DNA from: Dethiosulfovibrio faecalis
Lineage (GTDB): Bacteria; Synergistota; Synergistia; Synergistales; Dethiosulfovibrionaceae
DNA length: 64,000 bases
Direction of reading: 5' to 3'
Assembly (NCBI RefSeq): GCF_021568795.1
Contig: NZ_JAKGUE010000007.1
Coordinates: 1-64,000, forward strand
The translations under genes and the position numbers were made by a program. Below are positions 1 to 64,000 of the stretch, in pieces. Below the pieces are notes generated by a model. It was not told where the DNA came from and did not search any database. It saw nothing but the letters and a program-made list of their open reading frames with translations. Position 1 is the first letter of the stretch, and each line of letters opens with the position of its first letter.

Positions 1-81
1 GTCCCATGCCGAACCCGGCAGTTAAGCCCTCCAGCGCCGATGGTACTGCGATTCGCTTCGTGGGAGAGTAGGTCGCTGCCA
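1..81 (+). rRNA. rrf: 5S ribosomal RNA, 3' part
   Basis: The window opens inside a 5S rRNA. The conserved stretch CCATGCCGAACCCGG followed by AGTTAAGC, and the late GGGAGAGTAGGTCGCTGCC block, are diagnostic. About the first 35 bases are missing at the window edge. The 3' end is placed near base 81 by its distance from the GAGAGTAGG motif and may be off by a few bases. It is presumably the last gene of an rRNA operon lying to the left. Confidence 0.95.
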
Positions 82-102
82 AGAGTCTTTTCTATTTTTC
101 TA

Positions 103-142
103 CATCCAGCCCCGATCATCCTTCGATGGTCGGGGCTGGATG
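103..142 (+). terminator. rRNA operon terminator hairpin
   Basis: A nearly perfect stem of about 18 base pairs with a CTTC loop lies 20 bases after the 5S gene. The bases that follow (156-185) are very T-rich, although the T run does not start at the stem. Position and strength fit an rRNA operon terminator. Confidence 0.8.
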
Positions 143-438
143 CGTTATGTGGGTATTTATTTCTCTTTTTTGTTGTTTTTTCTATAAGTACTTGAGTGAT
201 TCCTTATTTACTCCGAGATATATAATGAGGAGAGACTTGATGTAGACGTGAATGAGACTAGGGAGAACTGATGTTGTTTGAAGACTGATGTTATTTTTAG
301 TAACCATTCTGGGTTAAAAACCGTATTTAGGGCCATGCTTCTGATCTTGTGCGTTTTGTCGTCTCCTTTTTTTGCGGTCCCCTGGGCGTATAGTCCAGGG
401 GAAGATTATTACCCTCGATAGGGTTAGGAGGTTGAGTC
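143..438. other. intergenic stretch, T-rich, with a leader hairpin
   Basis: No gene is visible. A T-rich tract follows the rRNA terminator. A -10-like TATAAT is at 221-226, without a convincing -35 box. A hairpin with arms CCCCTGG and CCAGGGG lies at 379-401, about 35 bases before the start codon of the next gene, and would be in its leader if transcription starts upstream. Nothing else was recognised. Confidence 0.5.
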
Positions 439-1524
439 ATGCATATAGACGGTTCCAAAATGGCGGATTTCACCTGTTACAAGTGGACACCTGTTACTCA
501 TAACCGGAATAACGTTCTGCTTCCCGATGTGGATCGGGTTGAGATCTCCGAGCTGGGATCGGGGCTCAGCGACGTTCAATCGAGAGTTGAGGGGCGGGAT
601 TGGTCCGAGGCTGTGAAGGGGCTTAGGGACAACGATACCGTGGCTTTGATCGCCATGTCCGTTCAGGATGTTGGCGACACCATGGAAAGGATGAGGTCGA
701 TCTCGAAGTTGGCCGAGGATAGTTCTATCTCCAAGGAGGACAGGTTGACCCTTCAGGCTGAGATGTCCTCGCTTCAGGCGGACCTTTTCAGAAGGATCTA
801 TAGAATGGGGCTCAAGGAATGTGGCCTTTTATCCGAGAAGAGGATAGAGGAGTATCTGGCGGAGATAGATAGATACGAGGCCTCCTGTATGGCGGTTATA
901 GATAGAGAAAGAGGTCGGATCGCCGACGGCACTGATGCCGGTCCTTTTACGGATAACGGAGACGGGACCTTCTCGGCGGATTTTTTAGGTAGCTGTCCAT
1001 GTTATCTAGCTGGGCTATCCTACGACGACACCGATTATGGGGTCAAGGTGACCGGTGATCTGGAAAGCCTGACCTGTCTTTACGATGAGTGCGACGAAAA
1101 GCTGTCCTTCGAGGACTTTACGGATCAATCCAAGCTCTCGGTGATGAGCGCCGAAGACGCGGCTTGGACCACCGATTCTCTGGATAAGAGGATGGACGAG
1201 CTTCTCAAGAAGGTGGAGTCCATTTCATCTTTATACGAGCAATTAAAGGAGCGAGAGGCTCAGGATCCCGTCACTCCGGATTCGGAGGTTCCTGTTCTGG
1301 TTGGCGAGGAAAAAAAACTTATGCTCAACCATGAAACTCCAACGACCTCTCTTTTTATTTCGGATATCAGGATAATAAAACCCAAAAACCCTTCCCAGAT
1401 GGTCTTCAAGATCGCCGATGCCTTTTTGAAGGACGAGCTGTTTGAGAAACTCGGGTTTAGCGATCTTATTCTGAATCGTAATCCCAAGAATCCCGACGAG
1501 ATTTTTCCCGTTATGTTGATCTGA
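439..1524 (+). CDS. uncharacterised protein with a flagellin-like helical segment
   Basis: A 361-residue protein of unknown function. Residues about 72-120 (from VALIAMSVQDVGDTMERM through EDRLTLQAEMSSLQADL) resemble the conserved D1 helices of flagellins, where a run of the type LQRMRELA is followed by DRxxLQxE and LxxEI. The rest does not look like flagellin: no flagellin N-terminus (MxINxN) or C-terminal coiled-coil end is seen, and the middle holds a patch with several cysteines (GSCPCYLAG, LTCLYDEC). There is no signal peptide and no membrane segment. The start is supported by AGGAGG 7 bases upstream. It could be a flagellum-related protein or an unrelated helical protein that converged on this pattern. 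Confidence 0.6.
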   Translation: MHIDGSKMADFTCYKWTPVTHNRNNVLLPDVDRVEISELGSGLSDVQSRVEGRDWSEAVKGLRDNDTVALIAMSVQDVGDTMERMRSISKLAEDSSISKEDRLTLQAEMSSLQADLFRRIYRMGLKECGLLSEKRIEEYLAEIDRYEASCMAVIDRERGRIADGTDAGPFTDNGDGTFSADFLGSCPCYLAGLSYDDTDYGVKVTGDLESLTCLYDECDEKLSFEDFTDQSKLSVMSAEDAAWTTDSLDKRMDELLKKVESISSLYEQLKEREAQDPVTPDSEVPVLVGEEKKLMLNHETPTTSLFISDIRIIKPKNPSQMVFKIADAFLKDELFEKLGFSDLILNRNPKNPDEIFPVMLI

Positions 1525-1546
1525 TTTCCCTCTGACGGCTACCTCT

Positions 1547-1574
1547 TTGTAACGAAGACGTTACGTGGTATAGT
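1547..1574 (+). promoter_or_regulatory. promoter with embedded inverted repeat
   Basis: TTGTAA (1547-1552) and TATAGT (1569-1574) are 16 bases apart, about 50 bases before the ABC importer operon. A perfect inverted repeat GTAACG-AAGA-CGTTAC (1549-1564) overlaps the -35 box and fills most of the spacer. That is where a repressor would block RNA polymerase, so it may be an operator. The regulator is unknown. Confidence 0.55.
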
Positions 1575-1624
1575 TTTCTCGTTCCGATCTTTCGAGAACA
1601 AATACCTTAGGAGGTGCAACGTCC

Positions 1625-2638
1625 ATGTCCAGATGTTCCAGGTTCCTGGCGACGATGCTCGTCGCCCTTTTCTCCTTCGTTTTCATAGCTGGAGCCATGG
1701 CGGAAGACCGCTCTCTGGTGGTCTATTCCAGCGTAGACGAGGAGAACGCCACCAACATTCTGAAGGCCTTCACCGAGGATACGGGGATAAAGGTCAATAT
1801 GGTTTTTCTATCCTCCGGTCCGGCTCTCAGCCGCATCGAGGCGGAGAAGGCCAATCCTCAGGCGGACGTGTGGTTCGGGGCTCCCAACGAGAACCACATA
1901 GTTGCCAAGACCAGAGGTCTCACCCGTCCCTATGTGTCTTCCGAGGCAGAAATCTTGGCCGATAATTTCAAGGATTCGGAGGGCTACTGGTACGCTTTCT
2001 ACATGAATCCTCTGGGATTCGGCGTATTGGACGAGGAGCTGAAGGATCAGGGAATATCCGTTCCCGAATCCTGGGCCGACCTCACCAAGGCCGAGTACAA
2101 AGGGATGATCCAGATGCCCTCTCCTCAGTCTTCCGGGACGGCCTACGCCATGGTACAGACCCTCATGACCGTTTTCGGAGAGGACGGGGCTTTCGACTAC
2201 ATGAAGAAGCTCAATCCCAACATCCAGACATATACCCAGAGCGGAACCGGCCCCAGCAAGAACCTGGCCATAGGCGAGACTGACATCGCCATACAGTTTA
2301 CCCCGGCCTTCCTCAAGCTGGTCGACCAGGGATATCCGTCCAAGGTGATATTCCCCGCCGAGGGAGTCGGCTACGAGGCCGCCGCCCTTTCCATAGTGAA
2401 GGGAGCCAAGAACCTGGACGAGGCCGAGGCTCTGGTGGACTGGATAATTTCCAAGAAGGGGCAGAGTTCCCTCAGTGCCGCCAAGACCTACTTCTTCCCG
2501 GTCCGTTCCGACGTATCGGCCGGCGAGGGAGTTCCGGCCCTTTCGGAGATCACCCTTATCGATTACGACAGGGAAAAGGCCGCCAAGGACAAAAAGCGCA
2601 TAGTGGAACGCTGGGTCACAGAGGTGCTGGGACAGTAG
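1625..2638 (+). CDS. ABC importer substrate-binding protein, Fe3+ (FbpA) type
   Basis: A 337-residue exported binding protein. Residues 1-26 are a signal peptide ending AMA before EDRS. The mature start SLVVYSSVDEENATNILKAF and the later stretch ADVWFGAPNENH are typical of the FbpA/AfuA family (Fe3+ binding), which also includes phosphonate and related binding proteins. The ligand is therefore probable, not certain. GGAGG lies 10 bases before the ATG. It heads a binding protein, permease, ATPase set, and a hairpin at 2668-2689 probably lowers expression of the two genes behind it. The reading frame is intact and of normal family length. Confidence 0.85.
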   Translation: MSRCSRFLATMLVALFSFVFIAGAMAEDRSLVVYSSVDEENATNILKAFTEDTGIKVNMVFLSSGPALSRIEAEKANPQADVWFGAPNENHIVAKTRGLTRPYVSSEAEILADNFKDSEGYWYAFYMNPLGFGVLDEELKDQGISVPESWADLTKAEYKGMIQMPSPQSSGTAYAMVQTLMTVFGEDGAFDYMKKLNPNIQTYTQSGTGPSKNLAIGETDIAIQFTPAFLKLVDQGYPSKVIFPAEGVGYEAAALSIVKGAKNLDEAEALVDWIISKKGQSSLSAAKTYFFPVRSDVSAGEGVPALSEITLIDYDREKAAKDKKRIVERWVTEVLGQ

Positions 2639-2667
2639 TTTTCCCCGAGTCCTCTTTCGTATAGTTC

Positions 2668-2693
2668 GCCCGGGGAGATCTCCCCGGGCTTTT
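2668..2693 (+). terminator. attenuating hairpin after the binding-protein gene
   Basis: A perfect 22-base palindrome built from GCCCGGGGAGA and its complement is followed by TTTT. It lies between the binding-protein gene and the permease gene, a common place for partial termination that keeps binding protein in excess over the membrane parts. Confidence 0.75.
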
Positions 2694-2714
2694 GATTTGG
2701 AGGGAAGTGTTATC

Positions 2715-4397
2715 TTGCGACGAGGTATGAGAGAGCTTCGTCTGCTCTGGAGGGACCCTGTGGTCGCCCTTTTGGTGCTAGCCGTCGGGGTCGCCCTGGC
2801 TTTATTCGTCATATACCCTCTGGGGATGGTGTTGTTGAAGAGTTTTCAGGGAGACGGAGGCGGTTTTTCCCTGGAAAACTACCTTCGTTTCGGCCAGTTC
2901 TCCTATCTCAGAAACGCCCTTATGAACAGCCTTCATGTGGGGGCTCTTACCGGCATCATAGGGGTTGCCGTAGGTTATGTGGCCGCTTTGACGATGGTGA
3001 GGACCAATATACGTTGGAAGAAGATCTTGCATTTGATATTCATACTTCCGATAATAGCGCCTCCTTTCACCAGCGCTCTGTCGGTGCTGATGCTTTTCGG
3101 CTCCAACGGCCTCATCACGAGGGGGCTGCTTGGGATAAGGCACTATTCCATCTACGGTTTCAAGGGAGTGCTGATATCGCAGGTGTTCACCTTCGCTCCC
3201 GTGGCCTATCTGACCCTCCGGGGCGTCCTGGAGTCTCTGAACCCCACCTTGGAGGACGCAGCCATGAACGTGGGGGCGTCCCGCTGGCAGACTTTCCTCA
3301 GGGTCACTCTGCCTCTGAGCCTGCCTGGCATAGCCAGCGCCTTTCTAGTGGTGTTCATAGAGTCTCTGGCGGATTTCGGAAATCCTCTGGTGTTGGCGGG
3401 CAGCCGCTTTCCCATGCTGGCCACCCAGGCATATCTGGAGATAACCGGTTCATTCAACCTGCCCCTGGGGGCGGCTCTTGCGGTGGTGTTGCTGCTTCCG
3501 TCGGTGACGGCTTTCCTGATACAGCGTTATTTCCTGAGAAAAAGACAGTACACCACCGTTACGGGAAAACCGGTGGATTCCACGTCCAAACTCATAGGCC
3601 CAGGGGCAGGAGCCTTTCTCAGAGGTCTTCTGGGGTTGTTCGCCCTTTCGGTGGCGCTCTTCTACGGGGTCATAGCAGTAGGGGCCTTCACCAAGGTGTG
3701 GGGATACGATTTCACCCCGACCTTGGCCCATCTGACCTACGCTTTCCAGGTGGGAGGGGATACCATAAAGGACACCTTGATCGTGGCCCTGCTGTCCACG
3801 CCGATATCGGGGATATTGGGTATGCTGATAGCCTTCATGGTGGTCCGGCTGTCCTTTCCGGGCAAGGGGACTCTGGAGTTCGGCTCCATATTGAACTTCG
3901 CCGTTCCCGGTACCGTGGTGGGAATAGGCTATATACTGGCTTTCAACAGGCCTCCTATGGTGCTGATAGGGACCTTGAGCATTCTGGTGCTGAACTTCGT
4001 GTTTCGCTATATTCCGGTGGGGATTCAGTCCGGCGTGGCGGTGCTTCGGCAGATAGATCCGTCCATAGAGGAGGCTTCCAGAAACCTGGGGGCCGACGGT
4101 CTGACGACTTTCCGCAAGGTGACCCTGCCCCTCATAGCCCCGGCATTCTTCTCCGGGCTGGTATTCGCCTTCGTAAGGGCCATGACCGCTATCAGCGCCG
4201 CTATATTCCTCGTGTCGGCCAACTGGAACCTTCTGACGGTGCAGATCCTCAGCCAGGTGGGGTCCGGAAGGCTTGGGGTCGCGGCGGCTTTCAGTGTCAT
4301 CTTGGTCTGTATCGTTCTGATCGCCGTGGCGGTCATAGGTCGACTCGTGCCGGGGCGTACCGGCGGGGCCTCGGCCATTCAGGTTCGGGAGGGTTAG
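2715..4397 (+). CDS. ABC importer permease, two fused permease domains (FbpB type)
   Basis: About 560 residues with some 12 hydrophobic segments, made of two BPD-transport domains in a row. Each carries the EAA loop that contacts the ATPase: LEDAAMNVGASRWQTFLRVTLP in the first half and IEEASRNLGADGLTTFRKVTLP in the second. Such double permeases are usual for the Fe3+ FbpB family. The TTG at 2715 is preferred because GGAGGG (2699-2704) lies 10 bases ahead; an earlier in-frame TTG at 2697 overlaps that site. Its stop is 4 bases before the ATPase gene. The inner membrane is the expected location. Confidence 0.88.
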   Translation: MRRGMRELRLLWRDPVVALLVLAVGVALALFVIYPLGMVLLKSFQGDGGGFSLENYLRFGQFSYLRNALMNSLHVGALTGIIGVAVGYVAALTMVRTNIRWKKILHLIFILPIIAPPFTSALSVLMLFGSNGLITRGLLGIRHYSIYGFKGVLISQVFTFAPVAYLTLRGVLESLNPTLEDAAMNVGASRWQTFLRVTLPLSLPGIASAFLVVFIESLADFGNPLVLAGSRFPMLATQAYLEITGSFNLPLGAALAVVLLLPSVTAFLIQRYFLRKRQYTTVTGKPVDSTSKLIGPGAGAFLRGLLGLFALSVALFYGVIAVGAFTKVWGYDFTPTLAHLTYAFQVGGDTIKDTLIVALLSTPISGILGMLIAFMVVRLSFPGKGTLEFGSILNFAVPGTVVGIGYILAFNRPPMVLIGTLSILVLNFVFRYIPVGIQSGVAVLRQIDPSIEEASRNLGADGLTTFRKVTLPLIAPAFFSGLVFAFVRAMTAISAAIFLVSANWNLLTVQILSQVGSGRLGVAAAFSVILVCIVLIAVAVIGRLVPGRTGGASAIQVREG

Positions 4398-4401
4398 TGT
4401 T

Positions 4402-5460
4402 ATGGAGCTTCGCATATCGGGAGTCACAAAGGAATTCGACGGTTACGACGGCGCCTCCAAGGTCCGGGCTGTGGATCGGGTCGACCTTTCTGTGGAGGAC
4501 GGCGAGCTGGTTACCCTGTTGGGACCGAGCGGCTGCGGCAAGACGACCCTGCTTCGCATGATAGCCGGTTTCGAGGACCCGACGGAGGGAGATATATATT
4601 TCGGCGATAAGAGGATGAACGACGTGGCCCCCAACAGGAGAAACGCCACGTTGGTGTTCCAGTCCTACGCCATCTTTCCCCATCTTAACGTCTTCGAGAA
4701 CATCGCCTTCGGCCTGAAGCTCAAGAGGCTGAGCCATAAGGAGATAAAGGCCAAGATGGAGAGGGTGGTAGACCTGGTGGGGCTCCGGGGTCTGGAGAAC
4801 CGTCAGCCTTCCCAGCTTTCGGGGGGACAGCAGCAGAGGGTCGCTCTTGCCAGAGCCATAGTGATGGAGCCGGAGCTGCTGCTGTTCGACGAGCCTCTGT
4901 CCAACCTGGATGCCAAGCTCAGGGAACAGATGAGGATAGAGATCCGGCGGCTTCAGAAGACCCTGGGGATAACCTCGGTCTACGTTACCCACGACCAGGC
5001 GGAGGCGATGAGCATCTCCGATAGGGTCGTGGTGATGAAGGACGGACGGATCGAGCAGATAGGCTCTCCCGTGGACCTGTACGCAAGGCCGAGAAACCGC
5101 TTCGTGGCCGATTTCATAGGCAAGGCCAACTTTCTGGAGGGGACGGTTTCCGACGGGGGGATTCTTCTGGGAGGGAGGACTTATCCTATGGATATATCCT
5201 CTTTCGAGACGGGAGAGGTGCGGCAGGTGGTGGCCCGTCCCGAGGCGGTGATTCTCTTCCGGGAGGAGGGACATTTTCCCTGCGAGGTGGTCAGGACCAC
5301 TTTCCTGGGAAATCTGGTGGAGTACGAGGTGGAATGCCCCGACCTGAAGACCCTGACTGTGCATCAGGTCAACCCCATAACCGGCGAGCTCTTTCGTCCC
5401 GGCGAGTCGATCCGGGTTTCTCTGCGCCCCGACACGCTGCATCTTCTGGAAAAAGAGTGA
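4402..5460 (+). CDS. ABC importer ATP-binding protein, FbpC/PotA type
   Basis: A 352-residue ATPase that would drive the importer encoded just upstream. Visible motifs: Walker [10 protein letters not shown] (residues 41-49), signature LSGGQQQR, Walker [13 protein letters not shown], and the H-loop [11 protein letters not shown]. The last 110 residues form a TOBE-like regulatory domain, as in CUT1/Fe3+ type ATPases. The start lies 4 bases after the permease stop. The gene closes the operon, and no clear terminator hairpin follows. Confidence 0.88.
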
Positions 5461-5504
5461 TCCTAAAGGCTATCATTTAAAATAGACCCGTTCCCCTTAA
5501 ACCC

Positions 5505-5533
5505 TTGCTGTAGCTGAATATATGTGTTACATT
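5505..5533 (+). promoter_or_regulatory. promoter of the Fic gene
   Basis: TTGCTG (5505-5510) and TACATT (5528-5533) with a 17-base spacer, ending 25 bases before the start codon. Box quality is moderate. Confidence 0.5.
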
Positions 5534-5558
5534 TTTCGTATCAAGGGAGGCGGCAGGA

Positions 5559-6692
5559 ATGAGAAGATATATGACCTGTAAGTTCGGGCCTTTCTACTTC
5601 AGCGAAGAGTATGACAAGGAGCTCCTGTCCCCTTCGTTGGCCGTTGCGACGATCCTCAACAAGACGGTGGCGGACCTTCCGATTCTGCCTCGGAAGGTGT
5701 CCCAATTAGAGACGGAGCTTGTCCGGCAGTCCATCTTCGGCACCGCCGCCATAGAGGGGAATCCCCTCTCTCAGGAAGAGGTCATCGGGATAATGGAGAA
5801 CGACGACGTTCCCGACGTGGTCCACAAAAGCGAGATCGAAATTCGGAACCTCGTCAAAGCCTATGAAGTTCTATCGAGGATCAAGCCGGAGAAGGACCCC
5901 TTTATCCTGGAGGAGTCTCTGATCAGAGAGCTGCATCGTATAGTTACCTCAGGGGTTCCCCACCAGTTCAACGAGCCCGGCAGATATCGCAACGAGACCG
6001 TAGGTTATACGGAGGTCGGAGACAAGTCTCACGGCGGAGTTTACAGGCCCCCTCGTATATTGAAGGATATAGAGGACCTGATGAGGGAGTACGTCGAGTG
6101 GGTCAACAGCGAGGAGCTTACCTCGAAGGGGCCTTTCGTTCGGGCTATCTTGGCACATTATCATTTTTCGCTGATCCATCCGTTTTTCGACGGCAACGGC
6201 AGGACCGCCCGGCTTATAGAGGCGATCATACTTCAGGCGGCGAACGTTCGTTATGTGCCTAAGATGTTGTCCAATTATTACTATCGGAATATCGACGGCT
6301 ATTACTCCGCTTTCTCCGAGACGATAAAGCTCAAGGGGAAGGACGTAACCCCTTTTTTGAAGTTTTGTCTGGACGGAGTCACCGAGTCGTTGATGGATAT
6401 CAAGGATAGGATAACGGATCTGATAAAAAAACTCGTCTTCAGAGAGCACCTCGCTCAGTTGAAGGCCCAGAGGGAGATCACGGTCAGACAGTTCGAGCTT
6501 TTGTCCCTTCTGCTCGACGACCTACGGGACTTCTCTTTGAACGATCTCATGGGCGAAAGGCCTTTCTCTCTGCTTTATCGAAAGGTCACCAAACAGACTG
6601 CCAGAAGGGACGTAAAGCGTCTTGCGGAGCTCAACCTAATCGCTCAGGCCGGGGAGAACCGGTATTCCCTGAACCTGGATGCGGTGAAATAA
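5559..6692 (+). CDS. Fic family protein (predicted AMP transferase) with inhibitory helix
   Basis: A 377-residue Fic protein. The catalytic loop is HPFFDGNGRTAR (His at residue 207), matching HPFxxGNGRxxR, so it should transfer AMP or another nucleotide moiety to a target protein. An N-terminal TAAIEG (residues 62-67) fits the (S/T)xxxE(G/N) inhibitory motif, which makes it a self-inhibited (class II) Fic protein. That agrees with the absence of a separate antitoxin gene. The C-terminal 90 residues look like a winged helix (QTARRDVKRLAELNLI), suggesting DNA or partner binding. GGGAGG precedes the ATG. The target is unknown. Confidence 0.9.
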   Translation: MRRYMTCKFGPFYFSEEYDKELLSPSLAVATILNKTVADLPILPRKVSQLETELVRQSIFGTAAIEGNPLSQEEVIGIMENDDVPDVVHKSEIEIRNLVKAYEVLSRIKPEKDPFILEESLIRELHRIVTSGVPHQFNEPGRYRNETVGYTEVGDKSHGGVYRPPRILKDIEDLMREYVEWVNSEELTSKGPFVRAILAHYHFSLIHPFFDGNGRTARLIEAIILQAANVRYVPKMLSNYYYRNIDGYYSAFSETIKLKGKDVTPFLKFCLDGVTESLMDIKDRITDLIKKLVFREHLAQLKAQREITVRQFELLSLLLDDLRDFSLNDLMGERPFSLLYRKVTKQTARRDVKRLAELNLIAQAGENRYSLNLDAVK

Positions 6693-6698
6693 GATCAT

Positions 6699-6950
6699 GG
6701 GGCGTCTCTAAGAACTCACGTCAGAGTTTCCTCGGAGAGGTCGTTTCGGCTCCGACCTGTCTCGCCCAAACGTATTTCCGACCTGCCTGTTTCGTACAGA
6801 CCGCCTCGGAGGGCACGTCCTGTGCCCCCTCGGCTTGGGGCGACGTCCTGTCGCCCCATTCGTACTACACGACGGCAGGTCGGAAATACGGGCTCGAATG
6901 GGCTCCTCCGAAACGACCTCTCCGAGGACTGGAGTTTTCAGAGGTGCCCC
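6699..6950. repeat. MITE-like element of nested inverted repeats
   Basis: The whole gap between fic and pepT folds on itself. The outer ends GGGGCGTCTCTAAGAACTC (6699-6717) and GAGTTTTCAGAGGTGCCCC (6932-6950) are inverted and match at 15 of 19 positions. Inside is a perfect 21-base inverted pair (6729-6749 with 6908-6928), then a perfect 17-base pair (6771-6787 with 6874-6890). At the centre are two small hairpins (6811-6827 and 6837-6857), both with the loop GTCCT. No coding capacity was seen. This looks like a non-autonomous mobile element or a structured intergenic repeat. Its right end touches the pepT stop codon. Confidence 0.75.
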
Positions 6951-8168
6951 TTAAGATTGGACCGCCAGCTTGGCTATGGCTACTATCACGTCGACGGCTT
7001 TCTCCATGGAGGGTATCGGTATAAACTCGTACTTTCCGTGGAAGTTGTGTCCTCCTGTGAAAAGGTTGGGGCATGGCAGTCCCATGTAGGACAGCCTGGC
7101 GCCGTCGGTGCCTCCTCGAATCGGCTCCACCATGGGGGTTACGCCAACCTCCTCCATGGCGGACTTGGCCAGTTCGACTATGTCCATCCTGTTCTCTATG
7201 TGTTCCCTCATGTTGAGATACTGTTCCTTGAGCTTAAGAGTCGCCCTGTCTCCGAACTCTCGGTTGACCTGGTCCACCGCCCTTCGAACCGTTTCCTGTT
7301 TTTCCTCGAAGAGTTTTTTGTCGTGATCCCTTATGATGAACTTGAGGGTGGTCTCCTCGACTGTACCGTCGAAGGTGTGAAGGTGGATGAACCCCTGATA
7401 TCCCTCGGTCTTCTCCGGAACCTCCGAGATCGGCATCAGACCGGCCAGCCGGGTTCCTATGTGGATCGAGTTGATCATCTGGTCCTTGGCCGTGCCGGGG
7501 TGGACGTTACGTCCCTTTATGCGGACCGTGGCTGAGGCTGCGTTGAAGTTCTCGTACTCCATCTGTCCCACCGGGCCCCCGTCCACCGTGTAGGCCCAAT
7601 CCGCCCCGAAGCCCTCGACGTCGAACAGGTCGGCTCCCCTGCCTATCTCCTCGTCTGGGGTGAAGCCTATTCTGATCCTGCCGTGGGGTATCTCTGGGTG
7701 ATCCTTCAGATAGGCCACGGCCGTCATTATCTCGGCTATGCCGGCCTTGTCGTCGGCCCCCAGAAGGGTGGTGCCGTCCGCCACTATGAGGTCCTGTCCC
7801 ACGTAGTCGTTTAAACAGGGAAAGTCGGAGGGGGACAGCACGACCTCTCCCGCCTCGTCCAGGACGATTTCTTTCCCGTCGTAGTTTTTCACTATCCTCG
7901 GCGATACGTTTTCGCCGGACATGTCGGGGGCGGTGTCCATGTGGGCTATGAAGCCTATGGTCGGTCCCTTCTCCGTCGCGGGGAGCGTGGCGGTTACGTA
8001 TCCGTTATCGTCCAGCTTAGGGTCCTCCAGCCCCATATCCGTCATCTCCTTTATCAGGAGCTTGGCTAGATCCAGCTGGCAGGAGGTGCTGGGGCAGCTG
8101 GAGGAGCTCTCGTCCGATGTGGTGTGGATCTTGGCGTATCCTATAAATCTGTCTACTAGGCCTTTCAC
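6951..8168 (-). CDS. pepT: peptidase T (tripeptide aminopeptidase)
   Basis: A 405-residue M20 metallopeptidase that removes the N-terminal residue from tripeptides in the cytoplasm, fitting a peptide-fermenting lifestyle. Zinc-site motifs are present: HMDTAPD (His76, Asp78), LLGADDKAG (Asp near 139), TPDEEIGRG (Glu 173/174), AYTVDGGP and, near the end, TGGHNFHG. Length is normal for PepT. The start is GTG with AAGGA 9 bases upstream. It appears to be a single-gene unit. The stop codon abuts the repeat element, which may act as its terminator. Confidence 0.95.
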
Positions 8169-8236
8169 GGGATCCCGTCCTTTCTATGCGAAAAAAGAAA
8201 TATGCCCCTTTGGGGACATTCCGAATACGTCGATAG

Positions 8237-8242
8237 TATAAT
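8237..8242 (+). promoter_or_regulatory. -10 box for the two small genes
   Basis: A perfect TATAAT lies 37 bases before the GTG start of the first small gene. No good -35 box is seen at 16-18 bases, so a regulator or an extended -10 may be involved. Confidence 0.4.
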
Positions 8243-8278
8243 ATAGGTAGACCATTTTTTTGAAAGGAGACCGGAGCT

Positions 8279-8470
8279 GTGGGAAAACTCATATCCCCCG
8301 ATCCGGATATGTGGGGAAATCCGGTCCGAAAGGGAGCCCTGGAGGATAGGGTTCGGGAGCGAAAAGAGACGGTACGGCACGATAGAAAAAGGCTTGTCCT
8401 GACTGTGGCCATAACGGCCATACTGTTAGCCCCCTTCGTGATCGTAGCCACGAGATTTTTCTTTCGATGA
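8279..8470 (+). CDS. small single-pass membrane protein, unknown
   Basis: A 63-residue protein. The first 38 residues are charged (RVRERKETVRHDRKR), followed by one hydrophobic helix (VLTVAITAILLAPFVIVATRFFF). By the positive-inside rule the N-terminus should lie in the cytoplasm. The start is GTG with AAAGGAGA 10 bases upstream. The stop is 14 bases before the next small gene, so the two are probably co-transcribed. I do not recognise the family. Confidence 0.6.
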   Translation: MGKLISPDPDMWGNPVRKGALEDRVRERKETVRHDRKRLVLTVAITAILLAPFVIVATRFFFR

Positions 8471-8484
8471 AAGGAGAGGGTTTC

Positions 8485-8727
8485 ATGTCGATAAAAGGAT
8501 TTCAGATGATGATGCAGGTTCACGTTCCCATAACGGATAATCATGTTATCTCCAGAAATATAGTCCGAAATTACGGGGACAGGGAAGAGATGGAGATGGA
8601 GATGATCAACTATATCAACAACATCCGAGAGAACGATCAGATAGGTTTCGGCGACGACATTATCTTTCTCCCCTCCGGGATGGGCAAGAAAACCATCGTG
8701 GAGTTTACCTACAAGGTGGTAGACTGA
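8485..8727 (+). CDS. small soluble protein, unknown
   Basis: An 80-residue protein with an acidic, methionine-rich middle (REEMEMEMINYINN) and a C-terminal beta-like end (GKKTIVEFTYKVVD). The ATG at 8485 is chosen because AAAGGAGAGG sits 5 bases ahead; an in-frame ATG at 8467 would overlap the previous gene and lacks a ribosome site. It is probably co-transcribed with the small membrane protein before it. No known domain was recognised and no function is proposed. Confidence 0.6.
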   Translation: MSIKGFQMMMQVHVPITDNHVISRNIVRNYGDREEMEMEMINYINNIRENDQIGFGDDIIFLPSGMGKKTIVEFTYKVVD

Positions 8728-8740
8728 CAGGTTTGTCTCT

Positions 8741-8770
8741 AAGGCGATGACTTTTCGAGGTCATCGCCTT
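8741..8770. terminator. hairpin between convergent genes
   Basis: Arms AAGGCGATGAC and GTCATCGCCTT form a perfect 11-base stem with an 8-base loop, between the small-protein gene and the convergent SARP gene. No T run follows on either strand, so termination would be less efficient than at a classic site. Confidence 0.6.
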
Positions 8771-8782
8771 ATCCGTCGGTAA

Positions 8783-10855
8783 CTAGCTTTTCAGCTCCTT
8801 TTCCATCTCTTGGAGAAAACGGACTGTCCGGTTTTCCCCGTTAAGCCAGGATGCGGAAAAACGGGCCCTGCCGATGTGGCTGTTCACCTCTTCTCGGCTC
8901 TGACCCCCTGCGGCAGCGGCCAGGGCCTGCATGCCGTTGTACAGAATTCCCAGGTCGCCGTATATCACGTCGTCGACGCTCTCTCTCGCCTTGGCCGCCT
9001 CGTCCGACATGGACTTTACATCCGATTTTTTCCAGGCGATGTAGGCCAGGGCGGAGTGAAAGATCCACCTTCCGTGTCTTATCCCGCCTCCTATAAGGCG
9101 GCTGAGCCCCTTTCTTAGGCACCTTTCCGATTCTCCGAACTCGCCGGTCTCCATGGCCATTGCGGACATACCTCCCCATACCATGGCCTCCATAGCGGTA
9201 TATCCGAACCCCGATGCCCGTAGGTTCTCTATCTCGGCCATTGCCCTCTCCATGATATCGATGGCCTTCTGGGGATCATTTCCGTTGGCGTTTTCCCCCT
9301 GAAGTCTGTAGCAGAGGGCTCTGGTCAGAGGGTTGTCCTTGCCTTCCCGCGTGAGCCTGTCGCTGTAATCGCCGATGGCCCGTCGGTCGCTCAGCCTTAT
9401 AGCCATGAGACACAGTCCGCAGAGGGCTTCCGATGCCGTCTCGTGATCTCCCGCCTCGACGCTTTTTTCAAGGGCCAGTTCCAGCTCGGCTTTTCCCTGG
9501 TCTATGAGTCCCTTCCAGACGGAGTGGAAGCCGGACAGGCAGGTGAACATCCTGCGCTGTTGTGGGATTCGGTCTCCCCCGTAGCCCGTCTCCAGCCGCC
9601 CGAGCAGGTCTCTGATCGAGATGGTCAGATCGTCTATGTCCGAGTGGGATACGCCGTCCTCTTCCAGTTTTATCAGTACAGGATCCACTATAGGCGGGTA
9701 TCCCTGGCATAGGCCGATGGAGAGCAGCCTGAGATATCTTATCCTGGTCGAGATCCTGTCCTCCAGGGAACCTCCGTTGTCTGAATGACGTATTAGATCC
9801 CTGCAATCCTGAGGTGGGGAAAAGGCCCAGACACTGCCGGGGTCTCTCAGATTCAGTATATTCCTGTGAATCAGGGCTCTTTTGAACGGGCTTATGCTTT
9901 CGTAGAGCGATAGCTCTAGCTGACCGGAGTTTATCCGTAAAGCCAGAGCCCCCTTGTTAGATGGCTGGCTGAGGGAGATAAGTCCCTTCTCCTCCAGGCT
10001 GAGAGCGCTCTCCTCCAGGCTTTTGCCGTTTCGGTTTGAACAGATCTCCAGGTCCTCGAGAGGGGTGGCCGTTCCGAAGACGGAGAGAGTCTCCAGCAGG
10101 TCCCTGTCCGAACGGGGCAGCTCTACATGATACCGTTCGTCGGTCTCTTCCGAGGGCACGTCCATGGTCCTGAATATCGATCTGTAAAGGTCTACCGTGG
10201 CGGGAGAGGGATCCAGTCCCATCTCGTCTCTCAGGGTTTTGGAGAGCTCCGTATAGGTGGCGACCACCTTGGGGAGGTTCCCCCTCCTTTTCAACGCTTT
10301 CATGAGCTCCCTGGCGATCTCCTCGTCCCATGGAGCGGCGCTCAAGGCGTTCTGCAGCAACGACGTCGCTCTCGCTTCGTCTCCCCTATCTCCCGCTTTT
10401 CGGGCTTCCGATGTGACCTCGTCCAGGTACCTCTTCCTGAGCGCATCCCTTCGTTCCTGAGTCCAGCGGTTGAAATCCTCTCCGTCGTCCAGTGAAAATC
10501 CGTCCAGGAAAGGCTGTCCCATACGTCTTAGGTCCCTCTCCGGGAGGGAGGAGAGATTCTCCATGAATTCCTGCTCGGTTTTTACTGTGTCCGGAGACAG
10601 GAAGATCCTGCTCTCCTTGGACAGCACGGCCTTTTCCTGTAGGGTCGCCCGGAGCCTGTAGAGGGCGTTTCGAAGGTTCTTCAGCGAACGGTCCTCGTCT
10701 TTATCGGGCCACAGCAGGTTGGCGAGTCTGCGGCGATCGTGACGTCCCGGCGATGTCAAAAGGTATGCCAGAGCCTCCACCTTTTTGAAGGGAAAGGTCA
10801 GAGGGGTCCCGTCTCTGGTTATGGAGGGTGAACCGAACAATCGTATGAATATCAT
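8783..10855 (-). CDS. SARP/BTAD-type transcriptional activator without ATPase domain
   Basis: A 690-residue regulator. Residues 1-95 form an OmpR-like winged helix (LFGSPSITRDGTPLTFPFKKVEAL, then RRLANLLWP and LKNLRNALYRLR). Residues 100-245 match the bacterial transcriptional activator domain (BTAD) with its TPR helices (LLQNALSAAPWDEEIARELM). No P-loop is visible, so the NTPase module common in large SARPs is missing. The C-terminal 400 residues are helical and TPR-like. The ATG has AAGGAGA upstream. It is divergent from a chemoreceptor gene, across a 180-base region with a shared inverted repeat. Outside actinobacteria such proteins are poorly studied, and the targets are unknown. Confidence 0.8.
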   Translation of the reverse strand: MIFIRLFGSPSITRDGTPLTFPFKKVEALAYLLTSPGRHDRRRLANLLWPDKDEDRSLKNLRNALYRLRATLQEKAVLSKESRIFLSPDTVKTEQEFMENLSSLPERDLRRMGQPFLDGFSLDDGEDFNRWTQERRDALRKRYLDEVTSEARKAGDRGDEARATSLLQNALSAAPWDEEIARELMKALKRRGNLPKVVATYTELSKTLRDEMGLDPSPATVDLYRSIFRTMDVPSEETDERYHVELPRSDRDLLETLSVFGTATPLEDLEICSNRNGKSLEESALSLEEKGLISLSQPSNKGALALRINSGQLELSLYESISPFKRALIHRNILNLRDPGSVWAFSPPQDCRDLIRHSDNGGSLEDRISTRIRYLRLLSIGLCQGYPPIVDPVLIKLEEDGVSHSDIDDLTISIRDLLGRLETGYGGDRIPQQRRMFTCLSGFHSVWKGLIDQGKAELELALEKSVEAGDHETASEALCGLCLMAIRLSDRRAIGDYSDRLTREGKDNPLTRALCYRLQGENANGNDPQKAIDIMERAMAEIENLRASGFGYTAMEAMVWGGMSAMAMETGEFGESERCLRKGLSRLIGGGIRHGRWIFHSALAYIAWKKSDVKSMSDEAAKARESVDDVIYGDLGILYNGMQALAAAAGGQSREEVNSHIGRARFSASWLNGENRTVRFLQEMEKELKS

Positions 10856-10893
10856 GGTTTTCTCCTTGTTCGATATGAGAGATCTTTTCCTCG

Positions 10894-10923
10894 ACTATGC
10901 CATATAAATCCATCCTGCGTCAA
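10894..10923 (-). promoter_or_regulatory. promoter of the SARP gene
   Basis: Read on the minus strand: TTGACG (10923-10918), an 18-base spacer, CATAGT (10899-10894), about 40 bases before the start codon. The -35 box lies in the arm GCGTCAAA (10917-10924), which is repeated in inverted form as TTTGACGC at 10961-10968. The pair could be an operator. Confidence 0.55.
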
Positions 10924-10980
10924 AAAAATTTTACGCTATTTGAATCGGATTATGCGTTTCTTTGACGCTTTTGAGGTAAA

Positions 10981-11009
10981 TTGAACCTGGGGAAGCTTGT
11001 TTATATATC
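10981..11009 (+). promoter_or_regulatory. promoter of the chemoreceptor gene
   Basis: TTGAAC (10981-10986), a 17-base spacer and TATATC (11004-11009), 30 bases before the GTG start. No sigma-28-type promoter was recognised. Confidence 0.5.
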
Positions 11010-11038
11010 GCAGTTTCGTTCGAGAGGAGTGAGTTAGT

Positions 11039-12787
11039 GTGAATCTGCTCAGACAGGTGTCGATAAGGGTTCGACTGTTCGTTTTGGTTGGTATTATGTT
11101 GACTTTCTCTGTTTTAACTTCGGTCTATCTTGTGGGGGTGGTAGAGGATACTTGCTCCTTGACGGAGAGACTCCACAAGGTAGGTGCCATGGGGGCTGTG
11201 ACCGCCTACAGGGTCTCCGACGGAATGAACCAGGCCCTCGTCAATCTATACAGGGCATTGAACGCCACCGACAAGGATAAGCGTAAGGTCTTCGGCGAGG
11301 GAATATCGAAGGGCAAGGCCGCCATGAACGACGCCCTCGGTAGATTGGGAGAGATTCCCATGTCGGACGGCGCCAGGAAGGAATACGAGGAGGCGGTAGA
11401 AGCCTCGAAGGAGTGGGTGGTCATGTTGGATTCTCTGATAGACGTGATCGACAGGGGAGAGTCCAGAGAATCATTCATGGCCATAGCCTCTTCGGGAGTA
11501 AACCTGACCGTAAGGCTCGACAAAGAGGTAAAGGAGCTCGTCGTGATAGCCTCGAACAGCATGGAGGATGTCTTCGGTGACATTCAGGATGAGACTTCCT
11601 CCTCAAAGAGGGTCGTGGTGATCGTCATAGCCGTTACGGCCCTGCTATCCCTGGCTCTGGCGTCTCTGGTCGTCCTCTCCATCTCAAGGCCGATCGACTC
11701 CATGGTCAGGAATATCAAGAAGGTCGGAGAGGAGAGGGACCTCAGCCACAGGGGCAAGGTCGTAGGTCGTGACGAGATCTCGTCCATCCTGGTGGCTCTC
11801 AACGGTTTGTTCGACGCTGTGGAGTACACCATGAAGGAAATAAAGGAGATGTCCTGCGAGCTTTCCGGACAGGCGCAGACTTTTTCCGCTACCGCCGAAG
11901 AGGCAAATTCCACCGTTGAGGAGGTCTACTCCCATGTGGATCACACCGGCGATATGGTAGGAGGCCTGGCAGCAGGAGCGGAGGAGATAAACGCCAGCGT
12001 TCAGGAGGTTGCCGCCGGGTCTCAGGCCGCGGCCAAAAAGAGCAGCGACGTGGCCGAACAGGTCGGAGAGGCTCGTCACTCCGGCGAGGACGGTCTGGAG
12101 TCGGTCAGAAAGGCGGTCAGGGCGGTTATCAAGGTTGCAGACGAATCGAGAAGCTCGATGGAGAAGGTCAAGGATCTGGGAAGCAGAGCCCAGCAGATAC
12201 AGTCCTTCGTGACCGATATCGGTTCCATTGCTGATCAGACGAATCTTCTGGCCTTGAACGCCGCCATAGAGGCGGCCAGGGCAGGAGAGCACGGCAGGGG
12301 CTTCGCCGTTGTGGCGGAGGAGGTCAGAAAATTGGCGGAGGAGAGCAATTCCTCGGCGGCCAAGATATCCGATCTCGCCAAGGAGATAGCCGGAGATCTT
12401 CAGGCGGTCATAACCCTCGTGGAGGCCAACGAAGGCCAGGCCACCGAGGCCAGGCAGGACGCCGAGGGTGCGGAGGTATTTATAGGAAATATCCTTCAGT
12501 CTCTGGCCAACATAGAGGCGGCGGCCCAGGATATGGCGGCGGTCTCGGAGGAGCAGGCGGCGTCCAGTCAGGAAATATCCTCCGCCGTCCAGGATATGGC
12601 GGAGAAGACCAACGATGTCTCCGATTCCACCGGTGGTATAAGGGAACAGATGAGAGACGTTTCCTCCGTGGCGGAGCAGATAGCGATAGGGTCGGAGTCT
12701 TTGGCGGAGATGGCCGAGAAACTCCAGACGGGGGTGGACAGGTTCAAGATATCCGAGACGTCGTCTCTGGCGGTTGTAGATAAATGA
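11039..12787 (+). CDS. methyl-accepting chemotaxis protein
   Basis: A 582-residue membrane chemoreceptor. Transmembrane helix 1 is at about 13-34, followed by a ligand-binding region of about 155 residues that looks like a four-helix bundle. Transmembrane helix 2 is at 190-214 and a HAMP domain at 215-262. The long cytoplasmic hairpin carries the CheA/CheW contact tip ([21 protein letters not shown]). The start is GTG with GAGAGGAG upstream. No C-terminal CheR-docking pentapeptide is seen. A strong terminator follows. The ligand cannot be told from the sequence. Confidence 0.93.
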
Positions 12788-12818
12788 CGGAAAAATCGTT
12801 TTAACCGGAGAGTTCAGT

Positions 12819-12860
12819 AGGTCGGGGACGCCCTTCAACGGTGTCCCCGACCTGCTTTTT
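12819..12860 (+). terminator. intrinsic terminator after the chemoreceptor gene
   Basis: Arms AGGTCGGGGAC and GTCCCCGACCT with a 13-base loop, followed by TTTTT. A TATAAT (12865-12870) comes directly after and probably belongs to the promoter of the next operon. Confidence 0.9.
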
Positions 12861-12907
12861 CAAGTATAATTTCTTTAGATCGAGCTTAACCTGAGAGGAG
12901 AGAGCCT

Positions 12908-14155
12908 ATGGGTTTGGTCAGCACCTCCCGTCTCTCCGAGGGGATGATATTGGCCGACGATCTCTCGACCCCGGCTGGTCGAAAGATCCTGGGCCGGGGA
13001 ACGTCCCTCTCGGAAAAGCATATATCGATGATGAAGGTCTGGGGAATAGCCTTTGCCGACGTAGAGGGCCTGGATCAGGAGGAGCTTCTCTCCCGGGAGA
13101 GGTCTCTGCTGGAGACCATGGACAGAAGCGACTCCATCGTTCGAAGCTTCTTCCCCTCTCATCAAGACGGCGGGCCCTGCTCGGAGATTTTTCATCTGTG
13201 CAGGGAGAGATGCGCCCGGCTGATCGAAGAGGAGGATTCGGACGGTCTTTTCGATATGACCGATCACAGAAGGCCGGAGACCCTTCCGTCCAGGGAGGGG
13301 CTGCCGGTCGAGAGACCCCGTCTTTCCGAGATAATCGGGGGGGACGTCCCTCTGAGTTCTCTGCCGGACATATACTTTAAAATCCGGGAGGTCATACAGT
13401 CTCCGGTCAGCTCCGCGACGTCCATAGCCAGAGTCGTAGGCACCGATCCCAACCTGTCTCTCAGATTGCTCAGGCTCGTGAACAGCGCCTTCTACGGTTT
13501 TCCCACCCCTATAAGGTCCATCTCCAGGGCCGTCGCCATAGTGGGCATAAAGGAGCTGTCCTCTTTGGCCTTGGCTGTCTCCACCATGAACGCCTTCGAC
13601 CACATCCCGTCGTCCTACGTGGATATGAGGTCTTTCTGGAAGCACTCTGTGACCTGTGGCGTCCTGGCCAGGATCTTTGCGAGTCGAAGGAAGATCCGCA
13701 GAGACGATCATTTCTTCTTGGCCGGCTTGCTTCACGACGTCGGTAGGGCCATTCTTTACGTTCGGTTCCCTTCCCATATGTCCCATGGTCTGGGAGTCTC
13801 GCGTTTCTTTCGCCTTCCCTTGACGGAGGTGGAGAGAAGGCTCGTAGGCTTCGACCACGGCCAGGTCACCTTCAGGCTTCTAGAGAGCTGGCGGATACCG
13901 GAACCGATCCTCGGTATGGCCTCGTGGCACCACGAGCCCCTGTCGTCGGAGAATCCCGAGGAGACCTCCCTCCTGTGGATCGCCGATTGGATGGCCAACG
14001 CCATGAAGATAGGCTCGAGCGGAACCTTCTATCTTCCTCCTCTGGACGAGGAACTGTGGGAGCTGACCGGGATACACAAAGAGGAGCTCCGCTCCGTCTT
14101 CGATCAGGCGGAGAGACAGATCGAAGAGATACTTCGAATATTTTTCATCGCTTGA
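12908..14155 (+). CDS. HDOD domain signalling protein
   Basis: A 415-residue protein. Residues 1-60 form a small N-terminal domain like that found in front of some HD-type proteins (SRLSEGMILADDLSTPAGRKIL). Residues about 135-330 are an HDOD domain (SEIIGGDVPLSSLPDIYFKI, LLRLVNSAFYGF, LLHDVGRAILY). HDOD proteins relate to HD hydrolases but are often non-catalytic and act in signalling. It is first in a three-gene operon with a hybrid kinase (9 bases on) and a REC-GGDEF protein, so it may transmit or tune the same signal. The ATG has GAGAGGAGAG upstream. Confidence 0.85.
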   Translation: MGLVSTSRLSEGMILADDLSTPAGRKILGRGTSLSEKHISMMKVWGIAFADVEGLDQEELLSRERSLLETMDRSDSIVRSFFPSHQDGGPCSEIFHLCRERCARLIEEEDSDGLFDMTDHRRPETLPSREGLPVERPRLSEIIGGDVPLSSLPDIYFKIREVIQSPVSSATSIARVVGTDPNLSLRLLRLVNSAFYGFPTPIRSISRAVAIVGIKELSSLALAVSTMNAFDHIPSSYVDMRSFWKHSVTCGVLARIFASRRKIRRDDHFFLAGLLHDVGRAILYVRFPSHMSHGLGVSRFFRLPLTEVERRLVGFDHGQVTFRLLESWRIPEPILGMASWHHEPLSSENPEETSLLWIADWMANAMKIGSSGTFYLPPLDEELWELTGIHKEELRSVFDQAERQIEEILRIFFIA

Positions 14156-14164
14156 GGTGGGACC

Positions 14165-16246
14165 ATGGAAGAGAGGGTAAGAGAGCTGGAGGAACGAATC
14201 TCGCTGATCAACGCAGAAAGGGAGAGAGCTCGCCGGGTGTTGGACGATGCTGTGGATTCTCTGAACGTCCCGGTTAGCCTCGGTCAGTCCGGCGACGTCT
14301 CCGACGTCCTCGAGAGCGTGGCCTCCAGGATCCGTTCGCTGATAGACGTCGGCGAGATCGCCTTTTTCCTGATATCCGAGGATGGATTGGACTTTTCCCG
14401 TGAGTGGTGCGATCCTCCCGAATCGGCCGATTTCTTCGAGTCGGAACGGACCATCCTGGTGGAGGACGGTACAGTGGCCTGGGCTTTAGGCAGGAATAAA
14501 CCCATGGTTATGACTTCCTCGGATGGAACTCCTTTGCTTATACATTCCCTGACAGCCCAGGACGAGCCGTTGGGTATTATGATGGCCTGCATAGAGGGAG
14601 ATCCGGGGCGTGTAATGGATATATCCCTGGCCTTCGTTACGGTCGTCCTCGGAGCTGCCGCCGGGGTTATAAAAAACAGCAGGCTCTACAGGATGATCAA
14701 CGATCTGAACGGCGAGCTCAGAGGCAAGGTATCCCGACTTCAGGAGTCGGAGGCACAGCTCGCCGAGGCCAATCAGGCCAAGGACCGTTTTCTGGCAAAC
14801 GTCAGCCACGAGATAAGAACCCCTCTCAACGCCATCCTCGGCACCGCAGCTATCGTCAGGGGCAAGTCGCCCGCCGAGATGGACCGGGCTCTGGACGTGA
14901 TAAAGGACGAGGGACACGCTCTTCTGGCACTTATAAACGATATCCTGGATCTGTCCAAGATGGAGGCGGGGTTCCTCGACATGGACGAGGCTCCCTTCGA
15001 TCTTTTCGAGCTTCTGGAGGCGTTGGACGGTTCCTATCGATCCGAGGCGAAACGGAAGGGTCTGGACTACAGCTTGGATCTTTCTAAGGATATACCTCGT
15101 TGGGTGATCGGAGACCCCATCAGGCTGAGGCAGGTGTTGTCCAACCTTTTGGACAACGCCGTCAAATTCACGTCCTCAGGAGGGGTCTCCCTTACGGTTA
15201 AAAGTCTAAGATCCGACGGAGAAAAGTTAACCCTGTCCTTCTCCGTGTCCGATACCGGAATAGGGATTTCCAAGGAGGCCGTGCCGAGGCTTTTCAAGCC
15301 GTTTTCCCAGGCTGATGGATCGACGAGCAGAAAATACGGTGGTACCGGTTTGGGATTGGCCATCTCCCGTAAAATCGTGAGGGCCATGGGAGGGGATATC
15401 TCCGTCGAGAGCGAAAGAGGCAGAGGATCTACTTTTTCCCTCGACGTAGAGATGGCTCTCTGCGATCCCCCCGTGGTTCACGTCGAAGCTGACAAAGAGA
15501 GAGGGTCTCTCCGTCCTCTCTCTCTCCTGGTCGTGGAGGACAGCGACACCAACAGGGTGGTTGTAGAGGCCATGCTCAAGGATATGGGACACGATGTGAC
15601 GGCGGTCTCATCCGGCAGGGAGGCGGTCAGGGCCCTTTCCGAGAGGCGCTTCGACGGGGTGTTCATGGATATACAGATGCCCGGGATGGACGGCCTGGAG
15701 GCGACTGCGATCATAAGGGAAAGGGGAGGCCCTGTCCTGGATCGGGACGTTACCGTAATAGCCCTCACCGCAAACGTCATGAAGGAAGACAAAGAGAGGT
15801 ATCTGGCGAAGGGAATGTCAGGGTATCTTTCTAAACCCGTTAGGCGGGAGGACCTGGCCGAAGCCCTGAGAGACGTGGAGCCGGGAGAACCGAGGAGGTC
15901 CGTTTCGGGCAGATACGTTCTCGATATGACCGGTCTGGTGGAACGGATGGGCGGCGATAGGACCATAGCTGCGTTGGTTTTGGAGACTTTCAGGAGCGAT
16001 CTGGCTAAGATAGTGGAAAAGATAAAGACCTCCGTCGAGAACGGGGACTTTCGAAAGGTCCGAATGGGCGGACACTCGTTGAAGGGAGCGGCGGCCGGAG
16101 CAGGGGCCTGGGGGTTGAAGATCGTAGGTCACAGGATTCAGACGGCGGCGGAATCGGGGGATGGAGAGATGTTGAGCGATCTAGTGGAGGAACTTATCCT
16201 TGAGGTAGATGAGTTCGAGAAGTCATTCTCTGAGGGGGGCGAATAA
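14165..16246 (+). CDS. hybrid histidine kinase, GAF-HisKA-HATPase-REC-Hpt
   Basis: A 693-residue cytoplasmic hybrid kinase. A short coiled coil (1-30) precedes a GAF-like sensor domain (about 37-165). A second coiled coil leads to HisKA with His215 in NVSHEIRTPLN, a HATPase domain (N-box LSNLLDNAVKF, later YGGTGLGLAI), a receiver with Asp502 in FMDIQMPG, and an Hpt domain with His637 in GGHSLKGAA. The full phosphorelay is therefore in one chain. No membrane segment is seen, so it should sense an internal cue. The stop overlaps the ATG of the REC-GGDEF gene (TAATG), which is the obvious final receiver. Confidence 0.93.
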   Translation: MEERVRELEERISLINAERERARRVLDDAVDSLNVPVSLGQSGDVSDVLESVASRIRSLIDVGEIAFFLISEDGLDFSREWCDPPESADFFESERTILVEDGTVAWALGRNKPMVMTSSDGTPLLIHSLTAQDEPLGIMMACIEGDPGRVMDISLAFVTVVLGAAAGVIKNSRLYRMINDLNGELRGKVSRLQESEAQLAEANQAKDRFLANVSHEIRTPLNAILGTAAIVRGKSPAEMDRALDVIKDEGHALLALINDILDLSKMEAGFLDMDEAPFDLFELLEALDGSYRSEAKRKGLDYSLDLSKDIPRWVIGDPIRLRQVLSNLLDNAVKFTSSGGVSLTVKSLRSDGEKLTLSFSVSDTGIGISKEAVPRLFKPFSQADGSTSRKYGGTGLGLAISRKIVRAMGGDISVESERGRGSTFSLDVEMALCDPPVVHVEADKERGSLRPLSLLVVEDSDTNRVVVEAMLKDMGHDVTAVSSGREAVRALSERRFDGVFMDIQMPGMDGLEATAIIRERGGPVLDRDVTVIALTANVMKEDKERYLAKGMSGYLSKPVRREDLAEALRDVEPGEPRRSVSGRYVLDMTGLVERMGGDRTIAALVLETFRSDLAKIVEKIKTSVENGDFRKVRMGGHSLKGAAAGAGAWGLKIVGHRIQTAAESGDGEMLSDLVEELILEVDEFEKSFSEGGE

Positions 16247-17127
16247 TGAGGATTCTGGTAGCCGAGGACGACATGACCACCAGGGTGATGTTGGAATCGT
16301 TGCTGAAAAAATGGGGATACGATCCGGTCGTGGTTTCCGACGGAGAAGAGGCATGGAGGGTCCTCTCCGGCGAGGAAGCTCCCCATCTGGCTGTCATAGA
16401 CTGGCTTATGCCGGGACTGGAGGGCACGGAGATATGTCGCCTCGTTCGGGAGAGAAACCGGATGAACGGAAAATACCAGTATATCGTCCTGTTGACCGTG
16501 CAGAGCGAGAAGGAGGACGTGGTGAGAGGACTTGAGGCCGGGGCCGACGATTACGTGGTCAAGCCATTCGATTCCCAGGAGCTGAGGATGAGGCTTTCCG
16601 TGGCAAGGAGGATACTGGAGCTTCAGGACAAACTGGCCTTTTTCGCCAACCACGATCAGCTGACCAAGCTTTTGAATCGTCACGCCCTGTTCGAGAGGCT
16701 CTCCGGTGAGATGGCAAGGTCGGATCGGGAGGGCACCCCTCTGACCCTGGGGTTGTTGGACCTGGACCACTTCAAGAGGATAAACGATACCTACGGTCAC
16801 CTGGCGGGAGACAGGGTGCTCCGTTCCATAGCGAAGATCCTATGCCGGGAGCTCAGACCCTACGATGTGATCGGACGTTACGGAGGAGAGGAGTTCGTGA
16901 TGGTGCTTCCCGGAGCCTCGTCGGAGGAGGGATACAGGATACTCGATCGAATCAGGGAGAGGATCGGAGATCGCCCCCTCAAGCTGGACGACGACCGGGT
17001 GGAGTTAACCGTTTCCATGGGGCTGGCCGAATATCGGCAGGGAATGACTATGGACGGTCTTATCGCCCGGGCGGACGAGGCGATGTACAGGGCCAAGGAT
17101 GCCGGCAGGGATAAGGTATCTCTGTGA
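16246..17127 (+). CDS. response regulator with diguanylate cyclase domain
   Basis: A 293-residue REC-GGDEF protein (WspR/PleD-like output). The receiver has its phospho-acceptor at Asp52 (AVIDWLMPG). The cyclase domain has an intact GGEEF (213-217) and an allosteric RxxD site, RPYD (204-207), five residues before it, so it should make c-di-GMP with product inhibition. It is translationally coupled to the hybrid kinase, whose Hpt domain probably phosphorylates it. Length and motifs are normal. Confidence 0.94.
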   Translation: MRILVAEDDMTTRVMLESLLKKWGYDPVVVSDGEEAWRVLSGEEAPHLAVIDWLMPGLEGTEICRLVRERNRMNGKYQYIVLLTVQSEKEDVVRGLEAGADDYVVKPFDSQELRMRLSVARRILELQDKLAFFANHDQLTKLLNRHALFERLSGEMARSDREGTPLTLGLLDLDHFKRINDTYGHLAGDRVLRSIAKILCRELRPYDVIGRYGGEEFVMVLPGASSEEGYRILDRIRERIGDRPLKLDDDRVELTVSMGLAEYRQGMTMDGLIARADEAMYRAKDAGRDKVSL

Positions 17128-17170
17128 TTTTTAGAGATCTTTCGATTTCAGAGCGAAAGGGGATAGAGAG

Positions 17171-17239
17171 TTGGCTCAATGGTATTTCAGCGTAAACGGC
17201 GATTAGAGAGGCCCCTTCGACGACGGAGACGCCAGACGG
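17171..17239 (+). pseudogene. N-terminal GYF_2 segment cut by an in-frame TAG
   Basis: Starting at TTG 17171, with AAAGGGGAT upstream, the frame reads LAQWYFSVNGD, then a TAG stop (17204-17206), then RGPFDDGDARRM, and continues directly into the AIM24 gene. Together with residues behind it (GLAWREGMSQWLPISQ) this is a GYF_2 domain: WYF...NG..GPF...WREGM..W. The stop stands where members usually have a polar residue such as Gln (CAG to TAG is one base change). It is a nonsense mutation, a sequencing error, or a read-through site. Confidence 0.7.
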
Positions 17240-18202
17240 ATGGCCTTGGAGATTCCCGAAGGACTGGCCTGGAGGGAGGGAATGTCCCAGTGGCTTCCGA
17301 TATCTCAGATTTCGGAGCTTAGAGGAGCGGGGCCCGGCGTTCCCCTCGGAGCGCCGCCGGTCCCACCGGTGCCGCCCGTTCCTGGCATGAGTTGCCACGA
17401 GGTGGACTACCGGGTCTTCGGAGCGGAGATGCAGTATCTGGAGGTGGAGCTGGATCCAGGAGAGACCGCCATGGCAGAGGCTGGCGCCATGATGTACAAG
17501 GATCCCTCCATTCACATGGAGAGCATCTTCGGAGACGGGTCGGGACGAGAGGGGTCGGGCTTTATGGGCAAGCTGATGGGTGCCGGTAAGAGGGTCCTCA
17601 TGGGCGAAAGCCTCTTCATGACAGCCTTCACGAACAACGGAGGAGGTAAGGCCAACGTCGCCTTCGCCGCGCCCTTCCCGGGCAACATAGTTCCGGTGGA
17701 TCTGGGCGAGTTGGGCGGGGAGATAATATGCCAGAAAGACAGTTTCCTCTGTGCCGCCAAGGGAGTGTCTATCGACATCTATCTTCAGAAGAAGATCCTT
17801 ACGGGGCTTTTCGGAGGAGAGGGATTCATAATGGAGAGGTTGACCGGAGACGGGATGGCCTTCATGAACGCCGGTGGAACCGTACTTGACAGGGAACTGG
17901 CCTCGGGAGAGACGCTGGACGTCGATACCGGATGCGTCGTTGCCTTCATGCCCTCGGTGCAGATGGACATTCGACAGGCGGGCAATATAAAAACCTCTCT
18001 TTTCGGAGGAGAGGGGCTTTTCTTCGCTACCCTCAAGGGCCCCGGGCGGATATGGCTTCAGTCTCTACCTTTCTCCAGGCTGGCTGGCAGGATGCTTCAG
18101 GCCGCTCCTCAGAGATTGGGAAGCAAGGACCAGGGCGAGGGATCCATTCTCGATACCCTTGGGGGACTCGGTGGTCTCATCGGAGGGGATCGGAGTTTTT
18201 AG
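17240..18202 (+). CDS. AIM24 family protein (TIGR00266 type), N-terminal domain damaged
   Basis: The open part encodes up to 320 residues. After the remains of a GYF_2 domain and a proline-rich linker (PPVPPVPPVPG) comes a 230-residue AIM24/TIGR00266 beta-rich domain starting near MSCHEVDYRVFGAEMQYLEV, rich in glycine turns such as LTGLFGGEGF and KTSLFGGEGLFF. The cellular role of this family in bacteria is not established. Because of the TAG at 17204 the original N-terminus is lost. ATG 17240 has no ribosome site, but ATG 17282 has GGAGG 6 bases ahead, so the AIM24 domain could still be made by re-initiation. A 38-base palindrome follows. Confidence 0.8.
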   Translation: MALEIPEGLAWREGMSQWLPISQISELRGAGPGVPLGAPPVPPVPPVPGMSCHEVDYRVFGAEMQYLEVELDPGETAMAEAGAMMYKDPSIHMESIFGDGSGREGSGFMGKLMGAGKRVLMGESLFMTAFTNNGGGKANVAFAAPFPGNIVPVDLGELGGEIICQKDSFLCAAKGVSIDIYLQKKILTGLFGGEGFIMERLTGDGMAFMNAGGTVLDRELASGETLDVDTGCVVAFMPSVQMDIRQAGNIKTSLFGGEGLFFATLKGPGRIWLQSLPFSRLAGRMLQAAPQRLGSKDQGEGSILDTLGGLGGLIGGDRSF

Positions 18203-18215
18203 TCCGTTATACACA

Positions 18216-18253
18216 CGTAAGAGGCCCTGTGCGTACGCACAGGGCCTCTTACG
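18216..18253. terminator. 38-base perfect palindrome, probable two-way terminator
   Basis: Two 19-base halves (CGTAAGAGGCCCTGTGCGT and its exact complement) meet with no loop, between the convergent AIM24 gene and the small membrane-protein gene. It can form a very strong RNA hairpin on either strand, but no T run follows. A DNA-level role such as protein binding or a cruciform is also possible. Confidence 0.65.
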
Positions 18254-18303
18254 GCAGAGAATATATTGAGACGATATATATGCGGCGAGGGGCGCCACCG
18301 TCC

Positions 18304-18681
18304 CTAAGCTACCTGGTGCAGGTTCTCCAGGGACGTATCGAAGGGAGCGTTGATATCGGCGTCGTGGACCTCCCGGGAGCCTATTCTGAAAAGGGTTCTC
18401 ATGGCTCCGAAGGATCCGGCGGAGAAGAAAACCAGCCCTCCCAGGTAGAGGGACGAGGCCTGAGAGACCATCTCCTCCACGAAAACCGGGCTGTACATAA
18501 CGAGAATTCCGGAGAGGGATAGAATCAGACAGCCTGCCAGAGTGCTTCGAAGATCTTCCGATCCTATGGCGGCCACCATGCCGAAAACGGCGATTCCGAA
18601 AAGGGATATAGTTGGGCCCGACAGGATCAAAGCGGGCAGTAGTGCACCGGCCAGAGCGGACAACATCACACCGTGTCTCAC
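18304..18681 (-). CDS. small membrane protein, unknown
   Basis: A 125-residue protein with three or four hydrophobic helices (for example GALLPALILSGPTISLFGIAV and LAGCLILSLSGILVMYSPVF) and a soluble C-terminal tail of about 30 residues (EVHDADINAPFDTSLENLHQ). The layout recalls HdeD/DUF308-type proteins but is not a firm match. The start is GTG with AAGGAGGG 8 bases upstream. It stands alone, divergent from the CdaR-type regulator gene. Function unknown. Confidence 0.65.
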   Translation of the reverse strand: MRHGVMLSALAGALLPALILSGPTISLFGIAVFGMVAAIGSEDLRSTLAGCLILSLSGILVMYSPVFVEEMVSQASSLYLGGLVFFSAGSFGAMRTLFRIGSREVHDADINAPFDTSLENLHQVA

Positions 18682-18826
18682 GATGATTCCCTCCTTAAGG
18701 AACGAGATATTCTGTATCCTGGCCCCATTCTATTCTCCCTCTATCGAAAAGACTTCGGTATTTTGAATCAACTATCGTCCTATATATGGAGAGTCTTCCG
18801 TCATTTTGACGAAAGGAGCGATCGTT

Positions 18827-20032
18827 TTGCTGGAACCTATAGCTCAGGAGCTTGCCAAGTCCATATCGGAGGTCATAGGTTACGATGTCCTCATCACCGA
18901 TGTGAAGGGGGTGATAATCGGTTGCAGCGATCCCGAAAGAGGGTTCGGAACCCTGAACGAGTCGTCCAGGATAGCCGCCGAGACGGGAAAGGGAAGCGTG
19001 GATACCGAGGAGGTGTCCCAGAGGCTCAGAGGGACCAGACCGGGGGTTACCTATCCCATGGTCGGCCCCGACGGCAGGGTGATAGGCACCGTGGCGATAA
19101 CCGGTGATCCCGAAAAGGTCACCCCCTTCGCCCTGGTGGTGAAGCGTCAGGCCGAACTCTATCTCAGGGAGCGGATAATGCAGAGGGAGATAATGGAGAG
19201 GGAGAGAAACCTCCAGGCGTTGGTCTCCGACGTTTTTCTGCTGAACTCCAAGGTCAGCGACCCGGAGCTGCTGATGAACAGGGCGGAGCATTTCGGATAC
19301 GATCGTTCCTCCGAATACGTGGCCCTGGCGGTGGAGACCGCCAGGGCGAGGGACTCTGCCGGGGCAGGAGCCTACAGGGATTCCGTATTGGCCCGTCTTA
19401 GAGACTCCATGGGAGGTCCTAGAAGCCTCATGGCCGCCATGAAGATGGATCTCTACGTGGTTTTTCTCCCCCTGCCGGGAGGAAGATGGTCGGATTTATC
19501 GGAAAGGATCGGCGAGATCTGGAAAGTCGTCAAGAAGTCTCTTTCGTCCATGGGGATAGAGGCGGCGGTTGGAATAGGCAGCGGGGCCGTGGGTATAGAG
19601 GAGCTGGCCCGATCATGCAGGGAGGCCCGGCTGGCTCTCAGGATCGGCAGAAAGGTGGCTCCGGGCGTCCGTTTTTACCCGATAAGGGGCTACAGGGTGG
19701 AGGAACTTCTGTTCTTTTCTCCCCGTTCGCTGACGGAGTCCATGTCCGAGAGGGAGCTGTCGCCTCTGGAGGGCAGAGGCGACACGGAGGAACTACGCGA
19801 TACGCTGATGGCCTGGTGCGAGAGCGGTTTCAACGTGGCCGAAGCGTCTCGGTCTCTGCACCTCCATCGCTCCACCGTCAACTACAGGCTGGAGAAGCTG
19901 GCTTCCATTTTCCATGTCGACGTCAGGGACTTCAGGGAGATGAGCCGTCTGTACTGGGCCATCTCCCTGGATAAACTCAATCGCGGTCGGCCTCGAAAGA
20001 ACCCCGAGGAGGGTAGTCCAAGGAGTTCCTGA
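18827..20032 (+). CDS. CdaR family transcriptional regulator (sugar diacid regulator type)
   Basis: About 400 residues. The N-terminal 135 residues match the sugar-diacid recognition domain (PIAQELAKSISEVIGYDVLITD, then YPMVGPDGRVIGTVAITG). The middle resembles a degenerate GGDEF-like region, and the C-terminal 65 residues are a PucR-type helix-turn-helix (FNVAEASRSLHLHRSTVNYRLEKL). TTG 18827 is preferred as the start because AAAGGAG lies 8 bases ahead; TTG 18806 is upstream of that site. In enterobacteria CdaR controls glucarate and glycerate use. No such genes are nearby, so the effector here is open. Its 3' end overlaps the convergent MscS gene by 56 bases. Confidence 0.85.
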   Translation: MLEPIAQELAKSISEVIGYDVLITDVKGVIIGCSDPERGFGTLNESSRIAAETGKGSVDTEEVSQRLRGTRPGVTYPMVGPDGRVIGTVAITGDPEKVTPFALVVKRQAELYLRERIMQREIMERERNLQALVSDVFLLNSKVSDPELLMNRAEHFGYDRSSEYVALAVETARARDSAGAGAYRDSVLARLRDSMGGPRSLMAAMKMDLYVVFLPLPGGRWSDLSERIGEIWKVVKKSLSSMGIEAAVGIGSGAVGIEELARSCREARLALRIGRKVAPGVRFYPIRGYRVEELLFFSPRSLTESMSERELSPLEGRGDTEELRDTLMAWCESGFNVAEASRSLHLHRSTVNYRLEKLASIFHVDVRDFREMSRLYWAISLDKLNRGRPRKNPEEGSPRSS

Positions 20033-21854
20033 TTTCCTTCATGAGATCGGGGGACGGATTGGGGAAGGGAAGTTTTCCCGATTTCCTCCATTCCTCTACC
20101 TCTTTCTCCGCTCGAGCTCCTCTACTCTTGTCCGGAGGGGTGTCCTCCGCAAGATAGGCTGTGTTGGAGGGGAAGGCGAATCCCGACCCAGAGGAGTCGA
20201 CTATCTCCGCCATTCGAAAGAGAAGGTCTTCCTTGATAGCCAGAAAGGTCTCCCAGTCCCTGGTCTGTACGAATGCCCGGACCGCTATGTCCAGCGAATA
20301 GGCACCGAATCCGGAGAAGCGGACTCTCACCGGTGTGCCGTGGTGTACCTTGGGATGGGACAGAAGCATCTCCTTTATCTTCGTTATGGTCCATCGTAGC
20401 TGGTCCATGGAGGTCTCGTACCTCAGTCCGACGGTGGTCTCGAACATATGCCTGTCCCTGCGAGTCAGGTTCATCATGTGGAGCTGGGAAAAGTCGGCGT
20501 TAGGTACTGACAGGATGGTCCTATCGACCAGCCTCAGCCTGGTTGATCTTATGCCTATCTCTACCACCGTTCCGCTATTATCTCCGAACTGACAGAAATC
20601 CCCCACCTTGACCGGTTTGTCCGCGAAGAGGGAGATCCCTCCGATGATGTTCTCTATAGTCGGTTTGGCCGCCAGGGATATTGCTAAACCGGCGACCCCC
20701 AGTCCGGTGATGACCGATGCCAGAGGTATGCCCAGCTGGGATGCCCCGTAGGTCAACAGCGACAGGGCGGCGAAGATACCGATAAGTCGGGATACGGTTC
20801 GCAGAAGGCTGGCGTCCACGCTGTTAGGATCCACTTTTGGAGACATTATCACTATGTCGGCTACGAGAGAACACGCTCCGAACAGGGTCCACGCTCCGAA
20901 AATCCAGATGAATGCGCTCAGAGTTCCTACAGAGAACAGCAACGCCACCGATCCGCTTAGGTTTATGACGTCTTTTATCAGGTAACGGCTGGTTGCGGCT
21001 ATGGCTATTGAGGTCACGGTAAAGGAGAGCTTCAAAACCCCTTTTTTGAAATCCGATTCGTTTTTAAGGGACTTGTTTCTGAAGAAACCCATGGCCAACG
21101 ATATCGCCAACAGAGTTGACCCTATGAGGATAACCAAGGCCATCCACTGCCATATGGTGTTGCTCTCCACCGTTACCATGGACCACTTGGGAAGCAGAAA
21201 GGCCCATCTCGGAGGAAGGAGATGTCCCGGAGAGTCGTTGTACCAATCCCAAAATCCCGGGGTGGACAGAGGATCGTCTCTGTAAGGCATGTTCTGTACC
21301 GCCTCGTAGAAATCGGATATCTCCCTGAGGCTTTCGGAGGAGAAAAGGTAATATCCTTTCTCCTCTCCCGATTCCAGGCGCCTCAGCCTTATCTCCGTTC
21401 CGGGGATTCTCCACGTCTCCATATGTCCTTCATCGGTTATGAGTTCGCTCGTTCCGGGTATATCCCTCGAGGCCGGAATGGGTACCCGATCCATTATCTC
21501 TTTCAGTTGAAGGGCTCTTTCGCTTCCTATCTTGTTTCTGTAGACCCTTGGTGTGTCCCTCAGGTCCAGGCATTCTATCGCCTTTTTGAAATATATAGAG
21601 GCTTTTTCCGCTTTCGCCAGGGCTCCGGGGGTGTTGAAGAAGACGGCTCCGGCGGTGTCGTTCTCTTTGTTTGCCTCTTTGATCAATCTGTACGCCATGT
21701 TTATGTTGGTGGCGAAGGAAATCATGGTCTGCCTTGGAGAATGCCTCTCCGGCGGAGCCAGAGGCAGGGCGTACTCGATTGCCGAGGCTTTATGGGAGAA
21801 CGCTGATAAGAGCGACGCCAGGGCAAGCAAAAGTATGAGCTTATTCTTGCCCAT
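19977..21854 (-). CDS. MscS family mechanosensitive channel with periplasmic N-terminal domain
   Basis: A 625-residue channel. Residues 1-25 are a signal peptide (ending SHKASA). A soluble domain of about 200 residues follows, with several transmembrane helices from about 225 onward. The pore helix and beta domain are clear: GLGVAGLAISLAAKPTIENIIGGISLFADKP, then VGDFCQFGDNSGTVVEIGIRSTRLR. It should open under membrane tension and release solutes. It is last in an operon behind a soluble chemoreceptor gene, only 2 bases away, with a weak ribosome site. The pairing with sensory genes is unusual. Confidence 0.88.
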   Translation of the reverse strand: MGKNKLILLLALASLLSAFSHKASAIEYALPLAPPERHSPRQTMISFATNINMAYRLIKEANKENDTAGAVFFNTPGALAKAEKASIYFKKAIECLDLRDTPRVYRNKIGSERALQLKEIMDRVPIPASRDIPGTSELITDEGHMETWRIPGTEIRLRRLESGEEKGYYLFSSESLREISDFYEAVQNMPYRDDPLSTPGFWDWYNDSPGHLLPPRWAFLLPKWSMVTVESNTIWQWMALVILIGSTLLAISLAMGFFRNKSLKNESDFKKGVLKLSFTVTSIAIAATSRYLIKDVINLSGSVALLFSVGTLSAFIWIFGAWTLFGACSLVADIVIMSPKVDPNSVDASLLRTVSRLIGIFAALSLLTYGASQLGIPLASVITGLGVAGLAISLAAKPTIENIIGGISLFADKPVKVGDFCQFGDNSGTVVEIGIRSTRLRLVDRTILSVPNADFSQLHMMNLTRRDRHMFETTVGLRYETSMDQLRWTITKIKEMLLSHPKVHHGTPVRVRFSGFGAYSLDIAVRAFVQTRDWETFLAIKEDLLFRMAEIVDSSGSGFAFPSNTAYLAEDTPPDKSRGARAEKEVEEWRKSGKLPFPNPSPDLMKEIRNSLDYPPRGSFEADRD

Positions 21855-21856
21855 GG

Positions 21857-22699
21857 TCAGAGGCGAAGGTCCTGAAGGTTCTTCTGGGCCCTGACTATGG
21901 AGGATATTATGGCCGCCATGGCGTCGAAGCGGTCTATGGCCTCCTTCATGACCCCCACGGAGTGGGCTATCTCCCTGGATCCCTCGGACATCTTCTCTCC
22001 CGATCCGTCCAGCATCACGGTGATGTCGTCCATGAAGGACCTGTTCTCCTCCAGGAAGGACATAAAACTGGACAGGGAGTTTCTCACCACGTCGAACATC
22101 TCGCTTACCCGGCGTACGTTGTCCATGGCGTCTTTGACCGATCCGGAAATCTCGGAGACCCTGTCGGTTATCTTGTCCGACGCCTCCTTGGTCTGGACCG
22201 ACAGCTTCTGGACCTCCTCCGCTACGACGCTGAATCCCCTGCCGTGTTCCCCCGCTCTGGCCGCTTCTATGGAGGCGTTGAGGGCCAGCAGGTTGGTCTG
22301 TTTCGCTATCCTGGTGATCTCCTCGGATATCTTCTCCACCTCCAGGAAACCGTTTAAGGTCTCGTAGGTGGTCTCAACCGTCTTGTTCACGTCGGAGCTC
22401 ATGTTCTCTATGTCCGTGCCGGAACGGTGAAGTTCCTCCTCCAGTTCCTGGTTCATCTTGCCTATGGACTCCACGTTCTCCCTGGCGTGGGCGCTGCTTT
22501 TCTGAAATTCCCCTACGGTGTCGGCCAGCATGGCGTCTAGCTTCTGGAAGTCGTCGGATATGTCCGAAAGCTCCCCCTGGACGTTGTTGACCCGTCTTAC
22601 CAGGGCCTCGTCCAGCTGGTCCATGAAGGAGTTCATCAGGGTGTTCCCGAAGTAGGCCGACGACAGTCTTGCTATCAGCTCTCTTTCCCTTTTGTCCAT
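21857..22699 (-). CDS. soluble chemoreceptor (MCP signalling domain only)
   Basis: A 280-residue protein with no transmembrane helix and no HAMP domain. Most of it is the MCP coiled-coil hairpin, with the CheA/CheW tip [21 protein letters not shown]. The first 60 residues (ERELIARLSSAYFGNTLMNSF) hold no recognisable sensor. The gene lies 12 bases after the di-iron oxygen-sensor-like protein gene, so that protein probably supplies the sensing function. A comparable ODP-MCP pairing is described for Treponema denticola. GGAGG lies 7 bases before the ATG. Confidence 0.9.
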   Translation of the reverse strand: MDKRERELIARLSSAYFGNTLMNSFMDQLDEALVRRVNNVQGELSDISDDFQKLDAMLADTVGEFQKSSAHARENVESIGKMNQELEEELHRSGTDIENMSSDVNKTVETTYETLNGFLEVEKISEEITRIAKQTNLLALNASIEAARAGEHGRGFSVVAEEVQKLSVQTKEASDKITDRVSEISGSVKDAMDNVRRVSEMFDVVRNSLSSFMSFLEENRSFMDDITVMLDGSGEKMSEGSREIAHSVGVMKEAIDRFDAMAAIISSIVRAQKNLQDLRL

Positions 22700-22711
22700 A
22701 CCGGGGCCTCC

Positions 22712-23479
22712 CTATCGGAAGAGCTGGTCCATGATGTCGACGCCGCATTTCAGGTTCCCGAACCAGTTCAGGAATCTGTCCACGTCGTCGCCCTTTATGA
22801 CCGCGCCGTGCTGAGGGGCTATGGCGTCCACCTTCAACTTCGAGACCGAATCGACCCAGCGACGGCAGGCCGAGTTGGAGGCCATATAGCGTTTATGGAA
22901 TCCCTCCATATACCTGAGGTGGTCGTCGAAGCTCTCCACGGTGGGATACCTCTTCCCCTCGGGGAATACGGCGGCTCCGATATCTCCGGAGAAGAGTATC
23001 CTGGACGTGGGGTCGTAGAGGGAAAACTGCCCGGTGGAGTGAAGGAAATGGGAGGGGATGCAGGGCAGCTTCGTCCCATCCCTCAACGTGAGGTCGCCTC
23101 CTCCGTCAGGTATGGCTACGATCCGGCTCGTCTCGTAGATGCCGAAGTGGGGGAGGAACCTGGTCCAGAGTTCCGATATATGGGCCTTGGCCCTTTCCGC
23201 TATGGAGAGCCATAGGGTTATGCCGGAGGATACGTCGGGGTCCTGATGGGAGTAGAATATCTGGCTGACCGAACCGATGTCCACTATCTCCGCCACGTTG
23301 GCCAGGACCCTGGGAAACACGTGGGCTCCGCCGGGATCCATCAGAACGACCTCGCCGTCGTGGATTATCATGTACTGGTTGGTCTGGACGATGCTTTTCT
23401 CTTCCTTTTCCTCCCAGCCTAGGTGGAGGTATCTGTGGTTACCATCTTCGTAGAGAACGGACGTGTCGAAAGAGCTCAT
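22712..23479 (-). CDS. metallo-beta-lactamase fold di-iron protein, probable oxygen sensor (ODP type)
   Basis: A 255-residue MBL-fold protein of the flavodiiron/ODP branch without a flavodoxin domain. Metal-ligand motifs are visible: YSHQDPDVSSG (equivalent of HxExDH, but with Val in place of the last His), FLHSTGQF, LFSGDIGAAVF and PQHGAVIKG. Family members reduce oxygen or bind it at a di-iron site. ODP proteins are known to serve a chemoreceptor as oxygen or iron sensor, and the next gene here is a soluble chemoreceptor. I infer an oxygen-avoidance input for an anaerobe. The ribosome site (GGGGG) is weak, and a TATACT -10 box lies at 23529-23524 without a good -35. Confidence 0.82.
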   Translation of the reverse strand: MSSFDTSVLYEDGNHRYLHLGWEEKEEKSIVQTNQYMIIHDGEVVLMDPGGAHVFPRVLANVAEIVDIGSVSQIFYSHQDPDVSSGITLWLSIAERAKAHISELWTRFLPHFGIYETSRIVAIPDGGGDLTLRDGTKLPCIPSHFLHSTGQFSLYDPTSRILFSGDIGAAVFPEGKRYPTVESFDDHLRYMEGFHKRYMASNSACRRWVDSVSKLKVDAIAPQHGAVIKGDDVDRFLNWFGNLKCGVDIMDQLFR

Positions 23480-23545
23480 AAAAAAACCCCCTTATAGTGT
23501 AGGAGTGACGATCACTACGATATAGTATAACCTCTTAGATACGAA

Positions 23546-23575
23546 AAAAAGCGAGGGGAATTTCCCTCGCTTTTT
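23546..23575. terminator. two-way intrinsic terminator
   Basis: Arms AAAAAGCGAGGG and CCCTCGCTTTTT around a 6-base loop give a T run on both strands. It probably ends the minus-strand rhodanese transcript and isolates the downstream operon. Confidence 0.85.
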
Positions 23576-23590
23576 ACGGGATTAAGAGTA

Positions 23591-23606
23591 TGTCTAAAAA
23601 CGCAGG
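23591..23606 (+). repeat. element-end-like sequence, left flank of the rhodanese module
   Basis: TGTCTAAAAACGCAGG resembles the left end of the element at 6699 (GTCTCTAAGAACTCACG) and the inverted sequence at 25862-25882. The match is short and imperfect, so this is a tentative relic. The surrounding stretch 23580-23700 has no gene. Confidence 0.3.
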
Positions 23607-23700
23607 TTCTTCGTAAGGTCGTCTTGATAAAGCCTGCTCGAAAATACGTCAGAGCGGCGGAGGTTCCAGGTGGGGCGATTTTGCGGGGGATGATATGGTC

Positions 23701-25107
23701 TCACTTTTTAGAGGTGGTCTTGAAGAAAGAGTTTGGTTTTCTCTCTGGAGCGTCTTCCGGTAATCCCTTGTCTTTTCTGGGACTGCCTTTTTTCTTGTGC
23801 CACTCGTACCAGCCGCCGTCGTAAACTCTTATATTATCCCAACCCATGGCGTAGGCGTAAAAATAGGTTTCGCTGGCCCTCCATCCGGTTCCACAGTGGA
23901 AAGAGACAGCTTTATCTGGAGTTATTCCCCATTTCTTCCATCTGTCCGCTATCAATTCGTAGTTAAACATGGTGTTATCCAGGTTCCGATAGTCTTCCAT
24001 AGCGTAAGGGTCGGATCCGGCGTATCCAAATCTAGATTTCGCGATATCTCCAGCTTCTCCGATGTAGGTATAGCCGCTTATCTTACACAGATATTCGGGC
24101 CAGCTTCTTATGGAGGCGATGACGGCATCGGGGTTTTTCACCATGGCGAGCTCTTCGTCGTAATCGATCAAAACCTCGGGGTTTTGAGGAATTTGGACTC
24201 CAAAATCATCCACGGCGGTCCATTCATTTTCTCCTTTTTCCAGCGGTAGGTTCTCAAGCTCCCAAAGGGGTTTGCCACCGTTTAAAAAGCGAATGTCCTT
24301 TACTCCGGCGTAATGCATTATCATACCGGCTCTGTAGGCTGCCGTAGTCGCGGCTACCGAACCGTAGAGGATTACCGTGGTATCCGAGGTGATTCCCATG
24401 GCTTCGAGTCTTTTCTTTATGTTATCGTCAGTAGGGCGATTCCAGAATTTGAGCTGCTCCGTCATCGGAATAGATTGATAATCGGCTAGGATCCTGACCC
24501 CTCTGACGTGGTTGATAGTGTCGTCGACCGTTATGGCGCCGGGGATGTGTCCTCTGAGGAAATCGTCTTTCTCGAAAGGTAGATTAACCTCTACTATGCG
24601 AAAATCTCCGCCCTTAAAGGTCTTCGGAGACCGTCCGTTCACGAGTTCCTCGATCCATTCGGGATAGACGAGCATCTCGTATCGGGCCATCTTTTTTACG
24701 GTATGCCCCGATTCGATCCACTTTTCGAGTCCTCCATCGAGAATCTTGACGTGCTTGAACCCCGCGCCTACGAACAGATCGTAGGCGTCCGATCCTAGGG
24801 TATCGTTACCGTACAGCACGGTGTCCATATCTTTCTTTAACTCCCGCCGGGCCAGTTCGTTATCCAGGTCTTCGGGGTTTTTCGCCAGGTCGAACCAGCT
24901 GAGGGGGAAATCTTTGGCTCCTCCTATATGGCCGCCCTTGCCATTCTCGGTATCCCAGCCGATGAACTGGTGTTCCGGACGAACGTCCACGAACTGTACC
25001 GGTTGAATTTTAGACGCTTCTTTTGCCGAAATTAAGGGTAACGAGTCGGCTATAGCTCCTGTGACGGCGAAACAGATCATGGTTATCGACAAAAAAAATT
25101 TTATCAT
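23701..25107 (-). CDS. exported sulfurtransferase with three rhodanese-like domains
   Basis: A 468-residue protein with a signal peptide (residues 1-20, ending AIA), so it should act in the periplasm or on the surface. Three rhodanese-like units follow: about 25-140, 160-300 and 320-450. Only the last has a catalytic loop, FHCGTGWRAS with Cys405; the first two have YGNDTLGS and YGSVAATT in that place. Transfer of sulfane sulfur (thiosulfate or polysulfide) would suit a sulfur-reducing anaerobe. The gene starts 1 base after the ECF S component gene, with its AAGGAGAT inside that gene. Both are clearly more AT-rich than their surroundings. Confidence 0.85.
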   Translation of the reverse strand: MIKFFLSITMICFAVTGAIADSLPLISAKEASKIQPVQFVDVRPEHQFIGWDTENGKGGHIGGAKDFPLSWFDLAKNPEDLDNELARRELKKDMDTVLYGNDTLGSDAYDLFVGAGFKHVKILDGGLEKWIESGHTVKKMARYEMLVYPEWIEELVNGRSPKTFKGGDFRIVEVNLPFEKDDFLRGHIPGAITVDDTINHVRGVRILADYQSIPMTEQLKFWNRPTDDNIKKRLEAMGITSDTTVILYGSVAATTAAYRAGMIMHYAGVKDIRFLNGGKPLWELENLPLEKGENEWTAVDDFGVQIPQNPEVLIDYDEELAMVKNPDAVIASIRSWPEYLCKISGYTYIGEAGDIAKSRFGYAGSDPYAMEDYRNLDNTMFNYELIADRWKKWGITPDKAVSFHCGTGWRASETYFYAYAMGWDNIRVYDGGWYEWHKKKGSPRKDKGLPEDAPERKPNSFFKTTSKK

Positions 25108-25108
25108 T

Positions 25109-25660
25109 CTAGATCTTATCTCCTTTTTTTATCTTTAAATATAGAGATGTGAAAATCGAATAGGCTAAGTAACAGGAAAACATGTAGCTAAAAAAGGATG
25201 TCACTATAGGGCCTGAGAGGTAAAATGCCATTTCGTCCGATAGCCAGCTCCAATAACCTATTGATATGCTAAATCCACCAAAAAAATAGGCCAAAGTCGA
25301 ACTGATGGGTTTTTGGACTGCGGCAAGGACCATAGCACAGATAAAAGGAGCCCACCAAGATTTTGATTTATCTTTTAATAAACAACCGATAAATGCCGCT
25401 TCTATGGCTTTAGAGACCACAAGGTAGCCTATTATGCCGTTTCCCATCCTGAAAGTGCTTGAAATTAGGTTCAAAAAAATGGCCCATATCGCACCTGCTA
25501 AAGGTCCGAGGGCAATGGAGAAAAGGGCCGTCCCGGATATGTTGACGTTTATGAATACGGGAAAGCTGAAAAAAATTGGTCCTAAAACGGTTAGCACAGT
25601 TAGAGATGCCGAGAGAAACACGATAGCCGATGTGAAAAGAAGCTCTTTATTGTAGGTCAT
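25109..25660 (-). CDS. ECF transporter S component-like membrane protein
   Basis: A 183-residue protein with five or six hydrophobic helices and the feel of an S component (FINVNISGTALFSIALGPLAGAIWA, with small residues and early Asn/Phe). S components bind a vitamin or metal and borrow a shared ECF ATPase/T module. No such module is in this window, and the substrate cannot be read from the sequence. It is co-transcribed with a periplasmic sulfurtransferase, so a sulfur-containing substrate is a thought only. The gene is AT-rich. A strong promoter lies about 105 bases upstream, leaving a long leader. Confidence 0.65.
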   Translation of the reverse strand: MTYNKELLFTSAIVFLSASLTVLTVLGPIFFSFPVFINVNISGTALFSIALGPLAGAIWAIFLNLISSTFRMGNGIIGYLVVSKAIEAAFIGCLLKDKSKSWWAPFICAMVLAAVQKPISSTLAYFFGGFSISIGYWSWLSDEMAFYLSGPIVTSFFSYMFSCYLAYSIFTSLYLKIKKGDKI

Positions 25661-25766
25661 TGAATAACTGGTCTCCCCCCTATCTTAAGAACCATGTTTT
25701 GTCATCTCGGCGGATTCAGGATCGAGTTCTTGAGAAAAAACGGTAGTTTGTTCATGGCCCGAGGGG

Positions 25767-25795
25767 ATTATACGTTAGCGTTCTAAAATTCTCAA
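25767..25795 (-). promoter_or_regulatory. promoter of the ECF-S/rhodanese operon
   Basis: On the minus strand TTGAGA (25795-25790), a 17-base spacer and TATAAT (25772-25767). The leader of roughly 100 bases can pair CTCAAGAAC with GTTCTTAAG (one mismatch) before the ribosome site. Confidence 0.75.
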
Positions 25796-25861
25796 CGAGA
25801 ATAGTAAATATGCCAATATTTTTGATGTGCTCTTTCGCGAAGCTGTAGGAGATAGGAGTAA

Positions 25862-25882
25862 CGTGAGTTTTTAGAGGTGCTC
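25862..25882 (-). repeat. element-end-like sequence, right flank of the rhodanese module
   Basis: The minus strand reads GCACCTCTAAAAACTCACG, close to the ends of the element at 6699-6950 (GCGTCTCTAAGAACTCACG on the plus strand there). Together with 23591-23606 it forms an imperfect inverted pair around the AT-rich module. Confidence 0.4.
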
Positions 25883-25884
25883 GT

Positions 25885-25928
25885 AAATGATACAGGCCCG
25901 GAGAAAAATATCCGGGCCTGTGTCATTT
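25885..25928 (-). terminator. terminator of the phosphate operon
   Basis: An 18-base stem (AAATGATACAGGCCCGGA with its complement, one G-U pair) around an 8-base loop, 12 bases after the phoR stop. The stem ends in an A/T-only segment, which gives a short T run on the minus strand. Confidence 0.8.
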
Positions 25929-25939
25929 CGATAATTTGT

Positions 25940-27640
25940 TTACTTCGGGAGGTTTACCTCGAAGGTGGCTCCGTCCACGAATCTGGTCAGATCGATTCTG
26001 CCGTCGTGTCCCTCGACTATCCTCTTGGCTATGGCCAGTCCGAGGCCGTATCCTCCCTGTCCCCAGCTCTTTCTGCTTCTGGAGGGATCCCCCCTCTGGA
26101 ACCGTTCGAAGATGGAGGAGGCCAGGCTTTCCTTTATACCCACTCCGTTGTCGGATACCGTGACCGTCCAGAGGTCTTCGTTCTCTTTCAGCTCCACGGC
26201 GATCTTTCCGCCCGGCTCGTTTTCGAAGCGTCTTCTGACGTATTTCACGCCGTTGCCTACTAGGTTGCCCAGGGCTCGATAGAGCTCGTCTCTTCGTCCC
26301 ACCATGGGGGCCTTTTCGGGGGCTTCCAGAGTTATCTCTACCTCTGAGGCCATCGGGTGGGACCGGTGTTCCGATATCACCTCGGACAGGACCTCGGCAA
26401 GGTCGAGGGGTTCCTTTTTTTCCTTGGGAGGCTCGGCCTCCAGCCTGGAGAGCAGCAGCATGTCGTCCACAAGGGAGGTCAGCCGTCTCTGCTGTTCCAG
26501 AATGGAGTTGAGGTATCGTCTTCTGGCGTCGCCGTCCTCCTCGTCCATGAGGAATTCCGCCGTGACCCCTATGGAGGTCAGAGGGGTCTGGAACTCGTGG
26601 CTCGCGTCCGCTATGAAATTACGCCTCGCCAGGTCCAACCTGTGTTCCTCCGTCATGTCCTGGAAGACAAGCAGTATGCCAGTCTCTATGGACTTGGCCG
26701 ATACGGTAAGGAACAGTTCCCTCTCCGGCAGGTCCAGATTGACTGGGTCGGCTTGTCCTGATTCGGCCACCCGGTCTATCAGTGGGTGGAGGCTGCCTGG
26801 AAGGAGTACGCCGGTCTTCAGGTCCAGCAGCTCTCTGGCGCATCGGTTTATCATCCTTATGGACTTTTTCCTGTCCAGAAGTATCAGTCCCACCGGCATG
26901 GAGGCTATCAGGGTCTCCAGATCGCCTCTTTCATGGCGCAGTTCCTCCATGGCCTCGTGGAGCTGCTGGGACATGTCGTCCAGGGCTCCCGACAGGCTTT
27001 GAAGCTCCCTGTCGGCCATTATGGGAAACCGGGATTCCCTTCCCGTCGCTATGTCGTCCGCCGCCGCGACTATCCTCTCCAGAGGTCTGAAGAACCGCCT
27101 TATCATGAACTGGGCCAGGGCCAAAACGGCCAGGGCCGCCAGTATGGATAGCCCCAACAGCCTTTTGCGGCCTTCCGATGCGGCCTGGTCCAAGGCGGAC
27201 AGCCTGTAGGCCAGTCGGACTACCTGCACGTCTCCGTTTACAGACAGGGCCCTGGCGGAGTAGACCATGGTGGAGTCCAGGCTTCTGCTGTATCTTATCT
27301 CCGATCCCGCTCCTGACGAGAAGGCCCTCTTTATCTCCGGTCTGTTGCTGTGGTTGTCCAATCTCTCGACCGAGGCCTCCGTGTCCCGAAGCACAGTGCC
27401 GTTTTCGTCTATCAGGCTGATTCTGCATTCCAGCTCCCGGGCCAACTCGGTAAGGTCGAGAGTTCCGTCGCTTTCCTCAACCAGCCGGGCCACGAGCCCC
27501 GCCTGTCGGGACAGTTCCCGAACCGCCTCGTCGGCGATGTGATCTTCCACTATTCGGCTCATCAGCAGCCAGGAACCGAGGAAAGTCAGCAACACCGCGG
27601 CCGCTGCGGCCAGCAGGGTCTTACCCTTCAGGCTTTTCAT
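25940..27640 (-). CDS. phoR: phosphate-sensing histidine kinase
   Basis: A 566-residue membrane kinase that would phosphorylate PhoB when phosphate is scarce. Transmembrane helix 1 is at about 7-29, with a periplasmic region of about 130 residues and helix 2 at about 160-182. Then follow HAMP, a PAS domain (LETLIASMPVGLILLDRKKS), HisKA with His348 in FIADASHEFQTPLTSI, and a HATPase domain (GVKYVRRRF, DNGVGIKESLASSIFERFQRGD, YGLGLAIAKRI). It overlaps the end of phoB by 20 bases and is last in the pst-pho operon. The sizeable periplasmic domain is like that of Gram-positive PhoR rather than the short E. coli form. Confidence 0.92.
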   Translation of the reverse strand: MKSLKGKTLLAAAAAVLLTFLGSWLLMSRIVEDHIADEAVRELSRQAGLVARLVEESDGTLDLTELARELECRISLIDENGTVLRDTEASVERLDNHSNRPEIKRAFSSGAGSEIRYSRSLDSTMVYSARALSVNGDVQVVRLAYRLSALDQAASEGRKRLLGLSILAALAVLALAQFMIRRFFRPLERIVAAADDIATGRESRFPIMADRELQSLSGALDDMSQQLHEAMEELRHERGDLETLIASMPVGLILLDRKKSIRMINRCARELLDLKTGVLLPGSLHPLIDRVAESGQADPVNLDLPERELFLTVSAKSIETGILLVFQDMTEEHRLDLARRNFIADASHEFQTPLTSIGVTAEFLMDEEDGDARRRYLNSILEQQRRLTSLVDDMLLLSRLEAEPPKEKKEPLDLAEVLSEVISEHRSHPMASEVEITLEAPEKAPMVGRRDELYRALGNLVGNGVKYVRRRFENEPGGKIAVELKENEDLWTVTVSDNGVGIKESLASSIFERFQRGDPSRSRKSWGQGGYGLGLAIAKRIVEGHDGRIDLTRFVDGATFEVNLPK

Positions 27641-28343
27641 CCGATTCCTCCACGATTATCCTGTATCCCCGGCCTCTGAGGGCCGTTATGGTAGGAGCCG
27701 ATTTTCCTCCCGCCTGGGCCAGTTTCTTCCTCAGTCTTGATATGTGGACGTCCACGGTCCTGGTGTCTCCTCCATAGACCCCCCATATCAGAGATAGGAG
27801 CCTCTCCCTCGGGACGACCTGTCCCGGTCTCTCCGCCAGGGTTCGGAGCAGCCTGTATTCGGTGAGGCTCAGGTTGATCTCCTCTCCCTTGAACTTGGCT
27901 ATCTGGCCCTCCAGGTCTATCTCCAGGTCTCCTACCGAGACTGTCGGCTTGGTCTGGACGAGCTGGGTGCGTCTTATCAGGGACTTCACCCGGGCCATCA
28001 GTTCCACCAGGGAGAAGGGCTTCCGGATGTAGTCGTCGGCGCCCAGTTCGAGCCCCTGTACCAGATCCCGCTCGTCCCGTCTGGCCGTCATCATTATTAT
28101 CGGAAGAGCTCTGCTTTCCGGAGATGACCTTATACGACGGCAGACCTCCCAGCCGTCCATGCCGGGGAGCATCAGGTCCAGAAGCACCAGGTCGGGCAGC
28201 ACGGGATACAGCATGTCCAGGGCGTCGTCTCCGTTGTCGGCGGTCATGACGTCGAAGCCGTGCCTCTTCAGAGCCTGTGAAACTACGTCCACTATGGAGG
28301 ATTCGTCCTCCACCAATAAAATTCTCTTGCCCTGTAAGCTCAC
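27621..28343 (-). CDS. phoB: phosphate regulon response regulator
   Basis: A 240-residue OmpR/PhoB-type regulator. The receiver has Asp56 (LVLLDLMLPG) and a conserved Lys in YIRKPFS. The C-terminal winged helix includes LSLTEYRLLRTLAERPGQVV and RTVDVHISRLRKKL. It should bind the Pho-box-like repeats at 32589-32627 before pstS. The start is GTG with GGAGGAGGG 8 bases upstream. It lies between phoU and phoR. Confidence 0.94.
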   Translation of the reverse strand: MSLQGKRILLVEDESSIVDVVSQALKRHGFDVMTADNGDDALDMLYPVLPDLVLLDLMLPGMDGWEVCRRIRSSPESRALPIIMMTARRDERDLVQGLELGADDYIRKPFSLVELMARVKSLIRRTQLVQTKPTVSVGDLEIDLEGQIAKFKGEEINLSLTEYRLLRTLAERPGQVVPRERLLSLIWGVYGGDTRTVDVHISRLRKKLAQAGGKSAPTITALRGRGYRIIVEESDEKPEG

Positions 28344-28362
28344 GGGCCGATCCCTCCTCCGA

Positions 28363-29088
28363 TTATCTCCGTGTCTTCCCGTCTTCGTCTACTATCTCGC
28401 TTCCTGGCCTGGGGCGTCTGTAGCGGCTTGATCGCACGGTATCGCCGGTGCAGATGTAGACCACCCTCTCGGCTATGTTGGTAACCCTGTCTCCCGCTCT
28501 TTCGAGGGTCCTGGCCACGGTCAACAGCTGGGAGGCCTGTTCTATCCGCTCCGGTCTGGCCATCATGAGGAAGAGCAGCTCCCTGAGGATCTGGCTCTCC
28601 AGATCGTCCATGTCGTCGTCCATGGGGAAGACCGCCTTGGCCTTTTCGACGTCGCACCGGTCGAAAGCCTCCATGCACTGGTCCAGCATCTGAGAGAACA
28701 GCTGGGACATCCTGGGTATATCTATGAGAGGCTTTATGGGAAGCTGGTTCGACAGCTCCAAGGCTACCCTGGCCACGTTGTCGCCGTAGTCGCCTATCCT
28801 CTCCATGTCCACCGCCATGTGCATTATGGACAGCACCGTTCGGAGGTCCTCTCCCATGGGCTGGAAGCGGGCGAGGAACTGGAGACATCTCTGGTCTATG
28901 GATCTGGTCAGGTCGTCCATCTCGTCGTCCTTTCGGACGACCTCCAACGCCGCGTCCCGATCCCTTTCCTTCAGAGCCCACACGGCCCTGTTGAGCGACT
29001 CCCTCGCAAGGGCCGCCAGGTAGAGGGTCTCCCTCTTGAGGTTCCCGAGCTCCTCCTCTATATGGCTTCTAGAGTCTATGTTCATCAT
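28363..29088 (-). CDS. phoU: phosphate transport regulator PhoU
   Basis: A 241-residue all-helical protein with two PhoU repeats (EVVRKDDEMDDLTRSIDQRCL and KAVFPMDDDMDDLESQILREL), each with the acidic metal-binding E/DxxxD pattern, and GDYGDNVARVA plus GDRVTNIAERVV. PhoU links the Pst transporter to PhoR and keeps the kinase quiet when phosphate is plentiful. The start is at a tandem ATGATG with GGGAGG 9 bases before the first ATG. It follows pstB by 23 bases. Confidence 0.94.
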   Translation of the reverse strand: MMNIDSRSHIEEELGNLKRETLYLAALARESLNRAVWALKERDRDAALEVVRKDDEMDDLTRSIDQRCLQFLARFQPMGEDLRTVLSIMHMAVDMERIGDYGDNVARVALELSNQLPIKPLIDIPRMSQLFSQMLDQCMEAFDRCDVEKAKAVFPMDDDMDDLESQILRELLFLMMARPERIEQASQLLTVARTLERAGDRVTNIAERVVYICTGDTVRSSRYRRPRPGSEIVDEDGKTRR

Positions 29089-29111
29089 ATCAGATAGCCT
29101 CCCCGACGGAT

Positions 29112-29876
29112 CTAGCCGAACCGTCCCGTTATGTAATCGCCGGTCTTCCTGTTCTCCGGCGAGGTGAAGATCTTCTCCGTAGGGCCGTATTCCACCAGGT
29201 CGCCCATAAGGAAGAAGGCCGTGTCGTCCGATATCCTTGCCGCCTGCTGCATGTTGTGGGTTACTATTACCACGGTGTATCTTTCCCTGAGCTGGCGGCA
29301 GAGCTCCTCTATGCGGGCCGTAGCCATAGGGTCCAGGGCCGAGGTCGGCTCGTCCATAAGGACCACCTCCGGCTCGGTGGCTATGGTTCTGGCTATGCAG
29401 AGCCTCTGCTGCTGTCCTCCGGACAGGCCGTTGGCCGGGGAGTGGAGTTTCTCCTTCACCTCGTCCCACAGGGCCGCCCCTCTCAGGCTCGATTCCACTA
29501 TACCGTCCAGGCGGTCACGGTCCTTTATGCCGTGGATCCTGGGGCCGAAGGCGATGTTGTCGTATATGGACATGGGAAACGGGTTGGGTTTCTGAAAGAC
29601 CATTCCCACCTTTTTCCGTAGCTCTATCACGTCCGTTCCCTGGGAGTAGATATCCTCTCCGTCGACCAGCACGGTCCCCTTGACCGATGCGCTGGGGATA
29701 AAGTCGTTCATCCTGTTAAGGCACCGCAGGAAGGTGCTCTTTCCGCATCCCGAGGGGCCTATGAAGGCGGTCACGGAGTTGGCGTTTATGGACATGGAAA
29801 TGTCCTTCAAAGTGTGAGCCGTCCCGTAGTGGAGGTTCAGATTTTTTATCTCTATCGCGGTATCCCTTCCGGTCAT
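29112..29876 (-). CDS. pstB: phosphate ABC transporter ATPase
   Basis: A 254-residue ATPase of the high-affinity phosphate importer. Motifs: Walker [10 protein letters not shown] (40-48), Q-loop [16 protein letters not shown], signature [13 protein letters not shown], Walker [14 protein letters not shown]. The phrase [12 protein letters not shown] is typical of PstB. ATG 29876 is preferred because AGAGG lies 8 bases ahead; an in-frame GTG at 29885 overlaps that site. It sits directly behind pstA. Confidence 0.95.
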
Positions 29877-29892
29877 TGCCTTCACCTCTGAG

Positions 29893-30741
29893 TTATCGTC
29901 TGTTCCGGCGTAGCCGGGCCCGTAGTATTATCCCCAGGGAGCTTACTCCCATGACCAGGAGAATCAGCACCAGCACGGTGCCGTACTGTATGGGCCTGGT
30001 CTGCTCTATGTGGGTCCCGGCCGTTGCCAGGACCATTATGTGATAGGGGAGCGCCATGACCTCGTCGAAGAGACTCGTAGCCACCTTTGGGGTGAAGAAC
30101 GCCGCCCCGGTGAAGATTATCGGTGCCGTCTCCCCCGCTACCCTTCCGACGCTGAGTATCGCCCCGGTCAGTATGGTTGGAAGGGCCGCCGGGAGGACCA
30201 CCTTCCGGACTGTCTGCCATTTATTGGCCCCCAGGGCGTAGGAGGCCAGCCTGAAGTCCTGAGGCACAGCCAGAAGAGCGGTCTCCGACGCCGTCACTAT
30301 GAGGGGCAAAGCCAGACAGGCCAGTGTAAGCCCCGCCGACAGGAGGGACGATCCGAAGTTGAGGAACACCACGAAGAGGGAGAGGCCGAACAGACCGTAT
30401 ACTACCGAGGGGACCCCGGCCAGACATCGGACGCAGAGCCTGAGCGCCGTGGTGAACGGGCCCTCCGTGGCGTATTCGGCGAAGAATATCCCGGTGGCGA
30501 CCCCGACGGGGATGGCGAAGGCCATCGATACGACCACCAGTTGGAGCGTTCCTATTATGGCGGTGCTTATGCCGCCCTTGGTCATGTTGTCCCTGGGAGG
30601 TCTGGTGATGAACTCCCAGCTCATGGACTCCGCTCCGTTGGCCATCAGGTAGGCCAGTATGGACAGCAGTCCCAGTACCAGAAGGGCAGCCGAGGTCCAG
30701 AGCAGAATGGAAGCGCCTCTGTCAACCAGTTTTCTGCTCAT
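29893..30741 (-). CDS. pstA: phosphate ABC transporter permease PstA
   Basis: A 282-residue membrane protein with six hydrophobic helices and the family loop [25 protein letters not shown]. The early stretch [25 protein letters not shown] is characteristic of PstA. With PstC it forms the channel of the phosphate importer. The ATG overlaps the pstC stop in ATGA (4 bases), so the start is well fixed. Confidence 0.95.
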
Positions 30742-31607
30742 GCCATCCAGCGCTCCTTTCCCTTTTTCTCTATCCACATTGAGACCAGGTTGATCCCCAG
30801 GGTCATGGCCAACAGCAGCAGTCCGGCGAAGAACAGGGCGTGATAGTGGGCGGAGCCTACCGGGGTCTCCCCCATTTCCGCCGCGATGGCCGAGGTCAGA
30901 GGCCTTACCGGATCGAAGATCGATATCGGGACCAATGCGGCTCCTCCCGCCGCCATCAGCACCACCATGGTCTCTCCCAGAGCCCTCATTATCCCGAGCA
31001 GAGATGCGCTGAGAAGCCCCGGGAGGGCGGCGGGCAGAACCACCTTTCGGATCGTCTCCCATCTGGTGGATCCCAGGGCGTAACAGGCGTCTCTCAGCTC
31101 TCTCGGAACGGCCTGAAGGCTTTCCTCCGCCAGGGAGGCCACTATGGGAACTATCATGGCCCCCATCAGCAGAGACGCGTTGAACAGGTTCAGTCCCGAG
31201 AGGAGGTCGAACCTCTCCTGAAGCCATGGGGCCAGTACCACCATGCCCAGGAATCCCAGGACTATGGACGGCAGGAAGCCCAGCAGCTCCAGCGCCGGTT
31301 TGAGTATCTCCCTGAACCAGGACGGAGCCACCTCGGACAGGAATATGGCTATGAGGAAACTGAAGGGGACTGCCATGACGGCGGACAGCAGCGTCACCGT
31401 CATTGATCCTACGATCAGAGGAGCCATCCCCAGAGCCGGAGGTTCTTCGGTAGGGTACCAATCGAAGTTCAGCAGGAGTTCCTTGAGGGAGACCTCCCGT
31501 AAGGTTGGTATTCCTTCCTGAACGAGGAAGTAGATCAGGAAGACCATTATGAAAAGGCTTAGGCTAGCCGTCAGGGTGATCAGCCACCCCGGAATTCTTT
31601 CGTCCAT
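30738..31607 (-). CDS. pstC: phosphate ABC transporter permease PstC
   Basis: A 289-residue membrane protein with six hydrophobic helices and the EAA loop [25 protein letters not shown]. The segment LKPALELLGFLPSIVLGFLG is typical of PstC. ATG 31607 (MDERIPGW) is preferred over upstream in-frame codons that would run into the intergenic hairpin; GAGAGG lies 8 bases ahead. It is translationally coupled to pstA. Confidence 0.93.
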   Translation of the reverse strand: MDERIPGWLITLTASLSLFIMVFLIYFLVQEGIPTLREVSLKELLLNFDWYPTEEPPALGMAPLIVGSMTVTLLSAVMAVPFSFLIAIFLSEVAPSWFREILKPALELLGFLPSIVLGFLGMVVLAPWLQERFDLLSGLNLFNASLLMGAMIVPIVASLAEESLQAVPRELRDACYALGSTRWETIRKVVLPAALPGLLSASLLGIMRALGETMVVLMAAGGAALVPISIFDPVRPLTSAIAAEMGETPVGSAHYHALFFAGLLLLAMTLGINLVSMWIEKKGKERWMA

Positions 31608-31634
31608 CGACAAGACCTCTCGTGTTCTGGATAT

Positions 31635-31672
31635 ACTCCAGCCCGCCGCCATCTCGGGCGGCGGGCTGGAGT
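31635..31672 (-). terminator. attenuating hairpin between pstS and pstC
   Basis: Arms ACTCCAGCCCGCCG and CGGCGGGCTGGAGT form a perfect 14-base stem with a 10-base loop that itself can pair GCC/GGC. No T run follows on the minus strand, so partial termination or protection of the pstS mRNA end is likely. It would explain excess PstS over the membrane parts. Confidence 0.75.
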
Positions 31673-31703
31673 TCCCGGTATCCTAGTTTTCTCTGAATCC
31701 GTA

Positions 31704-32513
31704 TCAGCGAAGGGGGATATAGCCGGTGTTGCCTACGATCTCCTGTCCGGCGTCGCTGAGGACGAAGTTGATGAATTTGAGGGTGTCGCCGGTGGGCCAT
31801 CCCTTGGTGAACATGTAGAGGTAGCGGGAGACGGGGTAATCTCCGTCCAGGACGGACTTGACCGTTCCCTCTATTCCACCGACGGTCAGGGCGTTGACCG
31901 ACTTGTCCAGGTATCCGAGGCCGATATAGCCTATGGCCAATTTATTCTTGGCTACGGTCTGAACCATGGCTCCGTTGGAGGCCACCACAAGGGCTCTCTG
32001 GGTCACCCTGTCTTTGTTCATGATCTTGCTCTCCCAGACCTCGTAGGTCCCCGAGCTGGTGTCACGTCCCACCACCGCGATCTTGGCGTCGGCTCCCCCG
32101 ACTTCCTTCCAGTTGGTTATCTCGCCTTTATAGATTTTCTTGAGCTGTTCGATGGAAAGGTCCTTGATCCGGTTGGAGGGGTGCACCACCGGGATCAGGG
32201 CGTCCATCGCTACTGCGAAGGGAACGGGGTAGGTTCCGTTTTCAACCGCCGCCGAAACTTCCTTGTTCTTGATGAATCGAGATGCGTTGGCCACGTCGGT
32301 GGTTCCGTCGATTATTGCCTTGATGCCGTTTCCGCTTCCTCCGCCGGACACGGTTATCGCCACGTCCGAATTGCTCTCCATGAACTTCTCCGCCGCGGAC
32401 TGAGCTATGGGAAGTACGGTGGTGGAGCCCTTGATTACCAGGTCGCCGGCGAAAGCCGATCCGACCAGAGACAGAGTTGCCGCCAGTGCCAGTGCGATAG
32501 CCGATTTTTTCAT
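31704..32513 (-). CDS. pstS: periplasmic phosphate-binding protein
   Basis: A 269-residue exported protein. The signal peptide is residues 1-22 (ending SAFA). The phosphate-binding loops are recognisable: IKGSTTVLPIAQ, SGGGSGNGIKAI, TDVANASRFI and GRDTSSGTYEVW. The domain closes with SRYLYMFTKGWP. AAGGAGGA lies 11 bases before the ATG. It is first of the seven-gene operon and has Pho-box-like repeats upstream. Length is that of the short PstS family, about 270 residues. Confidence 0.96.
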   Translation of the reverse strand: MKKSAIALALAATLSLVGSAFAGDLVIKGSTTVLPIAQSAAEKFMESNSDVAITVSGGGSGNGIKAIIDGTTDVANASRFIKNKEVSAAVENGTYPVPFAVAMDALIPVVHPSNRIKDLSIEQLKKIYKGEITNWKEVGGADAKIAVVGRDTSSGTYEVWESKIMNKDRVTQRALVVASNGAMVQTVAKNKLAIGYIGLGYLDKSVNALTVGGIEGTVKSVLDGDYPVSRYLYMFTKGWPTGDTLKFINFVLSDAGQEIVGNTGYIPLR

Positions 32514-32574
32514 CTTATACAGATCCTCCTTGGATGATCTAGCGAGGGTAACCTTTCCCTCGGGCTGTGACGTC

Positions 32575-32627
32575 AGTATAGGACGGTTGTGTAACGAACC
32601 TATGTAGCGGAGGTAACGATAAGGTAA
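32575..32627 (-). promoter_or_regulatory. pstS promoter with candidate Pho box
   Basis: On the minus strand four TTAC-like hexamers come in a row: TTACCT (32627-32622), TTACCT (32616-32611), CTACAT (32607-32602) and TTACAC (32594-32589), spaced 11, 9 and 13 bases. Then, 8 bases on, comes the -10 box TATACT (32580-32575). There is no good -35 box, as expected where PhoB replaces it. The pattern recalls the TT(A/T)ACA repeats of the Bacillus Pho box. Confidence 0.6.
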
Positions 32628-32740
32628 AAGAGGTTGTCTCTAGGCAGGGCGAAGAAACGGACCTCTACGGCACTGCTTTACGGAAGACCTGCGTCGCCTT
32701 TTTGGGTATGGAGGCCCTTTTGTTTCAAGTTTTTTGCCAG

Positions 32741-32746
32741 TATAAT
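32741..32746 (+). promoter_or_regulatory. -10 box of the HD-GYP gene
   Basis: A perfect TATAAT, 35 bases before the TTG start at 32781. The -35 region is weak (TTTTGT at 32718-32723 with a 17-base spacer). Its position argues against translation starting further upstream. Confidence 0.5.
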
Positions 32747-32780
32747 TGAATCCAAAGATATAGAGGAGGAGGTCGACCCC

Positions 32781-34799
32781 TTGGCCGAGGACATGCATTC
32801 TTCGCTGCTTCTTCAATCCCCCATACCGATATTGGTCCTGTCCAGAGACCTGAAGGTCGTCCTGGCGAATCGGGCCTTTCTGGACATGTCCGGCTACGAC
32901 GAGTCGGAGGTGCTTGGCGCCGTTCCTCCCTATCCCTGGTGGGGCCACGGAGAAGAGGATGTTCCTGTCCCTACCGTAGAGGATCAGAAGGTCCTTTATA
33001 TGAAAGGCGTGTCCAGGCTGGAGAGACGATATGTGGGAAAAGGCGGCTCGTCCATATGGGTCGAGCTCAGCGTCACCCCCATAACCGGAATCGACGGCAT
33101 AAGGTCCTATCTGTTGTCCATGGTGGACGTAACTGGAAGAAGGGACTCCGAGGCCCAAAACGGAGACGACCCCAGGTTGGAGGGCCTCGAGAGGGCCTAC
33201 GCCGCGCTTCAACAGGAGCTGGCGGAGCGGTCCGAGTGGGAGGAACGACTGGAGCTGGAGGTCGCCAGGAGGACCGAGGAGCTGGAGAAGAGCAAGAGCT
33301 TCTGGGAGGCCCTGTTTCAGGAGTCGCCGGAAGGGATCGCCTTTTTGGACAATCGGGACAGGATAATCCAGGTCAACGGGTCCTTCTGCCGCATGTTTCT
33401 GTGCGACCCCGAATCGGTGCGGGGGACGGCCATAAACGACATAGTCGGAAGGGCTCCGGGAATACAGATAGACGCAGAGAGGATGACCAGGAAGCTCTTC
33501 AGCGGAGAGCCTTTCGTGTACGATACCAAACGCACCAGGACCGACGGTAGCGTCCTACCTGTTTCCATCCACGCGTCTCCCTTCCTTTTCGGGAATAAAA
33601 CCTTCGCCTACTGCGGCTACAGGGATATAACCGAGAGAAAAAGGGACGAGGAGAGGCTGAGGTATCACTCTACCCTCCAGAACCTGCTCTCCAGGGTGTC
33701 CTATCGTTTCGTCTTTCCCTCGAGCGATATAGACGGTTCCCTGAGACAGGCTCTCGAGGACTTCGGGTCCTTTTTCAGGGCATCCCACTGTAACCTCGTT
33801 CAGTTCGATCCCGCAGGAGATATGGTGAGGTCCATATGGTGGCACGGGGGCCCTTTGAACCCCGATCTGGGCCATCTCGTAGAGAACGTCTCCTCGAGGG
33901 ATATCCCCTGGCTCTGGCATCGCCTCCAGGTGGACGATGTCGTGATGATAGGAAACGGAGACGCCATCCCCGCCAGGGCCTGTATGGAGCGGAGGCTGTT
34001 CGAGCTATTGGGCGGAGGCGAGGCCTACGTCTATCCTCTTTTCATCCGGGGGGAACTCAGAGGGATGATATCCCTGTTTCGCTCCGAGACGGACGATTTC
34101 GGTTCTGACAGGATCACCGACTTCTACGTCTTCAGCAGCATAATATCCGCCGCTCTGGAGCGCCACGAAGGGGAACGGTCCATAAAGGCCAACTACGACG
34201 TGCTCCATCGGACCTTCGAGAGCAGCATAAAGACCATGGGGGATATGCTGGCGGTCAGGGATCCCTACACGGCCCGCCATCAGAGAAACGTGGCGGTGCT
34301 GTCCGACATGATCTCCGAAAGGCTGGGCATGGACGAAGAGAGCAGAAAGGGATTGAGGATAGCGGCTTTGGTCCACGATCTCGGAAAGATAAGGGTTCCG
34401 GCGGAGATACTGAACAAGCCGGGAGAGCTTTCCGAGCTGGAGTTCGAGATAATAAAGGAACATCCCCAGCTGGGAGAGGAGATACTCTCGAACATCGAGT
34501 TCCCCTGGCCTGTGGCTACGATAGTTTCGCAGCATCACGAAAGGCTCGACGGTTCCGGATATCCCAGACATCTTTGGTCCGGCGAGATTCTTCCCGAAGC
34601 CCGTATTCTCGCCGTCGCCGACGTGGTGGAGGCCATGACATCTCATCGTCCCTATCGGGCCGGACTGGGACTGTTGGCGGCTCTGGACGAGATAAGACGG
34701 GGTCGCAGCTTTTTATACGACCCCGACGCGGTAGGAGCCTGTCTGGACGTTCTCAAGGGAAGATCCGATCTGAACGATCTATTCTCGGCTCAGATCTGA
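32781..34799 (+). CDS. PAS-PAS-GAF-HD-GYP protein, predicted c-di-GMP phosphodiesterase
   Basis: About 672 residues. A PAS domain (about 7-115) is followed by a coiled coil rich in Glu/Leu, a second PAS ([21 protein letters not shown], ending [14 protein letters not shown]) and a GAF-like domain. The C-terminal HD-GYP domain has [18 protein letters not shown] (His532), [10 protein letters not shown] and [11 protein letters not shown], all metal and GYP motifs intact. It should cleave c-di-GMP under control of the sensor domains. No membrane segment is seen. TTG 32781 is preferred since GGAGG lies 8 bases ahead and the -10 box is just upstream. The 3' end overlaps the convergent YibE/F gene by 10 bases. 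Confidence 0.88.
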
Positions 34800-35941
34800 T
34801 CCGTTCGGGAATGGACGAAGGCCCCTGTGAGGGCGGTCAGAGGGGCCACAGTGACCAGGCCGAAACTTCCCACCATGGTGTGGAGTATCTCCGCCGCCAC
34901 GTAGTTGACGTTCAATATGTTGGACATAGGTATCCCCTGGGCCATGAACACCATCATCATCGTCAGGTATCCTCCCGAGTAGGCCAGCAGCAGCGTGGTG
35001 GTCATTGTCCCTATGACGGCCCTTCCCACCTTGAGCCCCGACTTGAACAGCCTCCATCTGTCTATATCGGGCCTGTGTTCCTTGACCTCCGCCACGGCGG
35101 CGGATATGTCCATAGCCAGGTCCATGACGGCACCCGACGAGGCCAGGAAGATTCCCGCCAGAAAGATCCTGGTAAGGTCGAGATGTGGATAGCCCGAGTA
35201 GAGCAGCATCTCCGAGAAGGGCCTCACGGCTCCGTGGATCCCGAAGGGGCCGGAGAAGACCTTCGCCAGAAGACAGGTTAGTCCCAGTCCCGCCATTGCG
35301 CCGATCCAGGCCGTGGCCCCTCTGCGGTCGAAACCGGCTACCAGGAATACTATGGCGAAGGTCAGTGCCGATACCACCCCGAAGGCCACGAGCACCGGGT
35401 CCCATCCCTTGAGGAACAGGGGGATCATGACCTTCCAGATCATAAGGGCCGAGAAGAGGAAGGACACCATGGCCTTCACCCCGGTGAAACCTCCCACCAC
35501 CGCCAGGGTGGCCGCGAATAGAAGCAGCAGCAGAGCCTCCACTCCCAGCCTGTATTTTCCCGAGGCGTGTACCCCGGCGATTTTCCCGTCGACGGTTGTG
35601 ATGTCCAGAAGCACCCTGTCTCCCGGGGCGTAGAAGCTGTCCAGCTCGAGCTTGCCGCTCAGCACGTTGCTTCCCTCCACGGTCCGTCCCCCGAAGGGGC
35701 CTTCCTCTATCCTCACTGTCAGTCCCTGGTCTCCGGTCTTGATTATGCCGCACTGAACCACCGTGGAGTTATCGACGGCGATCACCCTGCCCCTGTAATG
35801 TCCAACGTTTCCGTCCAGCTTGTCCTCGAAGCCGGTGGGCATAGTCCAGAGGGCCGCACATATAAGCGATATCAGGGCGGTGAAGGCCAGGTCTTTCGTC
35901 GACGTGCCGTCCAGAAACCACCGGTAGAAATGTCTCAGCAT
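34790..35941 (-). CDS. YibE/F family membrane protein
   Basis: A 383-residue membrane protein. After one N-terminal helix comes a soluble beta-rich region of about 90 residues ([14 protein letters not shown], then [17 protein letters not shown]), followed by about seven hydrophobic helices with the family stretches [18 protein letters not shown] and [15 protein letters not shown]. The role of YibE/F proteins is not established. It lies 97 bases after alkaline phosphatase on the same strand, with a terminator in between and only 33 bases from that terminator to the start, so partial read-through is likely. AAAGGAG lies 8 bases before the ATG. Confidence 0.82.
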
Positions 35942-35974
35942 GTCGTTTGCTCCTTTCGTGTTTTCTCCATAAGT

Positions 35975-36015
35975 AAAGGGAGGGACGAGCCCGTCGGGCT
36001 CGTCCCTCCCCTTTC
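35975..36015 (-). terminator. hairpin after the alkaline phosphatase gene
   Basis: An 18-base stem (AAAGGGAGGGACGAGCCC with its complement, one bulged C) around a GTC loop. On the minus strand only TTT and then mixed sequence follow, so it may terminate partially. Confidence 0.75.
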
Positions 36016-36037
36016 AGGGGGGGGGAAGAAAAGGGGC

Positions 36038-37489
36038 TTAGAGGCCCATGGCGGATGTCATCTTGCGGAACACGTCGGTGTTGTCGTAGTAGCCGTTGAA
36101 GGTCTCCTGTCCAACCCCGACGGCGCTTACCGGAACCGGTACGCCTGTGTGGGCGTAGCTGGTCCAGGCCAAACCGGCCCTGCGGTTGAGAAGATGGGTC
36201 AGGGCTATTGAGAAGGGCTCGTAGCCTCCGTAGAGAAGGTAGGTCTCCTGGTCCTCGGACCTTTCCTCGGCTCCCTTCATGCTCTCGGCGAAGGCCTTCT
36301 TGAGCGAGTCGAGCTCCGATCCGGTAACGGCGTCCTGTCCCTTCAGGCTGAGGCCGAAGGCCTTCTCCACCTGGGGAAAGAAGGCCTCCAGGGATCCCTT
36401 GCCGCCGGTGGACTTCCTGTAGTCGGCCAGGACGAGGTCGAACGCCTCGTAGGACATCTTCTGTCCGTCCAGCTTGCCGAAGAAGGTGTCGTACTTGGTT
36501 CCTGCGAAGCCTATGGTGAGACCTCCGGTCTCGTGGTCTCCGGTCACCACCACCAGGGTGTCCTCGGGGTGGTCGTTGTAGAAGTCGAGGGCTACCTTGA
36601 CCGCTTCGTCGAAGGCTATGGTGTCGCCTATGGAGGAGACGGCGTCGTTGGCGTGGCAGGCCCAGTCTATCTTGCCGCCCTCGACCATCATGAAGAAGCC
36701 TTCGGGATTGTCCAGGAGCTCTATACCCTTGGCGGTGAAGTCGGCCAGGGAGATGGACCGGTCCGTCTCGTCCACGGCGTAGGGCATGGCCTTGCCGGAC
36801 CACAACACGGGGTTGATCGCCACGATCTTGCCGTCCTCTTTGGAGAGTTTCCGGAAGTCCTCGGTCGTCTCGGTTACCCTGTAGCCCGCCTTCTCTATGA
36901 TTCCCATGACGTCGGGCTGATCTCCCTTGGGACCCTTGGGTTTCTTGAAACCGCCTCCGGCGAAGTACTCGAAGCCGCTTTCGGGAAGCTGACGGGCCAG
37001 ATCGTAGTAGTCGTTGCGGGACTCGTTGTGGGAATAGAAACAGGCGGGGGTGGCGTGTTCTATGGACACGGACGATATGATACCGACCTTCATACCCCTC
37101 TTATGGGCCATCTCGGCGATGGTCTCGTGGGACTCCGTGCCGGTGGGGTTCATGGCTATGACCCCCGACTTGGTCTTGTTTCCCGTGGCCAGAGCCGTCC
37201 CGGCCGCCGCCGAGTCGGTTATGATCGAGTTGGTCGAGTAGGTGGTGCAGAACCCCTGGGCGGGAAGGGTGCTCATGGCCAGCTTGACTATTCCCGGTCT
37301 GGCGTCCTTGCCGGCCATGGAGGCCAGGTATATCTCCGCCGCGTTTCTCTGGGGCATGGCCATGCCGTCGCCTATCATCAAAAAGACGTACTTTGCCCTA
37401 TCGGCCCAGGCTCCTCCCGCCAGGACCGTCACCATTGCCGTCGCAAGGACGAACTTAGCTAAAAAGCGTCTCCCTCTCGTAAATGTCAC
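36038..37489 (-). CDS. phoA: alkaline phosphatase
   Basis: A 483-residue exported phosphatase that would free phosphate from organic esters in the periplasm. The signal peptide is about residues 1-29 (ending GGAWA). MIGDGM (Asp41) holds a metal, and the nucleophile is Ser93 in TDSAAAGTALATG. Other metal-site motifs are EGGKIDWACHAND, TGDHETGG and, near the end, SYAHTGVPVPV. The start is GTG with GAGGTGA upstream. It lies on the same strand as, and just behind, the zinc importer operon, which fits its need for zinc. Phosphate control is expected, but no clear Pho box was found. Confidence 0.92.
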   Translation of the reverse strand: MTFTRGRRFLAKFVLATAMVTVLAGGAWADRAKYVFLMIGDGMAMPQRNAAEIYLASMAGKDARPGIVKLAMSTLPAQGFCTTYSTNSIITDSAAAGTALATGNKTKSGVIAMNPTGTESHETIAEMAHKRGMKVGIISSVSIEHATPACFYSHNESRNDYYDLARQLPESGFEYFAGGGFKKPKGPKGDQPDVMGIIEKAGYRVTETTEDFRKLSKEDGKIVAINPVLWSGKAMPYAVDETDRSISLADFTAKGIELLDNPEGFFMMVEGGKIDWACHANDAVSSIGDTIAFDEAVKVALDFYNDHPEDTLVVVTGDHETGGLTIGFAGTKYDTFFGKLDGQKMSYEAFDLVLADYRKSTGGKGSLEAFFPQVEKAFGLSLKGQDAVTGSELDSLKKAFAESMKGAEERSEDQETYLLYGGYEPFSIALTHLLNRRAGLAWTSYAHTGVPVPVSAVGVGQETFNGYYDNTDVFRKMTSAMGL

Positions 37490-37504
37490 CGCGAATCACC
37501 TCTG

Positions 37505-37546
37505 AAAAAGAATGGGAACGGCCTCCTAGGAGGTCGTCCCCATTCT
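37505..37546 (-). terminator. terminator of the zinc importer operon
   Basis: A near-perfect 18-base stem spanning 37510-37545 (AGAATGGG...CCTCCT against its complement, one mismatch and one G-U pair), followed on the minus strand by TTCTTTTT. It separates znuB from phoA, although the phoA start is only 16 bases further on. Confidence 0.85.
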
Positions 37547-37574
37547 GTTCTCTCGACGTAACGATAGAGTTCCC

Positions 37575-38375
37575 TCAGCGTAACGATTTCATTCCATATG
37601 CCGCAAGGCAGCTCAGAGCGGCTATGAGGACTATGGCGGCCCCGGCGGTGACGTCGAATCGCACCGATAGCCACAGACCGGCCATGCAGAAGGTTCCAGC
37701 CGCCAGGGTGGATCGGACCATCATCGACGCCAGCGATCGGGAGCCCCTCTCGGTCAGAGCGGAAGGTATGGTGAAAAGGGCTATGACCAGTATCAGACCG
37801 ACCACCCTTATGACCGCTACTACCGCCAGGGAGGTCAGGACCGTCAGGATCCAGTCCAGCCTGCCGACCGGGATGCCTCTGGTGGCGGCGTAGGTTTCGT
37901 CGAAGAGAAAGGCCTCGATGGAGGAATAGCGAAAGATCGTCAGTCCGACAGACGCCAGGGCCAGACAGGCCATCACAGCCAGGTCGGAGGAGGACACGGT
38001 CAATATGCTTCCGAAGAGGTAACTGGTCAGCTCGGTTCCGTATCCCGGGGTCAGGTCGGTGAAGATTATCCCCACCGCCATACCTACCGCCCAGAGGATC
38101 CCCATGATCGAGTCGGATCTGTCCGGGGCCTTTCTGTTCAGATAGGTGGCGATTCCGGCCAGTATCAATGCGGCGCCGTAGACCCCCGCCCTTGGGGGCC
38201 ATCCCATGAACCACGCCAGGCCGAGTCCGCCGTAGGCGCCGTGGGCCACCCCTCCGGTGGTCATTACAGAACGCCTTATGACTGTGATAGGTCCCAGTAT
38301 CCCCGATACCAGGCTGGCCAGGACCGCCGCCGCCAGGGCGTTTCTCATGAACTCGTATTGCAGAAGATCAATCAT
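37575..38375 (-). CDS. znuB: zinc/manganese-type ABC transporter permease
   Basis: A 266-residue ABC-3 family permease with about eight hydrophobic helices. Family signatures include VIRRSVMTTGGVAHGAYGGLG near the N-terminus and VVAVIRVVGLILVIALFTIP in the second half. It overlaps the ATPase gene by 8 bases and is last in the znuA-znuC-znuB operon. The metal is taken as zinc from the His-rich binding protein; manganese cannot be excluded. Confidence 0.88.
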   Translation of the reverse strand: MIDLLQYEFMRNALAAAVLASLVSGILGPITVIRRSVMTTGGVAHGAYGGLGLAWFMGWPPRAGVYGAALILAGIATYLNRKAPDRSDSIMGILWAVGMAVGIIFTDLTPGYGTELTSYLFGSILTVSSSDLAVMACLALASVGLTIFRYSSIEAFLFDETYAATRGIPVGRLDWILTVLTSLAVVAVIRVVGLILVIALFTIPSALTERGSRSLASMMVRSTLAAGTFCMAGLWLSVRFDVTAGAAIVLIAALSCLAAYGMKSLR

Positions 38376-39102
38376 GGCGATGTTCCCCCAACACCCTGTG
38401 GGGAAGGCCGTGTCCTATTATCTCCACCGGACAGGAACAGCTGGCCTTGGAGAATAGCTCCTCGGTCAGCTCCCCTCCGCCATGGTAGTAGACGCTTCGG
38501 TCCACGCAGGCTACCGCGGAGGCACAGGCCGGTATTATCGAGTAGTCGTGGCTTACCACTATGACCGTTCGTCCCTTCGCTGCTTCGTTGAGGCTGTCGA
38601 AGATGGATTTTCTGGCGTCGGGGTCGACGCTGGCCAGAGGTTCGTCTAAAAGCAGGAGCTTGGGCTCGCTGGCCAGAGCTCTGGCTATGAGGGTCCTCTG
38701 TCTTTGCCCCTGGGACAGGGATCCGACCGGCCTGTCCGAAAGGGGGGTCAGGTCCATGGCTTCCATGGCCCGGTCGATCGAGTCGTCGTCTCCGGATCCG
38801 GCCCCCAGTCTGCCCATGGAGACCACCCTTCTTACCGTCACAGGCATGGAGAGGCTCTTCTCCACGTCCTGAGGGACGTAGCCCACCTCGGAGGTCCTGC
38901 CCGGAGGTTTGCCCAATACGTCGATTCTGCCCTCCGACGGGGAGAGAAGCCCGAGCATAAGCCGGAGGAGGGTGGACTTTCCCCCTCCGTTGGGGCCTAT
39001 CACCACAAGGAACTCCCCGGCGGGTACGGAGAAGGAGACCCGATCGAAGATCGGGGCCCCCTCGTATCCGAAGGAAACTCGGTCGAACTCTACGGAATTC
39101 AC
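38368..39102 (-). CDS. znuC: zinc ABC transporter ATPase
   Basis: A 244-residue ATPase. Walker A is GPNGGGKST, the signature is LSQGQRQRTLIARAL, Walker B is LLLLDEPLASVDP, and the H-loop is VIVVSHDYSI. The N-terminal EFDRVSFGYEGAPIF and the phrase VGYVPQDVE are typical of metal-type (ZnuC/MntB) ATPases. The GTG start overlaps the znuA stop by 4 bases (GTGA). Confidence 0.9.
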   Translation of the reverse strand: MNSVEFDRVSFGYEGAPIFDRVSFSVPAGEFLVVIGPNGGGKSTLLRLMLGLLSPSEGRIDVLGKPPGRTSEVGYVPQDVEKSLSMPVTVRRVVSMGRLGAGSGDDDSIDRAMEAMDLTPLSDRPVGSLSQGQRQRTLIARALASEPKLLLLDEPLASVDPDARKSIFDSLNEAAKGRTVIVVSHDYSIIPACASAVACVDRSVYYHGGGELTEELFSKASCSCPVEIIGHGLPHRVLGEHRHD

Positions 39103-39950
39103 CGCAGGGCCTTTCTGAGGGCCTTGGCGACCTTGCGGAGGTTGAAGTCCCAGTCCTCTGCGAGGGGGTCCATAGGTGCCACCTCGCCTTTGAGCGTCTC
39201 TGCCAGCGTCTTAGCTGCGGCGGTGGAGAACTGAGGCTGTACGAATATCGTGTCTATCCCCTCGTTCTTCGCCAGCTCGACCAGCCGTCCCAGCTCCGCC
39301 GGTTTGGGTTCCTTGCCCTCCAGCTCCACCGCCCTCTGTCTGAGTCCGTAGGCCCTGGCGAAGTAGCCCCAGGACGGGTGGAACACCATGAAGGACCTGC
39401 CCTTCAGGGGGGCGAGCTCCTGGGCCAGATGGCGGTCCAGATCAGCCAGCTCTGCGGCGAACTTTATGTAGTTGCTCATATAGACGTCGCTTCGAGGAGG
39501 GTCCGCCTCGGCCAGAGCCATGGCGATGGACCTGACCTGGAGCATTACCTCCGGCGGGGAGAGCCATATGTGGGGATCCAGTGCTCCGTGGTCGTGGTCG
39601 GCTCCCTCTATGGGGTAAAGCTTGACCCCTTGGTAGGTGGGGACCTCCTTGAGATCCGGCAGGGTCGCCAGCAGCCTGTCCTTCTGGGCTCTCTCGAAGG
39701 GAACGCCGATCGTGAACCAGAGTGAACAGCTGGACAGCTCGGCCATCTGGGAGGGCTTGGGCTCGTAGGTTGCAGGGCTTGCCCCTTTGGGAACCACGGT
39801 GGTCACGTCCACGTAGCTTCCCCCGATCTTCTCGACGAAGAATTTCTGAGGCAGTATGCTCACCGCCACGTGAAGAGTAGGACTTGCCAAGGCCGCTCCG
39901 GCGGTCAGACATAGGGCCGCCGTCAGGGACCATAGAAAAAATTTTCTCAT
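39099..39950 (-). CDS. znuA: zinc-binding periplasmic protein
   Basis: A 283-residue cluster A-I metal-binding protein. The signal peptide is residues 1-22 (ending AALA). A short His-rich loop DHDHG and the following DPHIWLSPPE are as in ZnuA; further metal-site stretches are VFHPSWGYFARAYG and TIFVQPQFST. The His loop favours zinc. AAAGGAGAG lies before the ATG, and the promoter (39988-40016) overlaps the end of the chemoreceptor-fusion gene. No clear Zur site was recognised. Confidence 0.9.
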   Translation of the reverse strand: MRKFFLWSLTAALCLTAGAALASPTLHVAVSILPQKFFVEKIGGSYVDVTTVVPKGASPATYEPKPSQMAELSSCSLWFTIGVPFERAQKDRLLATLPDLKEVPTYQGVKLYPIEGADHDHGALDPHIWLSPPEVMLQVRSIAMALAEADPPRSDVYMSNYIKFAAELADLDRHLAQELAPLKGRSFMVFHPSWGYFARAYGLRQRAVELEGKEPKPAELGRLVELAKNEGIDTIFVQPQFSTAAAKTLAETLKGEVAPMDPLAEDWDFNLRKVAKALRKALR

Positions 39951-39987
39951 AGTTTGTATCTCTCCTTTCCCGATGGTGCAGCCCTTA

Positions 39988-40016
39988 AGTATAAGAAGGT
40001 GCTAACTTTTTTGCAA
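39988..40016 (-). promoter_or_regulatory. promoter of the znu operon
   Basis: On the minus strand TTGCAA (40016-40011), a 17-base spacer and TATACT (39993-39988), 38 bases before the znuA start. The -35 box is inside the last codons of the preceding gene. Confidence 0.7.
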
Positions 40017-41732
40017 GCCCTTTCCGAACCAGCGGCGTTCCAGTTCGTCTCTCTTCTTCTCTATCACTTGGGCTATAAGGTCGTAAAGGTCCGAGGAGGT
40101 CGTCAGGGGCATGACCACCCCGTAGTTTTCCCGGTCCATCTGGGATCCCACCATGACGAGAGATGGGTCGTTAGAGCCGTACTGTAGAAAGACCGGTGTC
40201 TCGACTATGGCACCGTCGGCCTCGCCTTTTTTCACCGCCTGGAAGATGTCGTCCCAATTGTCCTTCTCAATTATGCTGCCGTCGGGGAACAGTTCCCGGG
40301 CCAGGTCGGCTCCTGTGAGTCCTCCGTGAACCGCCAGGGTCTTTCCCTTAAGGTCTCTCAGATGGGTAAGTCCTCTGTCCGAGGTGGACACGGCGCACTG
40401 GCCGCTGGCGAAGGAGAGGGGCGAGAACAGGACCTTTTCGCCTCTTTCGACGGTCTTGGTCACGGCGGACGCCATTATGTGGACATCCTCTCCCCAGAGG
40501 CCTCGGTCCAGTATTCCCGACCTGGTCCCGGCCTCGCCGTTTCCCTGGGGAACGGGCACTATCTCCAGGGGGACTCCTATCACCTCCGCTATCGCGTGGG
40601 ACAGATCGACGTCGAATCCCTTAGGGCTGCCGTGCAGATCGAAGTGGAACAGGCCGTAGTCGGTGTCCAACATGGCCACCTTGAGCCTGCCGTCGTCCAA
40701 TATCGATCTCACCGACGGATGTCCATTGAGGGGGAGTTCCTCTCTCTCCAGGTCTCGGGCGATGGGGCTCAGGTCCGAGGTCCTCTTCTCCAGGCATCTC
40801 ATTATGACCCGTTGTTCTCCTATGGCGGCGGCGAGAGACTCCACCCTGATCGATTCCTGGGTGACCACCGACGCGGTTTCCTGGAGGGATGCCACGAAGG
40901 TCTCCACCCCTTCGGCCTGGTCGTTCACGTTGGAGGACGCGGTCTCCAGGCTGTTTTGCACCTTGACCAGATCGTCCAGCATGGACTCCAGGTTGAGTCT
41001 GCTCTCTCTGGCCTGTTTTCCCGCCTCCGAGACGGACCGATCCGCCTCGGAGATCCTCTCCTGTCCCCTTTGGGCCAGTTCCTCTATGGAGTGGGCCAGA
41101 TCGCCGATCTGCTTGGCCGCCAGGGAGGATTCCTCCGCCAGCTTCCTAACCTCCTCCGCCACGACGGCGAAGCCTCTCCCGTGCTCTCCCGCTCTGGCGG
41201 CCTCTATGGCGGCGTTGAGGGCCAACAGATTGGTCTGGGTGGCGACCCCCGCTATGACGTTTACGAAACGGCCTATGTCTCCGCTGACGGAGACCATCTT
41301 CTCTATGGCCTCGCCCAGGGCCCTGGCGGTCGTCTCGACCCTTTCGTTGGCCTTCTCCGTGTCGACGGCGAGATCCCTGTTCTTCTCCGCCTTCTCCCTC
41401 ACGGAGGCACCTCCTTGGGCTATCTCCTTAAGTATCTCGGCGGAGCCGTGATGCAGTTCGCCTATTTTCGTTACCTCTTCGCTAAGTCGTCCCGTTATAC
41501 GGTCAAGGTCGCAGAGGGACTCGGCGATCCCGTCTGCGTGTTCTCCCACTTTGTCCATTGAACCGCTGCCGTCGGAGACCAGGGCCTCCAGGTCCTCCGA
41601 GAGGCCCTGAGCTCTTATGGAGAGGGACAGCCTCTCTATGGATCGGTCGTCTTCGGCGGGCCTCTCGATCGAAGGACGTCTTATCTCCGTTTTTCCGAAG
41701 AGGTCTAGCGGCATGAGTCCCCCTCTTTTCAT
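40002..41732 (-). CDS. chemoreceptor signalling domain fused to a C-terminal solute-binding domain
   Basis: A 576-residue protein with no transmembrane helix and no signal peptide. Residues about 60-330 form an MCP coiled-coil hairpin with the tip [21 protein letters not shown] near 160-180. Residues about 345-576 match the family 3 extracellular solute-binding fold (amino-acid type): [70 protein letters not shown]. That domain normally sits in the periplasm; here it should be cytoplasmic, sensing an internal solute. ATG 41732 overlaps the mgsA stop (ATGA) and has GGAGG 7 bases ahead. The domain order is rare, and the frame is intact. Confidence 0.88.
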
Positions 41733-42202
41733 CGTTCTTCCTCCTTCTGGTATTCCTCTATGATCGCCTCGTTTCGCGCCTGTTGATGGGCGTCGAAATC
41801 CCTGTGTTCGTTGTCGTATGGCAGGGATATCAGAGGCGAAGAGAATAGGAAGTCCGCCGAGGCCATGTTGCAGGCCATGGGGATGTTGTATAAGGTCGCT
41901 ATGCGTAGCAGTGCCTTTATGTCCGAATCGTGGGCCTGGGTGTTGAGCGGATCCCACAGAAAAACGATGGCGTCCAGTCTCTCGCAGGCTATTCTGGCTC
42001 CGAGCTGCTGATCTCCTCCGAGAGGTCCCGATTTCAGCTTGTCTATCGGAAGACCCAACGCCGCCTCCAGAAGGGCTCCGGTCGTTCCGGTGGAGCATAG
42101 CCGATGAGCCGTCAGCTGCTCCCTGTGTCTTTTAGCCCATCGTATCAGGTCCTTCTTCCTGCTGTCGTGGGCCACCAGGGCGATTTTCTTGACTGCTTCC
42201 AA
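41729..42202 (-). CDS. mgsA: methylglyoxal synthase
   Basis: A 157-residue enzyme that converts dihydroxyacetone phosphate to methylglyoxal and phosphate, a bypass used when sugar phosphates build up. Family motifs are intact: [10 protein letters not shown] at the start, STGTTG (phosphate binding), [28 protein letters not shown] and [15 protein letters not shown] start with AGGAGGGG upstream. Its stop overlaps the start of the chemoreceptor-fusion gene, so the two are made together. Confidence 0.95.
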
Positions 42203-42238
42203 GGGTATCCCCTCCTATATAGGTGATATTCCATCGAT

Positions 42239-42268
42239 ATTGTACCTCCATGAGGTTATAATCGTGAA
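42239..42268. promoter_or_regulatory. overlapping divergent promoters
   Basis: For mgsA (minus): TTCACG (42268-42263), an 18-base spacer, TACAAT (42244-42239). For the plus-strand operon: TATAAT (42257-42262), 37 bases before its ATG, without a clear -35. The two -10 boxes face each other 12 bases apart, so the promoters should exclude one another. Confidence 0.5.
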
Positions 42269-42299
42269 GATTGGTGCTTAAATCGGGAGGTGTTTTTTC

Positions 42300-43511
42300 A
42301 TGGAACGAGAGGTTTCCGTTTCTGTCCCATTCGAGATCGCCATGATCCCAGTGGCGACCTCCGTGGTGGAGAGGGCCTCCGAGGCCTTCGGCCTGGACCG
42401 TAGAGGACAGCTGGGACTCGCCTTGGCGGCGGAGGAGATACTGGCCTTCGCCGGTTCCTCCGGGGGGGGAGGAGCCATGGAGGTGGTCTGTTCCGACAGA
42501 GGGGTATCCATAAGGGTGGAATGCAGAGTCCCTCGGGAAAGGCTTCCCCTGGAGGCCTTCAACATGACCTCGAGATCGGACGATCCAGACAGGATGGGTC
42601 TGGTCCTGGCGGCGAGATCGGCCCACAGGATGGGGGTCTCCCTGGAGAAGGGGGATCTGGCGGTCATATCCTTCGAGAGGGAGAGGGAGTACAGGGAGGT
42701 CTCGGCGGAACCCCTCTATCCCGATCAAGACGAGCCGATGGAGATAGGGATCCCCAGGCCGGACGAGTGGCCTCATCTGGCGGCCCAGGTGGAGGAGCGT
42801 TACGGTCGCGGCGGAGATCTCAAAAAAGCGGGACTTATGGCCCGCTCCCTGGAGCTGGGTCTTATAGGGGCTCTGGTGGCCCGTTCCCCTAGAGGACGGC
42901 TGGGAGGGCTCGTCCTCTGGAGGCCCATGGGAAGGGTCATAGAGCTCAGAGGGCCGTTTTGTTTTTCGTCGGTGGGCAGAGAACTGGTCGAGGAGGCATT
43001 GAGGACCCTTGGCAAGAGCGACGCCATGGGCATAGTGGTCGATCGACCCGTTTCCGACGTGCCCGAGGGATATTTCGAGCCTCTTTCCTCGCCGGGAGGG
43101 GCCCTTTTTCGACAGCTCAGGGAGGACAACGGCGCCCTGATCTGGGTTCCGGACGACCTCCGTCCCTTCGTGGAGGACGGGGTGGACCGTCTGGAGCTCC
43201 CGAGGGATATCCGTTCGGCGGAGCGACGGGAAGGACTGGACGAAAAATCCCTTCTGGCCGTCTCCACCGAGGTGGACGGCTCTGCTGTGATAGAGCCTCT
43301 TTTGGCCGGTAACGACGTCGGAGAAAATCTCCTGGCCCATCTCTACGCCCTGACCGAGAGGGGCGTTCGGTCCGTGTCTTTTCATCTGGATCTGGGACGG
43401 CCCGACTTCGCCTATATGGCCCAAAGCGCGCTGGAAGCGGGCTTCATTCCCAAGGTCCTGATCCCCTGGGGAGGCAGGGGAGACCTGCTCGTTATGGAGG
43501 GTCCGAGGTGA
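42300..43511 (+). CDS. HATPase-fold (RsbW-like) protein with unknown C-terminal region
   Basis: A 403-residue protein. Residues 1-120 resemble the anti-sigma-factor type of HATPase fold: VPFEIAMIPVATSVVERASEAFGL, then an N-box-like LGLALAAEEILAF and a G-box-like DDPDRMGLVLAARSAHRM. Key Asn and Gly residues are poorly kept, so ATP binding is uncertain. Residues 140-403 are not firmly assignable; GRLGGLVLWRPMGRVIEL followed by a helix recalls a GNAT fold. The ATG has GGGAGG upstream. It is the first gene of a long operon, and its stop overlaps the next start (GTGA). It may regulate the operon or act as a partner switch. Confidence 0.6.
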   Translation: MEREVSVSVPFEIAMIPVATSVVERASEAFGLDRRGQLGLALAAEEILAFAGSSGGGGAMEVVCSDRGVSIRVECRVPRERLPLEAFNMTSRSDDPDRMGLVLAARSAHRMGVSLEKGDLAVISFEREREYREVSAEPLYPDQDEPMEIGIPRPDEWPHLAAQVEERYGRGGDLKKAGLMARSLELGLIGALVARSPRGRLGGLVLWRPMGRVIELRGPFCFSSVGRELVEEALRTLGKSDAMGIVVDRPVSDVPEGYFEPLSSPGGALFRQLREDNGALIWVPDDLRPFVEDGVDRLELPRDIRSAERREGLDEKSLLAVSTEVDGSAVIEPLLAGNDVGENLLAHLYALTERGVRSVSFHLDLGRPDFAYMAQSALEAGFIPKVLIPWGGRGDLLVMEGPR

Positions 43512-44623
43512 GGGTTCCCTTTCCCCCTATGGATCGGTTGGTCCCGGATCACGTCAGGGAATTCGAGGCCTATATACCCAGTCGTCCCGACGACGTCCTG
43601 TGTCGTCTGTACCGTTGCGAGAGGCTCCACAGGCTCAACAACAACGAAAATCCTCTGGGCCCCCCCGAGGCGGCGAGGAAAGTATTGGACGACTGGCCCC
43701 CTTCGGAGGCCTCGGTATATCCCAGCGGAGACGCCTATCACCTTCGCTGTCTTCTGGGAGAGAGGCTGGGTCTGGATCCGGACTGCTTCATCGTGGGCAA
43801 CGGTGCCAACGAGGTGATAGCCTTCGTCATCAAGGCCTTCTGTCAGGAGGGGGACAACATCGTCACGGCCGACAGAACCTTCGCCGTCTACGAGTGGGTG
43901 GCCCTGTTCTCCGGCTTCGAGGCGAGGGTGCTTCCTCTGAAGGACGATCGTTTCGACGGAGAGGCCATGCTCGCTGCGATGGACGAGAGAACCAAGGTCC
44001 TCTTCCTGTGCAATCCCAACAACCCCACCGGGACCTACTGGTCCGAGGACGAGCTCAGGTCCTTTCTGGACAGGGTGAACGGCCGTTGCATAGTCGTGGT
44101 GGACGAGGCCTACATGGAGTTCGTAGAGGCATCCGACTTTCCCAGGACAGTCTCCATGCTGGACGATTACCCCAACCTGGTGGTGTTTCGCACCTTCTCC
44201 AAGATGTACGGTCTGGCCGGGCTCCGCATCGGCTACCTGTTCGGCGACAGGAGGGTGGTGGACGACATCCGGAGGACCTGCGTTGTCTACTCGGTGAACG
44301 GTCCGGCACAGGTGGCGGCGATGGCTGCCCTGTCCGACGACGGACCCCATATAGAGGCCACCAGGAGGATGTGTCGCGAGGCCCGGGAATATCTCCTGGA
44401 GGAACTGTCCGACATGGGTCTGCCCCACACCGTGAGGGAGGGTAACTTCGCGGTTGCGTCACTTCCCATGAGTGATACCCTGGCGTACAGAAAACTGATG
44501 CGAAGGGGCATAATGATCCGTTCCATGACGGGCTTTCGTGCCCCCAATCAGATAAGGGTGACCCTTTCGACCTTGCCGGTGATGGAGGAGTTCGTGAGGG
44601 CTTTAAAGGGGATAATAACTTGA
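43508..44623 (+). CDS. HisC-like PLP aminotransferase
   Basis: A 371-residue class I/II aminotransferase of the histidinol-phosphate type. Motifs: LNNNENPLGPP near the N-terminus, NPNNPTGTYW, VVVDEAYMEF, and the PLP lysine Lys232 in FRTFSKMYGLAGLRIGYL. Closing arginine: NQIRVTLST. No other histidine-biosynthesis gene is near, and the operon partners (acyl carrier protein, molybdenum hydroxylase) suggest another amino substrate, so I do not assign hisC. GTG start, 4-base overlap with the gene before it. Confidence 0.85.
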   Translation: MRVPFPPMDRLVPDHVREFEAYIPSRPDDVLCRLYRCERLHRLNNNENPLGPPEAARKVLDDWPPSEASVYPSGDAYHLRCLLGERLGLDPDCFIVGNGANEVIAFVIKAFCQEGDNIVTADRTFAVYEWVALFSGFEARVLPLKDDRFDGEAMLAAMDERTKVLFLCNPNNPTGTYWSEDELRSFLDRVNGRCIVVVDEAYMEFVEASDFPRTVSMLDDYPNLVVFRTFSKMYGLAGLRIGYLFGDRRVVDDIRRTCVVYSVNGPAQVAAMAALSDDGPHIEATRRMCREAREYLLEELSDMGLPHTVREGNFAVASLPMSDTLAYRKLMRRGIMIRSMTGFRAPNQIRVTLSTLPVMEEFVRALKGIIT

Positions 44624-44639
44624 CGAGGAGGTGTATGGC

Positions 44640-45620
44640 TTGGCGAATGGACCGGAGATAGGCATAAGAAGACTGGAAGAGAGCTCGGCCGGAGAGGTTC
44701 CGAAGCTCTACAGGGCCATATACGGCGACGATTTCCCGGCACCGGTGGTCTACGATTCCGAGGCGATTCTCAAGGCCGACAGAGAGGGCGACCAGGTTAC
44801 CTTGCTGGCCTTTTCCGGAGACCGGGTGATCGGGCAGGCCGTCGCGTCCAGATCCGCGTGGAATCCCGGCCTCTACGAGCTCATGGGGCTCATGGTTCTG
44901 CCTGAGTTCAGGTCCTCTCCTGCGGCTTCTATGTTGGCGAAGGCCATCACAGACGAGGTTTTGCCCTCTCTGGGATGGGAGGCCCGCTACACCGAGAGCA
45001 CAACGGCCCACGACCGTTCCCAGAGGATCGACCTTCGAATGGGGCACCGTCATTGCGCTTTGGCTCTGAACCTCCTTCCCGGAGTGGCCTACGGTCACGA
45101 CGAGCTGTTCTCCGTCTCCGGCAGGGTGAGCTGTGTCATGAGTTTCATGGAGAGACCGGGGCTGTCTCCCTTGGATACCTGGCTGCCGAGTCGGTATGAA
45201 TCGGCCCTCCTGGCCCTGTCGGAGGGGTTCCCAAGAGAGTTTCGAAGAGGCGAAACGCCTCCGGGCAAAGATGCCTCCTTGAAGTTCATCGTGTTTCCCG
45301 TGGCCGGAGTGGCCTATGTCACCGTGACCGATTTGGGCGAAAATCTGGCCGACACGATGGAAGAATCTCTGGCGAAACTGGGAATCCTCGATACGATAAT
45401 GTTGCAGATGCCCCTACTTCCGGGCATAGATCGATCCGTGGAGGTCGTCCGGGAGATGGGATTTCGCCTGGGAGGATATCTTCCCCGTTGGTTTCAGGGG
45501 GCGGACGGCCTCTTGCTTCAGAGAACCGGCGAGCCTCTGTGGGAGGAGATAAAGCTGCTCCCACCGCGGGGCACGATGCTGATGGATCTGGTCAGATCCG
45601 ACCGGGAGGGATCGCTTTGA
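44640..45620 (+). CDS. GNAT-like acetyltransferase, two-part
   Basis: A 326-residue protein. The first 150 residues look like a GNAT domain (IRRLEESSAGEVPKLYRAIYG, LLAFSGDRVIGQAVAS, then LMGLMVLPEFRSSPAASMLAK, where the acyl-CoA loop is expected). The second half may be a degenerate repeat ending MGFRLGGYLPRWFQGADGLLLQ. TTG 44640 is preferred because GAGGAGG lies 8 bases ahead. It overlaps the next gene by 4 bases (TTGA). The substrate is unknown. A role in acylating a product of the neighbouring aminotransferase is only a guess. Confidence 0.65.
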   Translation: MANGPEIGIRRLEESSAGEVPKLYRAIYGDDFPAPVVYDSEAILKADREGDQVTLLAFSGDRVIGQAVASRSAWNPGLYELMGLMVLPEFRSSPAASMLAKAITDEVLPSLGWEARYTESTTAHDRSQRIDLRMGHRHCALALNLLPGVAYGHDELFSVSGRVSCVMSFMERPGLSPLDTWLPSRYESALLALSEGFPREFRRGETPPGKDASLKFIVFPVAGVAYVTVTDLGENLADTMEESLAKLGILDTIMLQMPLLPGIDRSVEVVREMGFRLGGYLPRWFQGADGLLLQRTGEPLWEEIKLLPPRGTMLMDLVRSDREGSL

Positions 45621-46699
45621 TAGGCACTTTCTGTTCCGCCGGAGCGGTGGTCACGGTCACGGCTGAGATACTTTCCCGATACTCCTACAGACACCGTTAC
45701 GGCATCCCCTACAGGCCCAGAATCTACGGCGATTACAGATACAGGGAGTTCGTAGTGAAGGACGACGGCCCCATGGACAGCAGGCTTCTCAGGGGTTACC
45801 GTTCCCGCTGCGTCTCCATAAATCGGTGGGGCCTGAGAGGGCCCGAACCCCTCGAGGGCAGAAAAAGACTGGTCGTAATAGGAGAATCGGAGATCTTCGG
45901 GGTGAAGCTCTCCCGGGAGGACATGGTCTGGCGCAGGGTGCTGCAGGATTCGCTGGACCGGAGTCGTCCGGGACGGTGGGAGGTGATAAACGGCGGCCAT
46001 CCGGGCTACTCGTCGGAGCAGCATCGGCTGCTGTGGGATGGCGAGCTGATGGAGTCGGTTCGGCCGGACGTGGTATTGTTGCGCTTTGGAGGCAACGATC
46101 TGTCCATGGCCTACGCCATGGGGCACAGGTGGAACAGGGAAAGTCGTTGGCCCCTGAAGTTTTTATGGGGCATGAACTCCGTCCAGACCCCTCTTCAGAT
46201 TGCCATGATGCACAGCTGCCTATACTATCAGGGAAAAGGACGGGATTTCTACAGGAGGGCCTTTGGGGACGTCCTCAAGACCTTTTCCGAGGAAAAACGG
46301 AACGAGGCTCTGGAGGTGGTCATGGACAACCACCGGAAAATCCTGAAAATCGCCGAGGCATCGGGAGCCAAGGTGGCGGTCCTATCCGCAGCAGGATTGG
46401 AGCAGTGTCTCAGGGACGGAGAGGACAAGGGCCCTCTCGACGCCCTAAACGAAAACTGGAGGGCCTTCTCCGAGGGCTACGGCCCCACCCTGGACATGTG
46501 CCAGGATCTTTTGAGGGACGATTTTTGTTCCGATATGGGGATTCCCTTTCTGGACCTGAGGGAGTATCTTTCTCGGAGGGAGGATCTGGGAACGCTTTAT
46601 TTCGACGGGGTCCACTGGAACGACAGAGGACATACCGCCGTAGCGGAATACATGGAAAAGGTCCTGGAAGACCTGGGATGGCTCGACCCGGACCGTTGA
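45617..46699 (+). CDS. SGNH/GDSL-type hydrolase-like protein
   Basis: A 360-residue protein. SGNH blocks can be seen: RLVVIGESEIFGV (Ser91), INGGHPGYSS, LRFGGNDLS and DGVHWNDRGH (Asp330, His333). Members are esterases, lipases or O-acyltransferase-like enzymes. The first 20 residues are weakly hydrophobic (IGTFCSAGAVVTVTAEIL), perhaps a membrane anchor. TTG 45617 is chosen for GGGAGGG 6 bases ahead and the TTGA overlap with the gene before; an upstream in-frame extension lies wholly inside that gene. An acyl carrier protein gene follows, so an acyl-ester reaction is plausible. Confidence 0.78.
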   Translation: MIGTFCSAGAVVTVTAEILSRYSYRHRYGIPYRPRIYGDYRYREFVVKDDGPMDSRLLRGYRSRCVSINRWGLRGPEPLEGRKRLVVIGESEIFGVKLSREDMVWRRVLQDSLDRSRPGRWEVINGGHPGYSSEQHRLLWDGELMESVRPDVVLLRFGGNDLSMAYAMGHRWNRESRWPLKFLWGMNSVQTPLQIAMMHSCLYYQGKGRDFYRRAFGDVLKTFSEEKRNEALEVVMDNHRKILKIAEASGAKVAVLSAAGLEQCLRDGEDKGPLDALNENWRAFSEGYGPTLDMCQDLLRDDFCSDMGIPFLDLREYLSRREDLGTLYFDGVHWNDRGHTAVAEYMEKVLEDLGWLDPDR

Positions 46700-46718
46700 A
46701 TTAAGGAGGAAAAAAGAG

Positions 46719-46955
46719 ATGAGCAGAGCGGATATAGAGCTTAAGGTGCGTCAGGCCGTGGCCACCGAGCTGGGCATATCGATGGAGGACGTACCGGCAG
46801 ACGGCGATTTGGAGGCCCTCGGTGCCGATTCGATGAACGTGGTGGACATAGTGATGGAGCTGGAGGACGCCTACGGCCTCGAGGTTCCCGAGGAGGCCAT
46901 GGAGGCTGTCAAGCTCGTGTCGGACCTCACCAACTACGTCGCCGCCAGGGTTTAG
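46719..46955 (+). CDS. acyl carrier protein
   Basis: A 78-residue acidic helical protein with the phosphopantetheine site GADSMN (Ser38). The frame around it (DLEALGADSMNVVDIVMELEDAYGLEVPEE) is that of fatty-acid-type carrier proteins, with DSM in place of the usual DSL. GGAGGAAA lies before the ATG. No ketosynthase, malonyltransferase or other fatty-acid gene is nearby. It stands between an SGNH hydrolase gene and a molybdenum hydroxylase gene, 19 and 4 bases away, so it probably serves a dedicated pathway. Confidence 0.92.
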   Translation: MSRADIELKVRQAVATELGISMEDVPADGDLEALGADSMNVVDIVMELEDAYGLEVPEEAMEAVKLVSDLTNYVAARV

Positions 46956-46959
46956 TGAT

Positions 46960-49263
46960 ATGAGAGGCCCCTTGGTCGCCGGGATCTCGGTGCCCAGGAT
47001 CGAGGGTATGGCCAAGGTTCGCGGCGAGGAACGCTACGCCTCGGATATAACCGGTCCTGGAATCCTCTGGGCGGTAGCCCGCCGTGCCGGAATTCCCTCG
47101 GGGATACTGCGGTCCCTGGGGGACGAGCCGGTCTCGATGGACGGGGTCGTCGCAGTCTGTAAGGCCGACTCTATAGAGGGAGAGAATCTCCTGGGGGTAT
47201 TGGAGCCGGATCAGCCGGTCCTGGTCCCTCTAGGAGGCAGGATAAGATATCGCGGAGATCCCGTGGCCGTGGTCGTCGCCGACACCAGGGAGAGGGCCGA
47301 GGCGGCCGCCAGGGCCTTGACCGTGGAGATAGACCCCCTTCCGGCGGTATTCGATCCTCCGGAGGCCCTGTCTCCGGATGCTCCCTTGCTCTATCCCGAC
47401 AGAGAGGGCGGCAATCTCCTGGTGTCGGGATGGGTCAGAAGAGGAGACGCCAAATCGGTGTTGGAGGACTGCGATCTGGTGGAGGAGGACGTCTTTCGTT
47501 TCCCAATGCAGGAGCACGCCTATCTGGAGACCGAGTCGGGGGTGGCCCTCTACGATGGAGAAAATCTGGAGATGGAGGTGTCCACCCAGAATCCCTGGAG
47601 GGACAGGGACGAGCTGTCCAGGGCGCTCGGCCTTCCCCGAGAGAGGATAAGGGTCAAGGCCCCCTGCCTGGGAGGCGGCTTCGGCGGGAAGGACGGAGTG
47701 GTTATCCAGGGGATTCTCGGTGCCGCCGCCATGGCCTGTCCGGGGCGGACGGTGAAGATGGTCTTCTCCCGGGAGGAAAGCTTCCTCTGCTCTCCCAAGA
47801 GGCACTCTTCCGTGACCGAGATGACCTTGGGCTGCTCCTCCGACGGATTTCTCAGGGCAATAAGATGCCGCTTCACCCTGGACTCGGGGGCCTACGCGTC
47901 CATGTCCGTTCCGGTGCTCACCAACGGTCTGGATCACTGCTGCGGTGCCTACCGGTTCGAGGCTGTTGAACTGGAGGGGCGGGCGGTCTACACCAACAAC
48001 CCCTTCGGAGGGGCCTTTCGAGCCTTCGGTGCCCCTCAGGTGATGGGAGCACTGGAGCAGCTGGTGGACCGTCTAGCCAAGAGGCTCGGAATGGATCCTC
48101 TGGAGTTTCGCAAAAAGAACGGCCTGGTCCGGGGAGATATGAACGGCTCCGGCGTGGTCCTCACATCCACGGTTGGGGCCGTCCCCTGTCTGGACCGAGC
48201 TCTGGAACAGGAGATATGGACCTCCAGGGAAGAATGGCGAAACTCCGCACCGGAGGGCAAGGCCCGTTCCACCGGGGCTGCCCTGATATGCCACGGTCAG
48301 GGTTTCGGCCCGGGAATACCGGATTTCGCCAACGCCAGAATAGAGCTGACCGAGGAGGGGCGTTTCAGGCTCTACTCGGGGATACCCGACATGGGGCAGG
48401 GCAACGGTTCCACCTACGTCCACCTCGCCGGAGAACCTCTGTGTCAGGAGCGGGATAGATTCGATCTCGTCCAGCCCGACACGGACAGGAGCCTCCGCTC
48501 CGGCCCAGCTGCGGCCAGCCGCACCACCTACATATACGGCAGGGCCCTCCTAGCCGCGGTGGACGAGCTGAAGAGGCGCATGTACGTGAAGGCCGGAATG
48601 GTTCTCGGAGCGAGGGAGGACGATCTCGTCCTGCTTCCCGGCAGGATGAGGTGTATATCCTCCGGAAGGGAGCTGCCCTTGGAGGTCCTCGCAGGTTTCA
48701 TGGAGCTTCCGGAAAGATGCTCCGTGGCGGGGAGCCTGGCTCCGGTCTCCTTTCCTGGGCCGGAGACGGACTATGGTCCGAAAAACTCCGGGTTTCCTCA
48801 CTGCATCTTCTCCTGGGCGGTGCACGTCGCCAGGGTCGAGGTGGATCTCTTCACCGGTCAGGTGTCGGTTCCCCGTTATCTGGCGGTCACGGAGGCGGGG
48901 CGGGTGGTGAACCCTCAGATGTACCGTCAGCAGGTAGAGGGCGGCGTAGCCCAGGGACTGGGATACGCTCTTTTCGAGGATTTTTCCGTCAAGAACGGCG
49001 AGGTCGTTTCGAAAGACCTCTCCACCTATATAATACCCACCTCCATGGACCTTCCCGAGGTGGAATGCCTGGCTGTGGAGCTGGACGAGCCCTCCGGGCC
49101 GAAGGGGCTGAAGGGGTTGGGAGAGCTCCCTCTGATAGGGCCTCTGCCTGCGGTGGCGAACGGTCTGGCCAATATATGCGGTCCTCTGACAGCCTCTCCC
49201 TTCACCGCCGAGAGGGTGTTTTTCTCTTTGTCCGGAGGTGCGAGAGATGAAGGTAGAGTTTAA
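46960..49263 (+). CDS. xanthine dehydrogenase family, molybdopterin-binding large subunit
   Basis: A 767-residue molybdenum hydroxylase subunit. Motifs: GMAKVRGEERYASDI at the start, CLGGGFGGKDG, GGAFRAFGAPQ, GMGQG-like GIPDMGQGN, and the catalytic Glu in KGLGELPLIG near the end. Enzymes of this family hydroxylate purines, aldehydes, nicotinate or other N-heterocycles with water as oxygen source. The substrate is not readable here, and the operon is unlike purine operons. The ATG is 4 bases after the acyl carrier protein stop. The 3' end overlaps the iron-sulfur subunit by 17 bases. Confidence 0.92.
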   Translation: MRGPLVAGISVPRIEGMAKVRGEERYASDITGPGILWAVARRAGIPSGILRSLGDEPVSMDGVVAVCKADSIEGENLLGVLEPDQPVLVPLGGRIRYRGDPVAVVVADTRERAEAAARALTVEIDPLPAVFDPPEALSPDAPLLYPDREGGNLLVSGWVRRGDAKSVLEDCDLVEEDVFRFPMQEHAYLETESGVALYDGENLEMEVSTQNPWRDRDELSRALGLPRERIRVKAPCLGGGFGGKDGVVIQGILGAAAMACPGRTVKMVFSREESFLCSPKRHSSVTEMTLGCSSDGFLRAIRCRFTLDSGAYASMSVPVLTNGLDHCCGAYRFEAVELEGRAVYTNNPFGGAFRAFGAPQVMGALEQLVDRLAKRLGMDPLEFRKKNGLVRGDMNGSGVVLTSTVGAVPCLDRALEQEIWTSREEWRNSAPEGKARSTGAALICHGQGFGPGIPDFANARIELTEEGRFRLYSGIPDMGQGNGSTYVHLAGEPLCQERDRFDLVQPDTDRSLRSGPAAASRTTYIYGRALLAAVDELKRRMYVKAGMVLGAREDDLVLLPGRMRCISSGRELPLEVLAGFMELPERCSVAGSLAPVSFPGPETDYGPKNSGFPHCIFSWAVHVARVEVDLFTGQVSVPRYLAVTEAGRVVNPQMYRQQVEGGVAQGLGYALFEDFSVKNGEVVSKDLSTYIIPTSMDLPEVECLAVELDEPSGPKGLKGLGELPLIGPLPAVANGLANICGPLTASPFTAERVFFSLSGGARDEGRV

Positions 49264-49720
49264 CCTGAACGGAGAGGACCTCTCCATGGAGCTGTCCGGG
49301 GACGAAAGAGTTCTGGATATCCTGAGGGACAGGGTTGGGATTCCGTCCTGTCGGGAGGGGTGCGGAACAGGAGAGTGTGGAGCCTGTACCGTTCTGGTGG
49401 ACGGGGAGAGTCGTCTGTCCTGTCTCATGGTCTCCGCTCAGCTGGACGGGAAAACCGTCACCACAGTGGAGGGGATCAGGGACCTTCCCAGATGGGCTCC
49501 CCTTTTCGAGTCCTTCGATCGTCTGGGAGCGGTCCAGTGCGGCTACTGCACTCCCGGCATGGTGCTGGCCGCCGTCGACCTTCTGACCAGGAACCCCGAT
49601 CCCTCCAGGGACGAGGTCAGGATCGCCCTGAGCGGCAACATCTGTCGCTGCACCGGCTACAGGGCCATAGTCGACGCCGTCATGGAGGGGGCCGAGATAA
49701 TGAGGGGGCTCTCGCTGTGA
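49247..49720 (+). CDS. xanthine dehydrogenase family, [2Fe-2S] subunit
   Basis: A 157-residue electron-transfer subunit with two [2Fe-2S] clusters. Cysteines of the plant-ferredoxin type cluster are in CREGCGTGECGACTVLV and SRLSC, and of the helical cluster in CGYCTPGM and NICRCTGY. ATG 49247 has GGAGG 9 bases ahead and is preferred over GTG 49238. It overlaps the large-subunit gene by 17 bases and the FAD-subunit gene by 4. Length is normal. Confidence 0.95.
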   Translation: MKVEFNLNGEDLSMELSGDERVLDILRDRVGIPSCREGCGTGECGACTVLVDGESRLSCLMVSAQLDGKTVTTVEGIRDLPRWAPLFESFDRLGAVQCGYCTPGMVLAAVDLLTRNPDPSRDEVRIALSGNICRCTGYRAIVDAVMEGAEIMRGLSL

Positions 49721-50562
49721 CGGTCTACAGCCCGATCACCGTCGGAGAGGCCCTGGAACGTCTGTCCGGAGGGGCTGTCCCCATGGCGGGAGGCACGGAC
49801 CTTTCGGTAAGGCTTCGATCCTCGGAAAAACGTCCCGATCTTGTCCTGCTCGACCGGATAGAGAGCATGAAATGGGTCTCTCTCAGGGGAGACTATCTGG
49901 TCCTAGGGGCCTGTGCCACCTGGCAGAGGGTGATCGACAGTCCTCTCATAGCCGTTGAGGTTCCCCTGTTGGCCATGGCCGCCTCCTCCGTGGGAGGTCC
50001 GGCCCTGCGTCACATGGGGACGGTGGGGGGAAATATATGTACGGCCTCTCCCGGGGCGGACGGACTCTGTTCCCTCTGGGCCCTGGGGGCGGAGGTGTGT
50101 ATAAGGTCGCTAGACTCGACCAGATCCTTACCTATAGACGACTTCATACTTGGACCGGGAAAGACCGTACTGGAGCCGGGGGAGCTCCTGACGGAGATAC
50201 TTATTCCCCTGAGGACCGGCTGGCGTCCTTTTTTTCGAAAAGACGGCCTGCGCAGGGCCATGGCCATCTCTGTGGGGTCCTGTGCGGCAATTTGGAGGCC
50301 TTCGGAGGACGGAGGATCGGTGGAGGAGATACGGATGGTCCTGGGCTCCATGGGGCCGGTCCCGATCAGGTCCCTCCGGGCCGAGGCCGCCATGGCCGGA
50401 GCTAGCCTTTTCGACGAGGGGGCTTTCCGGTCGGCGGGAGACGCTCTCGGCCTGGAGGTAAAACCCATAGACGATATCCGGGCGTCCAGGGCCTATCGAG
50501 TGGAGCTGGCGAGGAACTATCCTACGATCTTCAGGTCGTCCGTCGTCGCGGCCGATGTATAA
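49717..50562 (+). CDS. xanthine dehydrogenase family, FAD-binding subunit
   Basis: A 281-residue FAD-domain protein. FAD-contact motifs are PMAGGTDLSVRLR and TVGGNICTASPGAD. The C-terminal part matches the CO dehydrogenase flavoprotein C-terminal domain. GTG 49717 overlaps the stop of the iron-sulfur subunit (GTGA). With the two genes before it, it completes a three-subunit L-S-M enzyme. The order large, small, medium is one of several known layouts. Confidence 0.93.
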   Translation: MTVYSPITVGEALERLSGGAVPMAGGTDLSVRLRSSEKRPDLVLLDRIESMKWVSLRGDYLVLGACATWQRVIDSPLIAVEVPLLAMAASSVGGPALRHMGTVGGNICTASPGADGLCSLWALGAEVCIRSLDSTRSLPIDDFILGPGKTVLEPGELLTEILIPLRTGWRPFFRKDGLRRAMAISVGSCAAIWRPSEDGGSVEEIRMVLGSMGPVPIRSLRAEAAMAGASLFDEGAFRSAGDALGLEVKPIDDIRASRAYRVELARNYPTIFRSSVVAADV

Positions 50563-50584
50563 TCCTCGTCGGGAGGGATTTCAT

Positions 50585-52285
50585 ATGACGTTGAACTTTT
50601 CGGTTGATCGAGACTCCTTGGTGGAGGCTGTCTGGGACGAGATAACCGAGGGAATTACCCTGACCGACCGGTCCGGGACCATCCTGGCGGTCAACAGGGC
50701 TTTCTCTGCCATAACCGGCTACGGGGCCTCCGAGGCGGTGGGTCGGAACCCCAGGATATTGAAGTCCCAGCATCACGACGATTTTTTCTACAGGGATATG
50801 TGGCGGTCCATAAAGGACGAAGGACGATGGGAAGGGGAGATCTGGAACCGTCGCAAGGACGGAGAGATCTACCCCGAGTGGCTCTCCATAAAGAGGCTTT
50901 ACGGCTCGGACGGCTCCGTATATTACATGGCGGTCTTCTCCGATCTGTCCAGGATGAAGTCGATGAAGGAGGGCAAGTCCTTTCACGGCGCCAAGGACAT
51001 CCTGACCGGTCTGCCCGATCGTTTCGTCCTTATGGAGCGGCTCTCTTCGTCGTTGGTCCGGGGGAAGAGGCAGGGCGAATCGGTAGGGCTGATAGTGCTG
51101 AATCTGAACCGTTTCAAGGACGTCAACGACGGCTTCGGCTACTTAGTGGGCGACAAGGTCCTCAGGCATATAGGCGATCGTTTCCGGTCCATAGTGAATG
51201 ATCACGAGATGGTCGCCCGGGTCGGCAGCGACGAGTTCGCCTTCGTTATACCTCAGAACGGAAGATCCGACAGGATACGAACGGTCCTGCGCTCGATCGG
51301 CGAGGTGTTCCAAAGGCCCATCTCCATCTCCGATGCGGAGCTCAATATATCGGTCAGCGTGGGGGTCAGCGTGTTCCCCGACGACGCTGCCAATGGAGAC
51401 GAGATGATACGAAACGCCGGATTGGCCATGCACAGGGTCAAGAGAGAGGCTCTACTTGGAGGCTATGCCCTGTACAACGACGAGATGGATCGCGACGCTC
51501 GCCGAAGGGCCGCCCTTGAACAGGAGATGAGGCTCGCCATGGATCGAGGCGAGTTCTTTTTGCAATATCAGCCCCAGGTTCTCATGGGAGGATCGGAGAT
51601 CGTAGGGGTGGAGGCCCTGGTGAGGTGGCGGAAGCCGGACGGAGAGGTGGTCTCTCCCGGAGAGTTTATCCCCCTGGCGGAGGAGACGGGAATAATGGTC
51701 CCTCTGGGGAGATGGATACTGGGGGAGGCCTGTCGTCAGGGGGTCCTCTGGGAGAGGGCGGGCTTTTACCTGAAGATGTCGGTGAACGTGTCGCCGGTGC
51801 AGATATACGGAGACGATCTCTGCGAAACCGTGGCCTCCGTCCTGAAGGAGACGGGATTTTCGGCGGAGCGGCTCACCCTTGAGATAACTGAAAATACCTT
51901 GAAGGACAACGGCGGCTATCTTCTCGACATCTTCGACAGAATAAAGGAGCTGGGCGTAAAGGTCGCCATAGACGATTTCGGAACGGGTTACTCCTCCTTC
52001 GACTTTATAAGGAACTTTCCCTTCTACGGTATAAAAATAGACCGCTCCTTCGTGCTGGATCTGGAGCGGTCTCCCAGAAGCGCCGCAGTGGCGAACTCGG
52101 TGATAGCGATGGCCCGTAATATGGCTAGGGCGGTCGTGATAGAGGGGGTCGAGACGAAAAGTCAGCTTTTCCATATAGGAGGCGAGAAGACCGATCTCAT
52201 AATTCAGGGTTTCGTCTACAGCCGTCCTCTGAACCCGGAGAATCTGCCGGAATTCGTAGAATCCCTCAGGCCTCCTGTCTCCTGA
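50585..52285 (+). CDS. PAS-GGDEF-EAL protein, predicted c-di-GMP phosphodiesterase
   Basis: About 566 residues. PAS domain about 10-125 (ITLTDRSGTILAVNRAFSAITGY). The GGDEF domain has GSDEF (214-218) in place of GGDEF, so cyclase activity is doubtful; it may bind GTP to tune the EAL part. The EAL domain looks active: VEALVRW (Glu343), NVSPVQ, EITEN, DDFGTGYSS, KIDRSF, EGVET. ATG 50585 has GGGAGGG ahead; ATG 50555 is upstream of that site. It begins 22 bases after the FAD subunit, so it may share its transcript. Its end overlaps the convergent DMT gene by 20 bases. Confidence 0.88.
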   Translation: MTLNFSVDRDSLVEAVWDEITEGITLTDRSGTILAVNRAFSAITGYGASEAVGRNPRILKSQHHDDFFYRDMWRSIKDEGRWEGEIWNRRKDGEIYPEWLSIKRLYGSDGSVYYMAVFSDLSRMKSMKEGKSFHGAKDILTGLPDRFVLMERLSSSLVRGKRQGESVGLIVLNLNRFKDVNDGFGYLVGDKVLRHIGDRFRSIVNDHEMVARVGSDEFAFVIPQNGRSDRIRTVLRSIGEVFQRPISISDAELNISVSVGVSVFPDDAANGDEMIRNAGLAMHRVKREALLGGYALYNDEMDRDARRRAALEQEMRLAMDRGEFFLQYQPQVLMGGSEIVGVEALVRWRKPDGEVVSPGEFIPLAEETGIMVPLGRWILGEACRQGVLWERAGFYLKMSVNVSPVQIYGDDLCETVASVLKETGFSAERLTLEITENTLKDNGGYLLDIFDRIKELGVKVAIDDFGTGYSSFDFIRNFPFYGIKIDRSFVLDLERSPRSAAVANSVIAMARNMARAVVIEGVETKSQLFHIGGEKTDLIIQGFVYSRPLNPENLPEFVESLRPPVS

Positions 52286-53174
52286 TCTTCTTAGACAGGC
52301 CTGACAGGTCCAGCTCGGTTAGTAGGATGGAGAAGAATATCAGGCCGCAGCCCATGGCGAGTCGGGACGTGAGGGGCTCGTCGAGAAAGACGATGCCGAC
52401 CGTCATGGCGAATACCGACTCCATTATGAGCAGTATGCTGGCGTGGGTGGACGACGTCAGCTGCTGCGATTTTATCTGTAGGGCGTAGGGAATCAAGGTA
52501 CACCCCACGACGAGATATGCCATCCAGCCCACTACCGCCGTAGATTGAATCTGGGGCATAGGCTCCCATATAAGGGCCCCTATGACGCAGGCCACGGCGC
52601 TCAAGGCGGTCTCCACCATGGTGAGGGTGAGGGCGTCGCTCTCCTGGGCCATCCTGTCTATAACCACCAGCTGAACAGCGAAGGCCAGGGCGCAGCCCAT
52701 GGTGAGAAGTTCTCCGAAGCCTATGGCTATATTGGCTCCGTCCAGGGTTATGGCCCCCATCCCCAAGAGGCATATGCCCGAGGCCACGAAGGCCTTGAAT
52801 CCCGGGCTTCTTCTGTCGGCAGCCCAGGTTATGAACGGGACCATCACGACGTAGCAGGCCGTTATGAAGGCCGATTTGCCCGTCGTGGTGTATTGAAGCC
52901 CTATTGTCTGGAGGGCCATGGCCACCAGCAGCAGAGAACCTATTATCCCTCCGACCTTGATATCTCTGGCTGTGAGTTTTTTCAGCCTCTTGGGAGACAG
53001 CCCCGCTATCAGCAGGAAACTGAAGGTGAACCTGAAGGCCAGAAGCCACAGAGGGCCCATGTATTTCATTACCTCTTTGGTGGCGGCGAAGGAAACTCCC
53101 CAAAGCAGCGCACAGGTTAGGATGCCCAGATCCCCTAGAGCCATCTTCTTCTTATCGTATATTCTCTCTGCCAT
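52266..53174 (-). CDS. DMT superfamily (EamA) transporter
   Basis: A 302-residue membrane protein with ten hydrophobic helices and two EamA repeats. Typical stretches are LTCALLWGVSFAATKEVMKY near the N-terminus and SVFAMTVGIVFLDEPLTSRLAMG in the second repeat. Family members export amino acids, nucleosides or other metabolites; the substrate is unknown. It is a single gene, convergent with the EAL protein and divergent from the RND genes. Confidence 0.88.
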   Translation of the reverse strand: MAERIYDKKKMALGDLGILTCALLWGVSFAATKEVMKYMGPLWLLAFRFTFSFLLIAGLSPKRLKKLTARDIKVGGIIGSLLLVAMALQTIGLQYTTTGKSAFITACYVVMVPFITWAADRRSPGFKAFVASGICLLGMGAITLDGANIAIGFGELLTMGCALAFAVQLVVIDRMAQESDALTLTMVETALSAVACVIGALIWEPMPQIQSTAVVGWMAYLVVGCTLIPYALQIKSQQLTSSTHASILLIMESVFAMTVGIVFLDEPLTSRLAMGCGLIFFSILLTELDLSGLSKKIRRQEA

Positions 53175-53341
53175 CTCCAGTCGGCGCGGACGCCGTTCCC
53201 TCCTTTTCTACTGCTGAACGGATACATCAAGTCAGGACACTGTATCACAAAATGACGAACTTTTGGACATCCTCTATGGTAAGATCGTCTTAATAGTGAC
53301 GACGGTCGATATACGGATTCATATTCCCGGGAGGTCAGAAA

Positions 53342-54643
53342 ATGAAGAGAATGTTGTGGGCAGGTAAAAAGATCGCCTTGGCGGTGGTTATCCTGGTGGT
53401 AGTGGGATACGGAGGCATGGAGTTCGTGCGTTCCCGTCTCGGCGAGAAGGACCTGGAGCCGGAGATAGTCCGCCCGGTCCGTACCGAGACTCTGGCGCCG
53501 GAGGGCAAAGCCTTCCAGGGAATTTATCAGGGCACGGTACAGGCCTCCCAGAAGGTGGACCTTTCCTTTCGGGTGTCGGGCCCTCTTGTGGACTTTCCGG
53601 TCAAGAAGGGCCAGGAGGTCAAGGCAGGCGACCTCCTGGCCCGTATAGACCCCAGGGATTTCAAGACCAAGCTGGACAGCGCCGAGAGCCAGCTCAGGCA
53701 GTTACAGGCGAAACTGGCGGAGATGAAGTCCGGAGCCAGGGCGGAGGACCTTGCCGCGGCTCAGGCTTCGGTAAGCGCCGCCCAGGCCCAGTACGCCGAG
53801 GCGGAGTCGAACTACAAGAGGTTCAAGTCCCTTTACGATCAGGGAGCGGTCTCTCAGGTGCAGTATGAACAGTACAAGACCGCCTACGACGTCGCCCGTT
53901 CTTCCCTCCGGTCCGCACAGGAGTCCCTTAAGAAGGCCCGCTCCGGAGCCAGAAAGGAAGAGCTCCAGCAGCAGGAGGCGGCCATCCAGGCTCAGGAGTC
54001 GGCGGTCGAGGCCGCCCGTTCCGCCCTGTCCGACACGGAGCTTCGAGCCCCCTTCGACGGGGTAGTGGCCGATACCTTCGCCGACAACCATCAGTTCGTC
54101 CAGGCGAAGCAGACCATATTGAGCCTTCAGAACCTCAAGAACATAGAGATGGTGGTCCACGTGCCAGACGGAGACGTGATCAGGATAAGAGAAAAACAGA
54201 TAGGGAATCTGCAGCTGACCGCCACGTTGGACGCCATGCCGGGACGGGTGTTCCCCGTTACCTTCAAGGAGTTTTCCACTCAGGCGGACCCCTCGACCCA
54301 GACCTACCAGGCGACGGTAACCATGCCCTACCCGGAAAACGTGACAGTACTTCCCGGTATGGCCGTTACGTTGAGGGTCGTAGGGGTTATCGAAGGTCAG
54401 GACTCGAAGCTCGAGTCTCTTTTCTCCGTTCCGGTGGACGCTGTCTTCGCCGATCAGTCCGGCAACAGCTACATATGGCTCTACGAGGATGGAGTCGTTC
54501 GCAGGGTTCCTGTGAAGACCGGTCCCTATATGGGCGACAGGCTCTCCGTAACGGGGGATCTCAAGATCGGAGACGTGGTCGTGACGGCCGGGGTCCATTT
54601 TCTGAGAGAAGGTCAGAAGGTCCGCCTGATGACCGCCGAATAG
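53342..54643 (+). CDS. RND efflux periplasmic adaptor (membrane fusion protein)
   Basis: A 433-residue adaptor. One N-terminal anchor helix (IALAVVILVVVGYGGM) is followed by a lipoyl-like half (YQGTVQASQKVDLSFRVSG), a long coiled-coil hairpin (about 95-230, many Ala/Gln/Glu), the second lipoyl half (LRAPFDGVVADTFADNHQFV) and a beta-barrel domain. It should bridge the RND pump to an outer-membrane channel. GGGAGG lies before the ATG. The RND pump gene follows at once. No TolC-like gene is in the window. Confidence 0.92.
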   Translation: MKRMLWAGKKIALAVVILVVVGYGGMEFVRSRLGEKDLEPEIVRPVRTETLAPEGKAFQGIYQGTVQASQKVDLSFRVSGPLVDFPVKKGQEVKAGDLLARIDPRDFKTKLDSAESQLRQLQAKLAEMKSGARAEDLAAAQASVSAAQAQYAEAESNYKRFKSLYDQGAVSQVQYEQYKTAYDVARSSLRSAQESLKKARSGARKEELQQQEAAIQAQESAVEAARSALSDTELRAPFDGVVADTFADNHQFVQAKQTILSLQNLKNIEMVVHVPDGDVIRIREKQIGNLQLTATLDAMPGRVFPVTFKEFSTQADPSTQTYQATVTMPYPENVTVLPGMAVTLRVVGVIEGQDSKLESLFSVPVDAVFADQSGNSYIWLYEDGVVRRVPVKTGPYMGDRLSVTGDLKIGDVVVTAGVHFLREGQKVRLMTAE

Positions 54644-54652
54644 GTGGATGTA

Positions 54653-57600
54653 ATGAACATAGCCGAACTGTGCATAAAGAAAAAAGTGGTCGTCCTGTAC
54701 ATGGTGGTGGTCGTAGCCATAGCGGGACTGGTCTCCTACTCAAAACTCGGCAAGCTGGAGGACCCGGACTTCACCATAAAGACCGCCGTGGTCACCACTA
54801 TATATCCCGGTGCGACCGCCCAGGAGGTGGAGCAGGAGGTAACCGACAGGGTCGAGGAGGCCATACAGAAGATGGGCGAGATCAAGATGGTCCGCTCCCT
54901 CTCGAAGGCCAACCTGTCCATAGTGTACGTGGATATCAGGGACGAATACACCGCGGCCGACCTTCCTCAGATCTGGGATGTACTGAGGCGGAAGGTCAAC
55001 GACGTCCAGGCTAACCTTCCTCCGGGCGTTCAGAAGTCCATCGTGAACGACGATTACGGCGACGTCTACGGTCAGTTTTACGCCCTGGTAGGAGACGGAT
55101 ATTCATACAGGGAACTCAAGGATCACGCCGATAAGCTGAAAAAAGAGCTCCTCCTGGTGGACGGAGTCGGAAGCGTCTCCATAATAGGGGATCAGCCCGA
55201 GGGCATATACGTGGAGATATCCCGTTCCAAGATGGCGGCCCTTGGAATCTCGCCTCAGAATATATACGGTGCTCTGAATCAGCAGAACACCCTCTCTCCC
55301 ATGGCCCAGGTTGCCGTGGGGAACGAATATATAAGGATCGACCCAACCGGAGCGGTCAAGTCGGTGGAGGATATCGGAGATGTGATGATAGGCGGCGGGC
55401 CCGGAGGGGTTATCCGTCTCAAGGATGTGGCGGTGGTGGAGAGGAAGTACGTCGATCCTCCCCAGAAGATCATGCGCTACGACGGCCGCCCCGCCCTGGG
55501 CATAGGCATCTCTACGGTTAAGGGCGGCAACGTGGTCGATATGGGCTTGGCTGTGGATGCGAGGCTCAGGGAGCTGGTGGAGATCACACCGGTGGGGATG
55601 GAGCTGGAGCCCATATATCTTCAGGCCAGCGAGGTCACCACGGCGGTGAACGGATTCGTCCTGAACCTGATAGAATCTCTGGTCATAGTGGTCGGGGTTC
55701 TGGTGGTGTTCATGGGCATGAGGAGCGGTCTTCTCATAGGCGGAATACTTCTTCTGACCATAGCGGCCACCTTCGCCACCATGCTCTACATGGGGATAAC
55801 CCTTCAAAGCGTCTCTCTTGCCTCTCTCATAATAGCCTTGGGGATGTTGGTGGACAACGCCATAGTCGTAACGGAAGGGGTCCTCATAGGGGTTCAGAAA
55901 GGCCAGGGCGGCCCTGCCGCTGCGGCCAAGACCGTGGCGGGAAACATCTGGCCCCTGCTGGGAGCCACCGTCATAGCCATAATGGCCTTCTCCGCCATAG
56001 GCCTTTCTCCGGACAGCACAGGAGAGTTCTGTCGCAGCCTATTCCAGGTGGTGGGGATCTCTCTGCTCTGGAGCTGGGTTCTCGGCATAACAGTAACCCC
56101 TCTGATAGCGGTCATGGTGCTAAAGGATCCCGAGGGAGAGCCGGACGACCCCTACAAGGGCAAGTTCTTCAGGGTATACAGGGGGTTCCTCTTCTCCGCC
56201 CTCAAAAACGGCAAGATATTCGCCGTTGTGATGGTGGTCCTCTTCGCCTTGGCGCTTTTCGGATTCCGTTTCGTCGATAAATCCTTCATGCCTCAGGACG
56301 CGTCTCCCCGTTTTACCGTGGACCTCTGGCGTGCCGAGGGGGCCGATATATACGAGACCTCGAAAAACATGGCGAAATTGGAGGCCTATCTTTTGAGTCG
56401 ACCGGACGTGGAGTCGGTGGCCACCACCGTCGGAGGGGGAACCCTCAGGTTTACCCTGACCTACACGGCGGAGGATCCCGACTCGGCCTACGGCCAGGCG
56501 GTGGTCAACCTGAAGGGATCGGACACCCTCTTCGACGCCATGAAGGGGGCGGAGGATTTCGTGAGCAAGAACCTTCCCGGGGCCGTGGCTCAGTCAAGAC
56601 AGTTCAGCAAGGGCGGCGGTTCGGAGGCTAAGATACAGGTCCGTTTTCAGGGGTCGAACCCTGCGGTATTGCGATCTCTGGCGGAACGGGCCGAGGCGGT
56701 CATAGCGGCCGATCCCAAGGCGGGTTTCGTCAGGCAGGACTGGCGCCAGCTGGCCAAGGTCATCAGGCCCAAGGTCATGACCAACCAGATGAGAAATATG
56801 GGGCTCTCCCGTCCGCAGATAAACGAGGCCCTCATGAACAGCTATCAGGGAGACCCGGTCGGGGTGTATCGGGAGGATAATCGGCTTCTGACCATATACT
56901 CCCGGCTTCCCGAGAGGGAGAGGGACGGTGTAGAGGGGCTGAAGCTGGTACAGATATGGAGCCCCCTCACAGGAAAGATGGTTCCTCTTGGGTCCCTGGT
57001 CTCCGGAGTGGAGACCGTTTTCGAAAATCCCATCGTCCGGCGGAGGGACAGGGAGAGGACCCTGACGGTGAAGGCCGACCCGATCATAGGAGCCAACAGC
57101 AACGCCCTCTTCGAGAGGATCCGATCCGGCGTGGAAGCCATAGAGCTGCCTTTGGGCTATTCGATGGAGTGGGGAGGCGAGTTCGAGAGCAGCAGCGACG
57201 CCCAGAAGGGTATCAAGCGGATGTTGCCGCTCAGCCTGGTGGTCATGCTCTCCATCATAGTCATGCTTTTCAACTCTGTGAAGCAGTCCGCGATCATAGT
57301 GGCCTGCCTACCCCTCTGCATAATAGGGGTTACGGTAGGGTTGCTGCTTTTCGGCAAGTCCTTCAGCTTCATGGCTCTTCTGGGGGTACTCAGCCTCATC
57401 GGAATGCTCATAAAGAACGCCATAGTCTTGATAGATCAGGTCAACATAAACCTGGAGGACGGAATGATCCCCTTCGACGCCGTGATGGACTCGGGCGTCA
57501 GCCGTCTAAGGCCGGTAATGATGGCGGCTGGCACCACCATACTGGGCATGATCCCTCTCATCAGAGACGTTCTGTTCGGCCCCATGGCGGTGACCATAAT

Positions 57601-57697
57601 GTGCGGTCTGGGCTTCGCCACCGTCCTGACCCTTCTGTTCGTGCCGGTGTTATTCGTGCTGTTCTATCGGATAGACGTTCCCGAGGCCGACCGATAA
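54653..57697 (+). CDS. RND family efflux pump
   Basis: About 1014 residues, the usual RND length. Twelve hydrophobic helices surround two large periplasmic loops. Proton-relay helix 4 reads LIIALGMLVDNAIVVTEGV, and motifs TIYPGATAQEVEQEVTDRVE and MGMRSGLLIGGILLLT are standard. The sequence is of the general AcrB/hydrophobe type rather than the metal (CzcA) type; the substrate is unknown. ATG 54653 has AGGTGG 5 bases ahead; GTG 54644 is the other option. A strong terminator follows. Confidence 0.92.
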   Translation: MNIAELCIKKKVVVLYMVVVVAIAGLVSYSKLGKLEDPDFTIKTAVVTTIYPGATAQEVEQEVTDRVEEAIQKMGEIKMVRSLSKANLSIVYVDIRDEYTAADLPQIWDVLRRKVNDVQANLPPGVQKSIVNDDYGDVYGQFYALVGDGYSYRELKDHADKLKKELLLVDGVGSVSIIGDQPEGIYVEISRSKMAALGISPQNIYGALNQQNTLSPMAQVAVGNEYIRIDPTGAVKSVEDIGDVMIGGGPGGVIRLKDVAVVERKYVDPPQKIMRYDGRPALGIGISTVKGGNVVDMGLAVDARLRELVEITPVGMELEPIYLQASEVTTAVNGFVLNLIESLVIVVGVLVVFMGMRSGLLIGGILLLTIAATFATMLYMGITLQSVSLASLIIALGMLVDNAIVVTEGVLIGVQKGQGGPAAAAKTVAGNIWPLLGATVIAIMAFSAIGLSPDSTGEFCRSLFQVVGISLLWSWVLGITVTPLIAVMVLKDPEGEPDDPYKGKFFRVYRGFLFSALKNGKIFAVVMVVLFALALFGFRFVDKSFMPQDASPRFTVDLWRAEGADIYETSKNMAKLEAYLLSRPDVESVATTVGGGTLRFTLTYTAEDPDSAYGQAVVNLKGSDTLFDAMKGAEDFVSKNLPGAVAQSRQFSKGGGSEAKIQVRFQGSNPAVLRSLAERAEAVIAADPKAGFVRQDWRQLAKVIRPKVMTNQMRNMGLSRPQINEALMNSYQGDPVGVYREDNRLLTIYSRLPERERDGVEGLKLVQIWSPLTGKMVPLGSLVSGVETVFENPIVRRRDRERTLTVKADPIIGANSNALFERIRSGVEAIELPLGYSMEWGGEFESSSDAQKGIKRMLPLSLVVMLSIIVMLFNSVKQSAIIVACLPLCIIGVTVGLLLFGKSFSFMALLGVLSLIGMLIKNAIVLIDQVNINLEDGMIPFDAVMDSGVSRLRPVMMAAGTTILGMIPLIRDVLFGPMAVTIMCGLGFATVLTLLFVPVLFVLFYRIDVPEADR

Positions 57698-57721
57698 GAC
57701 GAAAATCGATAAAACGATGGA

Positions 57722-57751
57722 GAAAGGCCCCCGATCGGGGGTCTTTTCTTT
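57722..57751 (+). terminator. terminator of the RND operon
   Basis: The palindrome CCCCCGATCGGGGG extended by AGAAAGG/TCTTTTCT gives a long stem, followed by a T-rich run (TTTTCTTT). Confidence 0.92.
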
Positions 57752-57819
57752 GCGGAAGATCCGAGTTATATTATTACTCGACTTGATCGTTTTGCCTAAG
57801 GTCGATAGGAGCGAATGAT

Positions 57820-58365
57820 ATGCTTGAATCTCTGATAACGTCCAAGACGCGGGTGCGTCTTCTTCTAAAATTGTTTCTGAATCCCGGATCCTCGGGATAC
57901 CTGAGGGAATTGGCCGACGAGTTCGGCGAGTCGACGAACTCGGTCAGGGTGGAGCTGAACCGCCTGGCCGAGGCGGGGTTGCTAGAGTCCTCCACGGAAG
58001 GCAGAACCAAGGTCTATCGGGCCAACAGCGGACATCCGTTGTTTCCGGAGATACAGGGGCTTGTCCGAAAGACCATGGGGATAGATCGTCTGGTCGAGTC
58101 GGTCGTGGCCAAACTGGGGGACGTGAGGCTGGCTTTCGTCACCGGCGATTACGCCAGAGGGGTGAACTCGGGGCTGATGGACCTGGTTTTGGTGGGATCC
58201 ATCGACAGGGAGTACCTACAGGGACTGGTTTCCCGTCTGGAATCGGATCTGGGAATAAAGATAAGGTGGCTGGTTCTGGACGACGACGAGTTCGAAAGGC
58301 TGAAGGTCACCTTCGAGGGGCAGGATGCTCTGGTCATCTGGAAAAGAGAGGAGAACCGGTCATGA
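57820..58365 (+). CDS. winged-helix protein with nucleotidyltransferase-like domain
   Basis: A 181-residue protein. Residues 1-75 are an ArsR-like winged helix (SSGYLRELADEFGESTNSVRVELNRLAEAGLL). Residues 85-180 look like a MNT/nucleotidyltransferase fold (LAFVTGDYARGVNSGLMDLVLVGSID), with the GS and DxD catalytic residues mostly lost, so it is probably non-catalytic. Proteins with this architecture are often found ahead of surface-polysaccharide genes. Here its stop overlaps the start of a sugar epimerase gene (ATGA). A role as local regulator is likely but inferred. An imperfect palindrome CGAGT...ACTCG (57762-57780) lies just upstream. Confidence 0.75.
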   Translation: MLESLITSKTRVRLLLKLFLNPGSSGYLRELADEFGESTNSVRVELNRLAEAGLLESSTEGRTKVYRANSGHPLFPEIQGLVRKTMGIDRLVESVVAKLGDVRLAFVTGDYARGVNSGLMDLVLVGSIDREYLQGLVSRLESDLGIKIRWLVLDDDEFERLKVTFEGQDALVIWKREENRS

Positions 58366-59315
58366 AAGGAAAAAAAGCCCTCGTAACGGGAGGAGCGGGT
58401 TTCATAGGCTCTCATCTCTGCGATCTTTTGATCGAGAGGGGATGGACCGTGTCCGTTCTCGACGATCTCTCCGGGACGGACGGTTCCAACATAGAACATC
58501 TAGAGGGCAACGGAGTGGAGCTCTACAGAGGGGATATTCGGGACCTTGCTCTGATGGAACGTCTTCTGGCGTCGGTCGACGGGGTCTTTCATCTGGCCGC
58601 CATGGTATCGGTTCCCAGGTCCGTACGGGAGCCCAGGGAGTGTTACGAGGTAAACGTGACCGCCTTTTCCGATATGCTCGAGATCCTGAAGGACAGGCCT
58701 ATTCCGGTGGTGTACGCCAGCTCCGCCGCCGTCTACGGAGAGGGGGCCGACGACGGTCCGAGACGGGAGGCCGAGCTTCCTATGCCCCAGTCTCCCTACG
58801 GCGCTAGCAAGGCCATGGACGAGCTGGTGGCAGCCGCGGCTTTTCGCTGTTGGGGTATCCCTTCGGTTGGGCTTCGGTTCTTCAACGTCTACGGTTCCAG
58901 ACAGAATCCGGAGGGACCCTACGCCTCGGTCATACCCCGTTTTACAACGGCCCTTCTGGACGGCCGTGCCGTGACGGTATTCGGCGACGGAGAGCAGACC
59001 AGGGATTTCATCCACGTTAAAGACGTCGCCAGGGTCATGGTAAGGGTCGCGGAGGAAGCCGAGTCCATAGGCGGGTCGGTCATGAACGTGGGAAGCGGCC
59101 GCAGGGCCTCGGTGAACGAGGTCTACTCGCTGTTGTCCCGGCTGGTTCCGGAGAGGGAGGCCCCTTCCTTCGAGCCGGAGAGGCCCGGTGACATCAGACA
59201 CAGCTTCGCCGATCTATCCAGGCTTAGGAGCCTGATGGACCTTTCGTCCTTCCGATCCTTGGAGGACGGCATAGACGATACGGTCTCCTATTATCGTCGG
59301 AGATGCGGCCTCTGA
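58362..59315 (+). CDS. NAD-dependent sugar-nucleotide epimerase/dehydratase
   Basis: A 317-residue extended SDR enzyme. The Rossmann motif TGGAGFIGSH is at residues 8-17, the catalytic Ser region is VVYASSAAVYGEG, and the YxxxK pair is in YGASK. RFFNVYGSRQNPEGPYASVIPRF is typical of UDP-hexose 4-epimerases of the WbpP/Gne branch, which convert UDP-GlcNAc to UDP-GalNAc. It is coupled to the winged-helix gene before it and overlaps wecB by 1 base (TGATG). Confidence 0.9.
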   Translation: MKGKKALVTGGAGFIGSHLCDLLIERGWTVSVLDDLSGTDGSNIEHLEGNGVELYRGDIRDLALMERLLASVDGVFHLAAMVSVPRSVREPRECYEVNVTAFSDMLEILKDRPIPVVYASSAAVYGEGADDGPRREAELPMPQSPYGASKAMDELVAAAAFRCWGIPSVGLRFFNVYGSRQNPEGPYASVIPRFTTALLDGRAVTVFGDGEQTRDFIHVKDVARVMVRVAEEAESIGGSVMNVGSGRRASVNEVYSLLSRLVPEREAPSFEPERPGDIRHSFADLSRLRSLMDLSSFRSLEDGIDDTVSYYRRRCGL

Positions 59316-60424
59316 TGGCGAAGGGAAGGGATAAGGTAGTCGTCCTGGTCTTCGGGACCAGGCCGGAGGCCATAAAGATGGCCCCGGTCTACAGGGCCCT
59401 TTCCGGACGGGACGGCCTGATCCCCAAGATACTGCTCACAGGACAGCACAGAGAGCAGCTTCGCCAGGCATTGGAGATCTTCGAGATATCCGCCGATGCG
59501 AATCTGGACGTCATGACAGACCGCCAGACCCTTCCGGATCTGGCGGCCAGAATTCTTCCCCAGGCCGCCGAGGCCCTGAGGGAACTAGAGGCGGATTACG
59601 TCCTGGTTCACGGAGATACCCTGACCACCTTCGCCGTGGCCTGGGCGGCCTTCCTGGAGAGGATCCCGGTGGGGCACGTCGAGGCGGGGCTTCGCTCCGG
59701 ATCAATGTCCGAGCCCTTCCCGGAGGAGGCCAACAGGGTGTTGACCGACGTCATATGCGATCTCTACTTCGCCCCTACCGAGACCTCCAGGGACAATCTG
59801 CTTCGGGAGGGCAAGAGGGAGGACCGTATAGTGGTGACCGGTCAGACCGGAGTGGACGCCATTCTCTACGCCGCCCGAAAGGGGGCCCTGCCTGTCGAGA
59901 TGCCCGAGTCGGGAAGGATCGTAACGGTGACTCTCCACAGGAGGGAAAACTGGCCCGTTCTGCCGGGTCTGGCCGAGGCGGTGTCCTCGATAGCCAGGGA
60001 GCATCGGGACCATCTCTTCGTCTATCCGGTCCATCTCAACCCTAAGGTCCGTGAGTCGGTGTGGTCGATTTTGGAGAAAGAGCCGAACGTCCTTTTGCTG
60101 GATCCTCTGGAATACGGGGCCATGGCGGCGTTGTTGTCCGCCAGCCGTCTCATACTGACCGATTCGGGAGGGCTTCAGGAGGAGGGTGCCTCTCTGGGGG
60201 TTCCTGTGGCGGTCGCCAGAAACGTCACGGAGAGGCCCGAGGGAGTGGAGGCCGGCATACTGACCTTGGTCGGCAACGACCCTAAGAACCTGAGGGAGGC
60301 CGTGTCGTCTCTTCTGGATGACGATGTCCGTTTGGCCCAAATGGCGTCGTCTCCCAATCCCTACGGGGACGGAAGGGCGTCGGAGAGGATAGCGAAAGCC
60401 CTCGACGATGTAGTCGAGGGCTAG
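59315..60424 (+). CDS. wecB: UDP-N-acetylglucosamine 2-epimerase (non-hydrolysing)
   Basis: About 369 residues. It converts UDP-GlcNAc to UDP-ManNAc for surface glycans. Motifs: FGTRPEAIKMAPV, TGQHREQ, VHGDTLTT, GHVEAGLRS, TGQTGVDAI, SGGLQEEG and RNVTERPEG. ATG 59315 overlaps the previous stop and is preferred over ATG 59303, which would also be in frame. Its stop and that of the convergent acetyltransferase share the four bases CTAG. Confidence 0.93.
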   Translation: MAKGRDKVVVLVFGTRPEAIKMAPVYRALSGRDGLIPKILLTGQHREQLRQALEIFEISADANLDVMTDRQTLPDLAARILPQAAEALRELEADYVLVHGDTLTTFAVAWAAFLERIPVGHVEAGLRSGSMSEPFPEEANRVLTDVICDLYFAPTETSRDNLLREGKREDRIVVTGQTGVDAILYAARKGALPVEMPESGRIVTVTLHRRENWPVLPGLAEAVSSIAREHRDHLFVYPVHLNPKVRESVWSILEKEPNVLLLDPLEYGAMAALLSASRLILTDSGGLQEEGASLGVPVAVARNVTERPEGVEAGILTLVGNDPKNLREAVSSLLDDDVRLAQMASSPNPYGDGRASERIAKALDDVVEG

Positions 60425-61032
60425 CGAGCGGGTCTGGCCGGCGTTCCCACCGCTGTGATTCCTCCCGGCAGGTCGTACACGATTGTGGCTCCCGCTCCGA
60501 CGGTGGTCCAGGCTCCGACGGTGACGTCCGGGACCGCCCGGCTTCCTATGCCCATGAAGGACCCTTCCTTCAGGGTAACGGCCCCGGCCAGGTTGCATCC
60601 CGGCGCCACGTGGACGAAGTTCCCTATGTGGCAGTCGTGGTCCACCGTGGCTCCGGTGTTTATTATGGCGTGGCTTCCCAGAACCGAGTCCGGCTGGACC
60701 ACCGCTCCGGCGAAGACCACCGTGCCAGGGCCTATCCTTACCGATGGATCGACGATAGCGGAAGGGTGAACGGCGGAGATCCAATCCACCCCCTCAATCC
60801 TACGGGCGATTTTTCGTCTCGTCTCGTTGACCCCCACTGCGATAACCGCCGAGGGGTTCTTGTATTCCCTGACGACATCCATGGGGCCCGCTACGGTTAT
60901 TCCCGATACCTTCGTACCCCACAGTTTTTCGTCGTCGTCCAGTACGGTAGCCACATGGTATCCCAATGCCTTCAATGTGGCTATGACCACCTTGCCGTGT
61001 CCTCCCGCGCCGAGAACGAAGACGTCTCTCAT
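60421..61032 (-). CDS. sugar O/N-acetyltransferase, PglD/NeuD type
   Basis: A 203-residue protein. A small Rossmann-like N-terminal domain (DVFVLGAGGHGKVVIATLKALGY) is followed by left-handed beta-helix hexapeptide repeats (IVDPSVRIGPGTVVFAGAVV, HIGNFVHVAPGCNLAGAVTL). PglD acetylates the 4-amino group of UDP-4-amino-sugars; the preceding aminotransferase gene would supply that amino sugar. The ATG overlaps the sugar transferase stop (ATGA). It is last of a three-gene minus-strand set. Confidence 0.9.
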   Translation of the reverse strand: MRDVFVLGAGGHGKVVIATLKALGYHVATVLDDDEKLWGTKVSGITVAGPMDVVREYKNPSAVIAVGVNETRRKIARRIEGVDWISAVHPSAIVDPSVRIGPGTVVFAGAVVQPDSVLGSHAIINTGATVDHDCHIGNFVHVAPGCNLAGAVTLKEGSFMGIGSRAVPDVTVGAWTTVGAGATIVYDLPGGITAVGTPARPAR

Positions 61033-61652
61033 CGGGAGCCTCCGAAGGGCGGCATGGTGGCGTGGTCTCCCGAGCTTATGCCTTCCCTGCGGAACACCGA
61101 TTTCACCGTCATGACGAGTATCTTCCAGTCCAGTCTTCTGGACCAGTTGTCCACGTACCATATGTCCAGGGAGAACTTGTCCTCCCAGGACAGGGCGTTC
61201 CTTCCGTTCACCTGAGCCCAGCCGGTCACCCCCGGTCGGACCAGATGGCGTCTGGACTGTTCCGGACTGTAGAGAGGTAGGTATTCGACCAGCAGAGGCC
61301 TGGGGCCCACCAGGCTCATATCTCCCTTCAGGACGTTGAACAGCTCGGGCAGTTCGTCCAGGCTGGTGCTGCGGAGGAACCTTCCGAAGGGAGGAAGTCT
61401 CTTTTCGTCCGGCAGGAGTTCGCCTCTTTCGTCCCTGCCGTCTGTCATGGTGCGGAACTTTATCATGTGGAAGATCCGTCCGTTCAGTCCCGGCCTTCTC
61501 TGCTCGAAGAATATGGGATGGCCCAGCTTGGACCGAACAGCCAGGGACACCGCCGCCAGTATCGGAGACAGGACCACGATGCCGGCAGCCGCCAGGCATA
61601 TGTCGACGGCTCTTTTGATAGGATCGGTTACGGAGGGATGGGGATTTTTCAC
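61029..61652 (-). CDS. undecaprenyl-phosphate sugar-1-phosphate transferase (PglC/WcaJ type)
   Basis: A 207-residue monotopic phosphoglycosyl transferase. One N-terminal membrane-embedded helix (ICLAAAGIVVLSPILAAVSLA) is followed by the catalytic domain: FFEQRRPGLNGR, MIKFRTM, TSLDELPELFNVLKGDMSLVGPRPLL, RPGVTGWAQVNGRN. It moves a sugar phosphate from a nucleotide sugar to the lipid carrier and so starts a glycan chain. GTG 61652 overlaps the aminotransferase stop by 4 bases. Size is that of the minimal PglC form. Confidence 0.92.
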   Translation of the reverse strand: MKNPHPSVTDPIKRAVDICLAAAGIVVLSPILAAVSLAVRSKLGHPIFFEQRRPGLNGRIFHMIKFRTMTDGRDERGELLPDEKRLPPFGRFLRSTSLDELPELFNVLKGDMSLVGPRPLLVEYLPLYSPEQSRRHLVRPGVTGWAQVNGRNALSWEDKFSLDIWYVDNWSRRLDWKILVMTVKSVFRREGISSGDHATMPPFGGSR

Positions 61653-62800
61653 CGTTTCAGGGCCTTCTTTACCGCCTCTATGACCCTGTACTGCTGCTGC
61701 TCCGTCATGGAGGTGCCGGAGGGGAGGCACAGGCCGTTCTCGAAGAGCCTGTCTCCTACGCTTATCCCGTCGTCGTGGGAAGCGTAGCCGCAGCCCTCGA
61801 ACACCGGCTGAAGGTGCATTGGCTTCCAGACCGGCCGGCTCTCTATGTTCTCATCTCCCAGGGCCTTCCATATGTCCATGGCGGTGGTACCGGTCTCGTC
61901 GGGATCGACGGTTATGGAGGTGAGCCACATGGAGGATCTTCCCTTTTCGGCCTCGGGCATCAGGGCGATTCCCGGTATGTCCGAGAATGCCTTTGCATAT
62001 CTTTTGTAGACGGTCCTCTTGGCCTCGACCCTCTCGTTCAGGTGAAGCATCTGCCCTCTGCCTATGGCGGCCAGGACGTTGCTCATCCTGTAGTTGTAGC
62101 CTATCTCGCTGTGCTGATACCAGGGAGCCTTGTCCCTGGCCTGGGTGGCCCAGAAGAAGGCCTTCTCCCTGGATTCGGGGTCGTCCAGCAGGAGCATCCC
62201 TCCTCCGGAGGTGGTTATTATCTTGTTCCCGTTGTAGGAAAGCACCGAGTAGCGTCCGAAGGTGCCGCACTTTCTGCCGTCGTATTCGGCTCCAAGGGCC
62301 TCCGCCGAGTCCTCCAGTACCGGGATGTCGTGGTTGTCGAAGATGGGCATGAGCTCGTCCCATTTGGGGGCCTGGCCGTATAGCTCCGCCACTATGGCCG
62401 CCTTGGGCTTTATTCCCTTGGAGGACAGGTCGTCTATGGCGCGCTCCAGGGCCCGAGGCGACATGTTCCAGGTGTCCTCGTCGGAGTCGACGAAGTAGGG
62501 CTTGGCTCCCATGAAGGTTACAGGACTGACCGACGCTATGAAGGTCAGGCTGGAGCAGAGAACCACGTCTCCGGCCTCTACGCCCAGAAGTCTCAGTCCC
62601 AGGTGAAGCGCCGCCGTGCCCGAGCTGAGAGCCAGGGCCTGAGGTCTTCCTATATAATCGGACGTCTCCCTCTCGAATGCGTCCACCTGAGGTCCCAGAG
62701 GGGCTATCCAGCCCGATTCGAAGGCTTCGTGGACGAAACGAAGCTCGTCTCCGCTCATGTGAGGTGGGGACAGTATTATTCGTTCTCGTTGCGTAGTCAA
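61649..62800 (-). CDS. DegT/DnrJ/EryC1 sugar aminotransferase (PglE type)
   Basis: A 383-residue PLP enzyme. The N-terminal ILSPPHMSGDELRFVHEAFESGWI, the cofactor region ALSSGTAALHLGLRLLG, VLEDSAEALGA and the PLP lysine Lys193 in SYNGNKIITTSGGG are all standard. It would aminate a UDP-4-keto sugar, followed by PglD-type acetylation. The dehydratase that makes the keto sugar (PglF type) is not in the window. The start is TTG with GAGGGTGA ahead. A seven-codon reading frame (62797-62817) overlaps the start codon. Confidence 0.92.
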   Translation of the reverse strand: MTTQRERIILSPPHMSGDELRFVHEAFESGWIAPLGPQVDAFERETSDYIGRPQALALSSGTAALHLGLRLLGVEAGDVVLCSSLTFIASVSPVTFMGAKPYFVDSDEDTWNMSPRALERAIDDLSSKGIKPKAAIVAELYGQAPKWDELMPIFDNHDIPVLEDSAEALGAEYDGRKCGTFGRYSVLSYNGNKIITTSGGGMLLLDDPESREKAFFWATQARDKAPWYQHSEIGYNYRMSNVLAAIGRGQMLHLNERVEAKRTVYKRYAKAFSDIPGIALMPEAEKGRSSMWLTSITVDPDETGTTAMDIWKALGDENIESRPVWKPMHLQPVFEGCGYASHDDGISVGDRLFENGLCLPSGTSMTEQQQYRVIEAVKKALKR

Positions 62801-62850
62801 AGGGTCACCCTCTTCATTTTTGATTTAGACCGGTTTCGATCGATATTCTA

Positions 62851-63114
62851 TCACGCTTTTACGTCCAGATGCCCGTGGACGATTATGGGTTTGCTGGGAG
62901 GCGGGGCCTTTTCCGGTTCCCGTTCCTCCGGCTCGTCCTTCTCCTCTTTATCCTCGTCTTTTTCACGATCCTGTTCCTGTCGGAGCTCTTCCTCCAGGGC
63001 CTCTTCCCAGTCTTTTTTGCTCCCCTTTCCGTCCTTCCCTCTTCTCTCCACTCTCTTCAGTCTGGTCGGAGCTATGGATTTTACCGGCCTTATACTCTCT
63101 ATCCTCTCGGTCAT
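62851..63114 (-). CDS. small, highly charged protein, unknown
   Basis: An 87-residue protein. After a basic N-terminal third (RPVKSIAPTRLKRVERRGKDGK) comes a run dominated by Glu, Lys, Asp and Arg (EALEEELRQEQDREKDEDKEE), then a proline patch and the end PIIVHGHLDVKA. No membrane segment or known domain is seen, and it is probably largely disordered. The start is well supported by GAGGAGGG 7 bases before the ATG. It lies 50 bases before the sugar aminotransferase gene on the same strand and may be co-transcribed. Confidence 0.6.
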   Translation of the reverse strand: MTERIESIRPVKSIAPTRLKRVERRGKDGKGSKKDWEEALEEELRQEQDREKDEDKEEKDEPEEREPEKAPPPSKPIIVHGHLDVKA

Positions 63115-63512
63115 CGGATATCCCTCCTCGTAAATGGCTCTCCTTTGTTTTTTCGTACTCCTCGAGGGGTTTCTATAGTTGAAGATTTAAACTATAAACG
63201 AGTTTCTTAGTGTGCTTTCTTTTTCGACGATCTATAAATCGAACGAAGGTTTTCTAAATCGGAGTTTATGGACTCCGGCTTGGTTTATTTTGGTTTATTA
63301 TAAGTTTTTAGACGAGCTGGGTTATCTATGATAGAGATCTCTGGAGTAGCCTTGAACCCTTGCTGTACTTGTGTTCTTGTCTTCGTTTGGGGGAATGGCC
63401 TGTTTCGGGCCTTCTGAACCTATTGACATATTTGGTTTATGATATAGACTTAAGCCGTAGAGCGAGATCCCGTTTGTTTCAGTTACACTATCCAATGTAA
63501 GGAGGAATATAT
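63115..63512. other. 398-base intergenic region with repeated TTGGTTTAT motif
   Basis: No gene is visible. TTGGTTTAT occurs three times: 63280-63288, 63290-63298 (10 bases apart, one DNA turn) and 63432-63440, inside the arcA promoter spacer. A small hairpin GGAGT...ACTCC lies at 63261-63276. The region is AT-rich compared with its surroundings and must hold promoters for both the charged-protein gene and arcA. Confidence 0.55.
63423..63450 (+). promoter_or_regulatory. arcA promoter
   Basis: A perfect TTGACA (63423-63428), a 16-base spacer and TAGACT (63445-63450), with TATAGA as a closer alternative at 14 bases. The spacer contains TTGGTTTAT, also found twice about 140 bases upstream, so this may be a regulator site. 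The start codon is 62 bases on. Confidence 0.6.
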
Positions 63513-64000
63513 ATGAACCCGTCTCCTTTGAAAGTCTCTTCCGAGATCGGTCGTCTTAAGACGGTGCTTCTTCACAGACCGGGTAAAGAGGTGGAGAACC
63601 TCACCCCCGATCTTATGGAGCGCCTTCTCTTCGACGATATTCCCTATCTGGAGGTCGCCAGACAGGAACACGATGCATTCGCCGAGATCCTTACGGGTAA
63701 CGGGGTGGAGGTCCTCTATCTGGAGGATCTGGCCGCCGAGTCCCTGACGGATGTCTTTGTTAGAGGCAGTTTCGTCGACGATTTCATCTCCGAGGCGAGA
63801 ATTCCCGGTCGCGGTACCAGGGAAAGCCTCAAGGATTATTTTCTTTCCTTCGAGCCCAGGGAGATGGTGGACCGAATGATGGCCGGAGTTCGTTGGCACG
63901 AGATGGCCGATGCCCGCAGGCTCTCTTTGGCGGACAAGTTAAGCACCGACGATTTCTTCGCGATCGATCCCCTTCCCAACCTCTATTTCACCAGAGATCC
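63513..64000 (+). CDS. arcA: arginine deiminase (partial, runs off the window)
   Basis: The first 162 residues of arginine deiminase, which turns arginine into citrulline and ammonia, the first step of the ATP-yielding arginine deiminase pathway. The start [21 protein letters not shown], the phrase [19 protein letters not shown] and the substrate motif PNLYFTRDP at the window edge are diagnostic. AAGGAGGA lies 6 bases before the ATG. About 60% of the gene is missing to the right. Carbamoyltransferase and carbamate kinase genes would be expected beyond the edge. Confidence 0.95.

Follow-up and report, generated by a model that had tools for sequence, protein, structure and literature searches.

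What does a run of nine tightly packed genes, joining an acyl carrier protein (ACP) to a molybdenum hydroxylase, encode? The run lies in a 64,000-nucleotide stretch of Dethiosulfovibrio faecalis DNA (the window), and a sequence-only reading had presented it as one unit that is not known to match any described pathway. All nine open reading frames were confirmed from the DNA, on the plus strand and in the order and families named there (Table 1), and the intergenic spacing is 22 bases or less throughout. Our literature search likewise returned no description of a pathway that combines these genes. In the paulomycin paper (PMC4425429), one region holds both an ACP and genes of the xanthine-dehydrogenase type, but the combination differs from the present one.

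Table 1 Features of the gene run, in positions of the window
Feature	Position	Strand	Basis or remark
Promoter-like site TCGATA-17-TATAAT	42234..42262	+	37 bases 5' of the first start codon
P0001, degenerate HATPase_c_2-like domain followed by GNAT-like region; core gene	42300..43511	+	Family profile comparison
P0002, HisC-like PLP aminotransferase; core gene	43508..44623	+	TIGR01141, 279.8 bits
P0003, GNAT-family protein with second GNAT-like half; core gene	44631..45620	+	PF00583
P0004, SGNH/GDSL hydrolase, probable start TTG 45617	45617..46699	+	PF13472, 1.6e-11
P0005, acyl carrier protein, phosphopantetheine serine in GADSMN	46719..46955	+	PF00550, 1.2e-13
P0006, molybdenum hydroxylase large subunit; core gene	46960..49263	+	MoCoBD_1, MoCoBD_2
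P0007, [2Fe-2S] subunit; core gene	49247..49720	+	PF01799, PF00111; eight cysteines by reading
P0008, FAD subunit; core gene	49717..50562	+	PF00941, PF03450; GTG 49717 start overlaps the P0007 stop
P0009, PAS-GGDEF-EAL protein	50585..52285	+	Pfam; outside the conserved core

Read from the DNA, the junctions are −4 (P0001/P0002), +7 (P0002/P0003), −4 (P0003/P0004, with the TTG start), +19 (P0004/P0005), +4 (P0005/P0006), −17 or −26 depending on the start chosen (P0006/P0007), −4 (P0007/P0008, with the GTG start within a GTGA overlap), and +22 (P0008/P0009, from ATG 50585). The P0007 frame opens at 49238, and ATG 49247 is the better spaced from a GGAGG. Shine-Dalgarno-like motifs of the type GGAGG or GGGAGG precede most starts. 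The entire gene order is repeated in two congeners (G001 and G005), with 91–96% identity for most genes, and the dN/dS values of 0.05–0.23 in all nine genes indicate purifying selection, also on the ACP and SGNH genes. Hence, the run is not a chance arrangement, and the data support the eight packed genes at 42300–50562 as one real, selectively maintained operon.

The hydroxylase relatives did not contradict the claim of a single operon. In 188 genomes of the phylum, every relative with more than 41% identity is preceded by P0001, the aminotransferase, and the GNAT gene; none stands without these upstream genes. The same set recurs on plasmid pTs417 of Thiodictyon, a purple sulfur bacterium of the Gammaproteobacteria, in the order P0001-hisC-MFS-hydroxylase-2Fe2S-FAD-GNAT. 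Thus, a core of six genes (P0001, the HisC-like aminotransferase, the GNAT protein, and the three hydroxylase subunits) occurs together in two phyla. The plasmid copy is the only one found outside the phylum, and every copy beyond the three congeners is damaged; both points weigh against the pathway proposed below. Scans of genome contigs with P0004 and P0001 gave no matches, so the distribution outside the phylum is known from plasmids only. Viral contigs gave no matches to the run.

Within the phylum, G026 and G034 of another family carry a damaged core in the same order as in the window. A long open frame in these genomes was considered as a real fused enzyme and rejected, as the locus contains a TGA and a frameshift besides several deletions; long open frames arise cheaply at high GC. 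The GNAT gene is kept in three further congeners. In G003 and G004 (full locus), the GNAT gene (dN/dS 0.07) directly adjoins a decaying remnant of the FAD-subunit gene (dN/dS 0.56), so more of the core was formerly present there.

P0009: The PAS-GGDEF-EAL gene had been counted as part of the unit, and this part of the claim did not survive. The gene is retained at the same locus in G003 and G004, which lack the core, and neither the Thiodictyon nor the G026 copy was found to have it as a neighbour. Hence, P0009 is a neighbour and was rejected as a core member. Readthrough from the operon into P0009 is possible and would lead to co-transcription.

P0001: The protein has no Pfam or NCBIfam match of its own, HATPase_c_2 included, and its HATPase name holds by profile comparison only. 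The P0001 family profile aligned with HATPase_c_2+GNAT proteins over 406 columns (98.2%, E 3e-14, hhalign), which is a similarity over the full length. The Thiodictyon ortholog scored 18.6 bits against HATPase_c_2, which is under the cut-off of 27.4. Convincing orthologs were found only in G001, G005, G026, G034, and Thiodictyon, and an AlphaFold model from the single sequence was poor (mean pLDDT 44). The HATPase_c_2-GNAT proteins of the same phylum share the two-domain architecture with P0001 and the C-terminal region with P0003. They differ in that each is one chain of about 500 residues whose HATPase domain is clear, and no hydroxylase or ACP was recognized next to those examined. They adjoin LuxE/LuxC acyl-activating genes, in this genome too, which we count in favour of the small-molecule pathway proposed below. 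With its degenerate ATP-binding domain, P0001 may serve the GNAT as a non-catalytic partner or as its regulator.

The P0001 relatives also bear on a different explanation, namely a sensory or regulatory unit. In it, the RsbW-like P0001 and the GNAT would act with the PAS-GGDEF-EAL protein to control partners through acylation or partner switching. One of the HATPase_c_2+GNAT proteins with which P0001 groups (in G059) is, by reading, near a SpoIIE-type phosphatase, and the Thiodictyon GNAT adjoins SpoIIE, STAS, and anti-sigma-like genes. We regard this explanation as very improbable, as P0001 has no recognizable ATP-binding family match, P0009 is unlinked to the core outside the genus, and three hydroxylase subunits with an aminotransferase are metabolic.

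P0002: The aminotransferase lies narrowly above the NCBIfam cut-off for HisC (TIGR01141; 279.8 vs 276.55 bits), so its name stood with little to spare. It shares 64% identity with the copy on the Thiodictyon plasmid and 67% with that of G026, and reaches at most 40% with any copy in the phylum outside the core-bearing genomes. HisD was found in all seven genomes checked, including those without P0002, and HisC-like paralogs exist elsewhere (one at G000:C1:382736, matched as a fragment, scores 228 bits). Hence, P0002 looks to be additional to histidine synthesis and is probably not the housekeeping HisC. Unlike histidinol-phosphate aminotransferase HisC, it lies outside any his operon and is linked to the hydroxylase across phyla. 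A phage collection contained only distant HisC-like matches.

P0003: The CoA-loop motif of the GNAT is altered to RSSPAA. In an alignment of 13 sequences, this form is confined to the three ACP-bearing congeners, and close relatives have RGLGIG, RNLGLT, or RGLGLS. No sequence match to solved chains was found up to E 1. Known GNATs that use carrier-protein-bound acyl groups include SbzC, SbzI, and FeeM (PMC6331615). As in FeeM and in SbzC/SbzI of altemicidin/SB-203208 biosynthesis, the GNAT gene is clustered with a discrete ACP gene, and the altered loop is consistent with CoA not being used. Unlike those systems, the run has no adenylating enzyme and includes a molybdenum hydroxylase and a HATPase-GNAT relative. 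No enzyme adenylating or loading the ACP was recognized among the examined genes of the run and its surroundings, which counts against ACP-fed acylation. The altered loop could equally reflect a loss of GNAT activity. An amino or acyl group carried on the ACP and changed there by the hydroxylase had been proposed before. Given the precedents, delivery of an acyl group from the ACP to the GNAT is plausible, but the ACP and SGNH genes are known from three intact congener copies only and are not part of the conserved core, and action of the hydroxylase on a carrier-bound substrate is speculative.

P0004 and P0005: In this lineage, the SGNH and ACP genes sit between the GNAT and hydroxylase genes. 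By reading, P0004 has the motifs GESEIFG, GGND, and DGVHWN. One explanation is that both genes are later insertions into an older operon and serve an unrelated envelope or lipid acylation. Both are missing from the Thiodictyon copy; the phylum search found no full-length relative of P0004 beyond the three congeners; and P0005, 95–96% identical in G001 and G005, has no other match above 34% in 21 genomes. G026 and G034 are uninformative, because the deletion covers the place of these genes. We nevertheless hold such an insertion to be improbable, since the two genes are kept in three of three genomes and packed translationally against the core (overlap of 4, gaps of 19 and 4), and the CoA loop of the GNAT differs in exactly the genomes that bear them.

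P0006–P0008: The enzyme is a molybdenum hydroxylase in the broad sense, with MoCo domains, two [2Fe-2S] motifs, a FAD subunit, and a C-terminal Glu. Its nearest solved chains are 4-hydroxybenzoyl-CoA reductase and nicotinate dehydrogenase. It shares with these and with PucCDE/XdhABC the three subunits and the catalytic Glu context GLGELPLIGP, but lies under every equivalog cut-off: in bits, 461 vs 784 (pucD) and 403 vs 780 (XdhA) for the large subunit, 189 vs 310 for the FAD subunit, and 155 vs 217 for 2Fe2S. An Asn in P0006 (LTNGLDHC) aligns with an Arg of nicotinate dehydrogenase (ITRATVHC), so the Arg of a purine-binding pocket is absent. We take this position to be the equivalent of bovine Arg880. 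Another hydroxylase of this genome, unlike P0006, keeps the Arg (VVLQRGVLH).

These relatives suit a catabolic module, in which the hydroxylase would start the breakdown of a purine-, pyridine-, or imidazole-like N-heterocycle, the aminotransferase and GNATs would process the opened, amino-acid-like products, and ACP and SGNH would be incidental. Two more distant hydroxylases of the phylum (40–41%), with the same KDG motif after GGGFG, adjoin an SsnA aminohydrolase instead, and one is also near PyrD-like and threonine-synthase-like genes. The patchy distribution and decay would also fit a niche catabolic trait. However, the run lacks a ring-opening hydrolase, an aminohydrolase, and an uptake system; the MFS gene inside the Thiodictyon set matches only weakly to an opine exporter; and dN/dS values of 0.05–0.08 in most comparisons place ACP and SGNH among the genes under the strongest constraint. 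Hence, we consider a catabolic role unlikely, yet deserving serious attention.

We return, tentatively and at somewhat less than even probability, to one operon for an uncharacterized small-molecule pathway with ACP-fed acylation by the GNAT. The hydroxylase would oxidize an intermediate that is a heterocycle or an aldehyde. The aminotransferase would aminate a keto or aldehyde intermediate, and the resulting amine would be acylated by the GNAT. In the three ACP-bearing species, holo-ACP and not CoA would be the acyl donor of the GNAT, which fits the altered CoA loop, and the SGNH protein may trim or transfer an acyl ester. The product is probably a specialized metabolite and not a housekeeping compound. 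It is doubtful, if conceivable, that the locus represents a new pathway class, in which a molybdenum hydroxylase is combined with ACP-delivered N-acylation and a degenerate RsbW-like/GNAT partner, and the aminotransferase-hydroxylase core is carried between phyla by plasmids. The enzyme set is new to description and common to two phyla, and the separation of the conserved core from the add-ons opens the pathway to gene-by-gene testing. If the ACP does feed the GNAT, this would place a molybdenum hydroxylase within carrier-protein chemistry, an arrangement of which our literature search found no described example.

The promoter-like site upstream of the run has 10 of 12 consensus bases and is the top-scoring match within 42000–53400. 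It occupies the divergent gap between P0001 and an MGS-domain gene on the minus strand (41729–42202). Further upstream, the first 120 residues of a chemoreceptor reading frame (P0010) are probably a spurious extension over this MGS-domain gene.

All nine ORFs of the sequence-only reading were found at the positions it had given, on a single strand, and its family assignments stand up. The tight packing that it had described was also borne out, as successive junctions measure -4, +7, -4, +19, +4, -17 or -26, -4, and +22 bases. The top sigma-70-like site within 42000-53400 lies 37 bases 5' of the first ATG. This would be the right position for an operon promoter, though consensus matches are weak evidence.

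Coordinates of the features in the window and of related loci in other sequences
Feature	Location	Strand	Remark
Chemoreceptor-like protein	window, 40002-41732	-	
MGS-domain (methylglyoxal-synthase-like) gene	window, 41729-42202	opposite to nine-gene run	upstream neighbour
P0009, PAS-GGDEF-EAL protein	window, 50585-52285		last gene of the run
EamA transporter gene	window, 52266-53174	opposite to nine-gene run	downstream neighbour
EamA transporter gene, G003/G004	L074:10473-11369; L073:8749-9645	opposite	fills gap of lost core
Decayed core copy	L071:7800-12600; L072		several lesions common to two species
HATPase_c_2-GNAT gene beside Lux-type genes	L080:6521-11762 (G000:C4)		window's genome

All nine genes occur in the same order in two of six congeneric genomes (G001 and G005). 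Most of the proteins are about 90-96% identical to their counterparts in these two genomes; the GNAT protein P0003 is 84-87% identical. Pairwise dN/dS (NG86) is 0.05-0.23 for each gene, with the SGNH hydrolase gene and most comparisons of the acyl carrier protein gene at 0.05-0.08. As shared order together with low dN/dS is not expected of drifting neighbours, the run is, judged by these comparisons, a maintained unit. Two further congeners, G003 and G004, keep the GNAT gene under strong constraint (dN/dS 0.07). A remnant of the FAD-subunit gene directly adjoins it and is weakly constrained (dN/dS 0.56); an EamA gene and then the PAS-GGDEF-EAL gene follow.

The core consists of P0001, the aminotransferase P0002, the GNAT gene and the three hydroxylase subunits, and it extends beyond the genus. 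The Thiodictyon plasmid pTs417 (NZ_CP020371.1) carries, one after another, a P0001 homolog, a HisC-like aminotransferase (64% identical to P0002), an MFS gene and the initial residues of the hydroxylase large subunit. An IS607-type insertion comes next; beyond it lie the rest of the large subunit in truncated form, the genes for the 2Fe-2S and FAD subunits, and a homolog of P0003. Within the phylum, G026 and G034 from another family hold pieces of P0001, the aminotransferase, GNAT, large subunit, 2Fe-2S and FAD genes that are arranged as in the window and are 36-68% identical. One deletion there fuses the GNAT at its residue 146 to the large subunit at residue 16, and a second fuses the large subunit at residue 290 to the 2Fe-2S subunit at residue 51; this copy also carries one TGA and one frameshift. 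Across 188 genomes of the phylum, no aminotransferase more than 40% identical to P0002 was found outside the five core-bearing genomes. Outside the phylum, the core is known from plasmids only, and wide genome scans with P0001 and the SGNH protein gave no matches. Among the copies in these data, the core is intact only in the window's lineage. Since the copies in Thiodictyon, G026/G034 and G003/G004 are damaged or partial, the core resembles an accessory trait subject to spread and decay.

The acyl carrier protein (ACP), the SGNH hydrolase and P0009 are not part of the core. The sequence-only reading had joined ACP and SGNH to the hydroxylase; this gene order recurs in G001 and G005, and both genes were found in the three intact copies only. 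They are missing from the Thiodictyon plasmid copy, and their absence from G026/G034 is uninformative because the deletion there spans their place. ACP and SGNH may be passengers inserted into an older core operon. P0009 is still at the locus in G003/G004 though the core is gone, and no such gene lies beside the Thiodictyon or G026 core copies. Its GGDEF motif reads GSDEF and its EAL motifs look intact, which suggests a phosphodiesterase.

The large subunit P0006 is a molybdenum hydroxylase that scores far below the xanthine dehydrogenase cut-offs. Its nearest solved chains are 4-hydroxybenzoyl-CoA reductase and nicotinate dehydrogenase, but it has Asn at the position of an Arg in the latter. 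The full-length proteins of the phylum that come next in similarity to P0006 (40-41% identity) adjoin an SsnA aminohydrolase, and this hints at a heterocyclic substrate. Breakdown of an N-heterocycle, begun by the hydroxylase, is the strongest rival account of the operon. Large subunits next to an SsnA aminohydrolase occur at L111 and L112 (genomes G063 and G065), with PyrD-like and threonine-synthase-like genes also at L111; these loci are possibly heterocycle breakdown clusters. P0002 passes the HisC cut-off by a narrow margin and appears to be an extra HisC-like copy.

P0001 has no family match, and its structure prediction was unusable. Its family profile aligns over the full length with proteins joining HATPase_c_2 (RsbW-like) and GNAT domains, and P0003 matches these proteins over their C-terminal two thirds. 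Hence, P0001 and P0003 appear to be separate branches of a single HATPase-GNAT family. Relatives in this and other genomes adjoin LuxC- and LuxE-like acyl-activating genes; loci with LuxE-like and/or LuxC(-PaaK fusion) neighbours in several genomes of the phylum include L078, L081, L036 and L041, besides L080. The CoA-loop motif of P0003 reads RSSPAA in the three ACP-bearing genomes versus RGLGIG, RNLGLT or RGLGLS in close relatives, a change consistent with either a new acyl donor or lost activity.

A specialised metabolite pathway is the best-supported account of the operon, and we infer each chemical step. The hydroxylase and aminotransferase would make an amine-bearing core structure, which the GNAT would acylate; in the window's lineage, the acyl group would come from the ACP. 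SbzC and SbzI are established examples of GNATs whose acyl donor is a separate carrier protein (PMC6331615), and FeeM is cited there as likewise carrier-protein-dependent.

Upstream of the run, the chemoreceptor-like protein has its MCP signalling domain first and an SBP_bac_3 solute-binding domain at the C-terminus, an unusual order. Its long ORF reaches into the MGS-domain gene, and the start there is probably not the true one.
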